Assembly: GCA_018268455.1 (NCBI GenBank)
Contig: JAFDWM010000294.1
Span: forward strand, 1-62,238
Source: Actinomycetota bacterium
GTDB lineage: Bacteria; Actinomycetota; Actinomycetes; Actinomycetales; Microbacteriaceae
Length of the DNA: 62,238 nt
Direction of reading: 5' to 3'
In this document: in pieces, positions 1-62,238 of the stretch
Position numbering within the stretch: the stretch's first letter is position 1
How the letters are laid out: the number at the start of each line of letters is the position of its first letter
Notes under the pieces: model-generated
The model's database searches: none
What the model was told of the DNA's origin: nothing
The model's input: the letters and a program-made list of their open reading frames with translations, nothing else
Translations under genes and position numbers: made by a program

Positions 1-18
1 GCGGCGGTGAGCAGGGAT

Positions 19-38
19 CCGCGGACACCGGTCCGCGG
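19..38. other. Hairpin, 8-bp stem, at left edge
   Basis: CCGCGGAC (19-26) and GTCCGCGG (31-38) form a perfect 8-bp inverted repeat with a 4-nt loop. It lies about 130 bp past the metI stop and has no clear T-run on either strand, so it may end the met operon or belong to a gene left of the window. Confidence 0.4.
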
Positions 39-104
39 GACGTTCGTGGTCTGTGTTTCTGTCATGCCCCCAATGCTCGCGACCCTGCGAAGACGCGGAC
101 CTGT

Positions 105-124
105 CGTTGCAGGCCCGTGCAACG
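105..124. terminator. Hairpin downstream of metI
   Basis: CGTTGCA (105-111) and TGCAACG (118-124) make a 7-bp stem with a 6-nt loop, about 40 bp after the metI stop in the direction of transcription. A T-tract is lacking, so it is only a candidate terminator of metQNI. Nothing else coding is seen in 1-165. Confidence 0.4.
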
Positions 125-165
125 CGGCGCTAACGTTCGGTGCCACTCCGGGCATCAAAGGTTTG

Positions 166-825
166 TCAGCGGCGCATGATGCGACGGGCGAGCCAGGTGC
201 CGAAGGTCTGCAGCAGGTGCACGAACACGACGATCAGCACGATCGCCGCCCACATCACGATCGGCTCGAACTGGCGGAAGCCGTAGACCAGGGCGAACGC
301 GCCGAGCCCGCCGCCGCCCACGGCGCCGGCCATCGCGGTCATGTCGATGAGGGCGACCACGACGAACGTGTAACCGAGGATGAGCGGGCCGAGCGCCTCG
401 GGGATCGCAACCGTGAAGAGGATCCGCCATGGTCCCGCTCCCATCGAGCGCGCCGCCTCGATCACGCCGGGCGAGACCGACACCAGGTGCTGCTCGACGA
501 TGCGGCCGATCGCGAACGACGCCGCGATGCCGATGGCGAACGCACCCGCGTTGATGCCGATGCCGGTGCCGATCACCAGACGCGTGAACGGCTGCAGCAC
601 GGCGATGAAGATCACGAACGGGATCGGCCGGAAGAAGTTCACGAGCAGCGAGATCACGCCGCTCACGATCCGGTTCGGCCACAGCCCGCCCGGACGGGTG
701 ACGTACAGTCCGACGCCGATGATCGTGCCGAGCACGCCTGCCATGAGCAGCGCGATCGTCGTCATGTACAGGGTCTCGCCGGCGGCCTTCCAGAAATCCG
801 GCAGCAGTTCGAGGAACCGATCCAT
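166..825 (-). CDS. metI: Methionine ABC transporter permease MetI
   Basis: Membrane subunit of the D/L-methionine importer; it pairs with the ATPase MetN and receives methionine from lipoprotein MetQ. The 219-residue length fits MetI, and there are about five hydrophobic segments. The permease coupling loop (EAARSMGAGPWRILF, about residues 123-137) is the EAA motif that docks on MetN. The ATG overlaps the metN stop by one base (TGATG), so translation is coupled. Gene order metQ-metN-metI is kept on the minus strand. Substrate is inferred from the three-gene set; the fold is clear. Confidence 0.93.
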   Translation of the reverse strand: MDRFLELLPDFWKAAGETLYMTTIALLMAGVLGTIIGVGLYVTRPGGLWPNRIVSGVISLLVNFFRPIPFVIFIAVLQPFTRLVIGTGIGINAGAFAIGIAASFAIGRIVEQHLVSVSPGVIEAARSMGAGPWRILFTVAIPEALGPLILGYTFVVVALIDMTAMAGAVGGGGLGAFALVYGFRQFEPIVMWAAIVLIVVFVHLLQTFGTWLARRIMRR

Positions 826-1886
826 CAGGCCACCTCCCCCGTCGTGGAGCCGGTATCGGATCCGATCTCGGTCACTGTCGCGTGCACCCGGATCTTTGCG
901 AGCGCGGCATCGATCGCCGCCTCGTCGCCGCGGATCGCGAGCGTCAGGTGCCCGAAGGCGCGCCCGCGGATGTCGTTGATCCCGCCGTACACCAGCTCAT
1001 ACGCGAGCCCGGCAGCGGCGAGATCCAGGAAGACCTGCGCCTGCGAGGAGTCGCCGTCGCGGAACGAGAAAGTCACCAGCCGACCGGTGTGGCGGGCGCG
1101 CAGCGACGCCTGCTCTGCCGGGGTGGGCACGCCCTTGATGACCGTGCCGACGAAGCGCTGCGACGCCGGGTTCTGCGGATTCGAGAACACCTCGAACACA
1201 TCGCCCTGCTCGATCACCCGGCCGTTCTCCATCACGGCGACCCGGGTCGCCAGGGTCTGGATCACGTCCATCTCATGCGTGATGACGACGATCGTGACGC
1301 CCTGCTCCCGATTCACCCGGGCGAGCAGCTCGAGCACCTCATGCGTGGTCTGCGGATCCAGCGCGCTGGTGGCCTCGTCGGCGAGCAGGATCGCGGGCCG
1401 GGTGGCGAGCGCACGGGCGATGCCCACGCGCTGCTTCTGCCCGCCGGAGAGCTGCTCGGGGAACGCCTTCGCCTTGTCCGCGAGCCCGACGAAGGCGAGC
1501 AGCTCGGCCACCCGCTCCTCGATGTCGGCCTTCGCCCAGCCGGCGAGCTTGAGCGGGTAGGCGACGTTCGCCTTCACGGTCTTGGCGGAGAAGAGGTTGA
1601 ACTGCTGGAAGATCATGCCGATGCCGCCGCGCACCCGGCGCAGCTCGCGCTCGGAGAGCGTGGTGATGTCGACGCCGTCGACCACCAGCTGACCGCTCGT
1701 GGTGGGCTCGAGCGCGTTGATCAGCCGCACCAGGGTCGACTTGCCGGCGCCCGAATACCCGATGATGCCGAACACGTCACCCCGGTCGATGTCGAGGGAC
1801 ACAACATCGACGGCGACGACGGCAGCGCCACCGCGTGCGGCGGCGGGGTACGACTTGGTCACGCCCTGCAGGCTGACGATCGGCAT
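825..1886 (-). CDS. metN: Methionine ABC transporter ATP-binding protein MetN
   Basis: ATPase of the methionine importer, 353 residues. Walker A is GYSGAGKST at about 43-51, followed by the LSGGQKQR signature and Walker B ending in LLADEATSALD. Residues beyond about 265 look like the C-terminal NIL (ACT-like) domain through which methionine inhibits the transporter in this family. The start at 1886 was chosen over a longer frame opening at 1940 because a GGAGAA ribosome site lies just upstream and the protein then begins MPIVSLQGV, as is usual. The stop overlaps the metI start. Confidence 0.94.
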   Translation of the reverse strand: MPIVSLQGVTKSYPAAARGGAAVVAVDVVSLDIDRGDVFGIIGYSGAGKSTLVRLINALEPTTSGQLVVDGVDITTLSERELRRVRGGIGMIFQQFNLFSAKTVKANVAYPLKLAGWAKADIEERVAELLAFVGLADKAKAFPEQLSGGQKQRVGIARALATRPAILLADEATSALDPQTTHEVLELLARVNREQGVTIVVITHEMDVIQTLATRVAVMENGRVIEQGDVFEVFSNPQNPASQRFVGTVIKGVPTPAEQASLRARHTGRLVTFSFRDGDSSQAQVFLDLAAAGLAYELVYGGINDIRGRAFGHLTLAIRGDEAAIDAALAKIRVHATVTEIGSDTGSTTGEVA

Positions 1887-1966
1887 GGGTTCTCCGGTGT
1901 GGTTGCGATGACACGGGAATCGGGCGGCGCGAACACGCACCGCCCGATTCTCTCGTATATCCGGGC

Positions 1967-2872
1967 TCAGCCCTTGTGGTTCTTGACGTCGCCCTCGACC
2001 TTGGTGAGGGTCTTCTGCAGGTCGGCGGCGTCGGTCGTCAGCGGCACACCGGTGTTGCCCGAAGCCTCGGCAAGGCCCTTCTGCGTCGCCTCATCCGTCT
2101 GGAAGATCTGGACGAGCTTCTTGTAGGTCGCGTTGTCCTTGTCCTTCGCACGCGCCACGAAGACGTTCACGTACGGCAGCGCGTTGGGATCCTTCGGGTC
2201 GTCCTGCGCGATCGCATCCTTGAACGTGAGACCGGCGTCCTTGACGAAGTCGTTGTTGAGGATCGCGGCGGCCACATCCGGCAGAGAGGTCGGGATCAGC
2301 GCCGCCTCCAGCGCCGTCACCTTGACCTTGGACTTCGCGGTGTCGACATCGGCGAGGTCGGAGAAGATCGTGCCGCCGCTCTTCAGCGAGATCAGACCAG
2401 CCGACTGCAGCACGAGCAGGCCGCGCGCCTGGTTGGACGCGTCGTCGGGAACCGCGACGGTCTCACCGGCGGGGATCTCCTTCACGCTCTTGTACTTCTT
2501 CGAGTACAGGCCCAGCGGGTAGATCGCGGTGGCGCCGATCGGCTGCAGGTCCTTGCCCGCCTTCACGTTGTACTGCGCGAGGTAGACGATGTGCTGGAAC
2601 TGGTTCAGGTCGAGCTCGCCCTCGGAGAGGGTCGGGTTGGGCTGCTCGTAGGATCCGAAGTCGACGATCTCGACGCTGATCCCTTCCTTCTTGGCGGCGG
2701 CGACGAACGCCGGCCACTGTGGGTCGCTCTTGCCGACGACGCCGATCTTCACCGTCTTGCCGGAGTCGGCGGTCGGGTCGGATCCGGCGGCGGACGAGCA
2801 GCCGACGAGGGAGAAGACGAGCGCGGCGGCCGCGGTGGCGGCGGCGAGCGCGGTGGTGAGCTTGCGGGACAT
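1967..2872 (-). CDS. metQ: Methionine-binding lipoprotein MetQ
   Basis: Extracytoplasmic solute-binding protein of the methionine importer (NlpA/MetQ family), 301 residues. A lipoprotein signal peptide ends in the lipobox LVGC with the acylated Cys at residue 25. The mature part starts with the typical VKIGVVG strand and holds the family segments around LDLNQFQHIVYL and LPYVNVFVAR. The start at 2872 gives a normal signal peptide and has AGAGGAA upstream; a longer frame to 2998 would add a non-signal N-terminus. It is the first gene of metQNI and lies 80 bp before metN. Confidence 0.94.
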   Translation of the reverse strand: MSRKLTTALAAATAAAALVFSLVGCSSAAGSDPTADSGKTVKIGVVGKSDPQWPAFVAAAKKEGISVEIVDFGSYEQPNPTLSEGELDLNQFQHIVYLAQYNVKAGKDLQPIGATAIYPLGLYSKKYKSVKEIPAGETVAVPDDASNQARGLLVLQSAGLISLKSGGTIFSDLADVDTAKSKVKVTALEAALIPTSLPDVAAAILNNDFVKDAGLTFKDAIAQDDPKDPNALPYVNVFVARAKDKDNATYKKLVQIFQTDEATQKGLAEASGNTGVPLTTDAADLQKTLTKVEGDVKNHKG

Positions 2873-2912
2873 GGCTGTGCGAGTTCCTCTCTTGGGGGAC
2901 TCCACCACGCTA

Positions 2913-2935
2913 CGAGTGACACCGAGTCTCACTCG
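2913..2935 (-). promoter_or_regulatory. Inverted repeat upstream of metQ
   Basis: CGAGTGA (2913-2919) and TCACTCG (2929-2935) form a perfect 7-bp inverted repeat around 9 bases, about 40 bp before the metQ start. It could be an operator for a methionine/sulfur regulator or an RNA hairpin. I see no SAM-riboswitch sequence here. Confidence 0.35.
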
Positions 2936-3001
2936 AATCACACCGTCACACGGCGTCACAGCGCCGGAGCCGGGCGTCGCCGTCGGCTCCGACCTCATCG
3001 A

Positions 3002-4813
3002 TCAGTCGAGGTCCTCGAGCCCCTGCAGACGGAGCTGCTCGAGGTCGAGACGGGCGGAGATCCGTCGCACCACGAGGTCGTCCACCGTGCCCGAGCGGCG
3101 CAGCCCCAGCAGCACCTCGCGCTTGCGATCCAGCAGCGCCAGCTTCAGGCGCATGAACTCGTCGTGGCGCACCAGCGGCGAGCGCTGCATGAGGTCGACG
3201 TCCTCGGACGTCGCGATCATCTGCAGCGTCGCCCCCTCGATGAGCGTGCGACGCGGAGCGGATCCGCCCTGCCCCGATTGCTCGATCGATCCGCCGCCGA
3301 TGCCGTCTGCCCCGATGCCGTCGGAGCCGCCCGCCTCCTCTTCCGGCTGGGTCCCCGCGGCGAGCGGATCGGGCTGGCCGAGCATCTCGTCGAGCGCCTT
3401 GACCTCGGCGTCCACGAGAGCCTGCTCCCGGGCGAGGATGCGCGCGTTCGTGTACTCGAGCATCTGGTAGCCCTCGAAGCGGATCCGGTCGCGCACCTCG
3501 TCGCTGATCTCGTGGCGCACGGCGAGGTCGTCCAGTGCCGCCAGCGCGGCACCGGAGATGCTGCGCTCGGCCAGCTCGTACTCCTCGATCTCGCCCTGAT
3601 CGGCGGGAATCCGCGCCCAGCGCACGATCGCCGGCAGCAGGGTGCCCTGCACGAGCAGGCTCAGCAGGATGACACCGGCCGTCACGAACACGATCTCATC
3701 GCGTCCGTCCATCACTCCCCCGGCGACCGCACCGGCGGGCACCGACAGCGCGATCGCGAGCGACACCGCCCCGCGCATGCCCGCGAATGTGCTCAGCACG
3801 CGCGAGCGCGCCCTGACGCCACGCGGCGGACGTGGACCGGTGCGCTGATAGAACGGCACGCTGAGCAGCTGGAACAGGTAGCGCACGACCAGCAGCGCGG
3901 CCCACACGGCGAGGGTCACGAGCACCAGCCGCCCGATCGCGCCGGCCGAGATCTGGTGCACGACGTACTGCACCTCGAGGCCGATCAGCACGAACAGCGC
4001 CCCGTTGAGCAGGAACACGCCGAACGGCCACGCCGACTCCGCCTGCCGGCGCGACGGCGCCGTCGTCACCGTCGGCGAGATGTACGCGATGATCACGCCG
4101 GCCACCACCACGGCGAGGACGCCGGACGCGGTGATGAGCTCCGCGAGCAGGAACGCGACGAACGGGACCAGGAGCAGGGTCGTGTTGATGACGATCGTCG
4201 AGGTGACCACGCGCAGCAGCAGGAAGGCGAGGGCTGCGACGGCCACGCCGGCCGCGATCCCGCCGAGGTAGGAGACGACGACCGACCAGGTGACGCTCAG
4301 CGGCGTGACGTGCCCGCCGACGGCGAGCGCGACCGCGATCGCGTACAGCACGAGCGCGGTGCCGTCGTTGGTGAGGCTCTCGGCCTTGAGCTTCATGAAC
4401 ATGCGCCGAGGGAGCAGCCGGCCGAGCGCCGCGACGGCCGTGGCGTCGGGCGGGGCGACGGCTGCGCCCAGGATCAGCGCGGTCTCCCAGGGCAGCCCGA
4501 ACAGCATCCCGATCCCCGCGACGGCGAACGCGGACGCGACGACGAGCAGCGTGCTCATCGGCAGGATGTAGCGGAAGTCGCGGCGGATCGCGCGCAGCGA
4601 CGTGGTCAGGCTCTCCCAGAACAGCATGACGGGCAGGAAGAGCAGCAGCACGGTCTCCGGTGGCAGCTGGATCTCGCGCAGTGCCGGCACGAAGCCGAGT
4701 GCGAGCCCCAGGATGACGAGCACCAGCGGCAGCGCCATGCGCATCCTCGGCGCGAGCAGGGCACCGACGAGGATCGTCAGTCCCAGCAGGACGGTGACCT
4801 CGAGTCCTTCCAT
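3002..4813 (-). CDS. CPA1-family monovalent cation:proton antiporter
   Basis: Inner-membrane Na+(or K+)/H+ exchanger of 603 residues with about 12 hydrophobic segments in the first 410. Two CPA1 hallmarks are visible: the ion-binding stretch AESLTNDGTALVLY (contains the ND pair) and FAGMRGAVSLAIAL. The last 200 residues are hydrophilic and cytoplasmic, with helices rich in Glu/Arg and a Gly/Ser linker (about 495-530). The start at 4813 was preferred over 4885 because AGAGGAGA lies 6 nt upstream and the protein then opens directly into the first membrane helix. The transported ion is not evident. Confidence 0.9.
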   Translation of the reverse strand: MEGLEVTVLLGLTILVGALLAPRMRMALPLVLVILGLALGFVPALREIQLPPETVLLLFLPVMLFWESLTTSLRAIRRDFRYILPMSTLLVVASAFAVAGIGMLFGLPWETALILGAAVAPPDATAVAALGRLLPRRMFMKLKAESLTNDGTALVLYAIAVALAVGGHVTPLSVTWSVVVSYLGGIAAGVAVAALAFLLLRVVTSTIVINTTLLLVPFVAFLLAELITASGVLAVVVAGVIIAYISPTVTTAPSRRQAESAWPFGVFLLNGALFVLIGLEVQYVVHQISAGAIGRLVLVTLAVWAALLVVRYLFQLLSVPFYQRTGPRPPRGVRARSRVLSTFAGMRGAVSLAIALSVPAGAVAGGVMDGRDEIVFVTAGVILLSLLVQGTLLPAIVRWARIPADQGEIEEYELAERSISGAALAALDDLAVRHEISDEVRDRIRFEGYQMLEYTNARILAREQALVDAEVKALDEMLGQPDPLAAGTQPEEEAGGSDGIGADGIGGGSIEQSGQGGSAPRRTLIEGATLQMIATSEDVDLMQRSPLVRHDEFMRLKLALLDRKREVLLGLRRSGTVDDLVVRRISARLDLEQLRLQGLEDLD

Positions 4814-4944
4814 GTGCTGTCTCCTCTCACCGGGCCGTGAACTGCGGGCGCCGTCCGCTGAGGGCACAGCGTCGCACGCCTCCACGGTATTCCCGCGTGG
4901 CGCCCGGCGACAGGGACTGCGCGTTCAGCGAACGACGGACCCGG

Positions 4945-6780
4945 TCAGCCCAGCTGTTCGGTGAGCTCGAACCAGCGCAGCTCGAGCTCGTCCACCTCGC
5001 CCTGCTGCTCCTGGATCGCCTTCATCTTCTCACCGAGGCCCGCGTAGTCGGACTGGTCATGGTCGGCGAGGGCGTGCTTTGCCCTGTCGATCTGCTCGCC
5101 GAGCTTCTGCATGCGGCGCTCGAGTGCCGCGAGCTCCTTCTCCGCGGCACGGCGGTCGGCGCCGGCGAGCGCGGGCTCCGCCGAAGCGGCGGGCGCGGAT
5201 CCGGCCCGGCTCGGCGCCGCGGCCGCCGACTGCTCCAGGGCGCGCAGCCGCAGGTACTCGTCGACGCCACCGGGCAGATGGCGCAGACGCCCTGCGCCGT
5301 CGGATCCGGGCAGGATCGCGTACTGCTGATCCGTCACCCGCTCCAGGAAGTAGCGGTCATGGCTCACCACGAGCAGGGTCCCCGGCCAGGAGTCGAGGAG
5401 ATCCTCGATCGCGGCGAGCATGTCGGTGTCCATGTCGTTGGTCGGCTCGTCCAGGATCAGCACGTTGGGCTGATCCAGCAGCACGAGCAGCAGCTGCAGC
5501 CGGCGCTGCTGCCCGCCGGACAGATCCTTCACCGGCGTGGACAGCTGCGCGGAGGAGAACCCGAGGCGCTCCAGCAGCTGGCCGGGGGTCAGCTCGGCCG
5601 CCTTGGAGCCGGTGCCGAAGGAGTACGTCGTGCGCAGGCGTCCGATCACGACACGCACCGGCTCGTCCCAGACGTCCTGCAGCTCGTCCAGGCGCTGGGT
5701 GAGCGTGCGCACCTGCACGGTCTTGCCGTGCTTGACCCGGCCGCTCGTCGGCGCGACCGTGCCCGACACGAGCCCGAGCAGGGTGGACTTTCCGGCCCCG
5801 TTGATGCCGAGGATCCCGGTGCGCTCGCCCGGCGCGATGCGCCATTCGACATCGCGGAGCACGTCGCGCTGCGGCGCCGTGCCGGTCGCGGGGAACGTCA
5901 CTCCCGCGTCGATCAGGTCGACGACGTCCTTGCCCAGGCGCGACACGGCGAGCGACTGCAGCGCGATGCGGTCGCGGATCTCCGGGACGTCCGCGATGAG
6001 CGCGTTCGCCGCGTCGATGCGGAACTTCGGCTTGGCGGTGCGCGCCGGTGCACCCCGGCGCAGCCAGGCGAGTTCCTTGCGCGCGAGATTCTGGCGCTTC
6101 GCCTCGGTCGCCGCCGCCATCCGGTCGCGCTCGACGCGCTGCAGGATGTAGGCCGCGTAGCCGCCCTCGAACGGCTCGACGATGCGGTCGTGCACCTCCC
6201 AGGTCTCGGTGCACACCTCGTCGAGGAACCAGCGGTCGTGCGTGACCACGAGCAGTGCGCCCTGGTTCGCCGGCCAGCGCCGCTTCAGATGCTCGGCGAG
6301 CCAGCCGATGGCCTCGACGTCCAGGTGGTTGGTGGGCTCGTCGAGCGCGATCACGTCCCAGTCCCCGACGAGCAGCTTCGCGAGCGCCACGCGGCGGCGC
6401 TGGCCGCCGGACAGATCGCCGATCGGCGCATCCCAGCCGAGGTCGCTGACGAGTCCGTCGATGACGTCGCGGATGCGCGGGTCGCCCGCCCACTCGTGCT
6501 CCGGAGCATCGCCGACGATCGCCCCGCCCACGGTGAGCGCGTCGTCGAGGACGTCGGCCTGGTCGAGAACGCCGATCGTCGTGCCGCCGCGCATCGTCAC
6601 CCGGCCGCGGTCGGGTTCCAGCCGTCCGGCGAGCATCGCGAGCAGGCTCGACTTGCCGTCGCCGTTGCGGCCGACGATGCCGATCCGGTCGCCCTCCTCG
6701 ATGCCGAGGGTGACGGAGTCGAAGACGACGCGGGTGGGGAACTCGAGGTGTAGCCCTTCGGCCCCGAGAAGATGTGCCAT
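4945..6780 (-). CDS. ABC-F family ATPase (Uup-like)
   Basis: Soluble protein of 611 residues with two ABC domains and no membrane part, the layout of ABC-F proteins that act on ribosomes or translation. Domain 1 has GRNGDGKSS, LSGGQRRR and DEPTNHLD; domain 2 has GINGAGKST, LSGGQQRR and DEPTNDMD. A charged coiled coil fills about residues 535-611, as in Uup, rather than ending at the second ATPase domain. GGGAGA stands 6 nt before the ATG. Whether it gives drug protection or a housekeeping function cannot be told from sequence. Confidence 0.88.
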   Translation of the reverse strand: MAHLLGAEGLHLEFPTRVVFDSVTLGIEEGDRIGIVGRNGDGKSSLLAMLAGRLEPDRGRVTMRGGTTIGVLDQADVLDDALTVGGAIVGDAPEHEWAGDPRIRDVIDGLVSDLGWDAPIGDLSGGQRRRVALAKLLVGDWDVIALDEPTNHLDVEAIGWLAEHLKRRWPANQGALLVVTHDRWFLDEVCTETWEVHDRIVEPFEGGYAAYILQRVERDRMAAATEAKRQNLARKELAWLRRGAPARTAKPKFRIDAANALIADVPEIRDRIALQSLAVSRLGKDVVDLIDAGVTFPATGTAPQRDVLRDVEWRIAPGERTGILGINGAGKSTLLGLVSGTVAPTSGRVKHGKTVQVRTLTQRLDELQDVWDEPVRVVIGRLRTTYSFGTGSKAAELTPGQLLERLGFSSAQLSTPVKDLSGGQQRRLQLLLVLLDQPNVLILDEPTNDMDTDMLAAIEDLLDSWPGTLLVVSHDRYFLERVTDQQYAILPGSDGAGRLRHLPGGVDEYLRLRALEQSAAAAPSRAGSAPAASAEPALAGADRRAAEKELAALERRMQKLGEQIDRAKHALADHDQSDYAGLGEKMKAIQEQQGEVDELELRWFELTEQLG

Positions 6781-6801
6781 GTCGTCTCCCAGGGTAGCTT
6801 T

Positions 6802-6820
6802 CGGCGCGAGCGTCGCGCCG
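6802..6820 (-). terminator. Hairpin between birA and the ABC-F gene
   Basis: CGGCGCGA (6802-6809) and TCGCGCCG (6813-6820) form a perfect 8-bp stem with a 3-nt loop, 24 bp past the birA stop. Next on the minus strand comes the hexamer TACCCT, 10 nt before the ABC-F start, suggesting birA ends here and the ABC-F gene has its own promoter. No U-tract follows. Confidence 0.45.
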
Positions 6821-6843
6821 CCCGGTCCCCGCCGCGGGAGCGC

Positions 6844-7611
6844 TCAGGCGATGCGCAGGTGCACGATGTCGCCCGCGCACACCCGATGCTCGGCGCCCTC
6901 GGCCGAGATGATCAGGCTGCCGTCGGCCGCGAGCCCGGTCGCCGCACCGACGAGATCCGCACCGCCCGGCAGCAGGGCGCGCACGGTGCTGCCGATCGTC
7001 ACACAGCGGGCGGCAACCGCCTCGCGCAGACCGCTCGACGCCGCCGAGCCGTGCTCGGCGAGCCCCGCCACCCAGCCATCGAGCCGCGCAAGATACCCTG
7101 CGACGAGCAGATCGAGGTCGGCCTGGACGCCCTCGACTGCGAACGAGGTCGCCGTCGGAACCGGAAGCTGATCCTCGGTCATCGCCGTGTTGACGCCCGC
7201 CCCGACCACGATCGCGTCGGCACCGACCGCCTCGGCGAGGATGCCGCAGATCTTGCGCTCGCCGACGAGCACGTCGTTCGGCCACTTCACGCCGACCGGG
7301 CGCCCCGGCAGCTGCGCCGCGACCGCGTCCGCCATCGCGAGTCCCGCCGCCAGCGGGATCCAGCCCCGCTCGGCGACCGGCACCTGCGGCACGCGCAGCA
7401 GCACCGACACCGCGATCGCGGATCCGGCCGGTGCCGTCCACACCCGATCCAGGCGGCCGCGCCCGGCGACCTGGTCCTCGGTGAGAAGAGCCGACAGGTG
7501 CGGCCAGCCGGCCTCATCGTCGACATGCGCGCGCAGATCGGCGTTGGTGGATCCGGTCGAGGCGAGCACCTCCAGCCGCGAAGCCGCGGCGGTGCTGTGC
7601 GGGAAGCTCAT
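6844..7611 (-). CDS. birA: Biotin--[acyl-CoA carboxylase] ligase BirA
   Basis: Makes biotinyl-AMP and attaches biotin to the carboxylase carrier lysine, presumably that of the alpha subunit encoded at 14937-16706. The catalytic domain is recognised by STNADL near the N-terminus, the [10 protein letters not shown] loop (a GRGRxxR variant) and [18 protein letters not shown] with the conserved KWPND. At 255 residues it lacks the N-terminal DNA-binding domain of E. coli BirA, so it is a class I ligase and not a repressor. It is divergent from the carboxylase beta subunit, and its ATG lies 6 nt after TAGGGT. Confidence 0.93.
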
Positions 7612-7617
7612 GCGGTC

Positions 7618-7623
7618 ACCCTA
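7618..7623 (-). promoter_or_regulatory. -10 element, leaderless birA
   Basis: TAGGGT on the minus strand ends 6 nt before the birA ATG. This spacing puts the transcription start at or next to the start codon. Confidence 0.55.
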
Positions 7624-7732
7624 TGCCGCCGCCGCGCGCACCCGGCCGGCGGCCGAGCGCGGAGTGCGGGTGCCACAGAGGATCCCGGATCCCGTTGTGG
7701 CTCTCATCCAACTCTCGCCGGGGCCCCGCCGC

Positions 7733-7738
7733 TAATGT
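7733..7738 (+). promoter_or_regulatory. -10 element, leaderless carboxylase beta gene
   Basis: TAATGT is followed by 7 nt and then the GTG start at 7746. No ribosome-binding sequence lies between. Confidence 0.5.
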
Positions 7739-7745
7739 GGGTAGC

Positions 7746-9335
7746 GTGACGGACACGCCTGACCTCTACACCACCGCCGGTAAGATCGCCGACCTCCGCG
7801 CCCGCTACGACGAGGCCGTCGTCGCGGCCGAGGCGAAGGCCAAGGAGAAGCAGCACGCCAAGGGCAAGATGACCGCCCGCGAACGCATCGAGCTGCTGGT
7901 GGATCCCGGCAGCTTCGTCGAGTTCGACGAGTACGTGCGCCACCGCACGACCGCGTTCGGGATGGACAAGAACCGCCCCTACGGCGACTCGGTCGTCACC
8001 GGCGTCGGCACGATCAACGGGCGCACCGTCGCCGTCTACTCGCAGGACTTCACGACCTTCGGCGGCTCGCTCGGCGAGGTCTCCGGCGACAAGATCATCA
8101 AGATCATGGAGTTCGCGCTGCGCAGCGGCGTGCCGATCATCGGCATCCTCGACTCCGGCGGTGCGCGCATCCAGGAGGGTGTGCTCGCGCTCAGCAAGTA
8201 CGGCGAGATCTTCCGGGCGAACACCCGCTCCTCCGGCGTCATCCCGCAGATCTCCATCATCATGGGGCCTGCCGCCGGGGGTGCGGTCTACGGCCCCGCG
8301 CTGACCGACTTCGTGATCATGGTCGACAAGACCAGCCAGATGTTCGTGACCGGCCCCGACGTCATCAAGACCGTCACCGGCGAGGACGTGGGCATGGAGG
8401 AGCTCGGCGGCGCATACACGCACAACACCCGCTCGGGCGTCGCGCACTACCTGGCCGAGGACGAGGACGACGCGATCGACTACGCGCGGACGCTCCTCGG
8501 CTTCCTGCCCGACAACAACATGGCCGAGCTGCCGCAGTACGCGAGCGGCTTCGAGTTCGAGACGACGGACGCGGATCGCACCCTCAACACGATCATCCCC
8601 GACTCCGCGAACCAGCCCTACGACATCCACACCGTCATCGAGCACGTCGTCGACGACGGGGAGTTCCTCGAGGTGCAGCCGCTGTTCGCCCCGAACATCG
8701 TGATCGGCTTCGGCCGCGTGGAGGGCCGCTCGGTCGGCATCATCGCGAACCAGCCGTCGCAGATGGCCGGTACTTTGAACATCGAAGCCGGCGAGAAGGC
8801 CAGTCGTTTCGTGCGCTTCTGCGACGCGTTCTCGATCCCGATCGTCACGCTCGTCGACGTGCCCGGCTACCTGCCAGGCACCGACCAGGAGTGGACCGGC
8901 GTGATCCGCCGCGGCGCCAAGCTCATCTACGCCTACGCGGAGGCCACGGTCCCGCTCGTCACCGTCATCCTGCGCAAGGCGTACGGCGGAGCGTACATCG
9001 TGATGGGCTCCAAGCAGCTCGGCGCCGATGTGAACCTGGCCTGGCCGACCGCCGAGATCGCGGTGATGGGCGGTCAGGGTGCGGTGAACATCCTCTACCG
9101 CGGCGAGATCAAGCGCGCCGAGGACGCCGGCGAGGACGTCGCGGCCGTGCGCACCCGCCTCGCGAACGAGTACACGTACAACGTGACCAGCCCGTTCCTG
9201 GCCGCCGAGCGCGGCGAGATCGACGGTATCATCGAACCGGCGAACACCCGTGTCTCCATCGCGAAGGCGCTGCGGGCGCTGCGCGGCAAGCGTGCAGAGC
9301 TGCCCCCGAAGAAGCACGGGAACATCCCGCTGTGA
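7746..9335 (+). CDS. pccB: Acyl-CoA carboxylase beta subunit (carboxyltransferase, PccB/AccD type)
   Basis: Carboxyltransferase half of a biotin-dependent acetyl-/propionyl-CoA carboxylase; transfers carboxyl from carboxybiotin to acyl-CoA for fatty-acid or methylmalonyl-CoA supply. The 529-residue length and motifs match the family: the crotonase-fold halves contain the oxyanion-type glycines in [11 protein letters not shown] (N half) and in [13 protein letters not shown] (C half). The GTG at 7746 gives [13 protein letters not shown], a usual N-terminus. The stop overlaps the epsilon gene start by 4 nt. Acetyl- versus propionyl-CoA preference cannot be decided from what I can see. Confidence 0.94.
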
Positions 9336-9556
9336 GCGCCGAGAACGAGGCCCCGGCCGTCGAGATCCAGGTGCTGCGCGGGACCGCGAACGAAGAGGAG
9401 CTGGCCGCTCTGATCGCGGTGCTCTCCGACGCATATCTCGCCGAGGAGGCCGACGCCGTGGCCGTGCAGCGCACCGTCTCGGCATGGGAGCGGACTCAGC
9501 GCGGACTGCGCGCTCCCCTGCGCCGGGACGTGCCGTGGGGGCGATTCCGCGGCTGA
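9332..9556 (+). CDS. accE: Acyl-CoA carboxylase epsilon subunit
   Basis: Small 74-residue protein that in actinobacteria stabilises the alpha-beta carboxylase complex. It shows the family pattern: an acidic N-terminus, [18 protein letters not shown], and a C-terminus with a conserved tryptophan (SAWERT) ending in WGRF. It begins with GTG inside the beta-subunit stop (GTGA overlap), so it is translationally coupled. Its presence argues that the complex is a long-known actinobacterial AccA-AccD-AccE enzyme. The next gene is convergent beyond a strong terminator. Confidence 0.9.
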
Positions 9557-9746
9557 TCGACGCCGTTCGGGTCGAATCGGTACGAAATCACCCGGTCTTG
9601 TCCCCCAAAGTACCTACAGACATTCGGTTGCACACCCGGAAGACTCTTACTTGCAACGCTTCGCGTTCGACCGGATCTCTGCCACAGGGTAGGCGGACGA
9701 TCTCCGGTCTCTGCAGACGGTTTTCGGGTAATCGTTCTGCAACTGG

Positions 9747-9775
9747 CGAGGGGCGGGCGGCTTCGCCGCCCCTCG
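9747..9775. terminator. Bidirectional terminator between accE and the signalling operon
   Basis: CGAGGGGCGG (9747-9756) pairs with CCGCCCCTCG (9766-9775) around a 9-nt loop that contains CTTCG. It lies between two convergent genes and is followed on the plus strand by a pyrimidine-rich tract. The remaining 190 bp between accE and this hairpin hold nothing I recognise. Confidence 0.75.
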
Positions 9776-9805
9776 CCCTCTCTCTTCGTCGGCCTTGATG
9801 CCCTG

Positions 9806-10816
9806 TCAGGCGTCGGTCTGCTCGCGCGGGATCTCGTGCCACAGCTCGACCGAGTCCTCATCGGAGGACTCCCCCGCGGCCGACCGCCCCACCACGGTCA
9901 CCGCGATCCGTTCGTCCTTCGGTGCCCTGATGATGAGCCGGGCCGACGTCGTCTCGGCGAGCACGTCGGCGAGATCCTCCCGGATCCGCGCCTTCTCCTC
10001 CGCGGCGAGACCCGCCAGCCCGCCGTCGTCGAACACGGTCACCGTCGCGCCTCGCGCGCGGGCGGCCTCGATCGCCTCCCTGGCCCGGTCGTTGAGCAGC
10101 TCGCCGCCGCGGATCTCATCCCGCAGCCGGCCCTCCGCCAGGTGGGCGTCATGCCGCTCCGCCTCGGAGAGCTCGCCCCTGGTCTCGATCACCCGGCTCA
10201 GGATCGGGCCCGCGACCGCGAGGGCGTACTGCACCCGCTCACGCCGCTCCCGCTGCCGGACGATCTGCGTCGCCTGCCAGGCCGATGCCGCCTGCTGGAT
10301 CTGCGCGAGCCGATCGGTATCCTTCACCGCCCGGCGCCAGAACGACACCAGCAGCTGGGCGATCACCATCCAGACGGCGGATCCGACCAGGCCGAGGGCG
10401 AGCGCATCGAGGATCCCGATCCATGCGGTGGCCGAGGCCGAGAGGATGACGAGCACCAGCCAGCCCTCGACGGTGCGACGCCGCACGATGCACACGACGC
10501 CGAGCAGCCCGACGCCGCCGATGTACCAGGTCGTGTCCGGTGCGCGGAGGGCGTCGGTGGCGACCGCCGCATTGCTCAGCTGCGGGATCGCCACCGCCGC
10601 GGCGAGCGCGAGCGCGGACGCCCAGCGGGGCATGCGGAGCGAACGGCCGGCGCCGACGATCGCGATCGTCGCGAACGACGCCAGGTAGGTCACGACCGCG
10701 GCCACGATGAGCAGCGGGCGCGACGGTGGCGTCGTCCACAGCAGCGCCCGCGCGGCGAAGTAGGCGGCGAAGACGAGTCCGAGGCTGGTCGCGACGATGC
10801 GCACGGTGAGCCTCAT
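9806..10816 (-). CDS. Membrane protein with degenerate histidine-kinase-like cytoplasmic part
   Basis: Third gene of a response-regulator/kinase operon; 336 residues. About six membrane segments fill residues 5-165, then a charged helical stretch (RQRERRERVQYALAVAGPIL) and a soluble domain. The layout mirrors the neighbouring sensor kinase, but I find neither the His-Asp phospho-acceptor pair nor the N and G boxes of a working ATPase, so it may be a pseudo-kinase or signal-sensing partner. The start at 10816 overlaps the kinase stop by 4 nt (ATGA), so the two are translated together. No function is assigned. Confidence 0.7.
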   Translation of the reverse strand: MRLTVRIVATSLGLVFAAYFAARALLWTTPPSRPLLIVAAVVTYLASFATIAIVGAGRSLRMPRWASALALAAAVAIPQLSNAAVATDALRAPDTTWYIGGVGLLGVVCIVRRRTVEGWLVLVILSASATAWIGILDALALGLVGSAVWMVIAQLLVSFWRRAVKDTDRLAQIQQAASAWQATQIVRQRERRERVQYALAVAGPILSRVIETRGELSEAERHDAHLAEGRLRDEIRGGELLNDRAREAIEAARARGATVTVFDDGGLAGLAAEEKARIREDLADVLAETTSARLIIRAPKDERIAVTVVGRSAAGESSDEDSVELWHEIPREQTDA

Positions 10817-12039
10817 GACTGCGACCATCCGAGTGTGACGACCGTGCCGTGCCGGTCGGAGTCGACCGTCGCGATGCCGCCGACGGCGGTCATGCGGGCG
10901 AGGATCGAGGCGCGGATCCCGAGGCGGTCGGCTCCGACCATGGCCGGGTCGAACCCGCCGCCGGTGTCGCTCACCTTCACCGTGAGACCGGTGTCGCCGT
11001 GCCCCTCGACGACGACCGCGAGTCCGCGTGCCGAGGCATGCGCGACCGCGTTGCCGATCGCCTGCCGCGCGGCGAGAGCCATCGCCCGTGCCACGCGGTC
11101 GGGCACGGCGCCGTGCCCGAAGTGCTCCACATCGACCTGCACCCCCAGCTGCTCGACGGTGCGGCGCAGATCCGCGGCGATCAGCTCGATCTGCACCGGC
11201 TCATCGGTGCCCTCCTGCACCGGCAGCTCCGCATTCGCCAGGCGGGTCAGCGCCTCACGCGCCATGTCCACGGCGAGCGCGCGCTCACGGTCGGTGCCTG
11301 CACGCGCCGCGGCGATGAGGGCGGCGAGCACGCTGTCGTGCATGAGTGCGGCGACCGCGACCCGCTCGTGCTCGACCGCCTCGGCGGCGGCGGCCTCGGT
11401 GTACAGGGCGACGGCCCGCCCTCGGGCGTCGTCGACGCCCTTGGCGACAGAGCGGAACGTCCACCCGAGTGCGACGAGCACGAGTCCGAGGATCAGCGTG
11501 AACGAGACGTCGAAGGCGGTGACGGTGACGAACTCGGAGCGGAACCCGCCCTGCATCAGCCGCACCGTGCCGTACAGGAACGGGCCGAGCAGCGCCCAGG
11601 CGACCTGCACACCCAGCGGGAAGGCCACCACCGCGGCCACCCCGGCCACGTTGACCAGGAAGAAGATCCAGGGCTGCTCCGTGCCATCCAGGTCGACGCG
11701 AGTGGCGACCACCGGCCACAGCAGCAGGTCGATGATGTAGGCGACGAAGAAGATGCCGGCGCTGATCCTCGCCGCCCGTCCGAGTGCGCAGCAGCCGAGC
11801 ATCAGAAGCCACGGCAGGAAGACGAGCAGCATCGTCAGCAGATGCGGGGCGTCGACGACACGCATCCGCGTGATCGCGTTGATGAGCGCCTGCAGCCCGA
11901 GCGCCAACGCGCCGACCCCGACGACGATCGAGATGATGCGCTCCATGCGGCGGCCGGCGAAGCGCTCCAGCTCCTGCCCGACCTCACCCGGCGAGGGAAT
12001 GTGCTCCCACGCGTCCCTGAGCCCCTGATCCGCCGTCAC
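10813..12039 (-). CDS. Sensor histidine kinase, NarL/LuxR-system type
   Basis: Membrane sensor kinase of 408 residues. About six membrane segments lie between residues 36 and 195. The dimerisation helix carries the phospho-acceptor His234 in ALMHDSVLAAL (the HD pair of HisKA_3-like kinases), followed by an ATPase domain with the N box around RQAIGNAVAHA and the G box VSDTGGGFD. It sits directly after a NarL-type response regulator and overlaps the next gene by 4 nt. The start is GTG with a weak ribosome site; no periplasmic sensor domain is apparent, so the signal may be membrane-borne. Confidence 0.85.
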   Translation of the reverse strand: MTADQGLRDAWEHIPSPGEVGQELERFAGRRMERIISIVVGVGALALGLQALINAITRMRVVDAPHLLTMLLVFLPWLLMLGCCALGRAARISAGIFFVAYIIDLLLWPVVATRVDLDGTEQPWIFFLVNVAGVAAVVAFPLGVQVAWALLGPFLYGTVRLMQGGFRSEFVTVTAFDVSFTLILGLVLVALGWTFRSVAKGVDDARGRAVALYTEAAAAEAVEHERVAVAALMHDSVLAALIAAARAGTDRERALAVDMAREALTRLANAELPVQEGTDEPVQIELIAADLRRTVEQLGVQVDVEHFGHGAVPDRVARAMALAARQAIGNAVAHASARGLAVVVEGHGDTGLTVKVSDTGGGFDPAMVGADRLGIRASILARMTAVGGIATVDSDRHGTVVTLGWSQS

Positions 12040-12100
12040 CGCTCAGCCCGTCCGGGGCGCCGCGGCATCCGGGCGCCCGCCGGTTGCGACGGCGCTGCGC

Positions 12101-12766
12101 TCAGCCGACACCCTGCGGATCCCCCTGCCCGGTGTTCACGATGCCGTCCTCCATCGCGCGCCGCAGCAGATCGACCTTGGTGGGCGCGGGACGGCCCACC
12201 TCGACGTACTTCACACGGATCCGGGTGATGTTCTCCTTGGCCGTCGAGTAGGCGACGCCCAGGCGCTCGGCGACGACCTTGAGCGGCAGCCCTGTCGCGT
12301 ACAGCCGCAGCACCTCACGCTCGCGCGTGGACAGCTGCGCATCGGCGAAGGCCGTGTCGCCGTCGACCGCGTTCGCCCACTCCACGTTGTTCAGCGCCTC
12401 GCCGTGGGCGACCGTACGTACCGCGGCGATGACGTCATCGAGGGGCGAGGACTTGCTGATGACGCCCGCGGCTCCGGCGGCGAGCGCCTCGCGCACGGCG
12501 GCGGGCCGGTCGGCGACGCTGTGGATCACGACGCTGGACCCGATCTCCACGAGACGCGTCACGTTCTCGGTGACGGTCGTGCCGTCGCCGAGAGTGAGGT
12601 CGAGCACGACGACGTCTGCGGGCGCGTCGTGCGCACGCGTGCGGGCGTCCAGGTACTCGGCGACGCCCGCGCCGGCGAACACGACCTCGAAGGACGCACG
12701 CTCAAGCGCTGCCGAGAGTCCCAGGCGCACCGACTCGTGGTCGTCGATCAGGGCAACTCGGCTCAC
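12101..12766 (-). CDS. Response regulator, NarL/FixJ (LuxR HTH) type
   Basis: DNA-binding response regulator of 221 residues. Receiver domain: acidic pocket D8-D9, phospho-accepting D56 (VVLDLTLGD), conserved K105. The C-terminal LuxR-type HTH (about 143-205) starts LSTREREVLRLYATG, with recognition-helix region YSTAKENITRIRVKY. It is first in a three-gene operon with the kinase at 10813-12039, its likely partner. The GTG start follows TAGGGT by 6 nt, so its mRNA is probably leaderless. Confidence 0.92.
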   Translation of the reverse strand: MSRVALIDDHESVRLGLSAALERASFEVVFAGAGVAEYLDARTRAHDAPADVVVLDLTLGDGTTVTENVTRLVEIGSSVVIHSVADRPAAVREALAAGAAGVISKSSPLDDVIAAVRTVAHGEALNNVEWANAVDGDTAFADAQLSTREREVLRLYATGLPLKVVAERLGVAYSTAKENITRIRVKYVEVGRPAPTKVDLLRRAMEDGIVNTGQGDPQGVG

Positions 12767-12772
12767 GACCTC

Positions 12773-12778
12773 ACCCTA
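12773..12778 (-). promoter_or_regulatory. -10 element, leaderless response-regulator operon
   Basis: TAGGGT on the minus strand is followed by GAGGTC and the GTG start at 12766 (6-nt spacing). Confidence 0.5.
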
Positions 12779-12838
12779 TCCCTCCGCTGTGCCGCCCACG
12801 GCTTCACACGACTCCTGCCGACCGCCGCGCCCGCGAGG

Positions 12839-14146
12839 TCACCGGGTGAGCAGGGCGACGGTCTCCAGGTGGTGCGAGTGCGGGAACAGGTCGAAGGCGC
12901 GCAGTGCCCGCACGTCGAACCCCGACGCGCGGAATGTCGCGAGATCGCGGGCGAGCGCGACGGGGTCGCACGCGACGTACGCGACGGCGGCCGGATCCAG
13001 CGCCACGACGTCCTCGACCACGGCCCGGCCCGCGCCGGAGCGTGGCGGGTCCAGGATCACGGCGCCGCCCGCGACATCCGAGAGCTCCTCGTCACCCGAG
13101 CGCAGGAAGCGGTCGACGCGCGCCGTGACCGCGCGCGCGCCGAGGTCGCGGAGATTGTCCTGAGCGTGCCGGGTGGCGCGCGGTGACGACTCCACGGTGG
13201 TGAGACGGCGGGCGCCGAGACGCGCGAGGGTCGCGGAGAACAGGCCGACCCCGCCGTACAGATCCAGGTGCGCGGCGGACGGATCCACTCGTCCGTCGAG
13301 AAGCCCGGCGACGGCGCCGTCGAGCAGGCCGGCGGCGGCGGGGTGGATCTGCCAGAAGCCGTCCGCGTCGAGCGCGAACGAGCGGCCCGCGACCCGCTCG
13401 ACGATCCTCTCGGGGACGGGGCGACGCGGCGGACGCGGTGCGCGGCGACCCGGCCCGCGTGCCGTCTTCCGTGTCTGTCCGCGGGCGGTGCGCTCCGCCT
13501 CCGGGCGCAGCACCCGGCGCACCTCGCCGTCCGCGGGCTCGATCAGTTCGATGCGCCCCTCGGGGACATCCCTGAGCCGCCGCGCGACCTCATCGATGGC
13601 CGGACGCGCGAGCACGTGCTCCGCCACCGGGATCACGCGGTGGCTGCGCGCCGCGAACGGTCCGATCCGGCCCGCGTCGTCCACGTGCAGCGTGACGCGC
13701 GTGCGCCAGTTCTCGTCGGTGCCGGTCGCCTCGACCTCGGGGGCGTCGATCCCGCCGCCGGCGAACCGGTCCAGCGCCTCCTGCAGCACGCGGCGTTTGA
13801 GGACGCGCTGGTGATCAGGATCGATGTGTCCGAGGTCGGCGCCACCGGGGCGCAGCTCGGGGGCCCTGGCCACGTCGGCCTCCGCCCAGACGTGCGGGCG
13901 CCGATGCGGCGAGGCATCGAGCACCTCGACGGTCTCGGCGCGCCAGAAGGAGCGCCGATCGGCGGCGGATCCGGTGATCGCTCCGGCCGAAGGCTCGGAC
14001 ACGCGCACGCGCACCCGCTCCCCGGGGATCGCATCGGAGACGAAGACCACCCGTCCCTCGTGCCAGGCGACGAACACGCCACCGTGGGCGATACCGGTCA
14101 CGTCGAGGTCGAGAAGGGCGCCCGCGGACGCGTCGGAATCGATCAC
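12839..14146 (-). CDS. TrmA/RlmD-family class I SAM-dependent RNA (uracil-5-) methyltransferase
   Basis: Probable RNA m5U methyltransferase of 435 residues. The N-terminal 65 residues look like a TRAM RNA-binding domain. The SAM-binding fold holds LDLYGGVGLFSATLA, then ILDPPRSGAGRAVVEDV, and the catalytic-cysteine motif AYVACDPVALARDLA (CDP corresponds to SCDP in the family). The C-terminal FDLFPHSHHLETVALL is typical. A basic insert (about residues 222-245, [20 protein letters not shown]) may help RNA binding. GGGAGAA precedes the GTG start. tRNA or rRNA target is unknown. Confidence 0.88.
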   Translation of the reverse strand: MIDSDASAGALLDLDVTGIAHGGVFVAWHEGRVVFVSDAIPGERVRVRVSEPSAGAITGSAADRRSFWRAETVEVLDASPHRRPHVWAEADVARAPELRPGGADLGHIDPDHQRVLKRRVLQEALDRFAGGGIDAPEVEATGTDENWRTRVTLHVDDAGRIGPFAARSHRVIPVAEHVLARPAIDEVARRLRDVPEGRIELIEPADGEVRRVLRPEAERTARGQTRKTARGPGRRAPRPPRRPVPERIVERVAGRSFALDADGFWQIHPAAAGLLDGAVAGLLDGRVDPSAAHLDLYGGVGLFSATLARLGARRLTTVESSPRATRHAQDNLRDLGARAVTARVDRFLRSGDEELSDVAGGAVILDPPRSGAGRAVVEDVVALDPAAVAYVACDPVALARDLATFRASGFDVRALRAFDLFPHSHHLETVALLTR

Positions 14147-14186
14147 CCGTCGATTCTCCCAGACCGGAGCGCGGCGGCGCCCGCGC

Positions 14187-14192
14187 TAGCGT
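14187..14192 (+). promoter_or_regulatory. -10 element, leaderless maf
   Basis: TAGCGT is followed by six bases (GGGGGC) and the ATG at 14199. The region is also the divergent start of the RNA methyltransferase. Confidence 0.5.
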
Positions 14193-14198
14193 GGGGGC

Positions 14199-14858
14199 AT
14201 GCGCGTGTGCCTCGCCTCCACCTCGCCCGCCCGGCTCGCCCTGCTGCGCCAGAGCGGCATCGAACCGCTCTGCGTGAGCCCCGGCGTCGACGAGGACGCG
14301 GTGGCCGCCGCGGAGGCGCGGCGGCTCGGACGCGCACTGAGCCCCGAGGAGCTCGTCCTGCTGCTGGGGCGGGCGAAGGCCGCGGATGTCGCCGCACGGA
14401 TCCCCGAGCTGCATCCGGGCTTCGAGGGCGTGGTGATCGGCGGCGACTCGATGTTCGCGATCGACGGCCAGGTGCACGGCAAGCCGTACGAGCCGGAGCG
14501 CGCGATCGCCCGCTGGCAGGCGATGCGCGGACGCACGGGTGTGCTGCATTCCGGGCACAGCGTGTTCCTGGTGCGGCCGGGACAGCCGGCGCAGGAGGTG
14601 CACGCGGTCGCCGAGGCCGCGGTCACGTTCGCCGCCGACGTAGACGACGTCGAGATCGCCGCCTACGTCGCCACCGGCGAGCCGCTGCTCGTCGCCGGCG
14701 CGTTCACCGTCGACAGCCTCGGCGGCGCCTTCATCGAGCGTGTGGAGGGGGATCCATCGACCGTGGTCGGGATGTCGCTCTCGACACTGCGGCACCTGAT
14801 CGGCGATCTCGGGATCCGCTGGACCGACCTCTGGAACATCACACCGGGCACCTCGTAG
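14199..14858 (+). CDS. maf: Maf-family nucleoside triphosphate pyrophosphatase
   Basis: House-cleaning enzyme that hydrolyses non-canonical or pyrimidine NTPs to NMP and PPi; 219 residues. Family motifs: LASTSPARLALL at the N-terminus (the SxSPxR substrate loop), VIGGDSMFAIDG with the catalytic Asp, KPYEPERA and RTGVLHSG. It lies directly before the carboxylase alpha gene, a common actinobacterial neighbourhood. ATG spacing to TAGCGT suggests a leaderless transcript. Confidence 0.88.
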   Translation: MRVCLASTSPARLALLRQSGIEPLCVSPGVDEDAVAAAEARRLGRALSPEELVLLLGRAKAADVAARIPELHPGFEGVVIGGDSMFAIDGQVHGKPYEPERAIARWQAMRGRTGVLHSGHSVFLVRPGQPAQEVHAVAEAAVTFAADVDDVEIAAYVATGEPLLVAGAFTVDSLGGAFIERVEGDPSTVVGMSLSTLRHLIGDLGIRWTDLWNITPGTS

Positions 14859-14923
14859 GATCCATGGCGTGATTCGCGAGGATTCTTGTGCAGAGTCGTC
14901 AAAACTCTCGGCCGTGCGCTCGA

Positions 14924-14929
14924 TAGGCT
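14924..14929 (+). promoter_or_regulatory. -10 element, leaderless carboxylase alpha gene
   Basis: TAGGCT, then 7 nt, then the ATG at 14937. Confidence 0.55.
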
Positions 14930-14936
14930 GACACTC

Positions 14937-16706
14937 ATGCCTGCTATCGCCAAGGTGCTCATCGCCAACCGCGGCGAGATCGCCGTCCGCATCATCCGCG
15001 CAGCGCGCGACTCCGGTCTCTCCTCCGTCGCCGTCTATGCGGATCAGGACCGCGACGCGATGCACACGCGTCTCGCCGACGAGGCCTATGCCCTCGACGG
15101 GTCCACGAGCGCCGAGACCTACCTGCAGATCGACAAGATCCTCTCCGTCGCGCGCCGTTCCGGTGCCGATGCCGTGCACCCCGGCTACGGATTCCTGGCA
15201 GAGAACGCCGAGTTCGCCCGCGCCGTGATCGGCGCCGGCATGGTGTGGATCGGCCCGTCGCCCGAGGCCATCGAGGCGCTCGGCGACAAGGTCACCGCGC
15301 GCCACGTGGCAGAGAAGGTCGGCGCTCCCCTGGCCCCCGGCACCCCCGGCCCGGTCGAGACGGCCGCGGAGGTCGTCGCGTTCGCCGAGCAGGTCGGCCT
15401 GCCCATCGCGATCAAGGCCGCCTACGGCGGCGGCGGACGCGGCCTCAAGGTCGCCCGCGAGCTCGACGAGGTCGCCGAGCTGTTCGAGTCGGCCACCCGC
15501 GAGGCGGTCACCGCCTTCGGCCGTGGCGAGTGCTTCGTGGAGAAGTACCTGGACAAGCCGCGTCACGTCGAGACCCAGTGCCTCGCCGACGCCGAGGGCA
15601 ATGTCGTCGTCATCTCCACCCGCGACTGCTCGCTGCAGCGCCGTCACCAGAAGCTCGTCGAGGAGGCGCCGGCGCCGTTCCTCACCGAGGAGCAGAACGC
15701 GCAGCTGTACTCCGCATCCAAGGCCATCCTCAAGGAGGTCGGCTACGTCGGCGCGGGAACCTGCGAGTTCCTCATCGGCGCCGACGGCACCGTGTCGTTC
15801 CTCGAGGTGAACACCCGTCTGCAGGTCGAGCACCCGGTCTCCGAGGAGGTCACCGGCATCGACCTCGTGCGCGAGCAGTTCCGCATCGCGGCCGGGGGCA
15901 CGATCGACTACGACGACCCGGCACCGCAGGGGCACTCGATCGAGTTCCGCATCAACGGAGAGGACCCGGGTCGCGGCTTCCTCCCCCAGCCGGGCCCGAT
16001 CCACGCGTTCAAGACGTTCGGCGGCCCCGGCTTCCGTCTCGACTCCGGCGTGACCGCGGGAGATGTCATCTCCGGCGCCTTCGACTCGCTGCTGGCGAAG
16101 GTCATCATCACCGGCAAGGATCGCGCCCAGGCCCTCGAGCGTGCCCGGCGCGCCCTCGACGAGTTCGAGGTGTCCGGCCTGCCGACCGTGCTGCCGTTCC
16201 ACCGCAAGGTCGTGAACGACCCCGCCTTCACCGCGGAGGACGGCGTGTTCGGCGTCTACACGCGCTGGATCGAGACGGAGTTCGTCAACGACATCCCCGC
16301 CTGGGATGGCGAGGCCGAGGCCCCGGCCGACGCTCCGACCCGGCACACGGTCGTCGTCGAGGTGGCCGGCAAGCGCCTCGAGGTCAGCCTGCCCGACCGC
16401 GTCGCGGCCTCGGTGGTCGGCACCGGCGGCCGCCCCGCGGCCGTGCCCAGCTCCCGCCGCAGCCACGCGTCGAGGGCGAACAGCGGCGCGTCCGGCGACG
16501 CCGTCAAGTCGCCGATGCAGGCCACGGTCGTGAAGATCGCGGTCGAGGAGGGGCAGCAGGTCGTCAAGGGCGACCTGGTCGTCGTGCTCGAGGCCATGAA
16601 GATGGAGCAGCCGCTGCAGGCGCACAAGGACGGCGTGGTCGGCAACATCAATGCGGATCCCGGGTCGACGGTGTCCGCCGGCCACCAGCTCCTCACGATC
16701 AGCTGA
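14937..16706 (+). CDS. bccA: Acyl-CoA carboxylase alpha subunit (biotin carboxylase plus biotin carrier)
   Basis: ATP-dependent carboxylation of biotin on its own carrier domain, which then serves the beta subunit; 589 residues. Biotin carboxylase domain (about 1-445): [18 protein letters not shown], the ATP-grasp Gly loop [12 protein letters not shown], and [19 protein letters not shown] linker leads to the C-terminal biotinyl domain (about 515-589) with the attachment lysine in LEAMKMEQ. The start at 14937 is the normal N-terminus ([13 protein letters not shown]); an upstream in-frame ATG at 14886 would add 17 atypical residues. Biotinylated presumably by BirA (6844-7611). Confidence 0.95.
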
Positions 16707-16722
16707 CGCACCAGAAGCACGA

Positions 16723-16756
16723 AGAAGCGGCGCTCCCCGAGGGGAGCGCCGCTTCT
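16723..16756. terminator. Bidirectional terminator between bccA and lpdA
   Basis: AGAAGCGGCGCTCCCC (16723-16738) and GGGGAGCGCCGCTTCT (16741-16756) are a perfect 16-bp inverted repeat around two bases. It lies between convergent genes and serves both. It is the longest perfect stem I found in the window. Confidence 0.85.
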
Positions 16757-16767
16757 GGGTGGCGGGC

Positions 16768-18207
16768 TCAGTGGGCGATGTAGACCTGGTGCATGGCGCG
16801 GGTGGCGTCGGTGATGCTGCTGGTCAGCGACGGGTACGCGGCGAACACCCGCGAGACCTGGTCGACGTTCAGACGCCGCTCGACCGCGATCGCGAGCGGG
16901 TAGATCAGCTCCGAGGCCCGCGGCGCGACGATCACGGCACCGATCACGGTTCCGGATCCCTTGTGCGCGAGGATCTTGACGAACCCGTCGCGGATGCCCT
17001 GCATCTTGGCACGGGGGTTCGCGGCGAGCGGCAGCTTGTACGCGATGCCGTCGGCCACGCCCTCCTCGATGTCCTTCTCGCTGATGCCGATCGTGGCGAT
17101 CTCGGGCGCGGTGAAGATGTTGGCCGTGATCTTCACCTTCTCCAGCGGGATGACGATGTCGCCGAGGGCGTGGAACACGGCCGTGCGGCCCTGCATCGAC
17201 GCGACCGAGGCGAGCGGGAAGAAGTTCGTGCAGTCGCCGACCGCGTAGATGTTGGAGACCGAGGTACGCGCCACCCGGTTCACGCGCACGTGCCCGGAGT
17301 CGGTGAGCTCGACGCCGACGTCCTCCAGCCCGATCCCGGCCGTGTTCGGAATGGATCCGACCGCCATCAGGCAGTGGCTGCCGTCGACCGTGCGCCCGTC
17401 CGCCAGGGTCACCGTGACGCCGTCGGCCGTGCGCTCGACCCGCTCTGCACGCGACTTCGAGAGCACCCGCATGCCGCCGCGCTTGAACACCTTCTCCAGC
17501 ACGTGGGCGGCATCCTGATCCTCACCGGGAAGCACCTGGTCGCGGCTGGAGATGAGCGTGACCTTGGCGCCGAGGTTCATGTACGCCGAGGCGAACTCGG
17601 CGCCGGTGACGCCGGACCCGACCACGATGAGGTGCTCGGGCAGCGTCTTCATGTCGTAGAGCTGGGTCCAGGTGAGGATCCGCTCGCCGTCGGGCTTGGC
17701 CGAGTCCAGCTCGCGCGGCGACGCGCCGACGGCGACGATCAGCGTGTCGGCCTCGACGCGGTCGAAATCGGTGCCGTCCTGCGAGGTGGACACGACGATC
17801 GCGTTCGGTCCGTCCAGGCGGCCGTGGCCGGAGAGGATCGTGACGCCCGCCTCGAGCAGGGCGGAGCGCATGTCCTCGGACTGCTGCCCGGCGAGGGCCA
17901 TCAGCCGCTTGTTCACGGCGGCGAGGTTGATCGCGATCTGGGGCTTGAGCGGCTTGCCCTCCGCGCCCTTCGCATAGAACTGCACGCCGAGGTCGCTCGC
18001 CTCGCTGATGGCGACGGCGGCATCGGCCGTGGCGATCAGGCTCTTGGACGGCACGACGTCGGTGAGCACCGCGGATCCGCCCACACCGACCCGCTCGACC
18101 AGGGTCACCTCCGCTCCGAGCTGCGCCGCGGCCAGCGCCGCCTCGTAACCGCCGGGACCGCCGCCGAGCACGGCGACGCGCTGGGATCGCTCGAACATCA
18201 AGGTCAT
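16768..18207 (-). CDS. lpdA: LpdA-type NAD(P)H flavoprotein lacking the redox cysteines (quinone reductase-like)
   Basis: FAD/NAD-dependent oxidoreductase of the dihydrolipoamide dehydrogenase fold, 479 residues. FAD motif VAVLGGGPGGYEAA, NAD motif VVGSGVTGAEFA, and second FAD motif NIYAVGDCT are all present. Where Lpd enzymes have CxxxxC, this protein reads GVGGSAVLTDVVPSKSL, with neither cysteine. That matches the mycobacterial LpdA (Rv3303c) group, described as NAD(P)H:quinone reductases rather than lipoamide dehydrogenases. The start at 18207 (MTLMFERS) has GGAAG upstream; 18198 is the alternative. It is convergent with bccA. Confidence 0.87.
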   Translation of the reverse strand: MTLMFERSQRVAVLGGGPGGYEAALAAAQLGAEVTLVERVGVGGSAVLTDVVPSKSLIATADAAVAISEASDLGVQFYAKGAEGKPLKPQIAINLAAVNKRLMALAGQQSEDMRSALLEAGVTILSGHGRLDGPNAIVVSTSQDGTDFDRVEADTLIVAVGASPRELDSAKPDGERILTWTQLYDMKTLPEHLIVVGSGVTGAEFASAYMNLGAKVTLISSRDQVLPGEDQDAAHVLEKVFKRGGMRVLSKSRAERVERTADGVTVTLADGRTVDGSHCLMAVGSIPNTAGIGLEDVGVELTDSGHVRVNRVARTSVSNIYAVGDCTNFFPLASVASMQGRTAVFHALGDIVIPLEKVKITANIFTAPEIATIGISEKDIEEGVADGIAYKLPLAANPRAKMQGIRDGFVKILAHKGSGTVIGAVIVAPRASELIYPLAIAVERRLNVDQVSRVFAAYPSLTSSITDATRAMHQVYIAH

Positions 18208-18306
18208 GCATCCATTCTTCCGCATGCCGAGAGCGCGCACGCTCCGTCCCGCCGCGGGCCCCGCCGCTCGTCCGCGCGCGCCTCGCCGCGGCCCGGTCCT
18301 GGGCCG

Positions 18307-18312
18307 TATCCT
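18307..18312 (+). promoter_or_regulatory. -10 element, leaderless punA
   Basis: TATCCT, then 7 nt, then the punA ATG at 18320. Confidence 0.5.
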
Positions 18313-18319
18313 CGATCAC

Positions 18320-19150
18320 ATGGCTGACTGGAACCACCCGCTCGACGACCCGAGCGCCGACCCCTTCGCGATCGCCGCCGAGGCCGCCGACGACATCCGC
18401 CGGCTCACCGGCGTCGACCACCACGACATCGCCGTGACCCTCGGATCCGGCTGGGGGAAGGCCGCCGAGCTCATCGGCGAGACGATCGCGACCATCCCCG
18501 CCACCGAGGTCACCGGCTTCTCCAAGCCGGCGCTGGAGGGCCACGTCGGCACCCTCCGCAGCATCGTCACCCCCGGCGGCAGGAACGTGCTCGTGATCGG
18601 CGCGCGCACGCACTACTACGAGGGCCACGGCGTCCGCAGGGTCGTGCACAGCGTGCGCACCGCCGCCGCCACGGGCGCGACGACCATGGTGCTCACCAAT
18701 GGCGCCGGCGGCATCCGCGAGACGTGGAAGCCGGGCCAGCCGGTGCTGATCAGCGACCACATCAACCTCACCGCGGATTCGCCGCTCGAAGGCGCGACCT
18801 TCATCGATCTCACCGATCTGTACAGCCGGCGCCTGCGCGACCTCGCCCGCACGATCGACCCCAGCCTCGACGAGGGCGTGTACACGCAGTTCCGCGGGCC
18901 GCACTACGAGACCCCGGCCGAGGTGCAGATGGCGAAGACCATCGGCGGCCACATCGTGGGCATGTCGACCGCGCTCGAGGCGATCGCCGCGCGGCAGGCC
19001 GGCATGGAGATCCTCGGGTTCTCGCTCATCACGAATCTCGCCGCCGGCATCCAGCAGACGCCGCTCAGCCACGACGAGGTGCTCGAGGCGGGCCGTGAGG
19101 CCGAGCCCGTCATCTCGGCGCTGCTCGCCCGCGTGATCGGGGCCCTGTGA
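18320..19150 (+). CDS. punA: Purine-nucleoside phosphorylase (trimeric, PNP class II)
   Basis: Cleaves inosine/guanosine and their deoxy forms with phosphate to base and (deoxy)ribose-1-phosphate; 276 residues. Seen: phosphate loop TLGSGWGKAAELI, the THYYEGHG segment, TNGAGGI, SDHINLT, FRGPHYETPAEVQM, then VGMSTALEAIAAR and ITNLAAGI with the base-contacting Asn. These are hallmarks of the mammalian-like trimeric class. The stop overlaps the following mutase GTG, linking ribose-1-phosphate production with a phosphomutase. Start at 18320 follows TATCCT, a leaderless arrangement. Confidence 0.93.
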   Translation: MADWNHPLDDPSADPFAIAAEAADDIRRLTGVDHHDIAVTLGSGWGKAAELIGETIATIPATEVTGFSKPALEGHVGTLRSIVTPGGRNVLVIGARTHYYEGHGVRRVVHSVRTAAATGATTMVLTNGAGGIRETWKPGQPVLISDHINLTADSPLEGATFIDLTDLYSRRLRDLARTIDPSLDEGVYTQFRGPHYETPAEVQMAKTIGGHIVGMSTALEAIAARQAGMEILGFSLITNLAAGIQQTPLSHDEVLEAGREAEPVISALLARVIGAL

Positions 19151-20838
19151 ACGGGCGGGAGGCGGCGCTGCTCACGCAGGCGCGCGCCTGGCTGCGGCAG
19201 GACCCGGATCCGGAGACCCGCGACGAGCTCGCCGGTCTCATCACACGCGCCGGATCCGGCGACGAGGCGGCCCTCGCCGACCTCGCCGATCGCTTCGACA
19301 CGCGCCTCGCGTTCGGCACCGCGGGCCTGCGCGGCGAACTCGCCGCGGGCTCGAACCGCATGAACCGCGTGCTGGTCGCGCAGGCCGCCGCCGGGTTCGC
19401 CGCGTATCTGTCGGAGAAGGCGCCCGGCACCACGCCGACGGTCGTCATCGGCTACGACGGGCGCAGGAACTCCCGTGTCTTCGCGAAGGACTCGGCCGAG
19501 ATCTTCGCCGGGGCCGGACTGCAGGCGATCCTGCTCCCCCGCCTGCTGCCGACCCCGGTGCTGGCCTTCGCCGTGCGGCACCTGGGCGCCGATGCCGGCG
19601 TGATGGTGACGGCGAGCCACAACCCGCCGAACGACAACGGCTACAAGGTCTATCTCGGTGGCGCGGATCAGGGATCGCAGATCGTCTCGCCGGCCGACGC
19701 CGAGATCGCCGCGCACATCCAGCAGGTGGCCGATCGCGCCGACGCCCTGGCAATCCCGCGCTCCGGCGCCTACGAGACCGCCGGCGAGAGCATCGTGGAC
19801 GCCTACGTCGCCGCGACCGCCGCCGTCGCCCCCGCGCCGCTCGGCACCGCGGGGCTGCGCTGGGTCTACACCGCCATGCACGGGGTGGGCTGGGAGACGT
19901 TCTCCCGCATCATCGGCGAGGCCGGCTATCCGGCTCCATGGACGGTGACCGAGCAGCGCGACCCGGATCCGACCTTCCGCACGGTCGCCTTCCCCAATCC
20001 GGAGGAGCCCGGCGCCATGGACCTGGCGTTCGCGAAGGCGCGCACGCTCGGCGCCGAGCTCGTGATCGCGAACGACCCCGACGCCGACCGGCTCGCCGTC
20101 GGCATCCCCGACCCGTCCGCCGAGGGCGGCTGGCGCCGCCTCAGTGGCAACGAGGTGGGTCTGCTGCTGGGCTGGCGTGCGGCACGCGCCGCGACAGCGC
20201 AGGGCCCGGCGGCCGAGGGCACATCGCTGGCCTGCTCGCTCGTGTCCTCCCCCGCGCTCGGCGCGGTGGCAGCGCACTACGGGCTGGACTTCCACGAGAC
20301 CCTCACCGGGTTCAAGTGGATCTCTCGCGCCCCCGGCATCGCCTTCGGCTACGAGGAGGCCCTGGGCTACCTGGTGAATCCCGGGACGGTGCGCGATAAG
20401 GACGGCATCTCCGCCGCGATCGCCCTGCTCGGCCTCGCCGCGGAGGCGCGGGGCCGCGACGCGACGCTCGCCGACCTGCTGGAGGAGGTCGCCGCCGAGG
20501 TGGGGCACTTCGCCAGTGGACAGGTGTCGATCCGCGTCGACGACGTCGCCGTGATCGGCCGGATCATGGCCGCCCTGCGCCAGGATCCGCCCACCGCGTT
20601 CGGCGAGACGGCGATCGAATCGGCCGAGGATCTCCGCACCGCCGCCGAGGGGGCGCCCGCCGGCGACGTGCTGCGCTATCGCCTCGCCGACGGGTCCCGG
20701 GTGATCGTGCGCCCGAGCGGCACCGAGCCCAAGCTCAAGGTGTACCTCGACGCGCGGGCCGACTCTTCCCAGGCGGCGCGCTCCGCCGTGGCCGGCCTCG
20801 AGGCGGCGATCCGCGACCTGCTGGCGCGGCTGAGCTGA
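19147..20838 (+). CDS. Alpha-D-phosphohexomutase-family phosphosugar mutase (possible phosphopentomutase)
   Basis: Moves phosphate within a sugar phosphate through a phosphoserine; 563 residues, the long phosphoglucomutase/phosphopentomutase-type size. Active-site serine loop TASHNPPNDNGYKVY, metal loop DPDADRLAVG, sugar loop GNEVGLLLG with ETLTGFKWIS and GYEEALGY, and phosphate loop RPSGTEPKLKVYL are all intact. It starts with GTG inside the punA stop (4-nt overlap), so the likely physiological substrate is (deoxy)ribose-1-phosphate. That is inferred from the coupling; a phosphogluco- or mannomutase role is the alternative. Confidence 0.9.
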   Translation: MNGREAALLTQARAWLRQDPDPETRDELAGLITRAGSGDEAALADLADRFDTRLAFGTAGLRGELAAGSNRMNRVLVAQAAAGFAAYLSEKAPGTTPTVVIGYDGRRNSRVFAKDSAEIFAGAGLQAILLPRLLPTPVLAFAVRHLGADAGVMVTASHNPPNDNGYKVYLGGADQGSQIVSPADAEIAAHIQQVADRADALAIPRSGAYETAGESIVDAYVAATAAVAPAPLGTAGLRWVYTAMHGVGWETFSRIIGEAGYPAPWTVTEQRDPDPTFRTVAFPNPEEPGAMDLAFAKARTLGAELVIANDPDADRLAVGIPDPSAEGGWRRLSGNEVGLLLGWRAARAATAQGPAAEGTSLACSLVSSPALGAVAAHYGLDFHETLTGFKWISRAPGIAFGYEEALGYLVNPGTVRDKDGISAAIALLGLAAEARGRDATLADLLEEVAAEVGHFASGQVSIRVDDVAVIGRIMAALRQDPPTAFGETAIESAEDLRTAAEGAPAGDVLRYRLADGSRVIVRPSGTEPKLKVYLDARADSSQAARSAVAGLEAAIRDLLARLS

Positions 20839-20863
20839 GTCGGAGCGTCGACCCGCGTCGATC

Positions 20864-20898
20864 GGAGCGCGGATCCCTGTGCCGGGGATCCGCGCTCC
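20864..20898 (+). terminator. Terminator after the mutase gene
   Basis: GGAGCGCGGATCCC (20864-20877) pairs with GGGATCCGCGCTCC (20885-20898), a 14-bp perfect stem with 7-nt loop, about 25 bp past the mutase stop and before the next promoter. Confidence 0.75.
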
Positions 20899-20935
20899 GC
20901 GCGTCTGCACGGCCGGATCCGTCCGGCGTTCCCGA

Positions 20936-20941
20936 TACGCT
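20936..20941 (+). promoter_or_regulatory. -10 element, leaderless GNAT gene
   Basis: TACGCT, then six bases (CGATCC), then ATG at 20948. Confidence 0.5.
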
Positions 20942-20947
20942 CGATCC

Positions 20948-21532
20948 ATGGACTTCCACGCCCCCGTCACCCTCGAGAACGACTTCGTGCGCCTCGAGCC
21001 GCTCGCCCCGGAGCACGCCGAGGATCTCGCCGTCGCGTCCGAGGGGCTCGAGGACCGCTGGTACACCGCGGTGCCGTCCGCCGAGGGCGTCCCGGCGGAG
21101 ATCGCCCGGCGCCGTGCGCTGGCCGCGGAGGGCGTCATGAATCCATTCGCCATCGTGTGCCGCGACACCGGGCGGGCGGTCGGGATGACCAGCTTCTGCG
21201 ACATCGCGCCGAACAGCCGGACCGTCGAGATCGGCTACACCTGGCTGTCGCCCGAGGTGCACGGCACGGCGGTGAACCCGTCCGCCAAGCGCCTGCTGCT
21301 CGAGCACGCGTTCGAACAGTGCGACGCGATCCGGGTGCAGTTCTGCACGCACTTCCACAACCGTCAGTCCCGCGCCGCGATCGAGCGGCTCGGGGCGAAG
21401 CTGGACGGCATCCTGCGCAACCACCGCATCGGAGCAGACGGCTCGCTCCGCGACACCGTGGTCTACTCGATCCTCCCCCACGAGTGGCCGACCGTGCGCA
21501 GCGGTCTGGACGCGCGGCTCGCGCGCCGCTGA
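20948..21532 (+). CDS. GNAT N-acetyltransferase, RimJ/RimL-like
   Basis: Acetyl-CoA-dependent acetyltransferase of 194 residues. The N-terminus (LENDFVRLEPLAPEHAEDL) is that of the RimJ/RimL branch. The central strand VEIGYTWLSPEVHGTAVNPSAK replaces the usual Q/RxxGxG/A loop with GTAVNPSAK, as seen in a protein family that keeps this variant. NRQSRAAIERLGAKLDGILRNH is the typical C-terminal helix and strand. The acceptor is unknown. It is a single-gene unit between a terminator and the FMO operon. Confidence 0.8.
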   Translation: MDFHAPVTLENDFVRLEPLAPEHAEDLAVASEGLEDRWYTAVPSAEGVPAEIARRRALAAEGVMNPFAIVCRDTGRAVGMTSFCDIAPNSRTVEIGYTWLSPEVHGTAVNPSAKRLLLEHAFEQCDAIRVQFCTHFHNRQSRAAIERLGAKLDGILRNHRIGADGSLRDTVVYSILPHEWPTVRSGLDARLARR

Positions 21533-21629
21533 AGGCCTGCCCGCGCCTCGAATACTCCCGTGCCGGCCGGGCACAACGCGTCCGCCGCGATGTGCGACGG
21601 CGCTGTCGCCTGCGCTCTCCGCGCGCCGA

Positions 21630-21635
21630 TAGGAT
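21630..21635 (+). promoter_or_regulatory. -10 element of the FMO operon
   Basis: TAGGAT, followed by about 48 nt to the FMO ATG. In contrast to its neighbours this transcript would have a leader, and a ribosome site (GAGGAGAG) is present. Confidence 0.4.
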
Positions 21636-21683
21636 CGGGGCACTGCGCACGGAGATCCCGAGCCGTGCACGGGTGAGGAGAGC

Positions 21684-23054
21684 ATGACGACGAAGTCATA
21701 CGCCGTGATCGGCGCGGGCCCATCCGGTCTCGCCGCCATGCGCGCGCTGCAGAAGGCCGGCATCGACGCCGACGGCTACGAGGCCTCGCACGATGTCGGC
21801 GGGCTGTGGGACATCACCAACCCGCGCAGCACCATGTACGAGTCCGCGCATCTCATCTCGTCGCGCACCACGACCGAGTTCACCGAACTCCCGATGGACA
21901 GCGATGTCGACTACCCCGGCCATCGCGTGCTCAAGCGCTACTTCGACCGGTACGCCGACGACTTCCGGCTGCGCGAACGGTTCCGCTTCCGCACAGCCGT
22001 GCGGCGGCTGGAGCGTGACGGCGAGGGCTGGATCCTGCATGCCCGCACGGACATGGACGGATCCGGCACGTCGGCGCACGACAGCGGCACAAGCGTCGAG
22101 AAGCGCTACGACGGTGTGATCCTGGCCAACGGCACGCTCGCCGAACCGCACGTGCCGGCGTTCCGCGGCGAGTTCGCCGGGGAGATCCTGCACACCAGCG
22201 CCTACAAGGACGCGCGCGTGCTCGCCGGTCGCCGGGTGCTCATCATCGGCGCCGGAAACTCCGGATGCGACATCGCCGTGGACGCCGTGCACCACGCCGC
22301 GAGCGTGGACATGAGCGTGCGCCGCGGCTACTGGTTCGTTCCGCGCTACCTCTTCGGCCGCCCCAGCGACACCCTCAACCAGGGCCGTCCGCTCCCCGCC
22401 CGGATCAAGCAGGCCCTCGACTCCCGCGTGCTGCGGATGTTCACCGGCAACCCCGTGCGCTTCGGCTTCCCCAAACCCGACTACCGCATCTACGAGTCGC
22501 ATCCGATCGTGAACACGCAGGTGCTGAACCACCTCGGCCAGGGCGATCTGCGCATCCGCGCCGACATCGACCGCTTCGACGGCTCGACCGTGCACTTCCG
22601 CGACGGCAGCCGCGGCGATTACGACCTCATCCTGCTCGCCACCGGCTACACGCTGGACTACCCGTTCGTCGATCGCGAGCACCTGAACTGGACCGGATCC
22701 TCGCCCCGCCTGTTCCTGAACGCCTTCACCCCCTCGTTCAACGGGCTGTACGTGATGGGCATGATCGAGGCGAGCGGCATCGGCTGGCAGGGCCGCTACG
22801 AGCAGGCCGAGCTCATCGCGACGTATCTCGCGGCCGAGAACGAGGATCCCGCGCGTGCGGCCCGGTTCCGCGCTCGCGTCGCGCAGGACGCCTGGCCGGA
22901 TCTGACCGGGGGCTATCACTACCTGGGGCTGGCCCGGATGTCGTACTACGTGAACAAGGACGCGTACCGCCGTGCGGTGCGCGCGGAGAAGGCCGCACTC
23001 GCGGCTCCGCTCGCGCAGCCCGGACCCGGACGGCCGAAGGGAGCGCGCCGGTGA
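21684..23054 (+). CDS. Flavin-containing monooxygenase (class B, FMO-like)
   Basis: FAD- and NADPH-dependent oxygenase for N-, S- or Baeyer-Villiger-type oxidation; 456 residues. FAD motif VIGAGPSGLAAMRAL, the FMO signature region FRGEFAGEILHTSAYKD, NADPH motif VLIIGAGNSGCDIA, and LLATGYTLDYPF near the C-terminus are present. GGTGAGGAGAGC gives a good ribosome site. It is the first of three genes whose stops and starts overlap, with a BASS-type carrier and an SDR enzyme, so it probably oxidises an imported organic acid or terpenoid/steroid-like compound. The substrate is unknown. Confidence 0.85.
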   Translation: MTTKSYAVIGAGPSGLAAMRALQKAGIDADGYEASHDVGGLWDITNPRSTMYESAHLISSRTTTEFTELPMDSDVDYPGHRVLKRYFDRYADDFRLRERFRFRTAVRRLERDGEGWILHARTDMDGSGTSAHDSGTSVEKRYDGVILANGTLAEPHVPAFRGEFAGEILHTSAYKDARVLAGRRVLIIGAGNSGCDIAVDAVHHAASVDMSVRRGYWFVPRYLFGRPSDTLNQGRPLPARIKQALDSRVLRMFTGNPVRFGFPKPDYRIYESHPIVNTQVLNHLGQGDLRIRADIDRFDGSTVHFRDGSRGDYDLILLATGYTLDYPFVDREHLNWTGSSPRLFLNAFTPSFNGLYVMGMIEASGIGWQGRYEQAELIATYLAAENEDPARAARFRARVAQDAWPDLTGGYHYLGLARMSYYVNKDAYRRAVRAEKAALAAPLAQPGPGRPKGARR

Positions 23055-24004
23055 ACGTCGATGACGTCACGGTGCACTTCGCGCCGGGCATGCTGATCAT
23101 CCTCGACGTCGTGCTCGGCCTCATCATGCTGGGCATCGCGCTGGACACCGCTCCGAAGGACTTCCGGGTGGTGCTCACGCATCCGAGGCCGTTCATCGTC
23201 GCGATCCTCGCCCAGCTGCTCGTGCTGCCCGCCGTCACGTTCACGCTCACGCTGCTGCTGCCGGTCACCCCGTCGATGGCACTCGGCATGATCCTCGTCG
23301 CCTGCTGCCCGCCCGGGAACATCTCGCAGGTGCTCACGCACCGCTCGGGCGGCAACGTCGCCCTGTCGGTGTCGATGACCGCGGTCGGCAACCTGCTCTA
23401 CATCGTCGCCATGCCGCTGAGCATCGCGTTCTGGGGATCCCTGCATCCCACCGCGCGCACGCTGCTGCATGCGGTCGCGCTCGACCCGTGGCAGATGCTG
23501 CTGGAGATCATGCTGATCATCGGGGTGCCGTTCGCGCTCGGTCTGCTGGTGCGCGCGCGCCTGCCGCGCCTCGCCGCCCGCGTGCAGCCCGTGGTGCGCT
23601 GGTTCAGCCTGATCGCGCTCGTGGGCTTCATCGTCGGCGCACTCGCGGGCAACTGGGCGGTGTTCCTCAGCGTGATCGGATCCGTGCTGCTCGTGGTCGC
23701 GATCCATGATGCGGTGGCCCTCGCGATCGGCTATGGCACCGCCGTCCTCGGCCGACTCGGCACCCGCGAGCGCAAGGCGATGACGTTCGAGGTGGGGATC
23801 CGCAACGCCGGGCTCGGGCTCGGACTCGTGTTCACCTTCTTCGGCGGCCTCGGCGGGATGGCCGTCGTCGCCGGATGGTGGGGCGTGTGGGACATCATCG
23901 CGGGCCTGGCACTCGCTACGCTCTGGGGCATGCACACCGCGCGACGCACCGGCTCGATCTCCGGCGACGCCTCCCGTCCGGCCGACCCCTCGGCCACGCG
24001 ATGA
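23051..24004 (+). CDS. Bile acid:sodium symporter (BASS) family transporter
   Basis: Membrane carrier of 317 residues with about nine or ten hydrophobic segments. Family hallmarks: ACCPPGNISQVLTHRSGG (the unwound-helix region that binds sodium) and TFEVGIRNAGLGLGLVFTFF (the second crossover). BASS members carry sodium with organic anions such as bile acids, pantoate or pyruvate. GTG start overlaps the FMO stop by 4 nt, and its own stop overlaps the SDR start, so the three are made together. Import direction is inferred from the family. Confidence 0.87.
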   Translation: MNVDDVTVHFAPGMLIILDVVLGLIMLGIALDTAPKDFRVVLTHPRPFIVAILAQLLVLPAVTFTLTLLLPVTPSMALGMILVACCPPGNISQVLTHRSGGNVALSVSMTAVGNLLYIVAMPLSIAFWGSLHPTARTLLHAVALDPWQMLLEIMLIIGVPFALGLLVRARLPRLAARVQPVVRWFSLIALVGFIVGALAGNWAVFLSVIGSVLLVVAIHDAVALAIGYGTAVLGRLGTRERKAMTFEVGIRNAGLGLGLVFTFFGGLGGMAVVAGWWGVWDIIAGLALATLWGMHTARRTGSISGDASRPADPSATR

Positions 24005-24954
24005 AGCGCGTCCTGGTCACGGGAGGCGCCGGCTTCCTCGGATCCCGCGTCACGAGCCTGCTCACCGACCAGCCCGGCGTCGAGATCGTGCTCAGCGGCG
24101 ACGTGCGCGAATCCGAGGTGCCCGGAGTCGTCTCCCTCGACGTCGACGTGACGGATCCGATCGGGCTTCCCGAACTCCTGATTCGGCACCGCGTCGACAC
24201 GGTCGTGCATCTCGCTGCGATCGTGAACCCGGGCCGTGACGTGCAGACGGAGTTCCGCGTGGATGTGCAGGGATCGGCGAATGTGCTCGCCGCCTGCGTC
24301 GAGGCCGGCGTGCGGCGCCTTGTCGTCTCCAGTTCCGGGGCGGCGTACGGCTACCACGCCGACAACCCGGCCTGGATCGATGAGGACCTCCCCCTGCGCG
24401 GCAACGACGAGTTCCCGTACTCCCGGCACAAGCGCCTCGTGGAGGAGCTCCTCGCCGCGGCCCGCGGTACGCACCCCGGCCTCGAGCAGGTGATCTTCCG
24501 CATCGGCACGATCCTCGGACCCACGGTGCGCAACCAGATCACGGCACTGTGGGACGCGAAGCGGATCCTGCACATCGCCGGGTCCGATTCGCCGTTCGTG
24601 TTCGTCTGGGTCGACGACGTGGCGGCCGCCATGGTGCGCGCAGCTCTCGGCGAGGGACCGGCCGGCATCTACAACATCGCCGGGGACGGCGCGCTGAGCG
24701 TGCCGGAGATCGCGCGGCGGCTGCGCAAGCCGCTGCTAACGGTGCCCGCGCCGCTGCTCGCCGTCGGGCTCTGGCTCGGCCATGCACTGCGCCTCACCGA
24801 GCACGGGCCGGAGAAGATCCGGTTCCTGCGCTGGCGCCCCGTGCTGCGCAACGACCGGCTCAAGAGCGAGTTCGGCTACACGCCGCGGCTCACCTCGGCC
24901 CAGGCCTTCGAGGAGTACCTGCGCACCCACCCCGGCGTCGTGGCGAACCGCTGA
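24001..24954 (+). CDS. Extended SDR / NAD-dependent epimerase-dehydratase family oxidoreductase
   Basis: NAD(P)-dependent enzyme of 317 residues. Cofactor motif VLVTGGAGFLGSRV, VVHLAAIV, the active-site serine strand VVSSSGAAYGY, and the catalytic YSRHK (YxxxK). The C-terminal half contains VFVWVDDVAAAMVRA and GIYNIAGDG, typical of extended SDRs including 3beta-hydroxysteroid dehydrogenase-like and sugar epimerase types. ATG overlaps the transporter stop by 4 nt. As last gene of the operon it probably oxidises or reduces the same substrate as the FMO. Confidence 0.85.
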   Translation: MKRVLVTGGAGFLGSRVTSLLTDQPGVEIVLSGDVRESEVPGVVSLDVDVTDPIGLPELLIRHRVDTVVHLAAIVNPGRDVQTEFRVDVQGSANVLAACVEAGVRRLVVSSSGAAYGYHADNPAWIDEDLPLRGNDEFPYSRHKRLVEELLAAARGTHPGLEQVIFRIGTILGPTVRNQITALWDAKRILHIAGSDSPFVFVWVDDVAAAMVRAALGEGPAGIYNIAGDGALSVPEIARRLRKPLLTVPAPLLAVGLWLGHALRLTEHGPEKIRFLRWRPVLRNDRLKSEFGYTPRLTSAQAFEEYLRTHPGVVANR

Positions 24955-24976
24955 CCGCCACGACTCCGCACGACCC

Positions 24977-26644
24977 TCAGCCGGTCTTCGTGAACACGCC
25001 GAGCCCCGAGGGCTCCGGCACCTGAGCGAACTTGTTGAAGTACGCCAGCGTCACGCCGTGCACGGCGCCACCGGAGCGCGTGAACACGGCCGAGGACAGC
25101 GATCCCGGAGGCGCGCCCTCCCCGGTCGGCGCGAACGAGAGCGTGTCGCCGTCCCAGGGGTCGATGTCGAACGTGTAGCCGCCGGTCGGCCCCATCGCCC
25201 CGTGCAGCTTGCCGCCGGACGAGGTGATCGTGAGGGTGCCGAGATAGGGGCTCGTGTACGTGCCGACGTAGTCGGCGTCCGGTCCGTGCGACGTGGCGCC
25301 GGCGGGCGGCTTCTCGCCGGCCAGGTCGCCGACGGGGGCGTTGTAGTGTGCGAAGACCCCGCCGTAGGCCTTCACCCAGTCGCGCGTCTGCGCGCCGTAC
25401 AGCACGTCATCGAGGAACTCCTGGTTGACGGCCTCGGGCACGCCGATGGGCGACCCGTTCGTGAGCACCGCGATGCCTAGATCGAGGTCGGGGACCATCG
25501 ACTCGGCGGTGGCCGTGCCGAGTTCGAACGCGCCGGAGTGGCTCAGCACGACCCGTCCGCCGGCTCCGGATCCGACGTTGCTGCCGAACCCGTAATGGCC
25601 GGGCCGCTGGTCGAGTGCGCTGTTGTGCGAACTCACGATCTGTGCGGAGAACGCCTGCGTGAGCGGCGCGGGATCGATGAAGTCCTTGCCGTCGAGCTTG
25701 CCGTCGGCGAGCACCACCGCCATCCACTTGGCCACATCTCCTGCGGTCGACGCCACGCCGCCGGCGGGAGCCTCGGCGTCGGGGTCGCGGTCGAAGAGCG
25801 GCTCGAAGTCGTCGGCCCCGATCCGCGCGTGCTGCACGGCCCGGTTGCGCGTGGCGAGGAACTCGGCGTGCGAGGTGGTCGTGGAGGTCATGCCGAGCGG
25901 GTCGAACAGCAGCTCCTTCGCCGTTTGCTCCCAGGTCTCGTGCCGCGATGCCGCGACGGCCACGGCGCCGGTCGTGAGGCCGAAGTTCGAGTACTGGTAG
26001 GTGGTGCGGAACGGAGCGAGCGGGATCTGGTTCAGATGCGCGAGGATGTAGTCGCGATCGAAGCCGAGATCCTCGAGCTCGTCGCCGCCGCCGGTGGGGA
26101 TGCCGGTGCGGTGCGCGAAGGCGTCGCCGATGGTCGCGTTCGCCGTGACATACGGGTCGTCGAACGTCATCGACGGCATCAGGTCCTTGATCGGGGTGTT
26201 CCAGCTGAGGCTCGGATCCTCGGTCATCGCCCGTGCGACGATCGTGCCGGAGATCGGCTTCGACATCGATGCGATCATGAACAGCGTGTTGACATCGACC
26301 GGGGCTCCGGTGCGCTTGTCACGCATGCCGAACGCCCCCTCGTACACGGTCTTGCCCTTCGAGACCACGGCGACGGCGGCGCCGGGGACGCCCGTGCGCT
26401 TGAGCGCGTCGGCGACATGCGCCGGGAGCTTCTTCAGCGCGGCGGCGACGGCGGTGGCCCGGTCGGTGTACAGCGGCATCACGTCCTGACTCGGCGCGGT
26501 GCCGGATTGCACGCGCAGCGGCTGGCCGCCCTGCGGCGGTGCCGAGCAGCCTGCGACGGCGCCGACCATCATCGCGGTCACCGCGGCGGCGATCAGCGGA
26601 GACCACCTGCGCGCCCGACCGCTTCGTTCCCTTGCGCGCGCCAT
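24977..26644 (-). CDS. Serine-hydrolase lipoprotein of the beta-lactamase (class C / PBP4*) family
   Basis: Secreted lipoprotein of 555 residues, anchored through the Cys at residue 33 (AVAGC lipobox) after a basic N-terminus. The serine-hydrolase fold shows nucleophile S126 in SMSK (SxxK), YSN as the second box, and LSHSG as the KTG-equivalent. The C-terminal ~120 residues form a separate beta-rich domain with TYTSPYLGTLTI, common in this family. It may be a peptidase or esterase; beta-lactamase activity is not implied. ACGAGGAG precedes the ATG. It is convergent with the SDR gene, with 22 bp between and no terminator seen. Confidence 0.83.
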   Translation of the reverse strand: MARARERSGRARRWSPLIAAAVTAMMVGAVAGCSAPPQGGQPLRVQSGTAPSQDVMPLYTDRATAVAAALKKLPAHVADALKRTGVPGAAVAVVSKGKTVYEGAFGMRDKRTGAPVDVNTLFMIASMSKPISGTIVARAMTEDPSLSWNTPIKDLMPSMTFDDPYVTANATIGDAFAHRTGIPTGGGDELEDLGFDRDYILAHLNQIPLAPFRTTYQYSNFGLTTGAVAVAASRHETWEQTAKELLFDPLGMTSTTTSHAEFLATRNRAVQHARIGADDFEPLFDRDPDAEAPAGGVASTAGDVAKWMAVVLADGKLDGKDFIDPAPLTQAFSAQIVSSHNSALDQRPGHYGFGSNVGSGAGGRVVLSHSGAFELGTATAESMVPDLDLGIAVLTNGSPIGVPEAVNQEFLDDVLYGAQTRDWVKAYGGVFAHYNAPVGDLAGEKPPAGATSHGPDADYVGTYTSPYLGTLTITSSGGKLHGAMGPTGGYTFDIDPWDGDTLSFAPTGEGAPPGSLSSAVFTRSGGAVHGVTLAYFNKFAQVPEPSGLGVFTKTG

Positions 26645-26673
26645 CTCGCTCCTCGTCTCATGCCCCCTCGGCG

Positions 26674-26703
26674 AGAGTAGCGAGCGCGGAACCCGCGGGG
26701 CAA
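26674..26703 (-). promoter_or_regulatory. Promoter of the serine-hydrolase gene
   Basis: Minus strand: TTGCCC (26703-26698), 18-nt spacer, TACTCT (26679-26674), about 30 nt before the ATG. Both boxes fit a vegetative sigma factor. Confidence 0.5.
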
Positions 26704-26761
26704 GGTGTCGGCGCGCGTCGAGACCTTATCGATCCGGTCACGCCGCGTCGACAGCGCGGTG

Positions 26762-27877
26762 CTACTCGTCGAAACCCTCGGCGATGAGCTCCACGAGTTC
26801 CTCGCGCTCCTCCACCGGCAGGAAGGAGCCCGCCGCGGCGTTGAACTGGAACGACTCCAGGTCCTCCAGGTCGTAGCCGAACGCGTCCACGAGCAGCGCC
26901 ATCTCGCGCGTCAGCGACGTGGCGCTCATGGTGCGGTTGTCGACGTTCACCGTCACCGCGAACCCCAGCTGGTAGAGCAGGTCGAAGGGGTGGTCGGCGA
27001 ACTCCGATCCCCACTGCGCGATCGCGCCGGTCTGCAGGTTCGACGACGGCGACAGCTCGAGCGGGATCTCGCGATCGCGCACCCAGCGGGCGAGGTCGCC
27101 GAAACGCACCTGAACCTCCTCACCATCCCGGCTGACGATCTCCAGGTCCTCCGCGATGCGCACCCCGTGACCGAGCCTCAGGGCGCGACCGTCGATGAGA
27201 GCGGAGCGGATCGAGTCCGGCCCCGCAGCCTCGCCGGCGTGCACGGTGGTCGGGAACATCTGCCCGGCCAGATACTCGAACGTGTCGCGGTAGCGGGACG
27301 ACGGATATCCGATCTCGGGTCCTGCCGTGTCGAAGCCGACCACGCCGCGGTCGCGGTGGGCCACCGCGAGTTCGGCGATCTCGCGCACGCGGTCGTTCTG
27401 GCGCATGGCCGACAGCAGCTGTCCGACGCGGATGCTGCGCCCGGTGCGCTCGGCGGCGTCCTCGGCCTCGTCGATGCCGTCCTGCACGGCGGCGACGGCC
27501 TGCTCGAGCGAGAGCCCGGATTCCAGATGCAGCTCGGGCGCCCAGCGCACCTCGGCATACACGACGCCGTCGCGCACCAGGTCCTCGACGAACTCGCGGG
27601 AGATCCGGCGCAGGTTGTCCGCGGTCTGCATGACCGAGAGCGAGACGTCGAAGGTCTTCAGGTAGTCGACCAGGGATCCGGCCGACGCCTGGGTGCGGAA
27701 CCACATCGAGAGCCCCGTCGGATCCGTGTGCGGCACCTCGATTCCGGCCGCATCCGCCAGCTCGATGATCGTGGCGGGACGCACCCCACCGTCCAGGTGA
27801 TCGTGCAGCGAGACCTTGGGAAGACTGCGGAGGGACAGACCCTCGACCTCCAGGTCGCCGTTCGCGTCGATGGGCAT
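26762..27877 (-). CDS. add: Adenosine deaminase
   Basis: Converts adenosine/deoxyadenosine to inosine/deoxyinosine; 371 residues. The zinc site begins in KVSLHDHLDGGVRP (HxH type), and VVGFDTAGPE, TVHAGEAAGPDS (Zn His and catalytic Glu) and LELSPSSNLQTGAI follow in order. SVNVDNRTMS, as usual, is varied to TVNVDNRTMSATSL, which carries a catalytic Asp. Last gene of the nucleoside run. Start at 27877 has AGGAGAG 9 nt upstream; a longer frame to 28105 would overlap deoA and is rejected. Confidence 0.93.
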   Translation of the reverse strand: MPIDANGDLEVEGLSLRSLPKVSLHDHLDGGVRPATIIELADAAGIEVPHTDPTGLSMWFRTQASAGSLVDYLKTFDVSLSVMQTADNLRRISREFVEDLVRDGVVYAEVRWAPELHLESGLSLEQAVAAVQDGIDEAEDAAERTGRSIRVGQLLSAMRQNDRVREIAELAVAHRDRGVVGFDTAGPEIGYPSSRYRDTFEYLAGQMFPTTVHAGEAAGPDSIRSALIDGRALRLGHGVRIAEDLEIVSRDGEEVQVRFGDLARWVRDREIPLELSPSSNLQTGAIAQWGSEFADHPFDLLYQLGFAVTVNVDNRTMSATSLTREMALLVDAFGYDLEDLESFQFNAAAGSFLPVEEREELVELIAEGFDE

Positions 27878-27947
27878 GACGTTTTCTCTCCTCGGATCGA
27901 GCGGGGTCATCGATGGGGGACGCATGCCGGACACGCGGTCCGTGCTC

Positions 27948-27953
27948 AGCCTA
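27948..27953 (-). promoter_or_regulatory. Possible internal -10 for add within the deoA stop codon
   Basis: TAGGCT on the minus strand starts at the deoA stop codon TAG. A start about 7 nt on would leave a 60-65 nt leader before add, which does have a ribosome site. Confidence 0.3.
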
Positions 27954-29243
27954 GGCGGTGATGCGCTCGCGCACGAGGGGGGCGTGCGCGACGTGCGCGG
28001 AGCCGATCTCCCAGGCGCCGTCCACCGCCTCCAGGGCGCGATCGAAGCGCGCTGCGTCGTCGGCGGAGAGCGTGAAGACCGGGTCGCCCGCGCGCACGGC
28101 ATCACCGGGCTTCACGTGCAGATCGATGCCCGCGGCGAACACCACCGCGTCCTCGGCGCGGGCGCGCCCCGCGCCGAGCCGCCAGGCGCAGATGCCGAAC
28201 GGCAGCGCGTCCATGCGCGTGATGAAGCCGTCGGCGCCGGCCGTGACGGTGTGCGTCTCACGCGCCACCGGCAGCGCCGCGTCGGGATCTCCGTCCTGCG
28301 CGCGGATCATGGCCTTCCAGGTGTCCATCGCACGCCCGCCGTCCAGCGCGCGCTCGACGTCCGCGTCGGGCTGACCGCTGAGCGCGAGCATCTCGCGGGC
28401 CAGGGCGAGGGTGAGCTCGCGCACGTCGGCAGGGCCGCCGCCGGCGAGCACTTCGACCGATTCGCGCACCTCGTTCGCATTGCCGATCGCGAGCCCGAGC
28501 GGGACGTTCATGTCGGTGAGCAGCGCGGTGGTGCGCACCCCGGAGTCGGTGCCGAGCGCCACCATGGTGCGGGCGAGCTCGCGCGCGCGGTCGATGTCCT
28601 GCATGAAGGCGCCGGATCCGAATTTCACGTCGAGCACGAGCGCGTCGGTGCCCTCGGCGATCTTCTTCGACATGATGCTCGAGGCGATCAGCGGGATCGC
28701 CTCGACGGTGCCGGTCACGTCGCGCAGCGCGTAGAGCTTCTTGTCCGCCGGAGCGAGCCCGGATCCGGCCGCGCAGATCACGGCCCCGACCTCGCCCTGC
28801 AGCTGCGCGAACATCTCCTCATTGCTGAGCGCGGCACGCCAGCCCGGGATGGACTCGAGCTTGTCCAGGGTGCCGCCGGTGTGTCCGAGACCGCGCCCGC
28901 TGAGCTGCGGGACCGCGACGCCGAAGCCGGCCACGAGCGGCGCGAGAGGCAGCGTGATCTTGTCGCCGACGCCGCCGGTGGAGTGCTTGTCGACGGTCTT
29001 CTTGCCCAGGGCGGCGAAGCTCATCCGCTCCCCCGAGGCGATCATCGCGTCGGTGAGCACCCGGATCTCGTCGCGCTCCATGCCGCGCTGGAACACGGCC
29101 ATCGCGAACGACGCCATCTGCGGGTCGGTCACGTACCCGCGCGTGTACGCGTCGACCATCCAGCGCAGCGCGGGCTCGGGAACGGCTCCGCCGTCGCGCT
29201 TGGCGCGGATGACGTCGACAGCATCGAAAGGCTCAACGCTCAC
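27951..29243 (-). CDS. deoA: Thymidine phosphorylase
   Basis: Phosphorolysis of thymidine/deoxyuridine to base and deoxyribose-1-phosphate; 430 residues, family length. Seen: KHSTGGVGDKITLPLAPL (phosphate site), LSGRGLGHTGGTLDKLESIPG, and LDVKFGSGAFM, all diagnostic. A C-terminal ferredoxin-like PYNP_C domain follows (about 345-430). GTG at 29243 with GGAGAA 6 nt before it; it overlaps the end of cdd by 11 nt. It follows Cdd in pathway order, since deoxyuridine from Cdd is its substrate. Confidence 0.94.
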   Translation of the reverse strand: MSVEPFDAVDVIRAKRDGGAVPEPALRWMVDAYTRGYVTDPQMASFAMAVFQRGMERDEIRVLTDAMIASGERMSFAALGKKTVDKHSTGGVGDKITLPLAPLVAGFGVAVPQLSGRGLGHTGGTLDKLESIPGWRAALSNEEMFAQLQGEVGAVICAAGSGLAPADKKLYALRDVTGTVEAIPLIASSIMSKKIAEGTDALVLDVKFGSGAFMQDIDRARELARTMVALGTDSGVRTTALLTDMNVPLGLAIGNANEVRESVEVLAGGGPADVRELTLALAREMLALSGQPDADVERALDGGRAMDTWKAMIRAQDGDPDAALPVARETHTVTAGADGFITRMDALPFGICAWRLGAGRARAEDAVVFAAGIDLHVKPGDAVRAGDPVFTLSADDAARFDRALEAVDGAWEIGSAHVAHAPLVRERITA

Positions 29244-29634
29244 GTGAGTTCTCCAGGTCCCTCGGCCCGAACGCATCGGGCAGCACCTCATCGATCGTCC
29301 GGATCCCGGACACGGTCTCCAGCAGCATGCCGGGTGCGGAGTGCTCGTACAGCAGCTGCCGGCACCGCCCGCACGGCATGATCGTCTCGCCCTCGCCGTT
29401 CACGCAGAGGAAGGCGACCAGGCGTCCCCCGCCCGACATGAACAGGTCGCCGACCATCGCGCACTCCGCGCACAGCGTGACTCCATAGGAGGCGTTCTCC
29501 ACGTTGCAGCCTGCGACGATCCGGCCGTCGTCGACGAGCGCCGCGGCGCCCACCCGATAGCGGGAGTACGGCGCGTAGGCCATCTGCTGCGCTTCGTCGG
29601 CGACCCGGCGCAGCTCATCCCAATCGATGTCCAT
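29233..29634 (-). CDS. cdd: Cytidine deaminase
   Basis: Zinc enzyme, cytidine/deoxycytidine to uridine/deoxyuridine; 133 residues (homotetramer type). Motifs: CNVENASYG, CAECAM (Zn Cys plus catalytic Glu) and PCGRCRQ (two Zn Cys). AYAPYSRYRVGAA is the usual N-terminal stretch. GGGGG lies 4 nt upstream of the ATG. It starts 8 bp after the permease stop and overlaps deoA, placing it in the nucleoside import operon. Confidence 0.95.
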   Translation of the reverse strand: MDIDWDELRRVADEAQQMAYAPYSRYRVGAAALVDDGRIVAGCNVENASYGVTLCAECAMVGDLFMSGGGRLVAFLCVNGEGETIMPCGRCRQLLYEHSAPGMLLETVSGIRTIDEVLPDAFGPRDLENSRER

Positions 29635-29642
29635 GCAACCCC

Positions 29643-30929
29643 CTAGGACTTGATGTACGGCTTGCCGTCTGCGGCGGGCGCCTTGATCTGTCCGACGAAG
29701 CCCACGACCGCGAGGATCGTGACCACGTACGGCAGCATCAGCATGAACTCGCCGGGGATCGGCGTGCGCAGCACGGTGAGCAGGTTCTGCAGGTTGGTCG
29801 CGAAGCCGAACAGCAGGGCGGCGAGGGCCGCGCGCACCGGATCCCACCGGCCGAAGATCACCGCGGCCAGGGCGATGAAGCCGAGCCCGGCGGTCATGTC
29901 CTTGGTGAACTGCGGCACCGAGACCAGCGTGAAGTACGCACCGCCGATACCGGCGATCGCTCCGGCGAGCTGCAGGTTCCAGAACCGGGTGGGGTTCACC
30001 TTGATGCCGACGGTGTCGGCGGCGTGCGGGTGCTCGCCGACCGCCCGCACGCGCAGGCCCCAGCGGGTGCGGTACATCGCCCAGGCGACGACGGCGACCA
30101 CGACGTACATCAGGTACACGAGGAAGGTCTGGTTGAACAGCGCCGGACCGATCACGGGGATGTCGCCGAGCAACGGGATCTTGACCAGCGAGAACCGGGT
30201 GGGGCTGTTCAGCGTCTGCGCATTCGGCGCCAGCATGCTCTGGTACAGGAACCCGGTCAGGCCGGACGCGAACACGTTCAGCACCACGCCGGCGATCACC
30301 TGGTCGACGAGGTACTTGATCGCGAAGGCGCCCAGCACCAGGGAGATCAGGATGCCGCCGAACATGGCGCCGATCAGGCCGACGAACGGGTTGTGCGTGA
30401 GGGATCCGAGGATCGTCGCGGTGAACGCGCCGAGCAGGAACTGCCCCTCGATCGCGACGTTCACGACACCTGCACGCTCGCCGATCACGCCGGCGAGGGC
30501 GCCGAACACGAGTGGGACGGCGAGCGAGATGGATCCGCCCAGCAGCCCGGTCAGGGTGATCGCGCCCGCGGCGCCTGCTCCCGCCCAGGTGAGGAACGCG
30601 GTCATCGCGAGCACGGCGTAGACGATCGGCAGCCACAGCGCGACCTTGCGGTACTGCAGAGCCGAGATCAGCGCGAGCACGCCGAGCACGGCGGCGAGCG
30701 CCCAGGTGACCCAGAGTACGGGACCCGCAGGCACCGGGATGTCGCCCAGGTGGATGGCCGCGCCGGCCTCGGAGAGTCGGTAGGTGGTGGTGCCGTAGCG
30801 TGGCGCCACCAGGAACAGCAGACCGAGCAGCGCGACGATCGCCAGCAGCGTGATCGGCGTCTTCAGCGAGCGGACCTTGACGACGGTCGGCGCATCGAGT
30901 GCGGGCGCCGGGGTGAGGGTGGTGCTCAT
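29643..30929 (-). CDS. Nucleoside ABC transporter permease (second of two)
   Basis: Permease of the BmpA/NupNOPQ nucleoside-importer family (branched-chain-like BPD_transp_2 fold), 428 residues, about 10 hydrophobic segments. FGALAGVIGERAGVVNVAIEGQFL is the conserved inner loop; GLRVRAVGEHPHAADTVGI is the second cytoplasmic loop that meets the ATPase. The longer N-terminus includes two extra membrane helices, usual for the B-type permease. The start overlaps the upstream permease stop by 4 nt. Confidence 0.88.
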   Translation of the reverse strand: MSTTLTPAPALDAPTVVKVRSLKTPITLLAIVALLGLLFLVAPRYGTTTYRLSEAGAAIHLGDIPVPAGPVLWVTWALAAVLGVLALISALQYRKVALWLPIVYAVLAMTAFLTWAGAGAAGAITLTGLLGGSISLAVPLVFGALAGVIGERAGVVNVAIEGQFLLGAFTATILGSLTHNPFVGLIGAMFGGILISLVLGAFAIKYLVDQVIAGVVLNVFASGLTGFLYQSMLAPNAQTLNSPTRFSLVKIPLLGDIPVIGPALFNQTFLVYLMYVVVAVVAWAMYRTRWGLRVRAVGEHPHAADTVGIKVNPTRFWNLQLAGAIAGIGGAYFTLVSVPQFTKDMTAGLGFIALAAVIFGRWDPVRAALAALLFGFATNLQNLLTVLRTPIPGEFMLMLPYVVTILAVVGFVGQIKAPAADGKPYIKS

Positions 30930-32233
30930 GCGGCCGCCGCCTTCGTGTCGGAGGAATCGGAGTTCGAGGCGGCGCGGCGCGCGATCCGCGCCTTGGCGCG
31001 CGGGGAGCGCTCGCTGTCATCCTTGGGCAGGAAGAAGATGGTGCGGATCAGCGGCGGTGCCGCGATGAACAGCACGATGAGCGATTGCACCACGAGCACG
31101 ATGTCGACGGGGATCGACTGCAGCGCCTGCATCGGGAACGAGCCCGCCTTCAGCGCGCCGAACAGCAGGCCCGCCCAGAACGTGCCCCACGCACGGCTGC
31201 GGCCGAGCAGGGCGACGGTGATGGCGGTGAATCCGATGCCGGCGTCGATGCCGCCGTCGAAGCCGCTCGTGATCGTGCTCTGGATCTGGAACATGCCCGC
31301 AAGGCCCGCAAGGCCGCCCGAGAACAGCATCGCGTAGATGTACACACGCGGCACGCTGATGCCCGCGGCACGAGCCGCGCTGGGGTTCTCCCCCACCGCG
31401 CGCATGCGGAATCCGAGGCTCGAACGCTCCACGAGCCACCACACGAACAGGGTCGCGACGATGACGATCGGGAAGGCCCAGTCGATCTGGTCGAGGCCGG
31501 GGAGCTTGGGCAGCACGGCGCTCGCCGGCGTCTGCCGGGAGATCGGCTGGATCTGCCCTGGACGCTGCAGCAGCTGCGGAACCTGCACCATCCACGTCAC
31601 GAGGTAGAACGCGACGTAGTTGAGCATGATCGTGAGGATGACCTCGTGCGCGCCGGTGCGCGCCTTGAGCAGCCCGACCAGCCCGCCCCAGAGCGCTCCG
31701 GCGACGATCCCGACGATGAGCGTGAGCGGGATCTGGATGATCGCCGGCAGGTTCAGCTGGAACGTGATCAGCGCGGCTGCCGCGCAGGCGATGAGCATCT
31801 GCCCGCGCGCGCCGATGTTGAACAGGCCGACGCGGAACGCGACGGCGATGCCGAGACCCGCGGCGATGAGCGGGCCGGCGAAGCCGATCGTGTTGCCGAG
31901 CGGCTTCACCGCCGACCACAAGTCGGGGGCGCTGAAGTCGATGATCGAGCCGTTGAACAGCGCCGCGTAGGCACCGGCGACGACCGTCCACGCGGCACCG
32001 AGCGTGTCGCCGGGGCGCGCGAAGAAGTAGCCCGCGGCGGCCTGCACGTCGGGGCTGGTGACGGCGATGAGCACGCCGCCGACCACGAGTGCGAGCACGA
32101 TGGCCAGCACGGTAGTCACCGCGCTGCCGCGCAGGATCTCCCGGAGCACCCGGTTCGAGACCGGCACCTCCTGGATGTTGCGGGTCATCGGCGGCTCCGG
32201 CGCCGGAGCCTGAGGTTCGGTCGCGGTGCTCAT
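30926..32233 (-). CDS. Nucleoside ABC transporter permease (first of two)
   Basis: Partner of the preceding permease; 435 residues, same fold. Has GLFNIGARGQMLIACAAAAL and FRMRAVGENPSAARAAGI, the coupling loops, plus GFTAITVALLGR. A hydrophilic tail of about 30 residues with Arg/Lys (ARIARRAASNSDSSDTK) ends the protein. It overlaps the ATPase stop upstream and the permease start downstream, each by 4 nt. Confidence 0.88.
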   Translation of the reverse strand: MSTATEPQAPAPEPPMTRNIQEVPVSNRVLREILRGSAVTTVLAIVLALVVGGVLIAVTSPDVQAAAGYFFARPGDTLGAAWTVVAGAYAALFNGSIIDFSAPDLWSAVKPLGNTIGFAGPLIAAGLGIAVAFRVGLFNIGARGQMLIACAAAALITFQLNLPAIIQIPLTLIVGIVAGALWGGLVGLLKARTGAHEVILTIMLNYVAFYLVTWMVQVPQLLQRPGQIQPISRQTPASAVLPKLPGLDQIDWAFPIVIVATLFVWWLVERSSLGFRMRAVGENPSAARAAGISVPRVYIYAMLFSGGLAGLAGMFQIQSTITSGFDGGIDAGIGFTAITVALLGRSRAWGTFWAGLLFGALKAGSFPMQALQSIPVDIVLVVQSLIVLFIAAPPLIRTIFFLPKDDSERSPRAKARIARRAASNSDSSDTKAAAA

Positions 32234-33744
32234 GCGGCTGCCTCCGTGGGGTTCTCGCCGGCCATCATCAGGCCCAGCACGTCGCGCGGGGTGTCTCCGG
32301 GGACGATTCCCACGATGCGGCCGCGGTACATGACCGCGATGCGGTCGGCGAGGGCGGTGACCTCGTCCAGCTCGGTCGACACCACGACCACGGGGATTCC
32401 CGAGTCGCGGGTGGCGATGATGCGCTTGTGGATGAACTCGATCGATCCGACGTCCACGCCGCGGGTCGGCTGCGAGGCCAGGAGCAGCTTGAGGTCGCGG
32501 TTGAGCTCGCGTGCGATCACGACCTTCTGCTGGTTTCCGCCGGAGAGGGAGCCTGCGGCCTGGCCTGGGCCCTGCGTGCGGATGTCGAACTCGGTGATCC
32601 GCTCCCTCGCGAAGGCGTCCAGCACGCCGCGCAGGATCGTCCCGAAGCGACTGAACGCCGGGTCGGCGGAGCGATCCAGGATGAGGTTCTCGGCGACCGA
32701 GAACGCGCTGACCAGACCATCCTCGTTGCGGTCCTCCGGCACGAAGCCGACGCCGGCGTCGAGCACCTGATGAACGCTACGGCCGACCAGCTCGACGCCG
32801 TTCAGCGAGATGGAGCCGGTCATGCGCGATCCGAGTCCCATGATCGCCTCGGCGAGCTCGGTCTGGCCGTTGCCCTGCACGCCCGCGATCGCGAGCACCT
32901 CGCCCGGGTGCACGTCGAAGCTCACGTCGTCGACGACCACGACGCCGTCCGGGGCGATCACGCGCAGGTCCGTCACCCGCAGGCCGCCCTCGCCGATCTT
33001 CGGCGGGTCCTTGTGCACGGTGAGCTCGACCGCGCGGCCGACCATCATCGAGGCGAGCTCCGTGTTGGAGGACTTGGGGTCGGCCTCGCCGACGACCTTG
33101 CCGAGCCGGATCACGGTGATCTTGTCGGCGATCGCGCGCACCTCGCGCAGCTTGTGCGTGATGAACACGATGGCCGTGCCCTCGTCGCGCAGCTGCTTCA
33201 TGATCTGCATGAGCTCGTCGGTCTCCTGGGGCGTGAGCACGGCCGTCGGCTCGTCGAAGACGAGCACCTTCGCGTCGCGGCTGAGCGCCTTGATGATCTC
33301 CACGCGCTGCTGCACGCCGACGGGGAGGTCGCCGACGATCGCGTCGGGGTCGACCTCGAAGCCGAACCGGGCGGCGACCTGCCGCACGTGCTCGCGGGCG
33401 GCGGCGATGTCCAGCACGCCGAGCGCCTTGGACTGCTCGTGCCCGAGCATCACGTTCTCGGCCACCGTGAACACCGGGATGAGCATGAAGTGCTGATGCA
33501 CCATGCCGATGCCCGCCGCCATGGCGTCGCCGGGGCCGCGGAAGTGCTGCGGCACGCCGTCGAGCAGGATCTCGCCCTCGTCGGCCTGGTACAGGCCGTA
33601 GAGCACGTTCATCAGGGTCGATTTGCCGGCCCCGTTCTCGCCCAGCAGGGCGTGGATCTCGCCGCCTTCGACGACCACGTCGATGTGATCGTTGGCGACC
33701 AGGGATCCGAAGCGTTTGGTGATGCCGCGGAGCTCGAGCTTCAT
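32230..33744 (-). CDS. Nucleoside ABC transporter ATPase with two ABC domains
   Basis: Energises nucleoside import; 504 residues. Domain 1: Walker A GENGAGKST, DLPVGVQQRVEI in place of LSGGQ, Walker B VLVFDEPTAVLTPQE. Domain 2: degenerate Walker A GVQGNGQTE, signature LSGGNQQK, then LLLASQPTRGVDVG. This asymmetric pair is normal for monosaccharide/nucleoside importers of this family. The ATG has no good ribosome site but follows TAGGGT by 7 nt, so the ATPase and permeases may have a promoter of their own. Confidence 0.92.
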   Translation of the reverse strand: MKLELRGITKRFGSLVANDHIDVVVEGGEIHALLGENGAGKSTLMNVLYGLYQADEGEILLDGVPQHFRGPGDAMAAGIGMVHQHFMLIPVFTVAENVMLGHEQSKALGVLDIAAAREHVRQVAARFGFEVDPDAIVGDLPVGVQQRVEIIKALSRDAKVLVFDEPTAVLTPQETDELMQIMKQLRDEGTAIVFITHKLREVRAIADKITVIRLGKVVGEADPKSSNTELASMMVGRAVELTVHKDPPKIGEGGLRVTDLRVIAPDGVVVVDDVSFDVHPGEVLAIAGVQGNGQTELAEAIMGLGSRMTGSISLNGVELVGRSVHQVLDAGVGFVPEDRNEDGLVSAFSVAENLILDRSADPAFSRFGTILRGVLDAFARERITEFDIRTQGPGQAAGSLSGGNQQKVVIARELNRDLKLLLASQPTRGVDVGSIEFIHKRIIATRDSGIPVVVVSTELDEVTALADRIAVMYRGRIVGIVPGDTPRDVLGLMMAGENPTEAAA

Positions 33745-33751
33745 AACTGTG

Positions 33752-33757
33752 ACCCTA
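33752..33757 (-). promoter_or_regulatory. -10 element, leaderless ATPase gene
   Basis: TAGGGT on the minus strand, then CACAGTT, then the ATG at 33744. It lies after the stem-loop that follows bmpA. Confidence 0.45.
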
Positions 33758-33783
33758 TCCGGGAAGGGGTGACTCAAGAAGAG

Positions 33784-33847
33784 CGCGGGGCGCCCGGTCC
33801 TGCCGTCATGCCGGTGGCCGGCGACGGCGGGATCGGAGCGCCCCGCG
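33784..33847 (-). terminator. Branched stem-loop between bmpA and the ATPase gene
   Basis: CGCGGGGCGC (33784-33793) and GCGCCCCGCG (33838-33847) are a perfect 10-bp outer stem. Inside it, GCCGTC/GACGGC (33802-33807 / 33823-33828) and GCCGG/CCGGC (33810-33814 / 33818-33822) form a second hairpin. Probably it ends or attenuates transcription and stabilises bmpA mRNA, giving more binding protein than transporter. Confidence 0.65.
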
Positions 33848-33857
33848 TCAGAGGGGA

Positions 33858-34976
33858 TTACTTCGGCGAGCTGGGCGAGGTGACCTTGATGTCGCCCTTG
33901 ATGATCTTCTCCTGCAGCGCCTTCAGCTCGTCCGTCAGGCCCTTCGGGAGCTTCGACTCGAAGTCGTGGAAGGACGACAGGCCCACGCCGTTGTTCTCGA
34001 GCGTGCCGACGTACGGGGTCGGGTCGAAGGAGCCCTTCGCGGTGTCGGTGACCGTGGTGTACACGGCGTCGTCGATCCGCTTCATGATCGAGACCAGGAT
34101 CTGGTCGGCGACCGAGGGGTCGGCCACGGCGAGGTCGGAGTCGACGCCGAGCATGACCGTCTTCTTGCCGCTGTCCTTGATCGCCGCGCTGGCGGAGAGG
34201 TAGATCGGACCGCCGACCGGGAGGATCGGGTCGACGCCCTGGTCGAGCACCGAGTTCGCGGTCTGCTTGGCGACATCGTTCGCCTGGAAGGCGCCGGTGA
34301 ACGAACCGTCCTGCTTGTCCTTGTCCCAGCCGACGACGGCGACGTTGGCGCCCTTGTCCTCGTTGTACTTCTTCACGCCGTCGACGTAGCCGTCCATGAA
34401 GATCGTGACCGGCGGGATCTTCATGCCGCCGAAGGTGCCGACCTTGTTCGTGCCGGCCTGGGCCGACCACGCCGCCGCGGCGTAGCCGCCGAGGTAGGCC
34501 GCCTGAGCGGTGTCGAACAGCAGGGGCTTGATGTTCGTGGACGCGGGCTTGCCGGTGTTGTCCGGGTCCGCCATCGAGTCGATGATGCCGAAGTTCAGCT
34601 TCGGGTTCGCGATGGCGGCCTTCGCGATCGCGCTGTCGAGCTTGAAGCCGACACCGATGATGAGGGTGCACTTGCCGGTGATCAGCGACGAGATGTTGTT
34701 CTCGTAGTCGCTGTCCGACTTCGACTCGACCGTGATCGGCTTGACGCCCAGGTCCTTGCCCGCCTTCTCGATGCCGATCTTGGCCGACTCGTTGAAGGAC
34801 TTGTCGTTGAACCCGCCGCTGTCGGAGACGAGGCAGGGCTTGAAGTTCGCGTCGGCCGGCTTCGCGCCGCCGCTCGTGCTCGCCGGGGCGGGAGCGGAAC
34901 CGCAACCCGCCAGGGCGACGATGACACCGGCAGCGACGGTCGCGCCGATCAGCTTCTTGGTGAGGGAGATGGTCAC
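33858..34976 (-). CDS. bmpA: BmpA-type nucleoside-binding lipoprotein
   Basis: Solute-binding protein of the nucleoside importer, 372 residues. Signal peptide with lipobox ALAGC, acylated C25. The family pattern VSDSGGFNDKSFNESAKIGIEKAGKDLG opens the mature protein, and ILPVGGPIYLSASAAIK, GVDSDLAVADP and ILVSIMKRIDDAVY follow (PBP1-like, BMP family). GTG start with GGAGG 5 nt upstream. It heads the import genes and the cdd-deoA-add enzymes. Purine or pyrimidine preference is unknown; the neighbours suggest broad use. Confidence 0.92.
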   Translation of the reverse strand: MTISLTKKLIGATVAAGVIVALAGCGSAPAPASTSGGAKPADANFKPCLVSDSGGFNDKSFNESAKIGIEKAGKDLGVKPITVESKSDSDYENNISSLITGKCTLIIGVGFKLDSAIAKAAIANPKLNFGIIDSMADPDNTGKPASTNIKPLLFDTAQAAYLGGYAAAAWSAQAGTNKVGTFGGMKIPPVTIFMDGYVDGVKKYNEDKGANVAVVGWDKDKQDGSFTGAFQANDVAKQTANSVLDQGVDPILPVGGPIYLSASAAIKDSGKKTVMLGVDSDLAVADPSVADQILVSIMKRIDDAVYTTVTDTAKGSFDPTPYVGTLENNGVGLSSFHDFESKLPKGLTDELKALQEKIIKGDIKVTSPSSPK

Positions 34977-35020
34977 TCGGGCCTCCAGAAAACGAACCCG
35001 CGGCCATCGCGGGTCAATTG

Positions 35021-35050
35021 AAGTTACCGACTATGACGAAGATCGGTCAC
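35021..35050 (-). promoter_or_regulatory. Putative promoter of the nucleoside operon
   Basis: Minus strand: GTGACC (35050-35045), 18-nt spacer, TAACTT (35026-35021), about 45 nt before the bmpA GTG. A second TTGAC-like box lies upstream near 35070, so the exact start is uncertain. Confidence 0.4.
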
Positions 35051-35108
35051 CCTCGCCCGTGTCGCTGGAGTCAATGGTTACAAACATGAGATCGCTTGCG
35101 CTCCCCGT

Positions 35109-35122
35109 TGCTCATATGAGCA
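35109..35122. promoter_or_regulatory. 14-bp perfect palindrome upstream of bmpA
   Basis: TGCTCATATGAGCA reads the same on both strands. It lies about 60 bp upstream of the proposed -35 box and 65 bp after the manC stop. It has the size of a dimeric repressor or activator site; no matching regulator gene is in the window. Confidence 0.45.
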
Positions 35123-35186
35123 GGCTTCCGGGACGTTCCCTGCTTTGGTGCACCGCCGTGCGCATGTGCAGGTCGTCGGGTCGGGC

Positions 35187-36302
35187 TCAGAGCACGTCGC
35201 CGCGCCCGGTCAGTTTGAGGGACTCGACCACGCCCTTGACCCGCTGCGCGTGCTCGGTCGTCGTGACCAGGAGGGCGTCGGGGGTGTCCACCACGACGAT
35301 GTCCTGCACCCCGACGAGGCTGATCACGCGCGAGGTCTGGCTGACCAGGATCCCGCTCGCGGCGTCCGAGAGCACGCGCGCGCTCGGCCCGAGCACGGCC
35401 AGATCGTTCTTGCGCCCGTTCAGGATGAGCTTGGTGAGCGACGCGAAGTCGCCGACGTCGTCCCAGTCGAAGTGCCCTGGCACCACCGCGAGCCGGCCGC
35501 GCTCGGCCGCGGGCTCGGCGACGGCGTAGTCGATCGCGATCTTCGGCAGCGCCGGCCAGACCCGGTCGACGACCGGCCCCCGGCGCTCGCGGTCGTCCCA
35601 GGCCTCGGCGAGCTCGAGCAGCCCGGCGTGCAGGGCGGGCTGCTGCTGCGCCAGCTCCGCGAGCAGCACGTCGGCGCGACTGATGAACATGCCCGCGTTC
35701 CACAGGTAGCTGCGGTCCTCGTAGTAGGTCTTCGCGGTCGCCAGATCCGGCTTCTCCACGAAACTCTCGACGAGCGACGCCTCGCGCACTCCGTCGACGT
35801 CGAGCTCTTCGCCCTGCTTGATGTAGCCGAACCCGACGGCGGGCTCGGTGGGGGTGATCCCGATCGTGACGATGTAGCCCTGTCGTGCCACCTCTACCGC
35901 GTCGCGCACCGCGAACTCGAACTTGCGGGTGCTGCGGATGACGTGGTCGGCGCTGAAGGATCCGATGATCACCTCGGGATCGCGCCGGTGCAGGATCGCA
36001 GCGGCGAGACCGATCGCCGCCGCCGACTCGCGCGGCTCGGATTCCAGGAACACATTGCGATCGGGAATGCCGGGCAGCTGCTGCTCGACCGCGGCCCTGT
36101 GCGCACGGCCGGTGACGACGGCGATCCGATCGCGGCCGGTGAGAGGCTCGATCCGGTCCCAGGTGTCGCGCAGCAGCGACTGGCCGGATCCGGTGAGATC
36201 GTGCAGGAACTTCGGCGCATCGGCGCGGGACAGCGGCCAGAGCCGGCTTCCGATGCCCCCGGCGGGGATGACGGCGTAGAAGTCGGGGATCGGCTCGCGC
36301 AT
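35187..36302 (-). CDS. manC: Mannose-1-phosphate guanylyltransferase
   Basis: Makes GDP-mannose from mannose-1-phosphate and GTP for glycolipids and glycans; 371 residues, nucleotidyltransferase domain only (no phosphomannose isomerase half). Signature YAVIPAGGIGSRLWPLSR followed by PKFL, then IIGSFSADHVI, FVEKPDLATA and WNAGMFISRADVLL. Start at 36302 (MREPIPDF) gives a normal N-terminus; the hexamer TACCCT lies 6 nt upstream and no ribosome site is present, so it is probably leaderless. Divergent from sdhC. Confidence 0.9.
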   Translation of the reverse strand: MREPIPDFYAVIPAGGIGSRLWPLSRADAPKFLHDLTGSGQSLLRDTWDRIEPLTGRDRIAVVTGRAHRAAVEQQLPGIPDRNVFLESEPRESAAAIGLAAAILHRRDPEVIIGSFSADHVIRSTRKFEFAVRDAVEVARQGYIVTIGITPTEPAVGFGYIKQGEELDVDGVREASLVESFVEKPDLATAKTYYEDRSYLWNAGMFISRADVLLAELAQQQPALHAGLLELAEAWDDRERRGPVVDRVWPALPKIAIDYAVAEPAAERGRLAVVPGHFDWDDVGDFASLTKLILNGRKNDLAVLGPSARVLSDAASGILVSQTSRVISLVGVQDIVVVDTPDALLVTTTEHAQRVKGVVESLKLTGRGDVL

Positions 36303-36308
36303 GTCTTC

Positions 36309-36314
36309 AGGGTA
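36309..36314 (-). promoter_or_regulatory. -10 element, leaderless manC
   Basis: TACCCT on the minus strand, GAAGAC, then ATG at 36302. Confidence 0.5.
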
Positions 36315-36376
36315 CCGGCGGCCCCGAGGGCGGGCGCTAAGGGTGCCCTTCGTCGCTCCCAGCGAGCTGACAGGAA

Positions 36377-36382
36377 TAGGAT
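36377..36382 (+). promoter_or_regulatory. -10 element of sdhCDAB
   Basis: TAGGAT about 58 nt before the sdhC GTG; the same hexamer serves other genes here. This mRNA would have a leader, in line with the GGAGG site of sdhC. Confidence 0.4.
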
Positions 36383-36440
36383 GGGGGAGATCGGACGCCT
36401 GCGCGCCGCGATCCTTCACTATCGATCAGGGAGGACGACT

Positions 36441-36875
36441 GTGTCCGCAAGCACGCGCTTGACACCTTCGATTGCGGAAACCACGTCCAAGACGCCACGC
36501 GGCACGCTCTACCGGGGCCGCGAGGGCATGTGGAGCTGGGTTCTGCATCGCATCACCGGTATCGCCATCTTCTTCTTCCTGCTGGTGCACGTGCTCGACA
36601 CGTCGCTGATCCGGGTCTCCCCCGAGGCGTACAACGCCGTCCTCGGCACGTATAAGAACCCGATCATGGGCCTGGGCGAGACCGTCCTCGTCGCCGCGAT
36701 CGTGTTCCACGCGCTGAACGGGCTGCGGATCATCCTGGTCGACGTGTGGTCGAAGGGCGCCCGCTTCCAGAAGCAGATGTTCTGGATCGTGCTCGGCGTG
36801 TGGCTGGTGCTGATGGCCGGCTTCGTGCCGCGTCACCTGATCAACGTGTTCTCTCACGTGGGAGGTGCGAGCTGA
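36441..36875 (+). CDS. sdhC: Succinate dehydrogenase cytochrome b556 subunit
   Basis: Membrane anchor of complex II carrying heme and quinone site; 144 residues, three membrane helices. WSWVLHRITGIAIFF is the conserved start of helix I, and FHALNGLRIILVD includes a heme-ligand-type His. GTG start with GGAGG about 6 nt upstream; the stop overlaps the sdhD ATG by one base. First gene of sdhCDAB. Confidence 0.92.
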   Translation: MSASTRLTPSIAETTSKTPRGTLYRGREGMWSWVLHRITGIAIFFFLLVHVLDTSLIRVSPEAYNAVLGTYKNPIMGLGETVLVAAIVFHALNGLRIILVDVWSKGARFQKQMFWIVLGVWLVLMAGFVPRHLINVFSHVGGAS

Positions 36876-37330
36876 TGTCCGCTGACGTCTTCACCACGGA
36901 GCATCTGGCCGCTCCCCGCCGCAACAGGGGCGTGAACTGGGAGAAGTGGGGCTGGATCTACATGCGCATCTCGGGCGTCGTGCTCGTGGTGCTGATCTTC
37001 GGTCACCTCTTCGTCAACCTCATGCTGGGCGAGGGCATCCACGCCCTCGACTTCGCGTTCGTCGCCGGCAAGTACGCCACGCCGTTCTGGCAGTGGTGGG
37101 ACGTGCTGATGCTGTGGCTCGCGCTGATCCACGGCGCGAACGGCATGCGCACCGTCGTCAACGACTACGTGGGCCACAACGGCGTGCGCAAGACGCTGCT
37201 GGTCGTGCTGGGCCTGGCGGCCGCGCTGCTCATCCTGCTCGGCACCCTCGTCGTGTTCACCTTCGACCCCTGCAACGGCGTGCTCGAGAACGGCGCCATG
37301 TGGGACACCTGCAAGGCCCTGGTCAAGTAG
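36875..37330 (+). CDS. sdhD: Succinate dehydrogenase hydrophobic membrane anchor
   Basis: Second membrane anchor of complex II, 151 residues, three helices with His in IFGHLFVNLML and LALIHGANGMRTVV, matching heme/quinone-site positions. The C-terminus carries two cysteines (CNGVLENGAMWDTC). GGAGG lies 9 nt upstream of the ATG, within sdhC. Confidence 0.9.
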   Translation: MSADVFTTEHLAAPRRNRGVNWEKWGWIYMRISGVVLVVLIFGHLFVNLMLGEGIHALDFAFVAGKYATPFWQWWDVLMLWLALIHGANGMRTVVNDYVGHNGVRKTLLVVLGLAAALLILLGTLVVFTFDPCNGVLENGAMWDTCKALVK

Positions 37331-37405
37331 GCGCTCGACCCACCGGCGAGATCAGCCCAGCAACGACAGCGGCGAATTCAGCAAGATAGGGATAGGCAGA
37401 TTCCA

Positions 37406-39232
37406 GTGACCAGCGAGACCCAGGACTCCGTCGTCCGAGACGGCATCCACTACCACCAGTTCGACATCGTGATCGTGGGCGCCGGCGGCGCCGGCATGCG
37501 CGCGGCCATCGAGGCGGGCCCGCACGCCAAGACCGCCGTCATCTCCAAGCTCTACCCCACCCGCTCGCACACCGGTGCGGCGCAGGGCGGCATGGCGGCG
37601 GCGCTCGCCAACGTCGAGGAAGACAACTGGGAGTGGCACACCTACGACACGGTCAAGGGCGGCGACTACCTCGTCGACCAGGACGCGGCGGAGATCCTCG
37701 CGAAGGAGGCCATCGACGCGGTCATCGACCTGGAGAACATGGGCCTGCCGTTCAACCGCACGCCCGAGGGCAAGATCGACCAGCGCCGCTTCGGCGGCCA
37801 CACCGCCGAACACGGCAAGACCCCCGTGCGCCGCGCCTGCTACGCCGCCGACCGCACCGGTCACATGATCCTGCAGACGCTGTTCCAGAACTGCGTCAAG
37901 CTCGGCATCAACTTCTTCAACGAGTTCTACGTACTCGACCTGCTCACCGTGAAGAATGCCGCCGGCGAGACCGGCATCTCCGGGGTGGTCGCCTACGACC
38001 TCTCCACGGGCGAGCTGCACGTGTTCCAGGCCAAGGCCGTGATCTTCGCGACCGGCGGCTTCGGCAAGATCTTCAAGACCACCTCGAACGCGCACACCCT
38101 CACCGGTGACGGCGTCGGCATCGTGTGGCGCAAGGGCCTGCCCCTGGAGGACCTCGAGTTCTTCCAGTTCCACCCGACCGGCCTGGCCGGACTCGGGATC
38201 CTGCTCACCGAAGGCGCCCGCGGCGAGGGCGCGATCCTGCGCAACGCCTCGGGTGAGCGCTTCATGGAGCGATACGCCCCCACCATCAAGGACCTCGCGC
38301 CGCGCGACATCGTGGCGCGCAGCATGGTGCAGGAGGTCGCGGAGGGACGCGGCGCCGGTCCGCACAAGGACTACGTGCTGCTGGACTGCACGCACCTGGG
38401 CGCCGAGGTCCTGGAGACCAAGCTCCCCGACATCACCGAGTTCGCCCGCACCTACCTGGGCGTCGACCCGGTCGTCGAGCCCGTCCCGGTGATGCCGACC
38501 GCGCACTACGCGATGGGCGGCATCCCGACCAACAACAACGCCGAGGTGCTGCAGTCGAACACCTCGGTCGTGCCCGGCCTGTACGCGGCCGGCGAGTGCG
38601 CGTGCGTCTCGGTGCACGGATCCAACCGCCTCGGCACCAACTCGCTGCTGGACATCAACGTGTTCGGCAAGCGTGCAGGCCGCAACGCGGTCGAGTACGT
38701 GAAGGGCGTCGACTTCGCTCCACTGCCCGAGGCCCCTGCGACCTTCGTGAAGGACATGATCGAGGGCTTGCGTGCGAACCAGGGCACCGAGCGCGTCGCC
38801 GTGCTGCGCAAGAAGCTGCAGGAAGAGATGGATCGCGGCGCCCAGGTGTTCCGCACCGAGGAGTCGCTCACGCACGTGCTGGGCGTGATCGAGGAGCTGC
38901 GCGAGCGCTACAAGAACGTGCATGTCGACGACAAGGGCCGGCGCTTCAACACCGACTTGCTCGAGGCCGTCGAACTCGGGTTCCTGCTCGACATCGCCGA
39001 GGTCGTCGTCTACGCCGCACGCAACCGCCAGGAGAGCCGCGGCGGTCACATGCGCGACGACTACCCGACCCGCGACGACGAGAACTACATGCAGCACACC
39101 ATGGCCTACCTGGTGGGCGACGCGCACTCCGCCGACGCGACCGATCACATCCGCCTGGACTGGAAGCCGGTGGTGTTCACGAAGAACGAGCAGGGCGAGT
39201 TGCGATACCCGCCGATGGAGAGGAAGTACTGA
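37406..39232 (+). CDS. sdhA: Succinate dehydrogenase flavoprotein subunit
   Basis: Catalytic subunit oxidising succinate to fumarate in the TCA cycle; 608 residues. FAD motif [14 protein letters not shown]; covalent-FAD site SHTGAAQGG (H55); substrate residues in [12 protein letters not shown] and [33 protein letters not shown] near the FAD ribityl. GTG start, weak ribosome site. Its stop overlaps sdhB by one base. Confidence 0.97.
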
Positions 39233-40011
39233 TGTCCGCCGCTCTTGTCGAGCCGGAAGCGGTCGCCGACCTGCAGGCCGCCGACGACGCCGAGGTGCAG
39301 TCGTTCCTGGTCACCTTCAACATCCGCCGCTTCGACCCCGAGGTCGACAGCGAGCCGCACTGGGTCGACTACGACGTCGAGCTGTACTCCACAGACCGGG
39401 TGCTCGACGCCCTGCACAAGATCAAGTGGGAGGTGGACGGATCCCTGACGTTCCGCCGCTCCTGCGCACATGGCATCTGCGGATCCGACGCGATGCGCAT
39501 CAACGGCCGCAACCGCCTTGCCTGCAAGACGCTGATCAAGGACCTGGACATCTCCAAGCCGATCTACGTCGAGGCGATCAAGGGCCTGCCGCTGGAGAAG
39601 GACCTCGTCGTCGACATGGATCCGTTCTTCGCCGCATACCGTGAGGTGAAGCCGTTCCTGCTGTCGACGTCGACGCCGGAGAAGGGCAAGGAGCGCATCC
39701 AGTCGATCGCCGACCGCGCGATCTTCGACGACACGACAAAGTGCATCCTGTGCGCGGCGTGCACCTCCTCGTGCCCGGTGTTCTGGACCGACGGGCAGTA
39801 CTTCGGCCCGGCCGCGATCGTGAACGCGCACCGCTTCATCTTCGACTCGCGCGACGAGGGCGCCGATGTGCGCCTCGACATCCTCAACGACAAGGAGGGC
39901 GTGTGGCGCTGCCGCACGACCTTCAACTGCACCGAGGCCTGCCCCCGCGGCATCGAGGTCACCAAGGCGATCGCCGAGGTCAAGCAGGCGGTCCTGCGCG
40001 GCCGCCCCTGA
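39232..40011 (+). CDS. sdhB: Succinate dehydrogenase iron-sulfur subunit
   Basis: Electron-transfer subunit of complex II; 259 residues. [2Fe-2S] cysteines in RRSCAHGICGSDAM and RLACKTL, [4Fe-4S] set CILCAACTSSCPVFW, and the third cluster region FNCTEACPRGIEVTKAI. A 25-residue acidic extension precedes the ferredoxin fold. A strong terminator follows. Confidence 0.96.
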   Translation: MSAALVEPEAVADLQAADDAEVQSFLVTFNIRRFDPEVDSEPHWVDYDVELYSTDRVLDALHKIKWEVDGSLTFRRSCAHGICGSDAMRINGRNRLACKTLIKDLDISKPIYVEAIKGLPLEKDLVVDMDPFFAAYREVKPFLLSTSTPEKGKERIQSIADRAIFDDTTKCILCAACTSSCPVFWTDGQYFGPAAIVNAHRFIFDSRDEGADVRLDILNDKEGVWRCRTTFNCTEACPRGIEVTKAIAEVKQAVLRGRP

Positions 40012-40035
40012 GCGCAGCCTGCCGCCGCACCGTCG

Positions 40036-40064
40036 AGAGGCGCCACCCCCGGGGTGGCGCCTCT
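40036..40064 (+). terminator. Terminator of sdhCDAB
   Basis: AGAGGCGCCACCCC (40036-40049) and GGGGTGGCGCCTCT (40051-40064): a 14-bp perfect inverted repeat, 25 bp after sdhB, with TTCG after it. Confidence 0.8.
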
Positions 40065-40126
40065 TCGCATCTCCGCGGGACGCCGGCTCCTCTCGCACAC
40101 TCCGCAGGGCGTCTCAGGGCACTCGC

Positions 40127-40132
40127 TATGGT
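40127..40132 (+). promoter_or_regulatory. -10 element, leaderless yihY-like gene
   Basis: TATGGT, GAGTGC, then GTG at 40139. Confidence 0.5.
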
Positions 40133-40138
40133 GAGTGC

Positions 40139-41341
40139 GTGGCGGAATCCGATTCGGAGCTCAGGGCGCGCCTGGAAGCGCCGATCGAGCGTGCGGCGGC
40201 GATCACGCGCCGCACCATGCGCACGTTCCCGATCCGGGTCTGGCGGCGCTTCCTGCAGCGCAACGGGTTCCTGCTCTCCGCGGGGATGAGCTACCAGGGG
40301 CTGTTCGCCGTGTTCGGCATCCTCTACCTCGCGTTCGCCTCGGTCGGCCTCTGGCTCGGCGGCAGCGCCCAGGCCATCCGCATCATCACCGCAATCGCGA
40401 ACAGCTACATCCCGGGGATCGTGAGCGACACCGGCCTGGTGCACCCGGACGACGTGCAGGAGATCGCCGCAGGATCCTCGACGCTGTTCAGCGTCACCGG
40501 GCTCATCGCGGCAGGCGTGGTCGCATGGACCGGCATCACGGCGGTCACCTTCACGCGCCGCGCCGTGCGCGACATCTTCGGGCTGCCGTACGACCGGCGC
40601 AACGTGATCCTGCTCAAGGTGGCGGACGGGCTCGCCGCGCTGATGTTCGGCCTGGCGCTGCTGATCGGATCCGTGCTCGGCTTCGTCGGCGTGTGGGCGC
40701 TGCGGCAGGTGCTGGAGCTGCTCGGCTGGAGTCTCGGCACGACCGCCTGGAACGTGCTGACCCAGGCCGGATCCGTCGTGGTCATGTTCGTGATCGACTC
40801 CGCGGCGATCGCGCTGCTGGTGCGATTCCTCACCGGCACGCGGCTGCGCTGGCGCACGATCATGCCGGGTGCGCTCCTGGGCGGCGGCGCGATCGTGGTG
40901 CTGCAGCTCGGCGCGGGCCTGCTGCTCTCGCATACTCCCGGCAATCCGCTGCTGGTCACCTTCGCAGTGATCGTGGCGATGCTCCTGTGGTGCCGCTGGG
41001 TGGCGATCGTGATCCTCGTCGCCGCGGCCTGGATCGCCCTGACCGCCGAAGATCGCGATCAGCCGCTGCAGAAGGTCGACGCGGACGCTGCCCGCCGTGC
41101 GGAGCTGGCCGCGCTGGTGCTGGCCGCGGAGGTGCGGGTGCGCCGCGCAGAGCAGGAGCACGATGCGGCCCCGTGGTGGCGGCGGCGCGGCACCGCCCGC
41201 GCGCTGCGCGAGGCGCGCGAGGAATGGGGTGACGCCCTCGCCGATGAGGCGGCGGCCCGGCCCGCTCGCCGCCGCGAGGAAGGGGTGTTCTCGCTCATGC
41301 TGGAGGGCCCCCGATCCGACGATGTCCGCCCCCCTCGTTAG
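40139..41341 (+). CDS. YihY/BrkB-family inner membrane protein
   Basis: Integral membrane protein of 400 residues with about six hydrophobic segments between 55 and 310 (YihY/virulence factor BrkB fold). RNGFLLSAGMSYQGLFAVFG is the conserved first helix of the family (GxSYxxLF). The C-terminal 85 residues are hydrophilic, alanine- and arginine-rich and probably helical. Family function is not settled; despite old naming it is not an RNase BN. The GTG at 40139 follows a -10-like hexamer directly. Confidence 0.82.
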   Translation: MAESDSELRARLEAPIERAAAITRRTMRTFPIRVWRRFLQRNGFLLSAGMSYQGLFAVFGILYLAFASVGLWLGGSAQAIRIITAIANSYIPGIVSDTGLVHPDDVQEIAAGSSTLFSVTGLIAAGVVAWTGITAVTFTRRAVRDIFGLPYDRRNVILLKVADGLAALMFGLALLIGSVLGFVGVWALRQVLELLGWSLGTTAWNVLTQAGSVVVMFVIDSAAIALLVRFLTGTRLRWRTIMPGALLGGGAIVVLQLGAGLLLSHTPGNPLLVTFAVIVAMLLWCRWVAIVILVAAAWIALTAEDRDQPLQKVDADAARRAELAALVLAAEVRVRRAEQEHDAAPWWRRRGTARALREAREEWGDALADEAAARPARRREEGVFSLMLEGPRSDDVRPPR

Positions 41342-41344
41342 GCT
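41339..41344 (+). promoter_or_regulatory. -10 element, leaderless xthA, overlapping a stop codon
   Basis: TAGGCT begins at the TAG stop of the upstream gene; six bases later comes the xthA ATG (41351). Confidence 0.5.
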
Positions 41345-41350
41345 GGATCC

Positions 41351-42244
41351 ATGCCCCATCTGCGCATCGCCACGGTCAACGTCAACGGGATCCGCGCCGC
41401 GGTCCGCAACGGGATGCACGGCTGGCTCGACGATGCCGGGGTGGACGTGCTCACGCTGCAGGAGGTGCGCGCGCAGGACGAGCATCTGGAGGCTGCGTTC
41501 CCCGGGTGGTCGATCCTGCACGACGAGGCCACCGCGAAGGGCCGGTCCGGCGTTGCCGTGCTCAGCCGCATCCCGGCCACTGCCTCGCGCACCGCGCTCG
41601 GTCCCGACGAATTCGATTCGAAGGGCCGCTGGCTCGAGGCGGACTTCGACCTCGGCGGGGCACCGCTCACCGTGGTCAGCGCCTATGTGCACAGCGGCGA
41701 GGCCGACACACCCAAGCAGGTCGAGAAGTGGAAGTTCCTCGATGCGATGACCACGCGCATGGGTGAACTGGGCGCCGACGGAGCCCTGGCACTCGTCACC
41801 GGCGACCTGAACGTCGGCCACCGCCCCCTCGACATCCTGAACTGGAAGGGCAACGTCAAGAAGTCCGGGTTCCTGGCGCGGGAGCGCGCCTACTTCGACC
41901 GCTTCCTCGGCGCCGCGGGGGAATCCGTGGCCGGCCAGGAGGGCATCGGCCGGGGCATGGTCGGGCAGCTCAGCGACACGCGCCCGTACGCGGCGGAGGG
42001 CGACGGCACCGGCCTCGGCTGGGTCGACGTCGGGCGGACCGCGGCCGGCGAGGTCGACGGCCCGTACACCTGGTGGACCATGCGCGGCCAGGCCTTCGAC
42101 AACGACTCGGGCTGGCGCATCGACTACCACCTCGCGACGGCACCGCTCGCCGCTCGGGCTACCAACTACCGTGTCGCCCGCGCCGCGACGTACGCCGAAC
42201 GCTGGAGCGACCACTCCCCCGTGGTCGTCGACTACACGTACTGA
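41351..42244 (+). CDS. xthA: Exodeoxyribonuclease III (AP endonuclease)
   Basis: Cuts DNA 5' of abasic sites in base-excision repair; 297 residues. EEP-fold motifs in order: RIATVNVNGIRAAV, LTLQEVRAQ (metal Glu), AYVHSGE, GDLNVGHRPLDI (catalytic Asp and Asn), GWRIDYHLATAPL, and WSDHSPVVVDYTY (catalytic His) at the very end. The last 12 codons plus the stop lie in the first copy of a 44-bp tandem duplication (42207-42294). Confidence 0.93.
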   Translation: MPHLRIATVNVNGIRAAVRNGMHGWLDDAGVDVLTLQEVRAQDEHLEAAFPGWSILHDEATAKGRSGVAVLSRIPATASRTALGPDEFDSKGRWLEADFDLGGAPLTVVSAYVHSGEADTPKQVEKWKFLDAMTTRMGELGADGALALVTGDLNVGHRPLDILNWKGNVKKSGFLARERAYFDRFLGAAGESVAGQEGIGRGMVGQLSDTRPYAAEGDGTGLGWVDVGRTAAGEVDGPYTWWTMRGQAFDNDSGWRIDYHLATAPLAARATNYRVARAATYAERWSDHSPVVVDYTY

Positions 42245-42294
42245 ATCGGGGCGACCACTCCCCCGTGGTCGTCGACTACACGTACTGAATCGGG
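42207..42294. repeat. 44-bp tandem duplication over the xthA stop codon
   Basis: Bases 42207-42250 are repeated exactly at 42251-42294, and 8 bases of a third copy follow (42295-42302). Each copy contains the hairpin CGACCAC-TCCCCC-GTGGTCG (7-bp stem: 42208-42214/42221-42227 and 42252-42258/42265-42271). Because 44 is not a multiple of 3, the second copy is read in another frame and lies after the xthA stop. Confidence 0.95.
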
Positions 42295-42307
42295 GCGACC
42301 ACGCCCG

Positions 42308-42313
42308 TAGGAT
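42308..42313 (+). promoter_or_regulatory. -10 element, leaderless trpS
   Basis: TAGGAT, TGACGG, then GTG at 42320. It lies just past the 44-bp repeats. Confidence 0.55.
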
Positions 42314-42316
42314 TGA

Positions 42317-43333
<1,017 letters not shown>

Positions 43334-43399
43334 TCGACTCCCGCGGCTCGGATCGCTGCACACGCCTCGGGTGTAGGGCCCCGCGGTCGAGCTTCCCGT

Positions 43400-43470
43400 G
43401 CACGACGCAGGAGAAGCTTCAGGGAGACGCTGCTTGCGCGGTCCCTCCCACCGTTTCTCCTGCGTTGTGC
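43400..43470. repeat. Inverted repeat pair 1 of the GCACAACGCAGGA family
   Basis: GCACGACGCAGGAGAA (43400-43415) and its near-complement TTCTCCTGCGTTGTGC (43455-43470), one mismatch in 16, around a 39-nt loop. It lies in the 354-bp gap between trpS and the DUF559 gene, in which I find no gene. Confidence 0.75.
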
Positions 43471-43524
43471 TCGCACAATCGTCCAGCTGGCTCCGCGAGA
43501 GGTCCCGTCACAGCGCGTCCTCTC

Positions 43525-43588
43525 TGAGCAACGGTCGGTCTTAGCAACGGTCGGTCTGAGCAACGGTCGGTCTGAGCAACGGTCGGCG
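43525..43588. repeat. Four tandem copies of a 16-bp unit
   Basis: Unit TGAGCAACGGTCGGTC at 43525, 43541 (TTAGC variant), 43557 and 43573 (last two bases CG instead of TC). No spacers separate the copies, so it is not a CRISPR. Confidence 0.95.
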
Positions 43589-43605
43589 CAGCACGACCAA
43601 GGCGC

Positions 43606-43676
43606 GCACAACGCAGGAATCGTCGACGTTCGCCGGCCCGTCTTCTCCACAGCGCACCGCACGTCCTGCGTTGTGC
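43606..43676. repeat. Inverted repeat pair 2 of the GCACAACGCAGGA family
   Basis: GCACAACGCAGGA (43606-43618) and TCCTGCGTTGTGC (43664-43676), a perfect 13-bp inverted repeat around 45 nt, next to the 3' end of the DUF559 gene. Pairs 1 and 2 both span exactly 71 bp. Confidence 0.75.
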
Positions 43677-43687
43677 TCGCCTCGAGC

Positions 43688-44539
43688 TCAGCGGCCGCGA
43701 GCCAGCAGACCCCGAACCGCGTCGACGAGGATTTCGGGTTCGGTGAAGAGCGAGTTCGCCGTGGGACGCAGCGATGCGTAACCGCGCGCGGCCAGTGCCA
43801 AGTCCCGCATCCGGTCCGCCTCCTGCATCTCCCAACCCGAGTGGAATTCGCGGCTGTCGCATTCGACGACGATCCACCCGTCGACCACGAGGTCGACCCG
43901 CCCCACGTCATCGATCCATCTCTGAACCTCTATGCGCCTGCCGAATTGACGCAGAAGCAGACGCGCGAGCGACTCCGGCCCTGACTCCGCTCGGCCGTCG
44001 ACGAGTCTCCGAAGCCGGCGGAATCGTCGCGGCACGCGCTCGAAGATCTCCGCGAGATCGTCCCTGTCGATCACGCGCTTGAAGAGGGCGCTGTCCAACG
44101 TCGCCACGAGGTGCCGGGGTTCCTGACATGCGAACGACTGCACGAGCGCGCTGATCGGATCCACGACGAAAGCGTCACCGCGATCGCGGCGCCAGTGCAC
44201 AACGCAGTCGTCGCCGTCGACCCCACGCCGGCGTCGCCGCGAATTCGGCGACCGCAGTCGCCCGTGCGTCGGATCGACCTGCACATGCAGCTCACCACGA
44301 TGTTGCACGTACACGCCCAGGAGTTCGAGCGCAGCGACACAGTCCAGCCGGCCCCCGACCCGATGCGCGTGGAAGACCCGTTCGTCAACGGCTGCGGACA
44401 GATAGACGTCCCGCCGTGCCCGACGGAGCAGTCCGGTCGAGACCGCGAGGTCGATCTGGCGTCTGCTCATCCCCGATCCACGCAGCTCCCGGTAGCTCAC
44501 GGGTCGATCTGCGGGGAGATCTGAAGCGTCGCGACTCAT
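43688..44539 (-). CDS. DUF559/Vsr-fold nuclease-like protein with N-terminal AbiEi-like HTH region
   Basis: Function unproven; 283 residues from the chosen start. The N-terminal ~60 residues (VSYRELRGSGMSRRQIDLAV, then LLRRARRDVYLS) resemble the winged helix of AbiEi-type antitoxin domains. The C-terminal ~100 residues resemble DUF559, an endonuclease-like fold: ESLARLLLRQF, then RVDLVVDGWIVVECDSREFH, where the Asp and the Glu-x-Asp fit a PD-(D/E)xK-type site. Starts at 44659, 44650 and 44611 are possible; none has a good ribosome site, and 44539 (MSRDASDLP) matches the usual family N-terminus best. The gene is framed by repeats of one family. Confidence 0.7.
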   Translation of the reverse strand: MSRDASDLPADRPVSYRELRGSGMSRRQIDLAVSTGLLRRARRDVYLSAAVDERVFHAHRVGGRLDCVAALELLGVYVQHRGELHVQVDPTHGRLRSPNSRRRRRGVDGDDCVVHWRRDRGDAFVVDPISALVQSFACQEPRHLVATLDSALFKRVIDRDDLAEIFERVPRRFRRLRRLVDGRAESGPESLARLLLRQFGRRIEVQRWIDDVGRVDLVVDGWIVVECDSREFHSGWEMQEADRMRDLALAARGYASLRPTANSLFTEPEILVDAVRGLLARGR

Positions 44540-44681
44540 GGAGAAATCGTCGAGGACCGGCGGCGGTCGGCGGTCGGCGATCGCGTAATCGGTGCAGAAC
44601 TCGACGAGCATGCCGATTGTGGAGGAGGATGCACCAGCCCGACGTTTCATTCCTCGCACGGCCTCCGAGCCGTCCCGCGAT

Positions 44682-44751
44682 CACAACGCAGGTGATACCC
44701 CGGCATCACGGGCCTGAGCGTCAGCAGGCGGCCTGATCTCCTGCGTCATGC
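44682..44751. repeat. Inverted repeat pair 3 of the GCACAACGCAGGA family
   Basis: CACAACGCAGG (44682-44692) and CTCCTGCGTCATGC (44738-44751), imperfect inverted copies upstream of the DUF559 gene. The span, about 70 bp, equals that of pairs 1 and 2. Otherwise the 324-bp gap 44540-44863 shows only the -10 hexamer of the next gene. Confidence 0.55.
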
Positions 44752-44851
44752 CCGGAACGCAGCCACAGTCGTTCGACCGTTGGAGGGCCCTCATCCCGAT
44801 GCTGCTCCTCCCCCTCTGCGCGCCCGCACTGCGACCGCGCCGGCCGGCATC

Positions 44852-44857
44852 TAGGCT
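44852..44857 (+). promoter_or_regulatory. -10 element, leaderless GNAT gene
   Basis: TAGGCT, GGGCCG, then ATG at 44864. Confidence 0.5.
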
Positions 44858-44863
44858 GGGCCG

Positions 44864-45433
44864 ATGGCACCGGTCGAACTGCGCACGTCCCGTCTGGCAC
44901 TGCGTGCGCCCGGGGCGGACGACATCGACGCGATCACCGCGATCTGCCAGGATCCGGAGATCGCGCGCTGGACGACGGTGCCGAGCCCCTATTCCCGCGC
45001 CGACGCCGAGGAGTTCGTGCACCTCGTCGCGCAATGGTGGGCTGACGGATCCGAGACGGTCTGGTGCGCCTACGTCGACGGCGAGCTGATCGCGGCCCTC
45101 GGCCTGCATCGCATCACGCGGCACGATGCCGGGGGCGACGCCGAACTCGGATACTGGGTCGCCGCATCCGCACGCGGCAAGGGGTATCTGACCGAGGCGG
45201 CTCGAGCGGTGATCGATTGGGCGTTCGCCGAACTCGATCTGGTCCGCATCGTGTGGCGTGCCGTCATCGGCAACGTCGCATCCGCCCGCAGCGCCCGCGC
45301 ACTGGGTTTCCGCTTCGAAGGCAGCGCTCGTCAGGCGCTGACAGGCCCCCGCGGCCGTGACGACTGCTGGTGCGCGGGACTGCTGCGCGACGACGACCGC
45401 GCCCCGGTCCCCTGGCCTCTCGAACTCGGCTGA
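44864..45433 (+). CDS. GNAT N-acetyltransferase, RimJ/RimL family
   Basis: Acetyltransferase of 189 residues. LRTSRLALRAPGADDIDAI is the RimJ/RimL N-terminus; AELGYWVAASARGKGYLTEAA includes the acetyl-CoA loop RGKGYL, and GNVASARSARALGFRFEGS is the usual C-terminal helix and strand. The acceptor is unknown (ribosomal protein N-terminus or a small molecule). Single gene between the DUF559 gene and the glycosylase. Confidence 0.87.
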   Translation: MAPVELRTSRLALRAPGADDIDAITAICQDPEIARWTTVPSPYSRADAEEFVHLVAQWWADGSETVWCAYVDGELIAALGLHRITRHDAGGDAELGYWVAASARGKGYLTEAARAVIDWAFAELDLVRIVWRAVIGNVASARSARALGFRFEGSARQALTGPRGRDDCWCAGLLRDDDRAPVPWPLELG

Positions 45434-45487
45434 GCGCAGCGTCGATCCGTTCGTCGCGTTGTCGGTGCCTGGTGGCAGGATGATGCC

Positions 45488-46363
45488 ATGCCGGAGATGC
45501 CAGAAGTCCAGGGTCTGGTCGACTACCTCGGCGAGCGCGCCGTCGGGCTCACGATCACGCGCGCGTCGGTGTCGGCGATCGCAGCGCTGAAGACCTTCGA
45601 TCCTCCGGTGACCGCCCTCGTCGGCAGCCGCGTCGTGGCGGCCGCGCGTCGCGGCAAGTTCCTCGATCTGACTCTGGCGAGCGACACTGAGCCGACCCTG
45701 CATCTCGTGTTCCATCTGGCCAAGGCCGGCTGGCTGCGCTGGTACGACCAGCTGCCCACGACGCTGATCCGCCCCGGCAAGTCGCCGATCGCCCTGCGCA
45801 TCGCCTTCGACGACGGTTCCGGGTTCGACCTCACCGAGGCCGGCACGAAGAAGTCGCTCGCGGTGTACGTCGTCCGCGATTCGGGTGAGGTGCCCGGGAT
45901 CGCGCGGCTGGGGCCGGATCCGCTGGATCCGTCGTTCACCCGCGACGCCTTCGCCGCGCTGCTCGCGGGCCGGCGCACCCAGATCAAGGGCCTGCTACGA
46001 GACCAGTCGGTGATCGGCGGGATCGGCAACGCCTACTCGGACGAGATCCTGCACGCCGCGAAGATGTCGCCCTATGCGCCGGCGGGCGGCCTCGATGAGG
46101 CCGACGTCACGCTCCTGTACGACGCGATGCGGTCGACGCTGCGCGACGCGGTCGCCGCCGCGCAGGGCAAGCCGCCGGCCGACCTCAAGGACGCCAAGCG
46201 CCGCGGCATGCAGGTGCATGCGCGGCGCGGCGAGAAATGCCCCGTGTGCGGCGACGCGGTGCGCAGCGTGTTCTTCGCCGACCGTTCGCTGGAGTACTGC
46301 GCCACCTGTCAGACCGGCGGGAAGATCCTCGCGGATCGGAGGCTGTCCCGCCTGCTGAAATGA
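45488..46363 (+). CDS. Fpg/Nei-family DNA glycosylase/AP lyase
   Basis: Removes oxidised bases and nicks the strand in base-excision repair; 291 residues. After Met removal the catalytic Pro2-Glu3 begin PEMPEVQ; K57 in RRGKFLDL is the conserved lysine; GGIGNAYSDEILHAA is the helix-two-turn-helix. The C-terminal zinc finger has CPVC and CATC. PEMPEVQ and NAYSDE lean toward Nei-type actinobacterial enzymes over classical MutM. The hexamer CAGGAT lies 6 nt before ATG. Confidence 0.88.
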   Translation: MPEMPEVQGLVDYLGERAVGLTITRASVSAIAALKTFDPPVTALVGSRVVAAARRGKFLDLTLASDTEPTLHLVFHLAKAGWLRWYDQLPTTLIRPGKSPIALRIAFDDGSGFDLTEAGTKKSLAVYVVRDSGEVPGIARLGPDPLDPSFTRDAFAALLAGRRTQIKGLLRDQSVIGGIGNAYSDEILHAAKMSPYAPAGGLDEADVTLLYDAMRSTLRDAVAAAQGKPPADLKDAKRRGMQVHARRGEKCPVCGDAVRSVFFADRSLEYCATCQTGGKILADRRLSRLLK

Positions 46364-46430
46364 CCCTACACGGGGTCACGCAACGTCACGGAAGCATCCG
46401 GCGGAATGAAACCAGGACAAACGCGTTGAC

Positions 46431-46436
46431 TAGACT
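46431..46436 (+). promoter_or_regulatory. -10 element of the rib operon
   Basis: TAGACT ends 12 nt before the FMN aptamer, so RNA starting about 7 nt on would include the whole riboswitch. Confidence 0.45.
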
Positions 46437-46448
46437 CTGGAGAAAGAA

Positions 46449-46590
46449 GTGCTCCGGGGTCGGTGAGAATCCGAACCGGCGGTGACAGTCCGCGAACCGA
46501 GGATGCGACACGCGTCCGAGGCCGATCCGGTGGGATTCCGGAACCGACGGTGATGCGAGCGATGCTCGTGAGTCCGGATGAGAGGCAGCA
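46449..46590 (+). ncRNA. FMN riboswitch (RFN element)
   Basis: Conserved RFN blocks in order: CCGGGGTCGGTGAGAATCC (46454-46472), ACCGGCGGTGACAGTCCGCG (46475-46494), a variable arm (46501-46525), GATCCGGTGGGATTCCGGA (46524-46542), ACCGACGGTGA, and AGTCCGGATGAGAGG (46571-46585). FMN binding should lower riboflavin synthesis or translation. The stretch 46591-46646 is the expression platform; CCTGATCAGG lies just ahead of the ribD ribosome site, which suggests translational control, but the switch is not resolved. Confidence 0.93.
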
Positions 46591-46646
46591 CAGCAGATCG
46601 TCGTGCGCCCCCGGGCATCCGGTCCCCTGATCAGGATGAGGAACAC

Positions 46647-47705
46647 ATGACGGCGACAGCGGCGGAGCGCATGGCGATGGCGCATGCGCTCGCGATCGCG
46701 CGCCGCGGCCCGCGCGGAGTGAACCCCCAGGTCGGTGCGGTGATCCTCTCCCCCGACGGCTCCGTGCTGGCCGAAGGGTGGCATCGCGGTGCCGGCACTC
46801 CCCATGCCGAGGTCGACGCCCTGTCCAAGCTCACCCCCGCCGAGCTTCGCGGCGCGACCGCGGTCGTGACGCTGGAGCCGTGCAACCACACGGGCCGCAC
46901 CGGTCCGTGCGCGCAGGCGCTCATCGACGCGGGCGTGCGCCGCGTCGTCTACGCCCTGGACGACCCCGGGGTCGTCTCGGGTGGCGGCGCCGAGCGCCTG
47001 CGCGACGCCGGCGTCGACGTCGTCGTCGGCGAGCAGGCCGAGGCTGCGCAGGAGCTGATCGGCGACTGGCTCACGGTGCAGCGCCTGGGCCGCCCGCACG
47101 TGACCGTGAAGTGGGCGCAGAGCCTCGACGGCCGGGCCGCAGCGGCCGACGGATCCAGCCAGTGGATCACCGGTCCCGAGGCGCGCGCCGACGTGCACCG
47201 CCGTCGTGCCGCGGCCGACGCCATCGTCGTCGGCACCGGCACCGTGCTCGCCGACGACCCGGCACTCACCGCGCGGGACGGCGCCGACCTGCTCCCCCAC
47301 CAGCCGATCCCTGTCGTGATCGGATCCCGGCCGACCCCCGCGGACGCCGCCGTGCGCCGGCATCCGCACGAGCCGCTGTTCTACACCGGGCACGACCTGA
47401 CCGCCGTGCTCGCCGACCTCCGCGGCCGCGGGATCCAGCGCGTGTTCGTCGAGGGCGGGCCGACGCTGGCCAGTGCCTTCCTCGCAGCGGATCTCGCCGA
47501 CACCGTCCTCGCCTACATCGCCCCGGTACTGCTGGGCGGGCCCCGGCTGGCCCTCACCGACATCGGGGTGAGCGCCATCGGCGACGCCCACCGGCTCGTC
47601 GTCGACGAGTGGCTGCCACTCGGATCCGACCTGCTCGCGCTCGCCCACCCGGTCGAGCCCACCGACGCCCCCGACATCCCCACCCGAGAACGAGGAGAAT
47701 CCTGA
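46647..47705 (+). CDS. ribD: Bifunctional diaminohydroxyphosphoribosylaminopyrimidine deaminase / reductase
   Basis: Second and third steps of riboflavin synthesis; 352 residues. Deaminase domain (about 1-145): GTPHAEVDAL (Zn His, catalytic Glu) and EPCNHTGRTGPCAQAL (Zn cysteines). Reductase domain follows: VTVKWAQSLDGR, SQWITGPEARADVH and FVEGGPTLASAFL. GAGGA stands 6 nt before the ATG. First gene of the operon after the FMN riboswitch; one-base overlap with ribE. Confidence 0.94.
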   Translation: MTATAAERMAMAHALAIARRGPRGVNPQVGAVILSPDGSVLAEGWHRGAGTPHAEVDALSKLTPAELRGATAVVTLEPCNHTGRTGPCAQALIDAGVRRVVYALDDPGVVSGGGAERLRDAGVDVVVGEQAEAAQELIGDWLTVQRLGRPHVTVKWAQSLDGRAAAADGSSQWITGPEARADVHRRRAAADAIVVGTGTVLADDPALTARDGADLLPHQPIPVVIGSRPTPADAAVRRHPHEPLFYTGHDLTAVLADLRGRGIQRVFVEGGPTLASAFLAADLADTVLAYIAPVLLGGPRLALTDIGVSAIGDAHRLVVDEWLPLGSDLLALAHPVEPTDAPDIPTRERGES

Positions 47706-48361
47706 TGTTCACCGGAATCATCGAGGAGATCGGCGAGATCACCGCGATCACGCCCGCCGGCGACGGCTGGCGCCTCACCGTGCGCGCGCCGAAGGCCGCG
47801 TCAGACGCCGTGCACGGCGAGTCCATCGCCGTCAGCGGCGTGTGTCTGACCGTCGTCGGATCCACCGCCGACACCTTCGACACCGACGTCATGAAGCAGA
47901 CGCTCGACGTCGCCGCGATCGGCGGCGCGACGGTCGGCACCCGGGTGAACATCGAGAAGGCGATGCCGGTCGGTGCACGCCTGGGCGGCCACATCGTGCA
48001 GGGTCACGTCGACGGGGTCGGCGAAGTGCTCGAGGTGCGCCCCGGAGCGGCCTGGAGCGTGCTGCGCATCTCGCTGCCGCACGACCTCGCCCCGCTCGTC
48101 GTGGACAAGGGATCCGTGTCGGTCGACGGCACGTCGCTCACCGTCAGCAGCGTCAGCGAGCCCGCCGCTCCGGCCCCGTGGTTCGAGGTGTCCCTGATCC
48201 CGGAGACGCTCGCCGCGACCACGCTCGGATCCCGTGCGGTCGGCGACCGGGTCAATCTCGAGACCGATATCCTCGCCCGGCACGTCGAGCGCCTGCTCGC
48301 GTTCCGCGCCGCAGACACCGGCGCCAGCCGCGCCGCCACCCCGGAAGGAGGCTCGCGATGA
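47705..48361 (+). CDS. ribE: Riboflavin synthase alpha chain
   Basis: Dismutates two 6,7-dimethyl-8-ribityllumazines to riboflavin; 218 residues, with two lumazine-binding repeats. Starts MFTGIIEEIGEI; GHIVQGHVDGVGEV heads the second repeat, and SVDGTSLTVSSV parallels AVSGVCLTVVGS of the first. A 20-residue polar tail follows. Overlaps ribBA by 4 nt. Confidence 0.95.
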   Translation: MFTGIIEEIGEITAITPAGDGWRLTVRAPKAASDAVHGESIAVSGVCLTVVGSTADTFDTDVMKQTLDVAAIGGATVGTRVNIEKAMPVGARLGGHIVQGHVDGVGEVLEVRPGAAWSVLRISLPHDLAPLVVDKGSVSVDGTSLTVSSVSEPAAPAPWFEVSLIPETLAATTLGSRAVGDRVNLETDILARHVERLLAFRAADTGASRAATPEGGSR

Positions 48362-49644
48362 GCCTTTCCACCATCGCCGAGGCGCTGGAGTCGCTCCGCG
48401 CCGGCCGTCCCGTGCTCGTCGCAGACGATGAGAACCGCGAGAACGAGGGCGACGTCATCCTCTCCGCCGAGCTCGCGACCCCGGAGTGGATCGCGTGGAC
48501 GGTGCGCTGGACCTCGGGCTATCTCTGCGCTCCGATGCCCGCGGACATCGCCGATACGCTGAACCTCCCGCCGATGGTCGAGTCCAACGAGGACGCCCGC
48601 GGCACGGCCTACACGATCAGCGTCGATGCCGCCGAGGGCGTGACCACCGGCATCAGCGCCGCCGACCGCGCACGCACGCTGAACGTTCTCGCCGACGCCA
48701 CCTCCACCCCCGCCGACCTCATCCGTCCCGGGCACGTGCTGCCGCTGCGGGCGGTCGATGGAGGCGTGCGCCAGCGCGGCGGTCACACCGAGGCGGCCGT
48801 CGAGCTCATGCGGCTCGCGGGCCTGCGACCCGTCGGCGCGATCGCCGAGGTCGTGGCGGAGGACGGCGGCATGATGCGACTGCCCGGACTGCTGGAGCTC
48901 GGCGCGCGCGACGGGATCCCCGTGATCACGATCGAGCAGCTCATCGCACACCTCAACGAGACGGATCCGCGCGACGAAGCCGACTGCGTCGCGAGCAACA
49001 CCCGCCGTCGCGTGAGCATGCGCGCCGACGCGACCGTGCCCACCGAGCACGGAACGTTCCGCTTCCTCGCGTACAAGGATCGCGTGACCGGCACCGATCA
49101 CATCGCGGTCGTCTCCGGCGAGCCCACCGAAACGGCCCTGGTGCGCGTGCATTCGGAGTGCTTGACCGGTGAGGCGTTCGGATCCCTGAAGTGCGAGTGC
49201 GGACCGCAGCTGCAGGCGGCCCTGGACGCGATCGAGCAGGACGGCGGCATCGTCATCTACATGCGCGGTCACGAGGGACGCGGCATCGGCCTCATCAACA
49301 AGCTGCGCGCCTATGCGCTGCAGGAGGAGGGGCTCGACACGGTCGACGCGAACCTCGCGCTGGGCCTGCCCGCCGACGCACGCGACTACGCCGCCGCGGC
49401 CGGGATCCTGAATGACCTCGGCGTGTCGAAGGTGCGCCTGCTGACGAACAACACCGACAAGGTGGCACAGCTGCGCGAGCTGGGTCTCGACGTCGTCGAG
49501 CAGGTGCCACTGATCGTCGGCGTCGGCCCGAACAACCATCAGTACCTCGCGACCAAGCGCGATCGCATGGGTCACATCATCGGCGACACCGAGCTCGCTG
49601 CTGCCATGGCGCAGACCCTGGACAACGGAAAGGCGGACGCATGA
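48358..49644 (+). CDS. ribBA: Bifunctional 3,4-dihydroxy-2-butanone-4-phosphate synthase / GTP cyclohydrolase II
   Basis: Supplies both precursors of riboflavin; 428 residues. DHBP synthase (about 1-200): VADDENRENEGDVI with the metal site, SVDAAEGVTTGISAADRA, RQRGGHTEAAVEL. GTP cyclohydrolase II (about 215-420): VRVHSECLTGEAFGSLKCECG with the three Zn cysteines, MRGHEGRGIGLINK, and NNTDKV. Both halves look complete. AAGGAGG precedes the ATG; overlaps on both sides tie it to the operon. Confidence 0.95.
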   Translation: MSLSTIAEALESLRAGRPVLVADDENRENEGDVILSAELATPEWIAWTVRWTSGYLCAPMPADIADTLNLPPMVESNEDARGTAYTISVDAAEGVTTGISAADRARTLNVLADATSTPADLIRPGHVLPLRAVDGGVRQRGGHTEAAVELMRLAGLRPVGAIAEVVAEDGGMMRLPGLLELGARDGIPVITIEQLIAHLNETDPRDEADCVASNTRRRVSMRADATVPTEHGTFRFLAYKDRVTGTDHIAVVSGEPTETALVRVHSECLTGEAFGSLKCECGPQLQAALDAIEQDGGIVIYMRGHEGRGIGLINKLRAYALQEEGLDTVDANLALGLPADARDYAAAAGILNDLGVSKVRLLTNNTDKVAQLRELGLDVVEQVPLIVGVGPNNHQYLATKRDRMGHIIGDTELAAAMAQTLDNGKADA

Positions 49645-50114
49645 GCGGCGCAGGAGCACCCACCACCGGCGACATCGATGCGAGCGGCCTGAACGTGGTG
49701 ATCGTCGCCGGCACCTGGCACGAGACCATCACGAACGGCCTCATCGCGGGCGCGCAGCGCGTGCTCGAGGCGACCGGCGCGAATCACCGCCTGGTGCGCG
49801 TACCGGGATCCTTCGAGCTCGCGGTCGCCGCGCAGGCGGCGCTCGCGGGCGGTGCGGATGCGGTGGTGGCGCTCGGCGTGATCATCCGCGGCGGAACCCC
49901 GCACTTCGAGTACGTCTCGGCCGCCACGACCGACGGCCTCACCCGCGTCTCCCTCGATGCCGGCAAGCCGGTCGGGTTCGGCGTGCTCACGCTGGATGAC
50001 GAGCAGCAGGGCCTCGACCGTGCGGGCCTGGAAGGCTCCACCGAGGACAAGGGCGCCGAGGCGGCCGATGCTGCTCTGCGCACCGCCCAGGTGATCCGCG
50101 CGCTGCGCGGCTGA
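49641..50114 (+). CDS. ribH: 6,7-Dimethyl-8-ribityllumazine synthase
   Basis: Joins the two precursors to lumazine; 157 residues. VVIVAGTWHETITNGLIAGA, VRVPGSFELAVAAQ, ALGVIIRGGTPHFEYVS (catalytic His region) and FGVLTLDDEQQGLDR. ATG overlaps the ribBA stop by 4 nt. Last gene of ribD-ribE-ribBA-ribH. Confidence 0.95.
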   Translation: MSGAGAPTTGDIDASGLNVVIVAGTWHETITNGLIAGAQRVLEATGANHRLVRVPGSFELAVAAQAALAGGADAVVALGVIIRGGTPHFEYVSAATTDGLTRVSLDAGKPVGFGVLTLDDEQQGLDRAGLEGSTEDKGAEAADAALRTAQVIRALRG

Positions 50115-50126
50115 GGACCGACGGGC

Positions 50127-50144
50127 CGGCCGCTCGTGCGGCCG
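50127..50144 (+). terminator. Candidate terminator of the rib operon
   Basis: CGGCCG (50127-50132) and CGGCCG (50139-50144) pair around CTCGTG, followed by TCTTCC. Short but well placed 12 bp after ribH. Confidence 0.5.
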
Positions 50145-50206
50145 TCTTCCGAGCCAGCGCGCGGCAGGATGAGGCGCGCCTGCTCCCGCCGCTCCGGCAG
50201 GGGGGC

Positions 50207-50212
50207 TACCCT
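50207..50212 (+). promoter_or_regulatory. -10 element, leaderless small membrane protein
   Basis: TACCCT, CAAGGC, then ATG at 50219. Confidence 0.5.
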
Positions 50213-50218
50213 CAAGGC

Positions 50219-50575
50219 ATGGAGACCCTGCGCCACATCGTCCTGTTCATCCACCTGATCGGCTTCGCCATCCTGTTCGGAGCCTGGGCCGTGCAGGCGT
50301 TCGGCGGCAAGAAGCAGCTCACCGGTCTGATGACGGTCGGCATGACGATCGCCCTGGTCGCGGGTCTCGCCCTGGCGGCTCCATGGGGCCTGCCCGCGGG
50401 CGCCAGCATGAACTACGCGAAGCTCGGCACGAAGCTCGTCATCCTGCTGATCATCGGCGCCCTGCTCGGCATCGGCGGAGCCCGCCAGAAGCGCGGCGCG
50501 GCCGTCCCGCCGGTGCTGTTCTGGCTCGTCGGTGTGCTGACCGCCGTGAACGCGGGCATCGCCGCCATCTGGTGA
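50219..50575 (+). CDS. Small four-helix membrane protein, function unknown
   Basis: 118 residues with four hydrophobic segments (about 5-27, 38-55, 68-88, 96-117). A conserved-looking His sits in VLFIHLIGFAILFG on helix 1 and a short basic stretch (ARQKRG) between helices 3 and 4. I do not recognise the family. It follows the rib operon but has its own leaderless start and a terminator on each side, so a link to flavin is not supported. Confidence 0.7.
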   Translation: METLRHIVLFIHLIGFAILFGAWAVQAFGGKKQLTGLMTVGMTIALVAGLALAAPWGLPAGASMNYAKLGTKLVILLIIGALLGIGGARQKRGAAVPPVLFWLVGVLTAVNAGIAAIW

Positions 50576-50599
50576 CCTCGTCGCCCCTCCACGCACTCC

Positions 50600-50632
50600 G
50601 AGAAGCGGGATCCTGACCGGGTCCCGCTTCTC
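50600..50632 (+). terminator. Terminator after the small membrane protein
   Basis: GAGAAGCGGGA (50600-50610) and TCCCGCTTCTC (50622-50632), an 11-bp perfect stem, 11-nt loop, 24 bp after the stop. Confidence 0.75.
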
Positions 50633-50699
50633 CCGTCCCGGGGCGGCGCCACTCCGCCATGGCCGCGCGTCCGCCTGTGGATCGGCTGAATGTCGGGCG

Positions 50700-50705
50700 T
50701 ATACT
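50700..50705 (+). promoter_or_regulatory. -10 element of the MFS gene
   Basis: TATACT about 65 nt before the MFS start. No clear -35 is seen; the gene has a good ribosome site, so it would have a leader. Confidence 0.4.
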
Positions 50706-50770
50706 CCCCTTGCTCGCCGCATGTCTGGGGATCGCGGCGAACGCCATAGATGTCACGACCGGAGGAATGC

Positions 50771-52228
50771 ATGAGCACCGCCACGACCGCCCCCGCCAAC
50801 CCCAGATCCCGGGTCATCCTCGCGAGCCTCATCGGCACGACGATCGAGTTCTACGACTTCTACGTCTACGCGACCGCGGCCGTGCTGGTCTTCCCGATCC
50901 TGTTCTTCCCGACCGGCAACGACACGACCGCCCTGCTCGCCTCGTTCGGCGTGTTCGGCGCCGCGATGATCGCACGCCCGATCGGCGCCATGGTGTTCGG
51001 CCACTTCGGCGACCGCTACGGACGCAAGGCCACGCTGGTCACCTCCCTGCTCACCATGGGCATCGCGACTTTCCTCATCGGGCTGCTGCCCACATACGGG
51101 CAGATCAACTGGTGGGCGGCACTTCTGCTGCTGATCCTGCGCCTCGCCCAGGGCTTCGCCCTCGGCGGCGAGTGGTCGGGTGCGGCGCTTGTCGCCACCG
51201 AGAACGCGCCGGAGGGCAAAAGAGCCTGGTACGGATCCTTCCCGCAGCTGGGCGCCCCACTCGGCTTCATCATCGCGAACGGACTCTTCCTCAGCATCAA
51301 CGCGCTGCTGCCGCATGCGACCGACGCGGCGCTGAAGTCGGAGGCGTTCCTGAGCTGGGGCTGGCGCGTGCCGTTCCTGTTCTCCGCGGTCATGGTCGTG
51401 ATCGGACTGTGGGTGCGTCTCAGGCTCGTCGAATCCGACACCTTCAAGCGCGCCGAGAGCTCGGGCACGATTCGCAAGGTGCCGCTCGCCACCGTGTTCC
51501 AACACCACTGGAAGCACCTGATCCTCGGCACGTTCGTGATGCTCGCGACCTACGTGCTCTTCTACCTGATGACGAACTTCACGCTGTCGTTCGGCACCAA
51601 GCCGTCCTCGCTCGAGGTCGCGTCCGCCGCCGCGCAGAAGGCCGCGGAGGCCAAGGGCGTGCCGTTCGACCCTGCGGCATTCGCGGCGCAGTTCTACCCC
51701 GGTCAGGGCTTCGGATACACCGACTTCGTCGTGATGCAGATCATCGGCGTGGTGTTCTTCGGTGTCTTCACCCTGCTCTCCGGCCCCTGGGCCGACCGGA
51801 TCGGTCGCCGCAAGCTGCTCATCTGGACCACGATCGCGATCATCCTGTTCGGGTTCACCTTCTCGTTCTTCCTCGACCGCGCGGCGGGCGAGCCGTTCAC
51901 GCTCGTGCTCACGCAGGCGTTCCTGATCCTCGGCTTCCTGCTCATGGGCATCACCTTCGGGCCGATGGGCGCGCTGCTGCCCGAGCTGTTCCCGACCAAC
52001 GTGAGATACACCGGATCCGCCGTCGCGTACAACGTGTCGTCGATCCTCGGCGCGGCCGTCGCGCCGCTCATCGCGGTGTGGCTGTGGCAGTCGGCGAACG
52101 GCTCGTCCTGGCTGGTCGGCGTCTACCTCTCGGCGATGGCGGTGCTGACCCTGATCGCGCTGTTCCTCATCCCGGAGACCAAAGACCACGCCTATGAGGA
52201 CGATCTCGGCGTGTCCGCCGGGAGCTGA
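50771..52228 (+). CDS. MFS transporter, metabolite:H+ symporter (MHS) family
   Basis: Proton symporter of 485 residues with 12 predicted helices. MHS hallmarks: GTTIEFYDFYVYATAA at helix 1, HFGDRYGRKATL loop 2-3, RLAQGFALGGEWSGAAL at helix 4. A 40-residue insert between helices 7 and 8 (AAQKAAEAKGVPFDPAAFAA) is outside the membrane. Relatives carry shikimate, citrate, alpha-ketoglutarate or betaines; substrate unknown. Start at 50771 has GGAGG 5 nt upstream and is preferred over 50750. Confidence 0.87.
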   Translation: MSTATTAPANPRSRVILASLIGTTIEFYDFYVYATAAVLVFPILFFPTGNDTTALLASFGVFGAAMIARPIGAMVFGHFGDRYGRKATLVTSLLTMGIATFLIGLLPTYGQINWWAALLLLILRLAQGFALGGEWSGAALVATENAPEGKRAWYGSFPQLGAPLGFIIANGLFLSINALLPHATDAALKSEAFLSWGWRVPFLFSAVMVVIGLWVRLRLVESDTFKRAESSGTIRKVPLATVFQHHWKHLILGTFVMLATYVLFYLMTNFTLSFGTKPSSLEVASAAAQKAAEAKGVPFDPAAFAAQFYPGQGFGYTDFVVMQIIGVVFFGVFTLLSGPWADRIGRRKLLIWTTIAIILFGFTFSFFLDRAAGEPFTLVLTQAFLILGFLLMGITFGPMGALLPELFPTNVRYTGSAVAYNVSSILGAAVAPLIAVWLWQSANGSSWLVGVYLSAMAVLTLIALFLIPETKDHAYEDDLGVSAGS

Positions 52229-52237
52229 ACCGGATCC

Positions 52238-52281
52238 GTCAACATAGATTGACAGGCCTCCTGGTGTCAAGGATCATTGAC
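52238..52281. promoter_or_regulatory. Paired GTCAA-N6-TTGAC palindromes
   Basis: GTCAACATAGATTGAC (52238-52253) and GTCAAGGATCATTGAC (52266-52281) share the half-sites GTCAA/TTGAC, start to start 28 bp. The first covers a possible -10 hexamer (TAGATT, 52245-52250) and the second the likely early transcribed region of the small HTH gene. Confidence 0.6.
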
Positions 52282-52292
52282 GCCAGGAGGCC
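52255..52292 (+). promoter_or_regulatory. Hairpin enclosing the ribosome site of the small HTH gene
   Basis: GGCCTCCTGGTGTCA (52255-52269) pairs with TGACGCCAGGAGGCC (52278-52292), 14 pairs plus one G-U, loop 8 nt. The 3' arm holds AGGAGG (52285-52290), 5 nt before the ATG, so the folded RNA would hide the ribosome site. Confidence 0.65.
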
Positions 52293-52295
52293 ATC

Positions 52296-52499
52296 ATGGT
52301 GAGGACGGCGAACGACCTGGATCCGCAGGGCGAGCCCCTGGCCGAGCTGCACCGGCTCGTGCGGGTGCGGCTCGACGTGGCGCGTGCCGAGGAGGTGCAG
52401 GTGCGCCGGGCGCGCGCCGCCGGCTATTCCTGGCAGGCGATCGCGAGCGCCCTGGGCATCACCCGACAGGCGGCGCACCGCCGCTTCGGAAAGCGCTGA
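52296..52499 (+). CDS. Small HTH protein
   Basis: 67 residues. N-terminal half is a charged helix (LHRLVRVRLDVARAEEVQVRRARAA); the C-terminus is a compact HTH, YSWQAIASALGITRQAAHRRFG. It resembles small actinobacterial HTH proteins found beside Clp or transporter genes; a regulator role is inferred. AGGAGG precedes the ATG and is enclosed in a hairpin. It points toward, but is convergent with, the ABC exporter genes. Confidence 0.75.
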   Translation: MVRTANDLDPQGEPLAELHRLVRVRLDVARAEEVQVRRARAAGYSWQAIASALGITRQAAHRRFGKR

Positions 52500-52579
52500 G
52501 ATTTCCCCCTTCGAAGTGCGCAGCCGGCCCCGTCCGGACCCGATCTGCAGAACGTGCGCACCGGGCGGCTGCGGTGTCG

Positions 52580-53395
52580 TCAGCCCAGGAACAGGGCGCG
52601 CAGCCGGCGGGTGGTGAAGACCAGGCCGATCGCGATCATCACGACGTAGTAGAGCACGTGCCACCACATCCCCGGCGTCAGGGCTCCCGTCGTCAGCCCG
52701 CGCAGCAGTTCGACGCCGTGCCAGAGCGGGAGGGCCTGCACGACCGTCTGCAGCCAGGCCGGGTACACCGTGATCGGGTAGAACGTCGCTGAGAACAGGA
52801 ACATCGGCATGAGCACGAACTGGATCCAGTCCATGTGCTGGAACGCCTTCATGTAGCTGGTGACCGCCATACCGAAGCTCGCGAAGCCGAACGCGATCAG
52901 CGCGACCGCCGGCAGCGCGAGCAGCGCGGTCCAGGAGAGGTTGAGATCCCAGATCTGCATGATGATCAGGAACCCGGACGCGTAGACCAGGCCGCGCAGC
53001 AGCGCATACAGGATCTCGCCGAGCGCCACATCCAGCGGTCCCAGCGAGGTGGCCAGCATGCCCTCGTAGAGGCGCCCGTAGTTGAGTTTGAAGAACACGT
53101 TCCAGGTCGAGTCGTAGATCGCGCCGTTCATCGCCGACACCGCGAGCAGCGCCGGGGCGATGAACGCGGCGTACGGCACCGAGGCCCCGGACGAGGTCTG
53201 CACCTCGCCGATGAGAGCCCCCAGTCCGATCCCCATCGACGCGAGGTAGAGCACCGGTTCGAAGAACCCGGACAGGATCACGACGAAGCTCGATGAGCGG
53301 GCCGCGATGAGCCCGCGCAGCACCACCGCCCACGGGTTGCCGGCCCAGAGCGCACGCACTCCCCCGGCGCGCAGCGGAGTATCGATGATCGTCAT
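52580..53395 (-). CDS. ABC-2 type exporter permease (second)
   Basis: DrrB-like permease of 271 residues with six membrane segments. Contains YLASMGIGLGALIG and a conserved LMPMFLFSATFYPITVYPAWL loop typical of drug/antibiotic exporters. The start overlaps the preceding permease stop by 4 nt. With the other permease it likely forms a heterodimer for export of a hydrophobic compound; substrate unknown. Confidence 0.86.
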   Translation of the reverse strand: MTIIDTPLRAGGVRALWAGNPWAVVLRGLIAARSSSFVVILSGFFEPVLYLASMGIGLGALIGEVQTSSGASVPYAAFIAPALLAVSAMNGAIYDSTWNVFFKLNYGRLYEGMLATSLGPLDVALGEILYALLRGLVYASGFLIIMQIWDLNLSWTALLALPAVALIAFGFASFGMAVTSYMKAFQHMDWIQFVLMPMFLFSATFYPITVYPAWLQTVVQALPLWHGVELLRGLTTGALTPGMWWHVLYYVVMIAIGLVFTTRRLRALFLG

Positions 53396-54273
53396 GCGGC
53401 GAGCCTCCTGTCGAAGATCCGACGGGCAGCAACGAGCCCGCCGATCGCGAAGACGAGCAGCACAGCCACATGCACGACGATCATCACCGTGTCGGTGTCG
53501 CGCGGATAGGACAGATCGCGGCCCAGCTCCGCGGCGTGCCAGAGCGGCGAGATCCAGCCGATCCATTGCAGCCACGGCGGCAGCGATTCCAGCGGGTAGA
53601 ACGTGCCGGAGAACAGGAACATCGGCATGACCACGAACCGCTGCACCAGCGCGAACTGCCCCTTGTCCTCCTCCAGGGAGGCGGCATATGCCAGCATCGG
53701 AATGCCGAACGCGAGCCCGGCCAGGATCCCCACCGGGATCATCGGCCAGGACACGGCCGGATTCCCGACCGCCGGGAACAGCAGCAGGAACAGGTAGTAC
53801 AGCACCGTGGTCAGCACGATCCGTGCGGTGACGCCGATCACCTCGCCCGCCACGATCTGCGCGGAGGAGAGTGGCGAGGCGCTGAAGCCGTAGAAGAACC
53901 GCCGCCACTTGAAACCTGCCATCACCGGGTAGCTGAACTCCTCGGCGGCCACCGTGATCGCGGCGCTCATCAGCAGCGCCGGCGCGACGAACAAGACGTA
54001 GCCGACCTCGTTCGCTCCGTCGTGGATCGGCGCCTGGATGAGTGCGGCGAGACCCAGCGCGAGCCCGACCAGGTACAGTACTGGCTGGCCCACGGTGCCG
54101 ACGACGAGCGTCCAGCCGTAGGCGCGCATCGCCCGTACCACGTGCTCGGCGACGTACCAGGATCCGCGAGCACGGGGGCGACGCCCCGCGGCGAGCGCCT
54201 CGGCGCGCAGGTCGTCGAGGGTGAGCGCGGTGCGGGTGCCGGATCCGCCCGGCCCGGGAGAGACGTCACTCAT
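53392..54273 (-). CDS. ABC-2 type exporter permease (first)
   Basis: Paralogue of the neighbouring permease, 293 residues, six membrane segments after an N-terminal cytoplasmic region of about 45 residues. Matching landmarks: YLVGLALGLAALIQ and VVMPMFLFSGTFYPLESLPPWL. The pair may have come from a tandem duplication. Overlaps the ATPase stop and the next permease start by 4 nt each. Confidence 0.86.
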   Translation of the reverse strand: MSDVSPGPGGSGTRTALTLDDLRAEALAAGRRPRARGSWYVAEHVVRAMRAYGWTLVVGTVGQPVLYLVGLALGLAALIQAPIHDGANEVGYVLFVAPALLMSAAITVAAEEFSYPVMAGFKWRRFFYGFSASPLSSAQIVAGEVIGVTARIVLTTVLYYLFLLLFPAVGNPAVSWPMIPVGILAGLAFGIPMLAYAASLEEDKGQFALVQRFVVMPMFLFSGTFYPLESLPPWLQWIGWISPLWHAAELGRDLSYPRDTDTVMIVVHVAVLLVFAIGGLVAARRIFDRRLAA

Positions 54274-55208
54274 TCGATCAGCGACCGTCCGGTGAGACGC
54301 AGGAAGACGTCCTCGAGGCTGGAGCGGCGCACGAGGGACGTGAGCGGCTGCAGTCCGCGCGCGGTGACCGCCTCGAGCGCGCCCTCGCCGTCGCCGGCGT
54401 ACACGAGCACCCGGTCGGGCAGCAGCTCCACGCGGTCGCCGATGCCCGCGATGCGCTCGGCCGCCTCGGCATTGCGATCGGACCCAAACCGCACCTCGAG
54501 CACCTCCCGGCTGGAGTGCTCGCGGATGAGCGACGAGGGCGTGCCCTCCGCCATGATCCGGCCCTTGTCGACCACGATCAGCCGATCGCAGAGCTGCTCG
54601 GCTTCGTCCATGTAGTGCGTCGTGAGCACCAGGGTGGTGCCCTGCTCCTTGAGCCGGAACAGCCGGTCCCAGAGGATGTGCCTGGCCTGCGGATCCAGGC
54701 CCGTCGTCGGCTCGTCGAGCAGCAGGATCCGCGGGTCGTTGATCAGCCCGCGGGCGATCGTCAGCCGGCGCTTCATCCCGCCGGAGAGCTGCTCGACCTT
54801 CGAGGTCGCCTTGTCCTCGAGCTGGGCGAAGGCCAGCAGCTCCTCGGCCTTCTCCCGGCAGACCTTCGCAGGCAGACCGAAGTAGCGCCCGTAGATGTAG
54901 AGGTTCTCGCGCACGTTCAGTTCGCCGTCGAGGGTGTCCTGCTGCGGCACCACGCCGAGCCGGGAGCGGATCTCCGGCCCGTGCCGGTCGGGGTCGAGGC
55001 CGAGGATGCTGAGCTCACCGGCGGTGCGCGCCGACACGGCGCCGACCATCTTCATGGTGGTGGATTTGCCGGCGCCGTTCGGCCCGAGCAGTCCGAACGA
55101 TTCCCCCGCCTCGACCTCGAAGCTCAGCCCGTCCACGGCGACGACGTCCGGCTTGCCCTTGCTCGGATACGTCTTGACGAGGTCGCGGGCGCTGATGACG
55201 GCGGGCAC
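54270..55208 (-). CDS. ABC exporter ATPase, DrrA-like
   Basis: ATPase of 312 residues. Walker A GPNGAGKSTTMKM, signature LSGGMKRRLTIARGL, Walker B LLLDEPTTGLDPQ, H-loop TTHYMDEAEQLCD. The C-terminal ~80 residues are the DrrA-type extension. GTG at 55208 (MPAVISARDLVKTY) was chosen because it follows TAGCGT by 7 nt and starts at the ABC domain; an in-frame ATG at 55322 would add 38 residues unlike the family. Confidence 0.9.
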   Translation of the reverse strand: MPAVISARDLVKTYPSKGKPDVVAVDGLSFEVEAGESFGLLGPNGAGKSTTMKMVGAVSARTAGELSILGLDPDRHGPEIRSRLGVVPQQDTLDGELNVRENLYIYGRYFGLPAKVCREKAEELLAFAQLEDKATSKVEQLSGGMKRRLTIARGLINDPRILLLDEPTTGLDPQARHILWDRLFRLKEQGTTLVLTTHYMDEAEQLCDRLIVVDKGRIMAEGTPSSLIREHSSREVLEVRFGSDRNAEAAERIAGIGDRVELLPDRVLVYAGDGEGALEAVTARGLQPLTSLVRRSSLEDVFLRLTGRSLIE

Positions 55209-55215
55209 CCGCCCC

Positions 55216-55221
55216 ACGCTA
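55216..55221 (-). promoter_or_regulatory. -10 element, leaderless ABC exporter operon
   Basis: TAGCGT on the minus strand, GGGGCGG, then GTG at 55208. Confidence 0.5.
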
Positions 55222-55343
55222 GTGGATGCGCGCGGATCCGACACGGGTACGAGCGCCCTCTCGGACACAGACGCGGCGGCAGGATGCTGGGGACCACTCA
55301 GCCATGGGTTCGTCCCCGACATCCCGCCGCCGCGGGTCTGGTG

Positions 55344-55384
55344 GATCCGGCCCGCTGACCCGCGAGGATCAGGCGGGCCGGATC
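55344..55384 (-). terminator. Terminator of pck
   Basis: GATCCGGCCCGC (55344-55355) and GCGGGCCGGATC (55373-55384) pair perfectly over 12 bp; TGA/TCA adds 3 pairs after a one-base bulge. It starts 8 bp past the pck stop on the minus strand. Confidence 0.8.
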
Positions 55385-55391
55385 ACGGGTG

Positions 55392-57260
55392 TCAGGCGCT
55401 CGCGAGCCGGTAGCGCAGGGAGGCGAGCTCAGCCGACAGCGCGGCCGGGAGCCGGTCTCCGAAGGTGGCGAAGAACTCCTCGGTGGAGTCGGCCTCGCGG
55501 CTCCACGACGCGGCGTCCACCGTGAACAGCTCGGCGAGATCCTTATCGGTGACCTGCGCGCCCTCGAGGTTGAGGTCCTCGATCTTGGGAAGGCGGCCGA
55601 TGGGGCTCTCCACGGCGTCGACGCGCCCCTCGATGCGACGGATGATCCAGTCGATGACGCGGGCGTTGTCGCCGAAGCCCGGCCACAGGAAGCGCCCGTC
55701 TGCACCGCGGCGGAACCAGTTCACCTGGAAGATGCGCGGCGCCTTGTCGAAGCGGACACTGCGACCCATCTTCAGCCAGTGCGCGAAGTAGTCGCCCATG
55801 TTGTAACCGCAGAACGGGAGCATCGCGAACGGGTCGCGACGCAGCTCGCCGACCGTGCCCTCGGCCGCGGCCGTGCGCTCGGAGGAGATCGTCGCGCCGA
55901 GGAACACGCCGTGGCTCCAGTCCGTCGCCTCGACGACGAGCGGCACGTTGGTGGCGCGGCGGCCGCCGAAGAGGATCACGTCGAGCGCCACGCCCTCCGC
56001 GTCCTCCCAGTCCTCCGCGATCTGCGGGCACTGCGCCGCCGAGACCGTGAAGCGCGAGTTCGGGTGCGCCGCGGGGCGGCCCGACTCCGGGGTCCACGGG
56101 TTGCCCTGCCAGTCGATGAGGTTCGCGGGCGCCTCGTCGGTCAGGCCCTCCCACCACACGTCGCCGTCCGGGCGCAGCGCCACGTTCGTGAAGATCGTGT
56201 TGCCCCAGAGCGTCTCGACCGCGGTGACGTTGGTCGACTCGCCGGTGCCGGGGGCGACGCCGAAGAAGCCCGCCTCCGGGTTGATGGCGCGCATGCGGCC
56301 GTCCGCACCGGGGCGGATCCAGGTGATGTCGTCGCCGAGGGTCTCGACCTTCCACCCCGGGATCGTCGGACGCAGCATGGCCAGGTTGGTCTTGCCGCAG
56401 GCGGACGGGAATGCCGCCGCCACGTGGTAGGCCTTGCCCTCCGGCGAGATCACGCGGATGAGCAGCATGTGCTCGGCCATCCAGCCCTCGTCACGGGCGA
56501 TGACCGAGGCGATGCGCAGCGCGAAGCACTTCTTCGCGAGGATCGCGTTGCCGCCGTATCCGGACCCGTAGGAGTAGACCTCGAGCGTGTCGGGGAAGTG
56601 CACGATCCACTTCTCGTCGTTGCACGGCCACTCGACATCCTGCTCACCGGGCGCGAGCGGCGCGCCCACGGAGTGCACCGTGCGCACCCAGGCGGCGCCG
56701 TTCGCGATCTCCCGGGTGACGGCCGCGCCGACGCGGGTCATGATGCCGATCGACGCGACCGCGTAGGCACTGTCGGTGACCTGAACGCCGATGTGCGAGA
56801 GCGGCCCGCCGACGGCGCCCATCGAGAACGGCACGACGTACATCGTGCGGCCGCGCATGGAGCCTTCGAAGATCTCGTTCATCTTCTCGTGCATCTCGGC
56901 CGGGTCGGCCCAGTTGTTCGTGGGGCCGGCGTCGATCTCCTTCGCGGAGGCGATGAAGGTGCGCGCCTCGGTGCGCGCGACGTCGCTGGGGTGCGAGCGC
57001 GCGAGGTACGAGCCGGGACGCCACTCCGGGTTGAGCTTGATGAGCTTGCCCTCATCGACCAGGCCGCGCAGCAGCGCGTCGTTCTCCGCCGCGGATCCGT
57101 CGACCCAGTGCACGCGGACCGGCTGGGTGAGCGCGGCGATCTCGTCGACCCAGGCGCGCAGCTCGGCGAACGCCGGAGTGTCGTACTCGGGGGCCGCGCC
57201 GTACTCGCGCACGACGGCGAGGGGGGAGGTCCGCGGGGTGAACGTCTCGGCGATAGCCAT
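55392..57260 (-). CDS. pckG: Phosphoenolpyruvate carboxykinase (GTP)
   Basis: Oxaloacetate + GTP to PEP + CO2 + GDP, the entry of gluconeogenesis; 622 residues, GTP-type size. [13 protein letters not shown] is the nucleotide loop with the reactive Cys; LGDDITWI is the kinase-2 motif; [26 protein letters not shown] and [11 protein letters not shown] are family landmarks. Start at 57260 has AGGAGAG 5 nt upstream. Divergent from a RamB-like regulator across 118 bp. Confidence 0.96.
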
Positions 57261-57309
57261 TTTCTCTCCTGTGGGTGAGGGTCTGAGGGGGCCTGCACCC
57301 ATTCTGTGC

Positions 57310-57315
57310 ACGCTA
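57310..57315 (-). promoter_or_regulatory. Possible -10 of pck
   Basis: TAGCGT on the minus strand, about 50 nt before the pck ATG, which has a ribosome site. Confidence 0.35.
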
Positions 57316-57345
57316 TTACGGGATCTTCTGACCGATCTGGCGTTC

Positions 57346-57361
57346 AAGAATTGCATTTCTT
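57346..57361. promoter_or_regulatory. Palindrome in the pck/ramB-like intergenic region
   Basis: AAGAATTGCATTTCTT: AAGAA and TTCTT are inverted arms, with TGCA at the centre. It lies between the -35 and -10 positions of the regulator gene and about 30 bp from the pck -10. The TGCA core recalls the TTTGCAAA-type sites of the RamB/ScfR family, but the match is partial. Confidence 0.5.
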
Positions 57362-57365
57362 TCGC

Positions 57366-57371
57366 TAGGAT
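57366..57371 (+). promoter_or_regulatory. -10 element, leaderless ramB-like gene
   Basis: TAGGAT, 7 nt, then ATG at 57379. Confidence 0.55.
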
Positions 57372-57378
57372 CAATTCC

Positions 57379-58818
57379 ATGGCCTCAGGACTCGAACTCG
57401 CGACGCTCGGACACCGGATCCGTCATCACCGCACCCGCAGCGGCATGACGCTCGACGAACTCGGCGCCGCGGTCGGGGTGGCCGGGTCGCAGCTGAGCCT
57501 CATCGAGAACGGCAAGCGCGAGCCCAAGCTGTCCCTGCTGCAGGCGATCGCCGTCGCGACCGGCACCGATGTCAGTGACCTGATCTCGGGCGAGCCGCCG
57601 AACCGGCGTGCGGCGCTGGAGATCGAACTGGACCGCGCGCAGTCGAGCTCGGTGTTCCGCCAGCTCGGCATCGCGCCCGTGCGGGTGAGCAAGGGCATGC
57701 CGGACGAGACGATCGAGTCGATCCTGGGCCTGCACCGGGAACTGCACCGGCGCGAACGCGAGGCCATCGCCACGCCGGAGGAGGCGCGGCGCGCCAACAC
57801 CGAGCTGCGCCTGAAGATGCGCGCCCTCGACAACCACCTGCCCGACATCGAGGCGCTGGCGGAGAAGCAGCTCAAGGCGGCCGGGCACACGAGCGGCGCG
57901 CTCACGCACCGCACGGTGAGCATCATGGCCGAGCAGCTGGGCTTCGAACTGCTGTACGTCGACGACCTGCCGCACTCGACCCGCTCGGTGACCGACCTCG
58001 AGCACGGGCGCATCTACCTGCCGCCCGCGTCGATCCCCGGCGGCCACGGCCTGCGCTCGATGGCGCTGCAGGCGATGGCGCATCGGCTGCTCGGGCACAC
58101 GCCGCCCACCGACTATGCCGACTTCCTGCAGCAGCGGCTCGAGATCAACTACTTCGCCGCCTGCTGCCTGATCCCCGAGACCGCAGGCGTGGCGTTCCTG
58201 CAGCAGGCGAAGAAGGACCGCAACCTCGCGGTCGAGGACTTCCGCGACGCGTTCGGCGTGACCCATGAGGCCGCCGGCATGCGCATGACCAACCTCATGA
58301 CGGCGCACCTCGACATGCGGCTGCACTTCCTGCGCGTGGATGAGTCCGGCGCGCTTACCCGTGTCTACGAGAACGACGACCTGCCGTTGCCGACGGATGT
58401 CACCGGATCGGTGGAGGGACTCACCGTGTGCCGCAAGTTCTCGGCGCGCGCCGCCTTCAGCCAGCGCAACCGCACCACCGAGCACTACCAGTACACCGAC
58501 ACGCCCTCCGGCACGTTCTGGTGCTCGACGCAGACCGGATCCACCGACGGTGGCGGCTTCTCGGTGACGGTCGGCGTGCCGTTCGACGACGCGCGCTGGT
58601 GGCGCGGACGCGAGACCACCGACCGCGCCCAGTCGACCTGCCCCGACGAGGCGTGCTGCCGCCGCCCCCCGGCCGCGATCGCCGACCGCTGGACCGACAA
58701 GGCCTGGCCGAGTGCCCGTGTGCACACGCACATGTTCTCCCCGCTCCCCCGTGGCGCCTTCCCCGGCGTCGACGACAACGAGGTGTACTCCTTCCTCGAT
58801 CGCCACGCCGCCCAGTAG
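57379..58818 (+). CDS. RamB/ScfR-type XRE-family regulator
   Basis: 479 residues. HTH_XRE domain at about 5-62 ([20 protein letters not shown] ... [12 protein letters not shown]); a central region related to IrrE/DUF955 (about 190-310), where the zinc-protease HExxH is not kept (AHRLLGH); a C-terminal DUF2083-like part with a cysteine cluster (CPDEACC). This is the architecture of C. glutamicum RamB and mycobacterial ScfR, regulators of acetate, glyoxylate and short-chain acyl metabolism. It is divergent from pck, which it may control. Effector unknown. Confidence 0.87.
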
Positions 58819-58824
58819 GGGCAT

Positions 58825-58840
58825 GCCCCAGGCGCGGGGC
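58825..58840. terminator. Short hairpin between convergent genes
   Basis: GCCCC (58825-58829) and GGGGC (58836-58840) around AGGCGC; it overlaps the palindrome GGGGCATGCCCC (58818-58829), which contains the end of the regulator stop codon. A weak candidate. Confidence 0.3.
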
Positions 58841-58856
58841 GCCGGCCAGGAGCGGG

Positions 58857-59513
58857 TCAGGCGACGAGGGCGAGCGCTCCCATGAGCGCGAGCGACGCGG
58901 CCATCGCGATGCTCTCGACGTCCCGCAGCAGGCGGCCGTCCGCCCGCGGCGCACGCGGAGCCCGCAGCACCGCAGGAGCCCGCGGCGCCACGAGGGCACC
59001 GCGGGCCACGACCGCGAGGGCGCGCAGCCGCGGTACGGCCATCAGCACCAGGAGTGCACCGACGGCGCCGGCGGCGAGCACGGCGATCGGCACGCTCATG
59101 CCGGAGCCGTGATGGCCCCCGATGCCGGCCGCGGGCGCAGGCGCGCCCCTGACGGCACCGGCGGATGCGACGGCGCACATCGCCATCGCCAGGCAGCCGA
59201 GCGCACGGTGCACGCAGTCGCCGACCTGCGCGCGCCCGCGGAGCCCTGCGACGCCGAGCAGCGCGGATCCGAGACCCGCTGCGGCCACCAACAGCGCGAT
59301 GCGGGGGTCGTCATGCGCGACGCAGAGCGCGACCATGCCTGCGCCCATCACCACGGCACTCTGCCGTCCCTGCCACGGGACGGACGGTCCGCCGAGGAGC
59401 CGGGCGGCGCGCGATCCGGCCGGCGCGGGCCGCCCGACGAGCAGACAGCACAGGGTGGCCGCGATCGCGGATCCGACCATCAGCCCCATCGCCCACTCGT
59501 GGAAGTCCAGCAC
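58857..59513 (-). CDS. DUF5134-like membrane protein rich in His, Met and Cys
   Basis: 218 residues from GTG 59513, with about six or seven hydrophobic segments. It fits the pattern of actinobacterial DUF5134 proteins (LDFHEWAMGLM at the N-terminus). Possible metal ligands in or near membranes: LCCLLVG, LCVAHDD, AMAMCAV and GHHGSGM. GTG 59513 starts 6 nt after AAAGCT, and ATG 59534 is the alternative with no ribosome site. Divergent from a TetR gene and close to a copper amine oxidase; a copper role is only a guess. Confidence 0.6.
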   Translation of the reverse strand: MLDFHEWAMGLMVGSAIAATLCCLLVGRPAPAGSRAARLLGGPSVPWQGRQSAVVMGAGMVALCVAHDDPRIALLVAAAGLGSALLGVAGLRGRAQVGDCVHRALGCLAMAMCAVASAGAVRGAPAPAAGIGGHHGSGMSVPIAVLAAGAVGALLVLMAVPRLRALAVVARGALVAPRAPAVLRAPRAPRADGRLLRDVESIAMAASLALMGALALVA

Positions 59514-59526
59514 GCGCCCAGCTTTA

Positions 59527-59542
59527 TTGATCATTCGCTCAA
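59527..59542. promoter_or_regulatory. TetR-type operator A
   Basis: TTGATCATTCGCTCAA: half-sites TTGATC and GCTCAA around 4 bp, one mismatch from the perfect palindrome at 60248. It covers the -35 position of the TetR gene and the region just upstream of the divergent membrane-protein gene. Confidence 0.65.
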
Positions 59543-59569
59543 AATCAAGATCTGGTCCAGGATGGACCC

Positions 59570-60154
59570 ATGCCCCGTGTCGTCGACCATGATGCCCGCC
59601 GCCGCGACATCGCCGCCGCGCTGCTGACGGTCGCCGCCCGCGACGGCCACGACGGCGTCACGTCGCGCGCGGTGGCGCGTGAGCTCGGCGTCGCCGTCGG
59701 GTCGCTCTGGCACTACTTCGACGGCTTCGACGACGTCATCCGGGCCGCGGCCGCCGAGGTCACCCGGCGCACCGAGGATCGGATCCGCGTCGCGACCGAC
59801 GGACTGCGCGGACTCTCGCGCCTGGACGCCATCATGCGGGAGGTGCTGCCCGTCGACGCGGTGACCCGCACCGAGGCGCACGTGGTGGTCGGATTCTGGG
59901 GCCGCCTCGCCTCACTCGCCCCCGAGGCGAACGCCGCGGCGGCGACGATCCCGCTCTGGCGCACGGAGACGGCCGAGGCGCTCGAAGAGGCCGTCGCCGA
60001 CGGCGAACTGCGGCCGGACGCCCCGGTGGACGACGTGCTGGCCCTGCTGCGCGCGATCACGTACGGGCAGCAGATCGCCGAAGTCGCCGAGCCGGCCGAC
60101 CCCTCCGCGCACCTGCGCGTGTACGCCGCGATCCTGGCCCCCTGGCGCACCTGA
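59570..60154 (+). CDS. TetR-family transcriptional regulator
   Basis: 194 residues. N-terminal TetR HTH (about 9-55): RRRDIAAALLTVAARDG, TSRAVARELGVAVGSLWHYFDGFDDVI. The C-terminal ligand/dimer domain is helical without a recognised effector. The hexamer CAGGAT ends 6 nt before the ATG. Operator A lies in its promoter and a matching palindrome before the downstream amine oxidase, so it probably represses itself, the divergent gene and the oxidase, relieved by an amine or aldehyde. Confidence 0.88.
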   Translation: MPRVVDHDARRRDIAAALLTVAARDGHDGVTSRAVARELGVAVGSLWHYFDGFDDVIRAAAAEVTRRTEDRIRVATDGLRGLSRLDAIMREVLPVDAVTRTEAHVVVGFWGRLASLAPEANAAAATIPLWRTETAEALEEAVADGELRPDAPVDDVLALLRAITYGQQIAEVAEPADPSAHLRVYAAILAPWRT

Positions 60155-60202
60155 CGCGCACACCTCACCTGTCCCACAGGCATCCGGAAGCCCTGCAGGG
60201 AT

Positions 60203-60231
60203 TGCGGCGGCACCGCGGCAGGGCGTACGAT
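60203..60231 (+). promoter_or_regulatory. Promoter of the copper amine oxidase
   Basis: TTGCGG (60203-60208), 17-nt spacer, TACGAT (60226-60231). RNA would start near 60238, and the operator at 60248 lies just inside the transcribed region. Confidence 0.5.
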
Positions 60232-60247
60232 CGACGCAATCCGTTTC

Positions 60248-60263
60248 TTGAGCACGCGCTCAA
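60248..60263. promoter_or_regulatory. TetR-type operator B
   Basis: TTGAGCACGCGCTCAA: perfect TTGAGC/GCTCAA half-sites around 4 bp, between the amine oxidase promoter and its start. Confidence 0.7.
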
Positions 60264-60283
60264 CTAAACCGCAGAGGTCGATG

Positions 60284-62238
60284 ATGTCCCACCCCGCCCC
60301 GCAGCCGCTCACGCTCGAGACCATCCCGGTGCCGCATCCGCTGGATCCCCTCACCGGCCCCGAGATCGCCGCCGCACGCGCCATCCTTCAGGCCGCGGGC
60401 CTGCTCGGCGAGACCATGCGCGTGCCGATGCTGCTGCCGGACGAGCCCACCCGCGCCGAGCTCGCCGCCTGGGCTCCCGGTGCGCCCATCGACCGCCGCG
60501 TCGACGCCACCCTGCTCGACACCGCGACCGGTGTCGCCACCGAGGTCGTCGTCTCGATCACCCGTGGCGAGGTGCTGCGCACCGAGCGGGTGCCCAACGA
60601 CGCCCCGCCGTACGGCCAGCCGCAGTACCTGTTCGAGGAGTACGAGCGCGCGGAGGCGATCGCCAAGGCGTCCCCGGAGTGGCGCGCGGCGATGGAGCGC
60701 CGCGGGCTCGCCGAGCACATCGACCTCGCCTTCTGCGGGCCGCTCGCCCCGGGGTACACCGGCCGCGCCGACGAGGTCGGCCGCCGGGTGATCCGCTCGC
60801 TCACCTTCCTCCGCTACGACGAGCTGGATTCACCCTGGGCGCACCCGGTCGAGGGCCTCATCGTGCACATCGACCTGACGAGCGACAGCGTGATCCGTGT
60901 CGAGGACGTCGGCGACGTGCCCGTGCCGGCGGGCCACGGCAACTACTACCCGGAGGTGCAGGGCGAGGCGCGCACCTCGCTCAAGCCGATCGAGATCGTC
61001 CAGCCCGAGGGCCCGAGCTTCTCCGTGTCGGGGTCGCTCGTAGAGTGGGAGAACTGGTCGATGCGGGTGAGCTTCAACGCCCGCGAGGGCCTGGTGCTGC
61101 ACGACGTGAGATTCGACGGCCGCCCCGTGCTGAACCGCGCGAGCGTGCCCGAGATGGTCGTGCCCTACGGCGACACCGCGCCGGGGCGGTTCTGGATCAG
61201 CTACTTCGACGCCGGCGAGTACCTGCTCGGCAAGAACGCCAACCACCTCGAGCTGGGCTGCGACTGCCTGGGTGTGATCCGCTACCTCGACGGCTATGTG
61301 GCTGACGACCACGGCAACCCGGTGCGGATCCCGAACGTCATCTGCATGCACGAGGAGGACACCGGGATCCTCTGGAAGCACACCGACCTGCAGGGCCGCG
61401 GCGATGTGCGCCGCGCCCGCCGGTTCGTGGTGTCGTACTTCTCCACCATCGGCAACTACGACTACGGCTTCTACTGGAACTTCGGCCTGGACGGCACGAT
61501 CGAGGTGATCGCGAAGGCGACCGGCATCGTGTTCGTCGGCGCCGGAGAGCCGGGCGTCCCCCAGCGCCACGCCACCGAGCTCGCCCCCGGCGTGTTTGCC
61601 CCCGTGCACCAGCACCTGTTCTGCGCGCGGCTCGACGTCGCGATCGACGGAAACGGCAACCGCCTCGTCGAGGTCGACGCCGAGCGCGTGCCGATGGGCC
61701 CGGAGAACCCGTTCGGCAACGCGTTCAGCTGGAGCGAGACCGTGCTCGGATCCGAGCGGGCCGCCCAGCGCGACGCGGACGCCTCGGTCGCCCGGGTCTG
61801 GGAGGTGCAGAGCGCCACCCGCACGAACGCCGTCGGCCGCGCGACCGCGTATCAGCTGGTCCCGCGCCCGAGCGCGCTGCTCATGGCGGATCCGGCCTCC
61901 TCCGTCGCCGCACGGGCGACCTTCGCGACCAAGCACCTCTGGGCCACCGCGCACCGCGAGGGCGAGCTGTGGCCGGCCGGGCGCTACCCGAACGCGCACC
62001 AGGGCGGATCCGGCCTGCCCGAGTACTCGGCCGGCGACGCCCCGCTGGACGGCCCCGACGGCGCCGACCTCGTGCTGTGGCACACGTTCGGCCTCACGCA
62101 CATCCCGCGTCCCGAAGACTGGCCGATCATGCCGGTCGACATGGCGAGCTTCGCGTTCCGTCCCTACGGCTTCCTCGACCAGAACCCGGCCATGGACGTG
62201 CCGGAGTCGTCGCAGGCGCATGCGGTCGCCGGTGCCGG
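60284..62238 (+). CDS. Copper-containing primary amine oxidase (cut by window edge)
   Basis: Oxidises primary amines to aldehydes with O2, releasing NH3 and H2O2, using topaquinone and copper; 651 codons to the edge with no stop. TPQ motif GNYDY with the precursor Tyr392; catalytic base Asp309 in YFDAGEY; copper ligands H442 and H444 (HQHLF) and H606 (LTHIPRPEDWP). All key residues are kept. The protein is nearly complete, since the family ends soon after FLDQNPAMDV. Start at 60284 rather than 60281 gives 6 nt from AGAGG. Probably regulated by the TetR gene just upstream. Confidence 0.93.
   Translation, partial: MSHPAPQPLTLETIPVPHPLDPLTGPEIAAARAILQAAGLLGETMRVPMLLPDEPTRAELAAWAPGAPIDRRVDATLLDTATGVATEVVVSITRGEVLRTERVPNDAPPYGQPQYLFEEYERAEAIAKASPEWRAAMERRGLAEHIDLAFCGPLAPGYTGRADEVGRRVIRSLTFLRYDELDSPWAHPVEGLIVHIDLTSDSVIRVEDVGDVPVPAGHGNYYPEVQGEARTSLKPIEIVQPEGPSFSVSGSLVEWENWSMRVSFNAREGLVLHDVRFDGRPVLNRASVPEMVVPYGDTAPGRFWISYFDAGEYLLGKNANHLELGCDCLGVIRYLDGYVADDHGNPVRIPNVICMHEEDTGILWKHTDLQGRGDVRRARRFVVSYFSTIGNYDYGFYWNFGLDGTIEVIAKATGIVFVGAGEPGVPQRHATELAPGVFAPVHQHLFCARLDVAIDGNGNRLVEVDAERVPMGPENPFGNAFSWSETVLGSERAAQRDADASVARVWEVQSATRTNAVGRATAYQLVPRPSALLMADPASSVAARATFATKHLWATAHREGELWPAGRYPNAHQGGSGLPEYSAGDAPLDGPDGADLVLWHTFGLTHIPRPEDWPIMPVDMASFAFRPYGFLDQNPAMDVPESSQAHAVAGA

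Follow-up and report, generated by a model that had tools for sequence, protein, structure and literature searches.

The window, i.e. the whole stretch of 62,238 nucleotides analysed here, belongs to a 3.6-Mb genome assembled in 310 contigs. Its entire trpS-GNAT interval (43334-44863, no strand assigned; gene families by Pfam) contains a cassette with one gene and three repeated elements. The gene (43688-44539, minus strand) is of the MTES_1575/DUF559 type and, as judged from the Pfam matches of its relatives and a structure model, is predicted to encode an AbiEi-like module and a Vsr/I-Bth0305I-like nuclease domain. The elements, which have no strand, each consist of two inverted 13-bp arms that extend to about 20 bp. 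Copy 1 (43400-43470; half-sites 43400-43412 and 43458-43470) lies 3' of the gene, copy 2 (43606-43676; half-sites 43606-43618 and 43664-43676) 11 bp from its stop codon and copy 3 (44681-44751; half-sites 44681-44693 and 44739-44751) 5' of it. The original prediction had described three inverted pairs around one gene, two of them 3' and one 5', and all are present. Three of its six arm positions were right and three were off by 1 to 3 bases, the arms starting at 43400/43458, 43606/43664 and 44681/44739. It had also come near with spans of 70-71 bp: all three elements span exactly 71 bp, with arm starts 58 bp apart. The exact 13-mer occurs in three of the six arms and the remaining three carry 1, 2 and 2 mismatches, copy 3 being the most diverged element. 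The interiors of the three are unrelated.

The paired arrangement in the window is beyond chance, because three inverted pairs were seen vs one in total over 40 simulated windows. The original prediction had likewise taken the equal spans as a sign of a repeated unit and not of chance. Lone 13-mers at up to two mismatches are only mildly enriched (7 in the window vs a mean of 2.3 expected; 1 of 100 shuffles reached 7). The predicted 11-base match inside the gene (44197-44207) does exist, but for this reason it carries little weight as evidence, and single arm matches (44197; G000:C298) were left out as elements. No further copies were found in the window at up to two mismatches, as had been stated. 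Elements from six sources had no match in Rfam. Other repeated or structured features of the window are a 44-bp tandem duplication at 42207-42306 (2.3 copies, 98% match), which repeats the end codons and stop of an endonuclease/exonuclease/phosphatase-family gene, a 16-bp minisatellite at 43523-43586 between element copies 1 and 2 (4 copies, unit TCTGAGCAACGGTCGG) and an FMN riboswitch at 46447-46593 (Rfam RF00050, 74.9 bits).

The protein and its family

The longest open reading frame of the gene covers 43688-44659 (323 aa). Its start is probably ATG 44539, because the starts of relatives and the low model confidence before residue 41 point to this codon. In Foldseek searches, the structure model (30 sequences; mean pLDDT 87, pTM 0.81) matched best the AbiEi antitoxin of S. 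agalactiae (PDB 6y8q, E 2.5e-5, the only match below 0.001), followed by the catalytic domain of I-Bth0305I (3r3p, E 0.0018, TM by target 0.74-0.75) and by NGO0050 (3hrl, E 0.0099). The matches to 3r3p and 3hrl predict a nuclease domain of the Vsr/EDxHD type. At E<=0.01, Pfam recognized MTES_1575 in all 30 aligned family members, DUF559 in 26 and AbiEi_4 in 18, with the window protein itself under the cut-offs. Among these matches and weaker ones we found no transposase, and neither the Pfam matches of the 30 members nor the predicted folds (AbiEi, I-Bth0305I) included a Y1/HUH transposase of the IS200/IS605 type. Five residues are invariant in the 30 proteins (E229, D256, E266, D268 and H273 in window numbering) and are candidate catalytic residues, judged by sequence conservation. 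For three of the proteins, PADLOC gave AbiEi matches that were all weak (best E 8e-5) plus a single PDC-S37 match, and NCBIfam had none. No toxin gene adjoins the window gene, which by Pfam lies between genes for a GNAT acetyltransferase and a class I tRNA synthetase (W/Y).

A search with the window protein alone gave no related loci; using the 30-member alignment, we confirmed 235 relatives, the best 80 of which form the main locus set. According to the record titles, 72 of these are from Microbacterium and the other eight from Microbacteriaceae, Actinomycetes or Leifsonia. Genes of the DUF559/MTES_1575 type are present in 133 of 149 Microbacterium genomes. At least eleven genomes (G007, G018, G019, G060, G085, G103, G104, G143, G153, G161 and G168) carry two family genes in opposite orientation, about 17-22 kb apart.

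Matched elements on both sides of the gene

Is the flanking of the gene by inverted pairs a common feature of the family? We first compared 30 loci drawn from 149 genomes. The same 10-mer pair was present on both sides in 17 of them, vs 148 of 870 cross pairings; most of the remaining 13 seemed by eye to have more diverged pairs. For the main set, which comes partly from the same genomes, we required 11-base arms and mismatch costs adding up to no more than 2. Matching inverted pairs were found on both sides of the gene at 44 of the 80 loci. The 36 loci that did not pass include two that had no usable downstream flank and hence too little DNA for the comparison. Flanks displaced outwards by 700, 1200 and 1800 bp never passed (0/75, 0/73 and 0/73), nor did any of 160 Markov-simulated flank pairs. 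When the upstream flank of one locus was paired with the downstream flank of another, only 275 of 6320 combinations passed, and thus the arms belong to the individual gene.

Beyond the genus, related genes occur in 86 of 198 genomes of the order, from which 30 loci were examined, 22 of them outside Microbacterium. Of these 22, nine passed at a cost of up to 2, and 13 at a cost of 4 with equal span. Displacement by 600 and 900 bp left 0/22 at cost 2 and, with equal span, 0/22 at cost 4; without the span condition, 3/22 passed at cost 4 after displacement by 900 bp. Arms and spans vary widely across these loci and agree within each locus. The eight Microbacterium loci in the order-wide set gave two passes, and the miss of M. 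suaedae was technical, as the region ran 120 bp past the stop. The tie between the elements and the DUF559-type gene is therefore real, and the clustering of repeats at such genes that the original prediction had raised as a question holds within the genus (44/80) and beyond it (9/22). At locus L276 the flanking elements are near inverted copies of each other and at L278 near identical copies; therefore, duplication or conversion between flanks happens.

Arms are private to each gene and diverge with the protein

Five genomes contain at least two passing loci, and in all five the arms of the paralogues differ: M. suaedae (L111, L128), PS02067 (L123, L138, L181), PS02068 (L116, L165), SCN 70-27 (L130, L136) and cf332 (L147, L173). 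PS02067 and SCN 70-27 have two arm types in common, each at genes that correspond between the two genomes. Over 44 loci, arm similarity tracks protein identity (Mantel p 0.001, rho 0.22). The share of pairs whose arms match at 11 or more of 12 positions is 4% at 40-50% protein identity (698 pairs), where the mean match was no better than that of shuffled letters, 15% at 50-60% (209 pairs), 50% at 60-70% (20 pairs), 78% at 70-85% (nine pairs) and 100% above 85% (three pairs). Split by alignment columns, rho was 0.12 for columns 1-60, 0.26 for 60-120, 0.06 for 120-170 (p 0.12) and 0.18 for the nuclease part.

Half-site spacing and hairpin formation

The spans of the upstream and downstream elements differ by 0-1 bp at 34 of 44 loci, and at the others by 2, 9, 11 (two loci), 12 (three), 22 (two) and 33 bp. 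Differences of 0-1, 10-12 or 21-23 bp account for 41 of the 44; 5000 shuffles gave 16.3 on average and never more than 25. This phasing at helical turns argues for a protein that grips both half-sites from one face of the helix. Among the matches of a covariance model (see below) that were listed, 107 places have lengths of 70 (1), 71 (67), 72 (25), 80 (1), 81 (9), 82 (3) and 94 bp (1), i.e. classes of 70-72 (93), 80-82 (13) and 94 bp (1) with none between.

Do the elements act as hairpins or as double-stranded sites? Folded as single-stranded DNA and compared with shuffles, pairs 1 and 2 of the window gave z-scores of -4.5 and -4.2, and pair 3 one of -0.66. In 31 Microbacterium elements, arm positions 14-20, which lie past the paired part, are alike in both half-sites, and arm-to-arm matches within single elements fill 101 cells there vs 102.2 expected from column composition (counting Watson-Crick pairs only). 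Positions 8 and 13 agree within elements in 29 and 28 of the 31, vs 21.8 and 20.3 expected, which fits a stem as well as two half-sites read by one protein. Four elements from outside the genus, picked by eye, fold strongly (z -11.0, -8.6, -7.3 and -6.5). After these proved to be strong hairpins, we dropped the hairpin-only reading and likewise its clean dismissal. For the Microbacterium elements, we favour half-sites on double-stranded DNA, although a hairpin may also serve as the substrate.

Copies away from the genes

Two further arm types were searched in 149 genomes by exact arms, gene-flanking copies included. The ACGACGCCAA arm pair has 24 copies in M. suaedae (G066) and none in the 148 other genomes; the CCGTTCTCAG pair has 27 copies in G168 and single copies in four of the 148 others (G019, G072, G129, G134), where, among the matches listed, no DUF559-type gene adjoins. 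Reversed-pattern controls for both arm pairs gave 0. The arm pair of the window, at up to three mismatches, occurs in five of 247 genomes of the genus and the related arm GCACAACTCAGGA in ten of 149, the source genome included in both cases. The covariance model, built from 30 elements, has matches in 171 of the 247 genomes (E<=0.001), a loose count given that 20 candidates were scored per genome, that palindromes can be counted on both strands and that the model was built partly from these genomes. One of 67 surveyed rows repeats another, which leaves 66 distinct positions. According to a crude home-made gene caller that mis-called the window gene, 61 of these are intergenic and five genic. 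The intergenic ones fall between convergent genes in 25 cases, between co-directional genes in 28 and between divergent genes in 8; some of the 66 positions flank DUF559-type genes.

Copies within one genome have arms and length in common and, by eye, no common interior except between close neighbours. As the interiors are not common among copies, no recent dispersed copying can be seen; the same interior pattern would also result from nothing more than selection on protein-binding sites. We looked in six genomes for a central motif common to the interiors. G066 gave the best score, but its set contained the same elements repeatedly via overlapping loci and we make no claim. Integron attC sites were considered as a possible identity of the elements and dropped.

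The source genome is poor in elements, with three at up to three mismatches plus the diverged copy 3. The covariance model gives 11 matches there, both strands counted, and a few weaker copies may exist; it recovers copy 1 of the window at E 7.2e-15, this copy being in its training set. The one further element (G000:C122:22025-22095) sits between FAA-hydrolase and glyoxalase-family genes (Pfam), in surroundings that look like an hpa-type operon, and a tblastn search with the window protein over the surrounding 12 kb found no DUF559-type gene (none below E 8). The site is about 170 bp long in the source genome vs 3-6 bp in six genomes picked from the matches listed, G014, G195, G094, G098, G115 and G033. 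We considered a precise insertion and rejected it: the spacer lengths in other genomes, about 10 to 280 bp among the matches listed, and the unrelated palindromes in several relatives show turnover instead. At L200, L201 and L202 (G134, G138 and G123), the same spacer is occupied by an unrelated palindrome of the GGTCGTTGAGCGAG...CTCGCTCAACGACC type, and inspection by eye showed other inverted pairs there in G192 and G010; the spacer seems to collect palindromes.

Gain and loss at the trpS-GNAT interval

The trpS genes of G134 and G138 are 91% identical to that of the window. The gene is present in G138, flanked by one element on either side; in G134, a close relative, the GNAT gene begins 10 bp past the trpS stop, with neither such a gene nor an element between. 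The empty site that had been suggested as a check was thus found, and the arrangement is not identical in all relatives. The empty site of G134 could be a loss. The boundaries do not show what moved, because they differ from the element ends and the trpS-GNAT interval exceeds the element-to-element unit. Across the 80 related loci, 45 have a trpS match. At eight (L107, L109, L110, L111, L112, L115, L118 and L146) the DUF559-type gene and trpS are separated by a GNAT match, which looks like a shift of the cassette by one gene; this GNAT gene could also be a paralogue.

Discussion

Here, we observed that many genes of the MTES_1575/DUF559 type are bracketed by inverted elements whose arms are specific to each gene. 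How does this arrangement compare with known systems? REP doublets are described as inverted conserved arms around a less conserved spacer of set length, extragenic and in tandem clusters, with each REP class beside its own enzyme gene (PMC3116915). The elements studied here share the inverted doublet with its less conserved spacer, the extragenic copies, the tandem clusters and the placement of own-class elements beside the enzyme gene (44/80 loci). However, REPIN/RAYT systems use an HUH/Y1 transposase, whereas here an AbiEi-like module is joined to a Vsr-type nuclease domain. Moreover, we saw no GTAG tag in the arms, the spacing follows the helix turn and the copies have no common interiors; movement, like self-recognition, of the element system is something that we infer. 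As the HUH enzyme was looked for and not found, the system is REPIN/RAYT-like by anatomy and not a member of that family. The proposal of a REP/RAYT-like arrangement with a different protein family agrees with the flanked gene, the private arms and the dispersed, mostly intergenic copies.

AbiEi antitoxins of type IV systems are similar in the predicted N-terminal fold (6y8q), in the AbiEi_4 match of 18 of 30 members and in having inverted repeats near the gene. AbiEi is reported to bind two 23-bp inverted repeats 3 bp apart, and the repeats of Rv2827c lie 13 bp apart within each pair (PMC7319586); these published operator spacings are one turn apart, a further likeness to our elements. In contrast to AbiE, a nuclease domain is fused here, the sites lie on both sides of the gene and dispersed, and no AbiEii-type nucleotidyltransferase toxin adjoins the window gene. 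The nearest solved nuclease domain is that of I-Bth0305I (3r3p), an EDxHD homing endonuclease of the Vsr fold, which is described as dimerizing on a target of nearly 60 bp (PMC3943268). The long dimer target is a similarity; unlike I-Bth0305I, however, the present gene is free-standing, was not seen in an intron or intein and leaves its site uninterrupted. Where tested, the system thus lacks a defining feature of AbiE toxin-antitoxin systems and of homing genes.

Could the elements simply be the operators of an AbiEi-type autorepressor, with the dispersed ones regulating other genes and the nuclease fold incidental or degenerate? AbiEi proteins are described as autoregulating by binding inverted repeats in their promoter (PMC7319586), one element lies upstream of the gene, and unrelated interiors at a fixed phase look like operators, the interiors being explained equally well. 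Yet equally matched elements also lie past the stop codon, only 8 of the 66 positions, by rough gene calls, are between divergent genes and 25 between convergent ones, where promoters are unexpected, and the five candidate catalytic residues are invariant. We therefore regard such a regulon as unlikely. The gene could also encode a free-standing homing endonuclease and spread from allele to allele at trpS through cleavage of the empty site, the elements being its target or protective relics. This would agree with the kinship of the nuclease domain to I-Bth0305I, with presence and absence at trpS between near relatives and with the GNAT gene that separates gene and trpS at eight of the 80 loci. 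Homing genes are expected to split their own target. Here, intact sites flank the gene instead, the empty site of G134, the one locus examined closely, holds no element, and the dispersed copies at unrelated loci go unexplained, which makes a homing cassette quite improbable.

There is also the simplest case to consider, namely that the elements are hairpins, terminators or REP-like DNA that lie near the genes by chance and have no tie to the nuclease. Most of them are intergenic, and as single strands two of the three window copies and the four elements picked from outside the genus fold well. Strong evidence against passive features nevertheless comes from the clean displaced controls for gene-private arms that match upstream and downstream, from the co-divergence of arms and protein and from the helical phasing, and we give this reading hardly any credence.

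On balance, we lean toward a private pair: a DNA-binding nuclease and its own bipartite site, REPIN/RAYT-like with an unrelated enzyme. By analogy, both halves of the predicted protein resemble families that bind long bipartite sites. In this private-pair model, each element would be occupied by two AbiEi-like/nuclease proteins, one per inverted half-site. In Microbacterium, both would bind from one face of the helix, and the interior would lie between their nuclease domains. The gene-flanking and the scattered intergenic copies would be the same site, in which half-sites and helical phase are kept and the interior drifts. The nuclease might then nick or cut within or beside the bound sites, and repair or gene conversion might copy, homogenize or occasionally spread them. 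We consider it very probable that the protein binds its elements; it could just as well cut at them as leave them intact, and copying of elements through the protein is a tentative, slightly doubtful step. Nicking and repair copying would explain the private arms, the co-changing flanks, the fixed phase and the drifting interiors. The nick-and-repair model does not by itself explain new sites at unrelated loci, and a nuclease gene with an intact target of its own next to it would do harm if cutting were neither rare nor controlled. The preferred model would stand even with a hairpin as the substrate.

In titles and abstract openings, with most subscription journals outside the search, we found no account of repeats flanking DUF559 genes, and we found no known job for genes of the DUF559/MTES_1575 type. 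In Microbacterium and other genera of the order, the system may represent an independently evolved counterpart of REPIN/RAYT, a proposal whose chances we see as evenly balanced: AbiEi-type nucleases would maintain private, helically phased bipartite sites that bracket the gene and populate the genome, with arms and protein co-evolving fast. A site on both sides of the gene provides a ready-made substrate for each family member, so that binding and cutting can be tested at once, and the many naturally occurring gene/site pairs would provide data on the recognition code of the AbiEi-type DNA-binding module. If the proteins also maintain the dispersed copies, a REPIN-type arrangement would have evolved at least twice, with unrelated enzymes.
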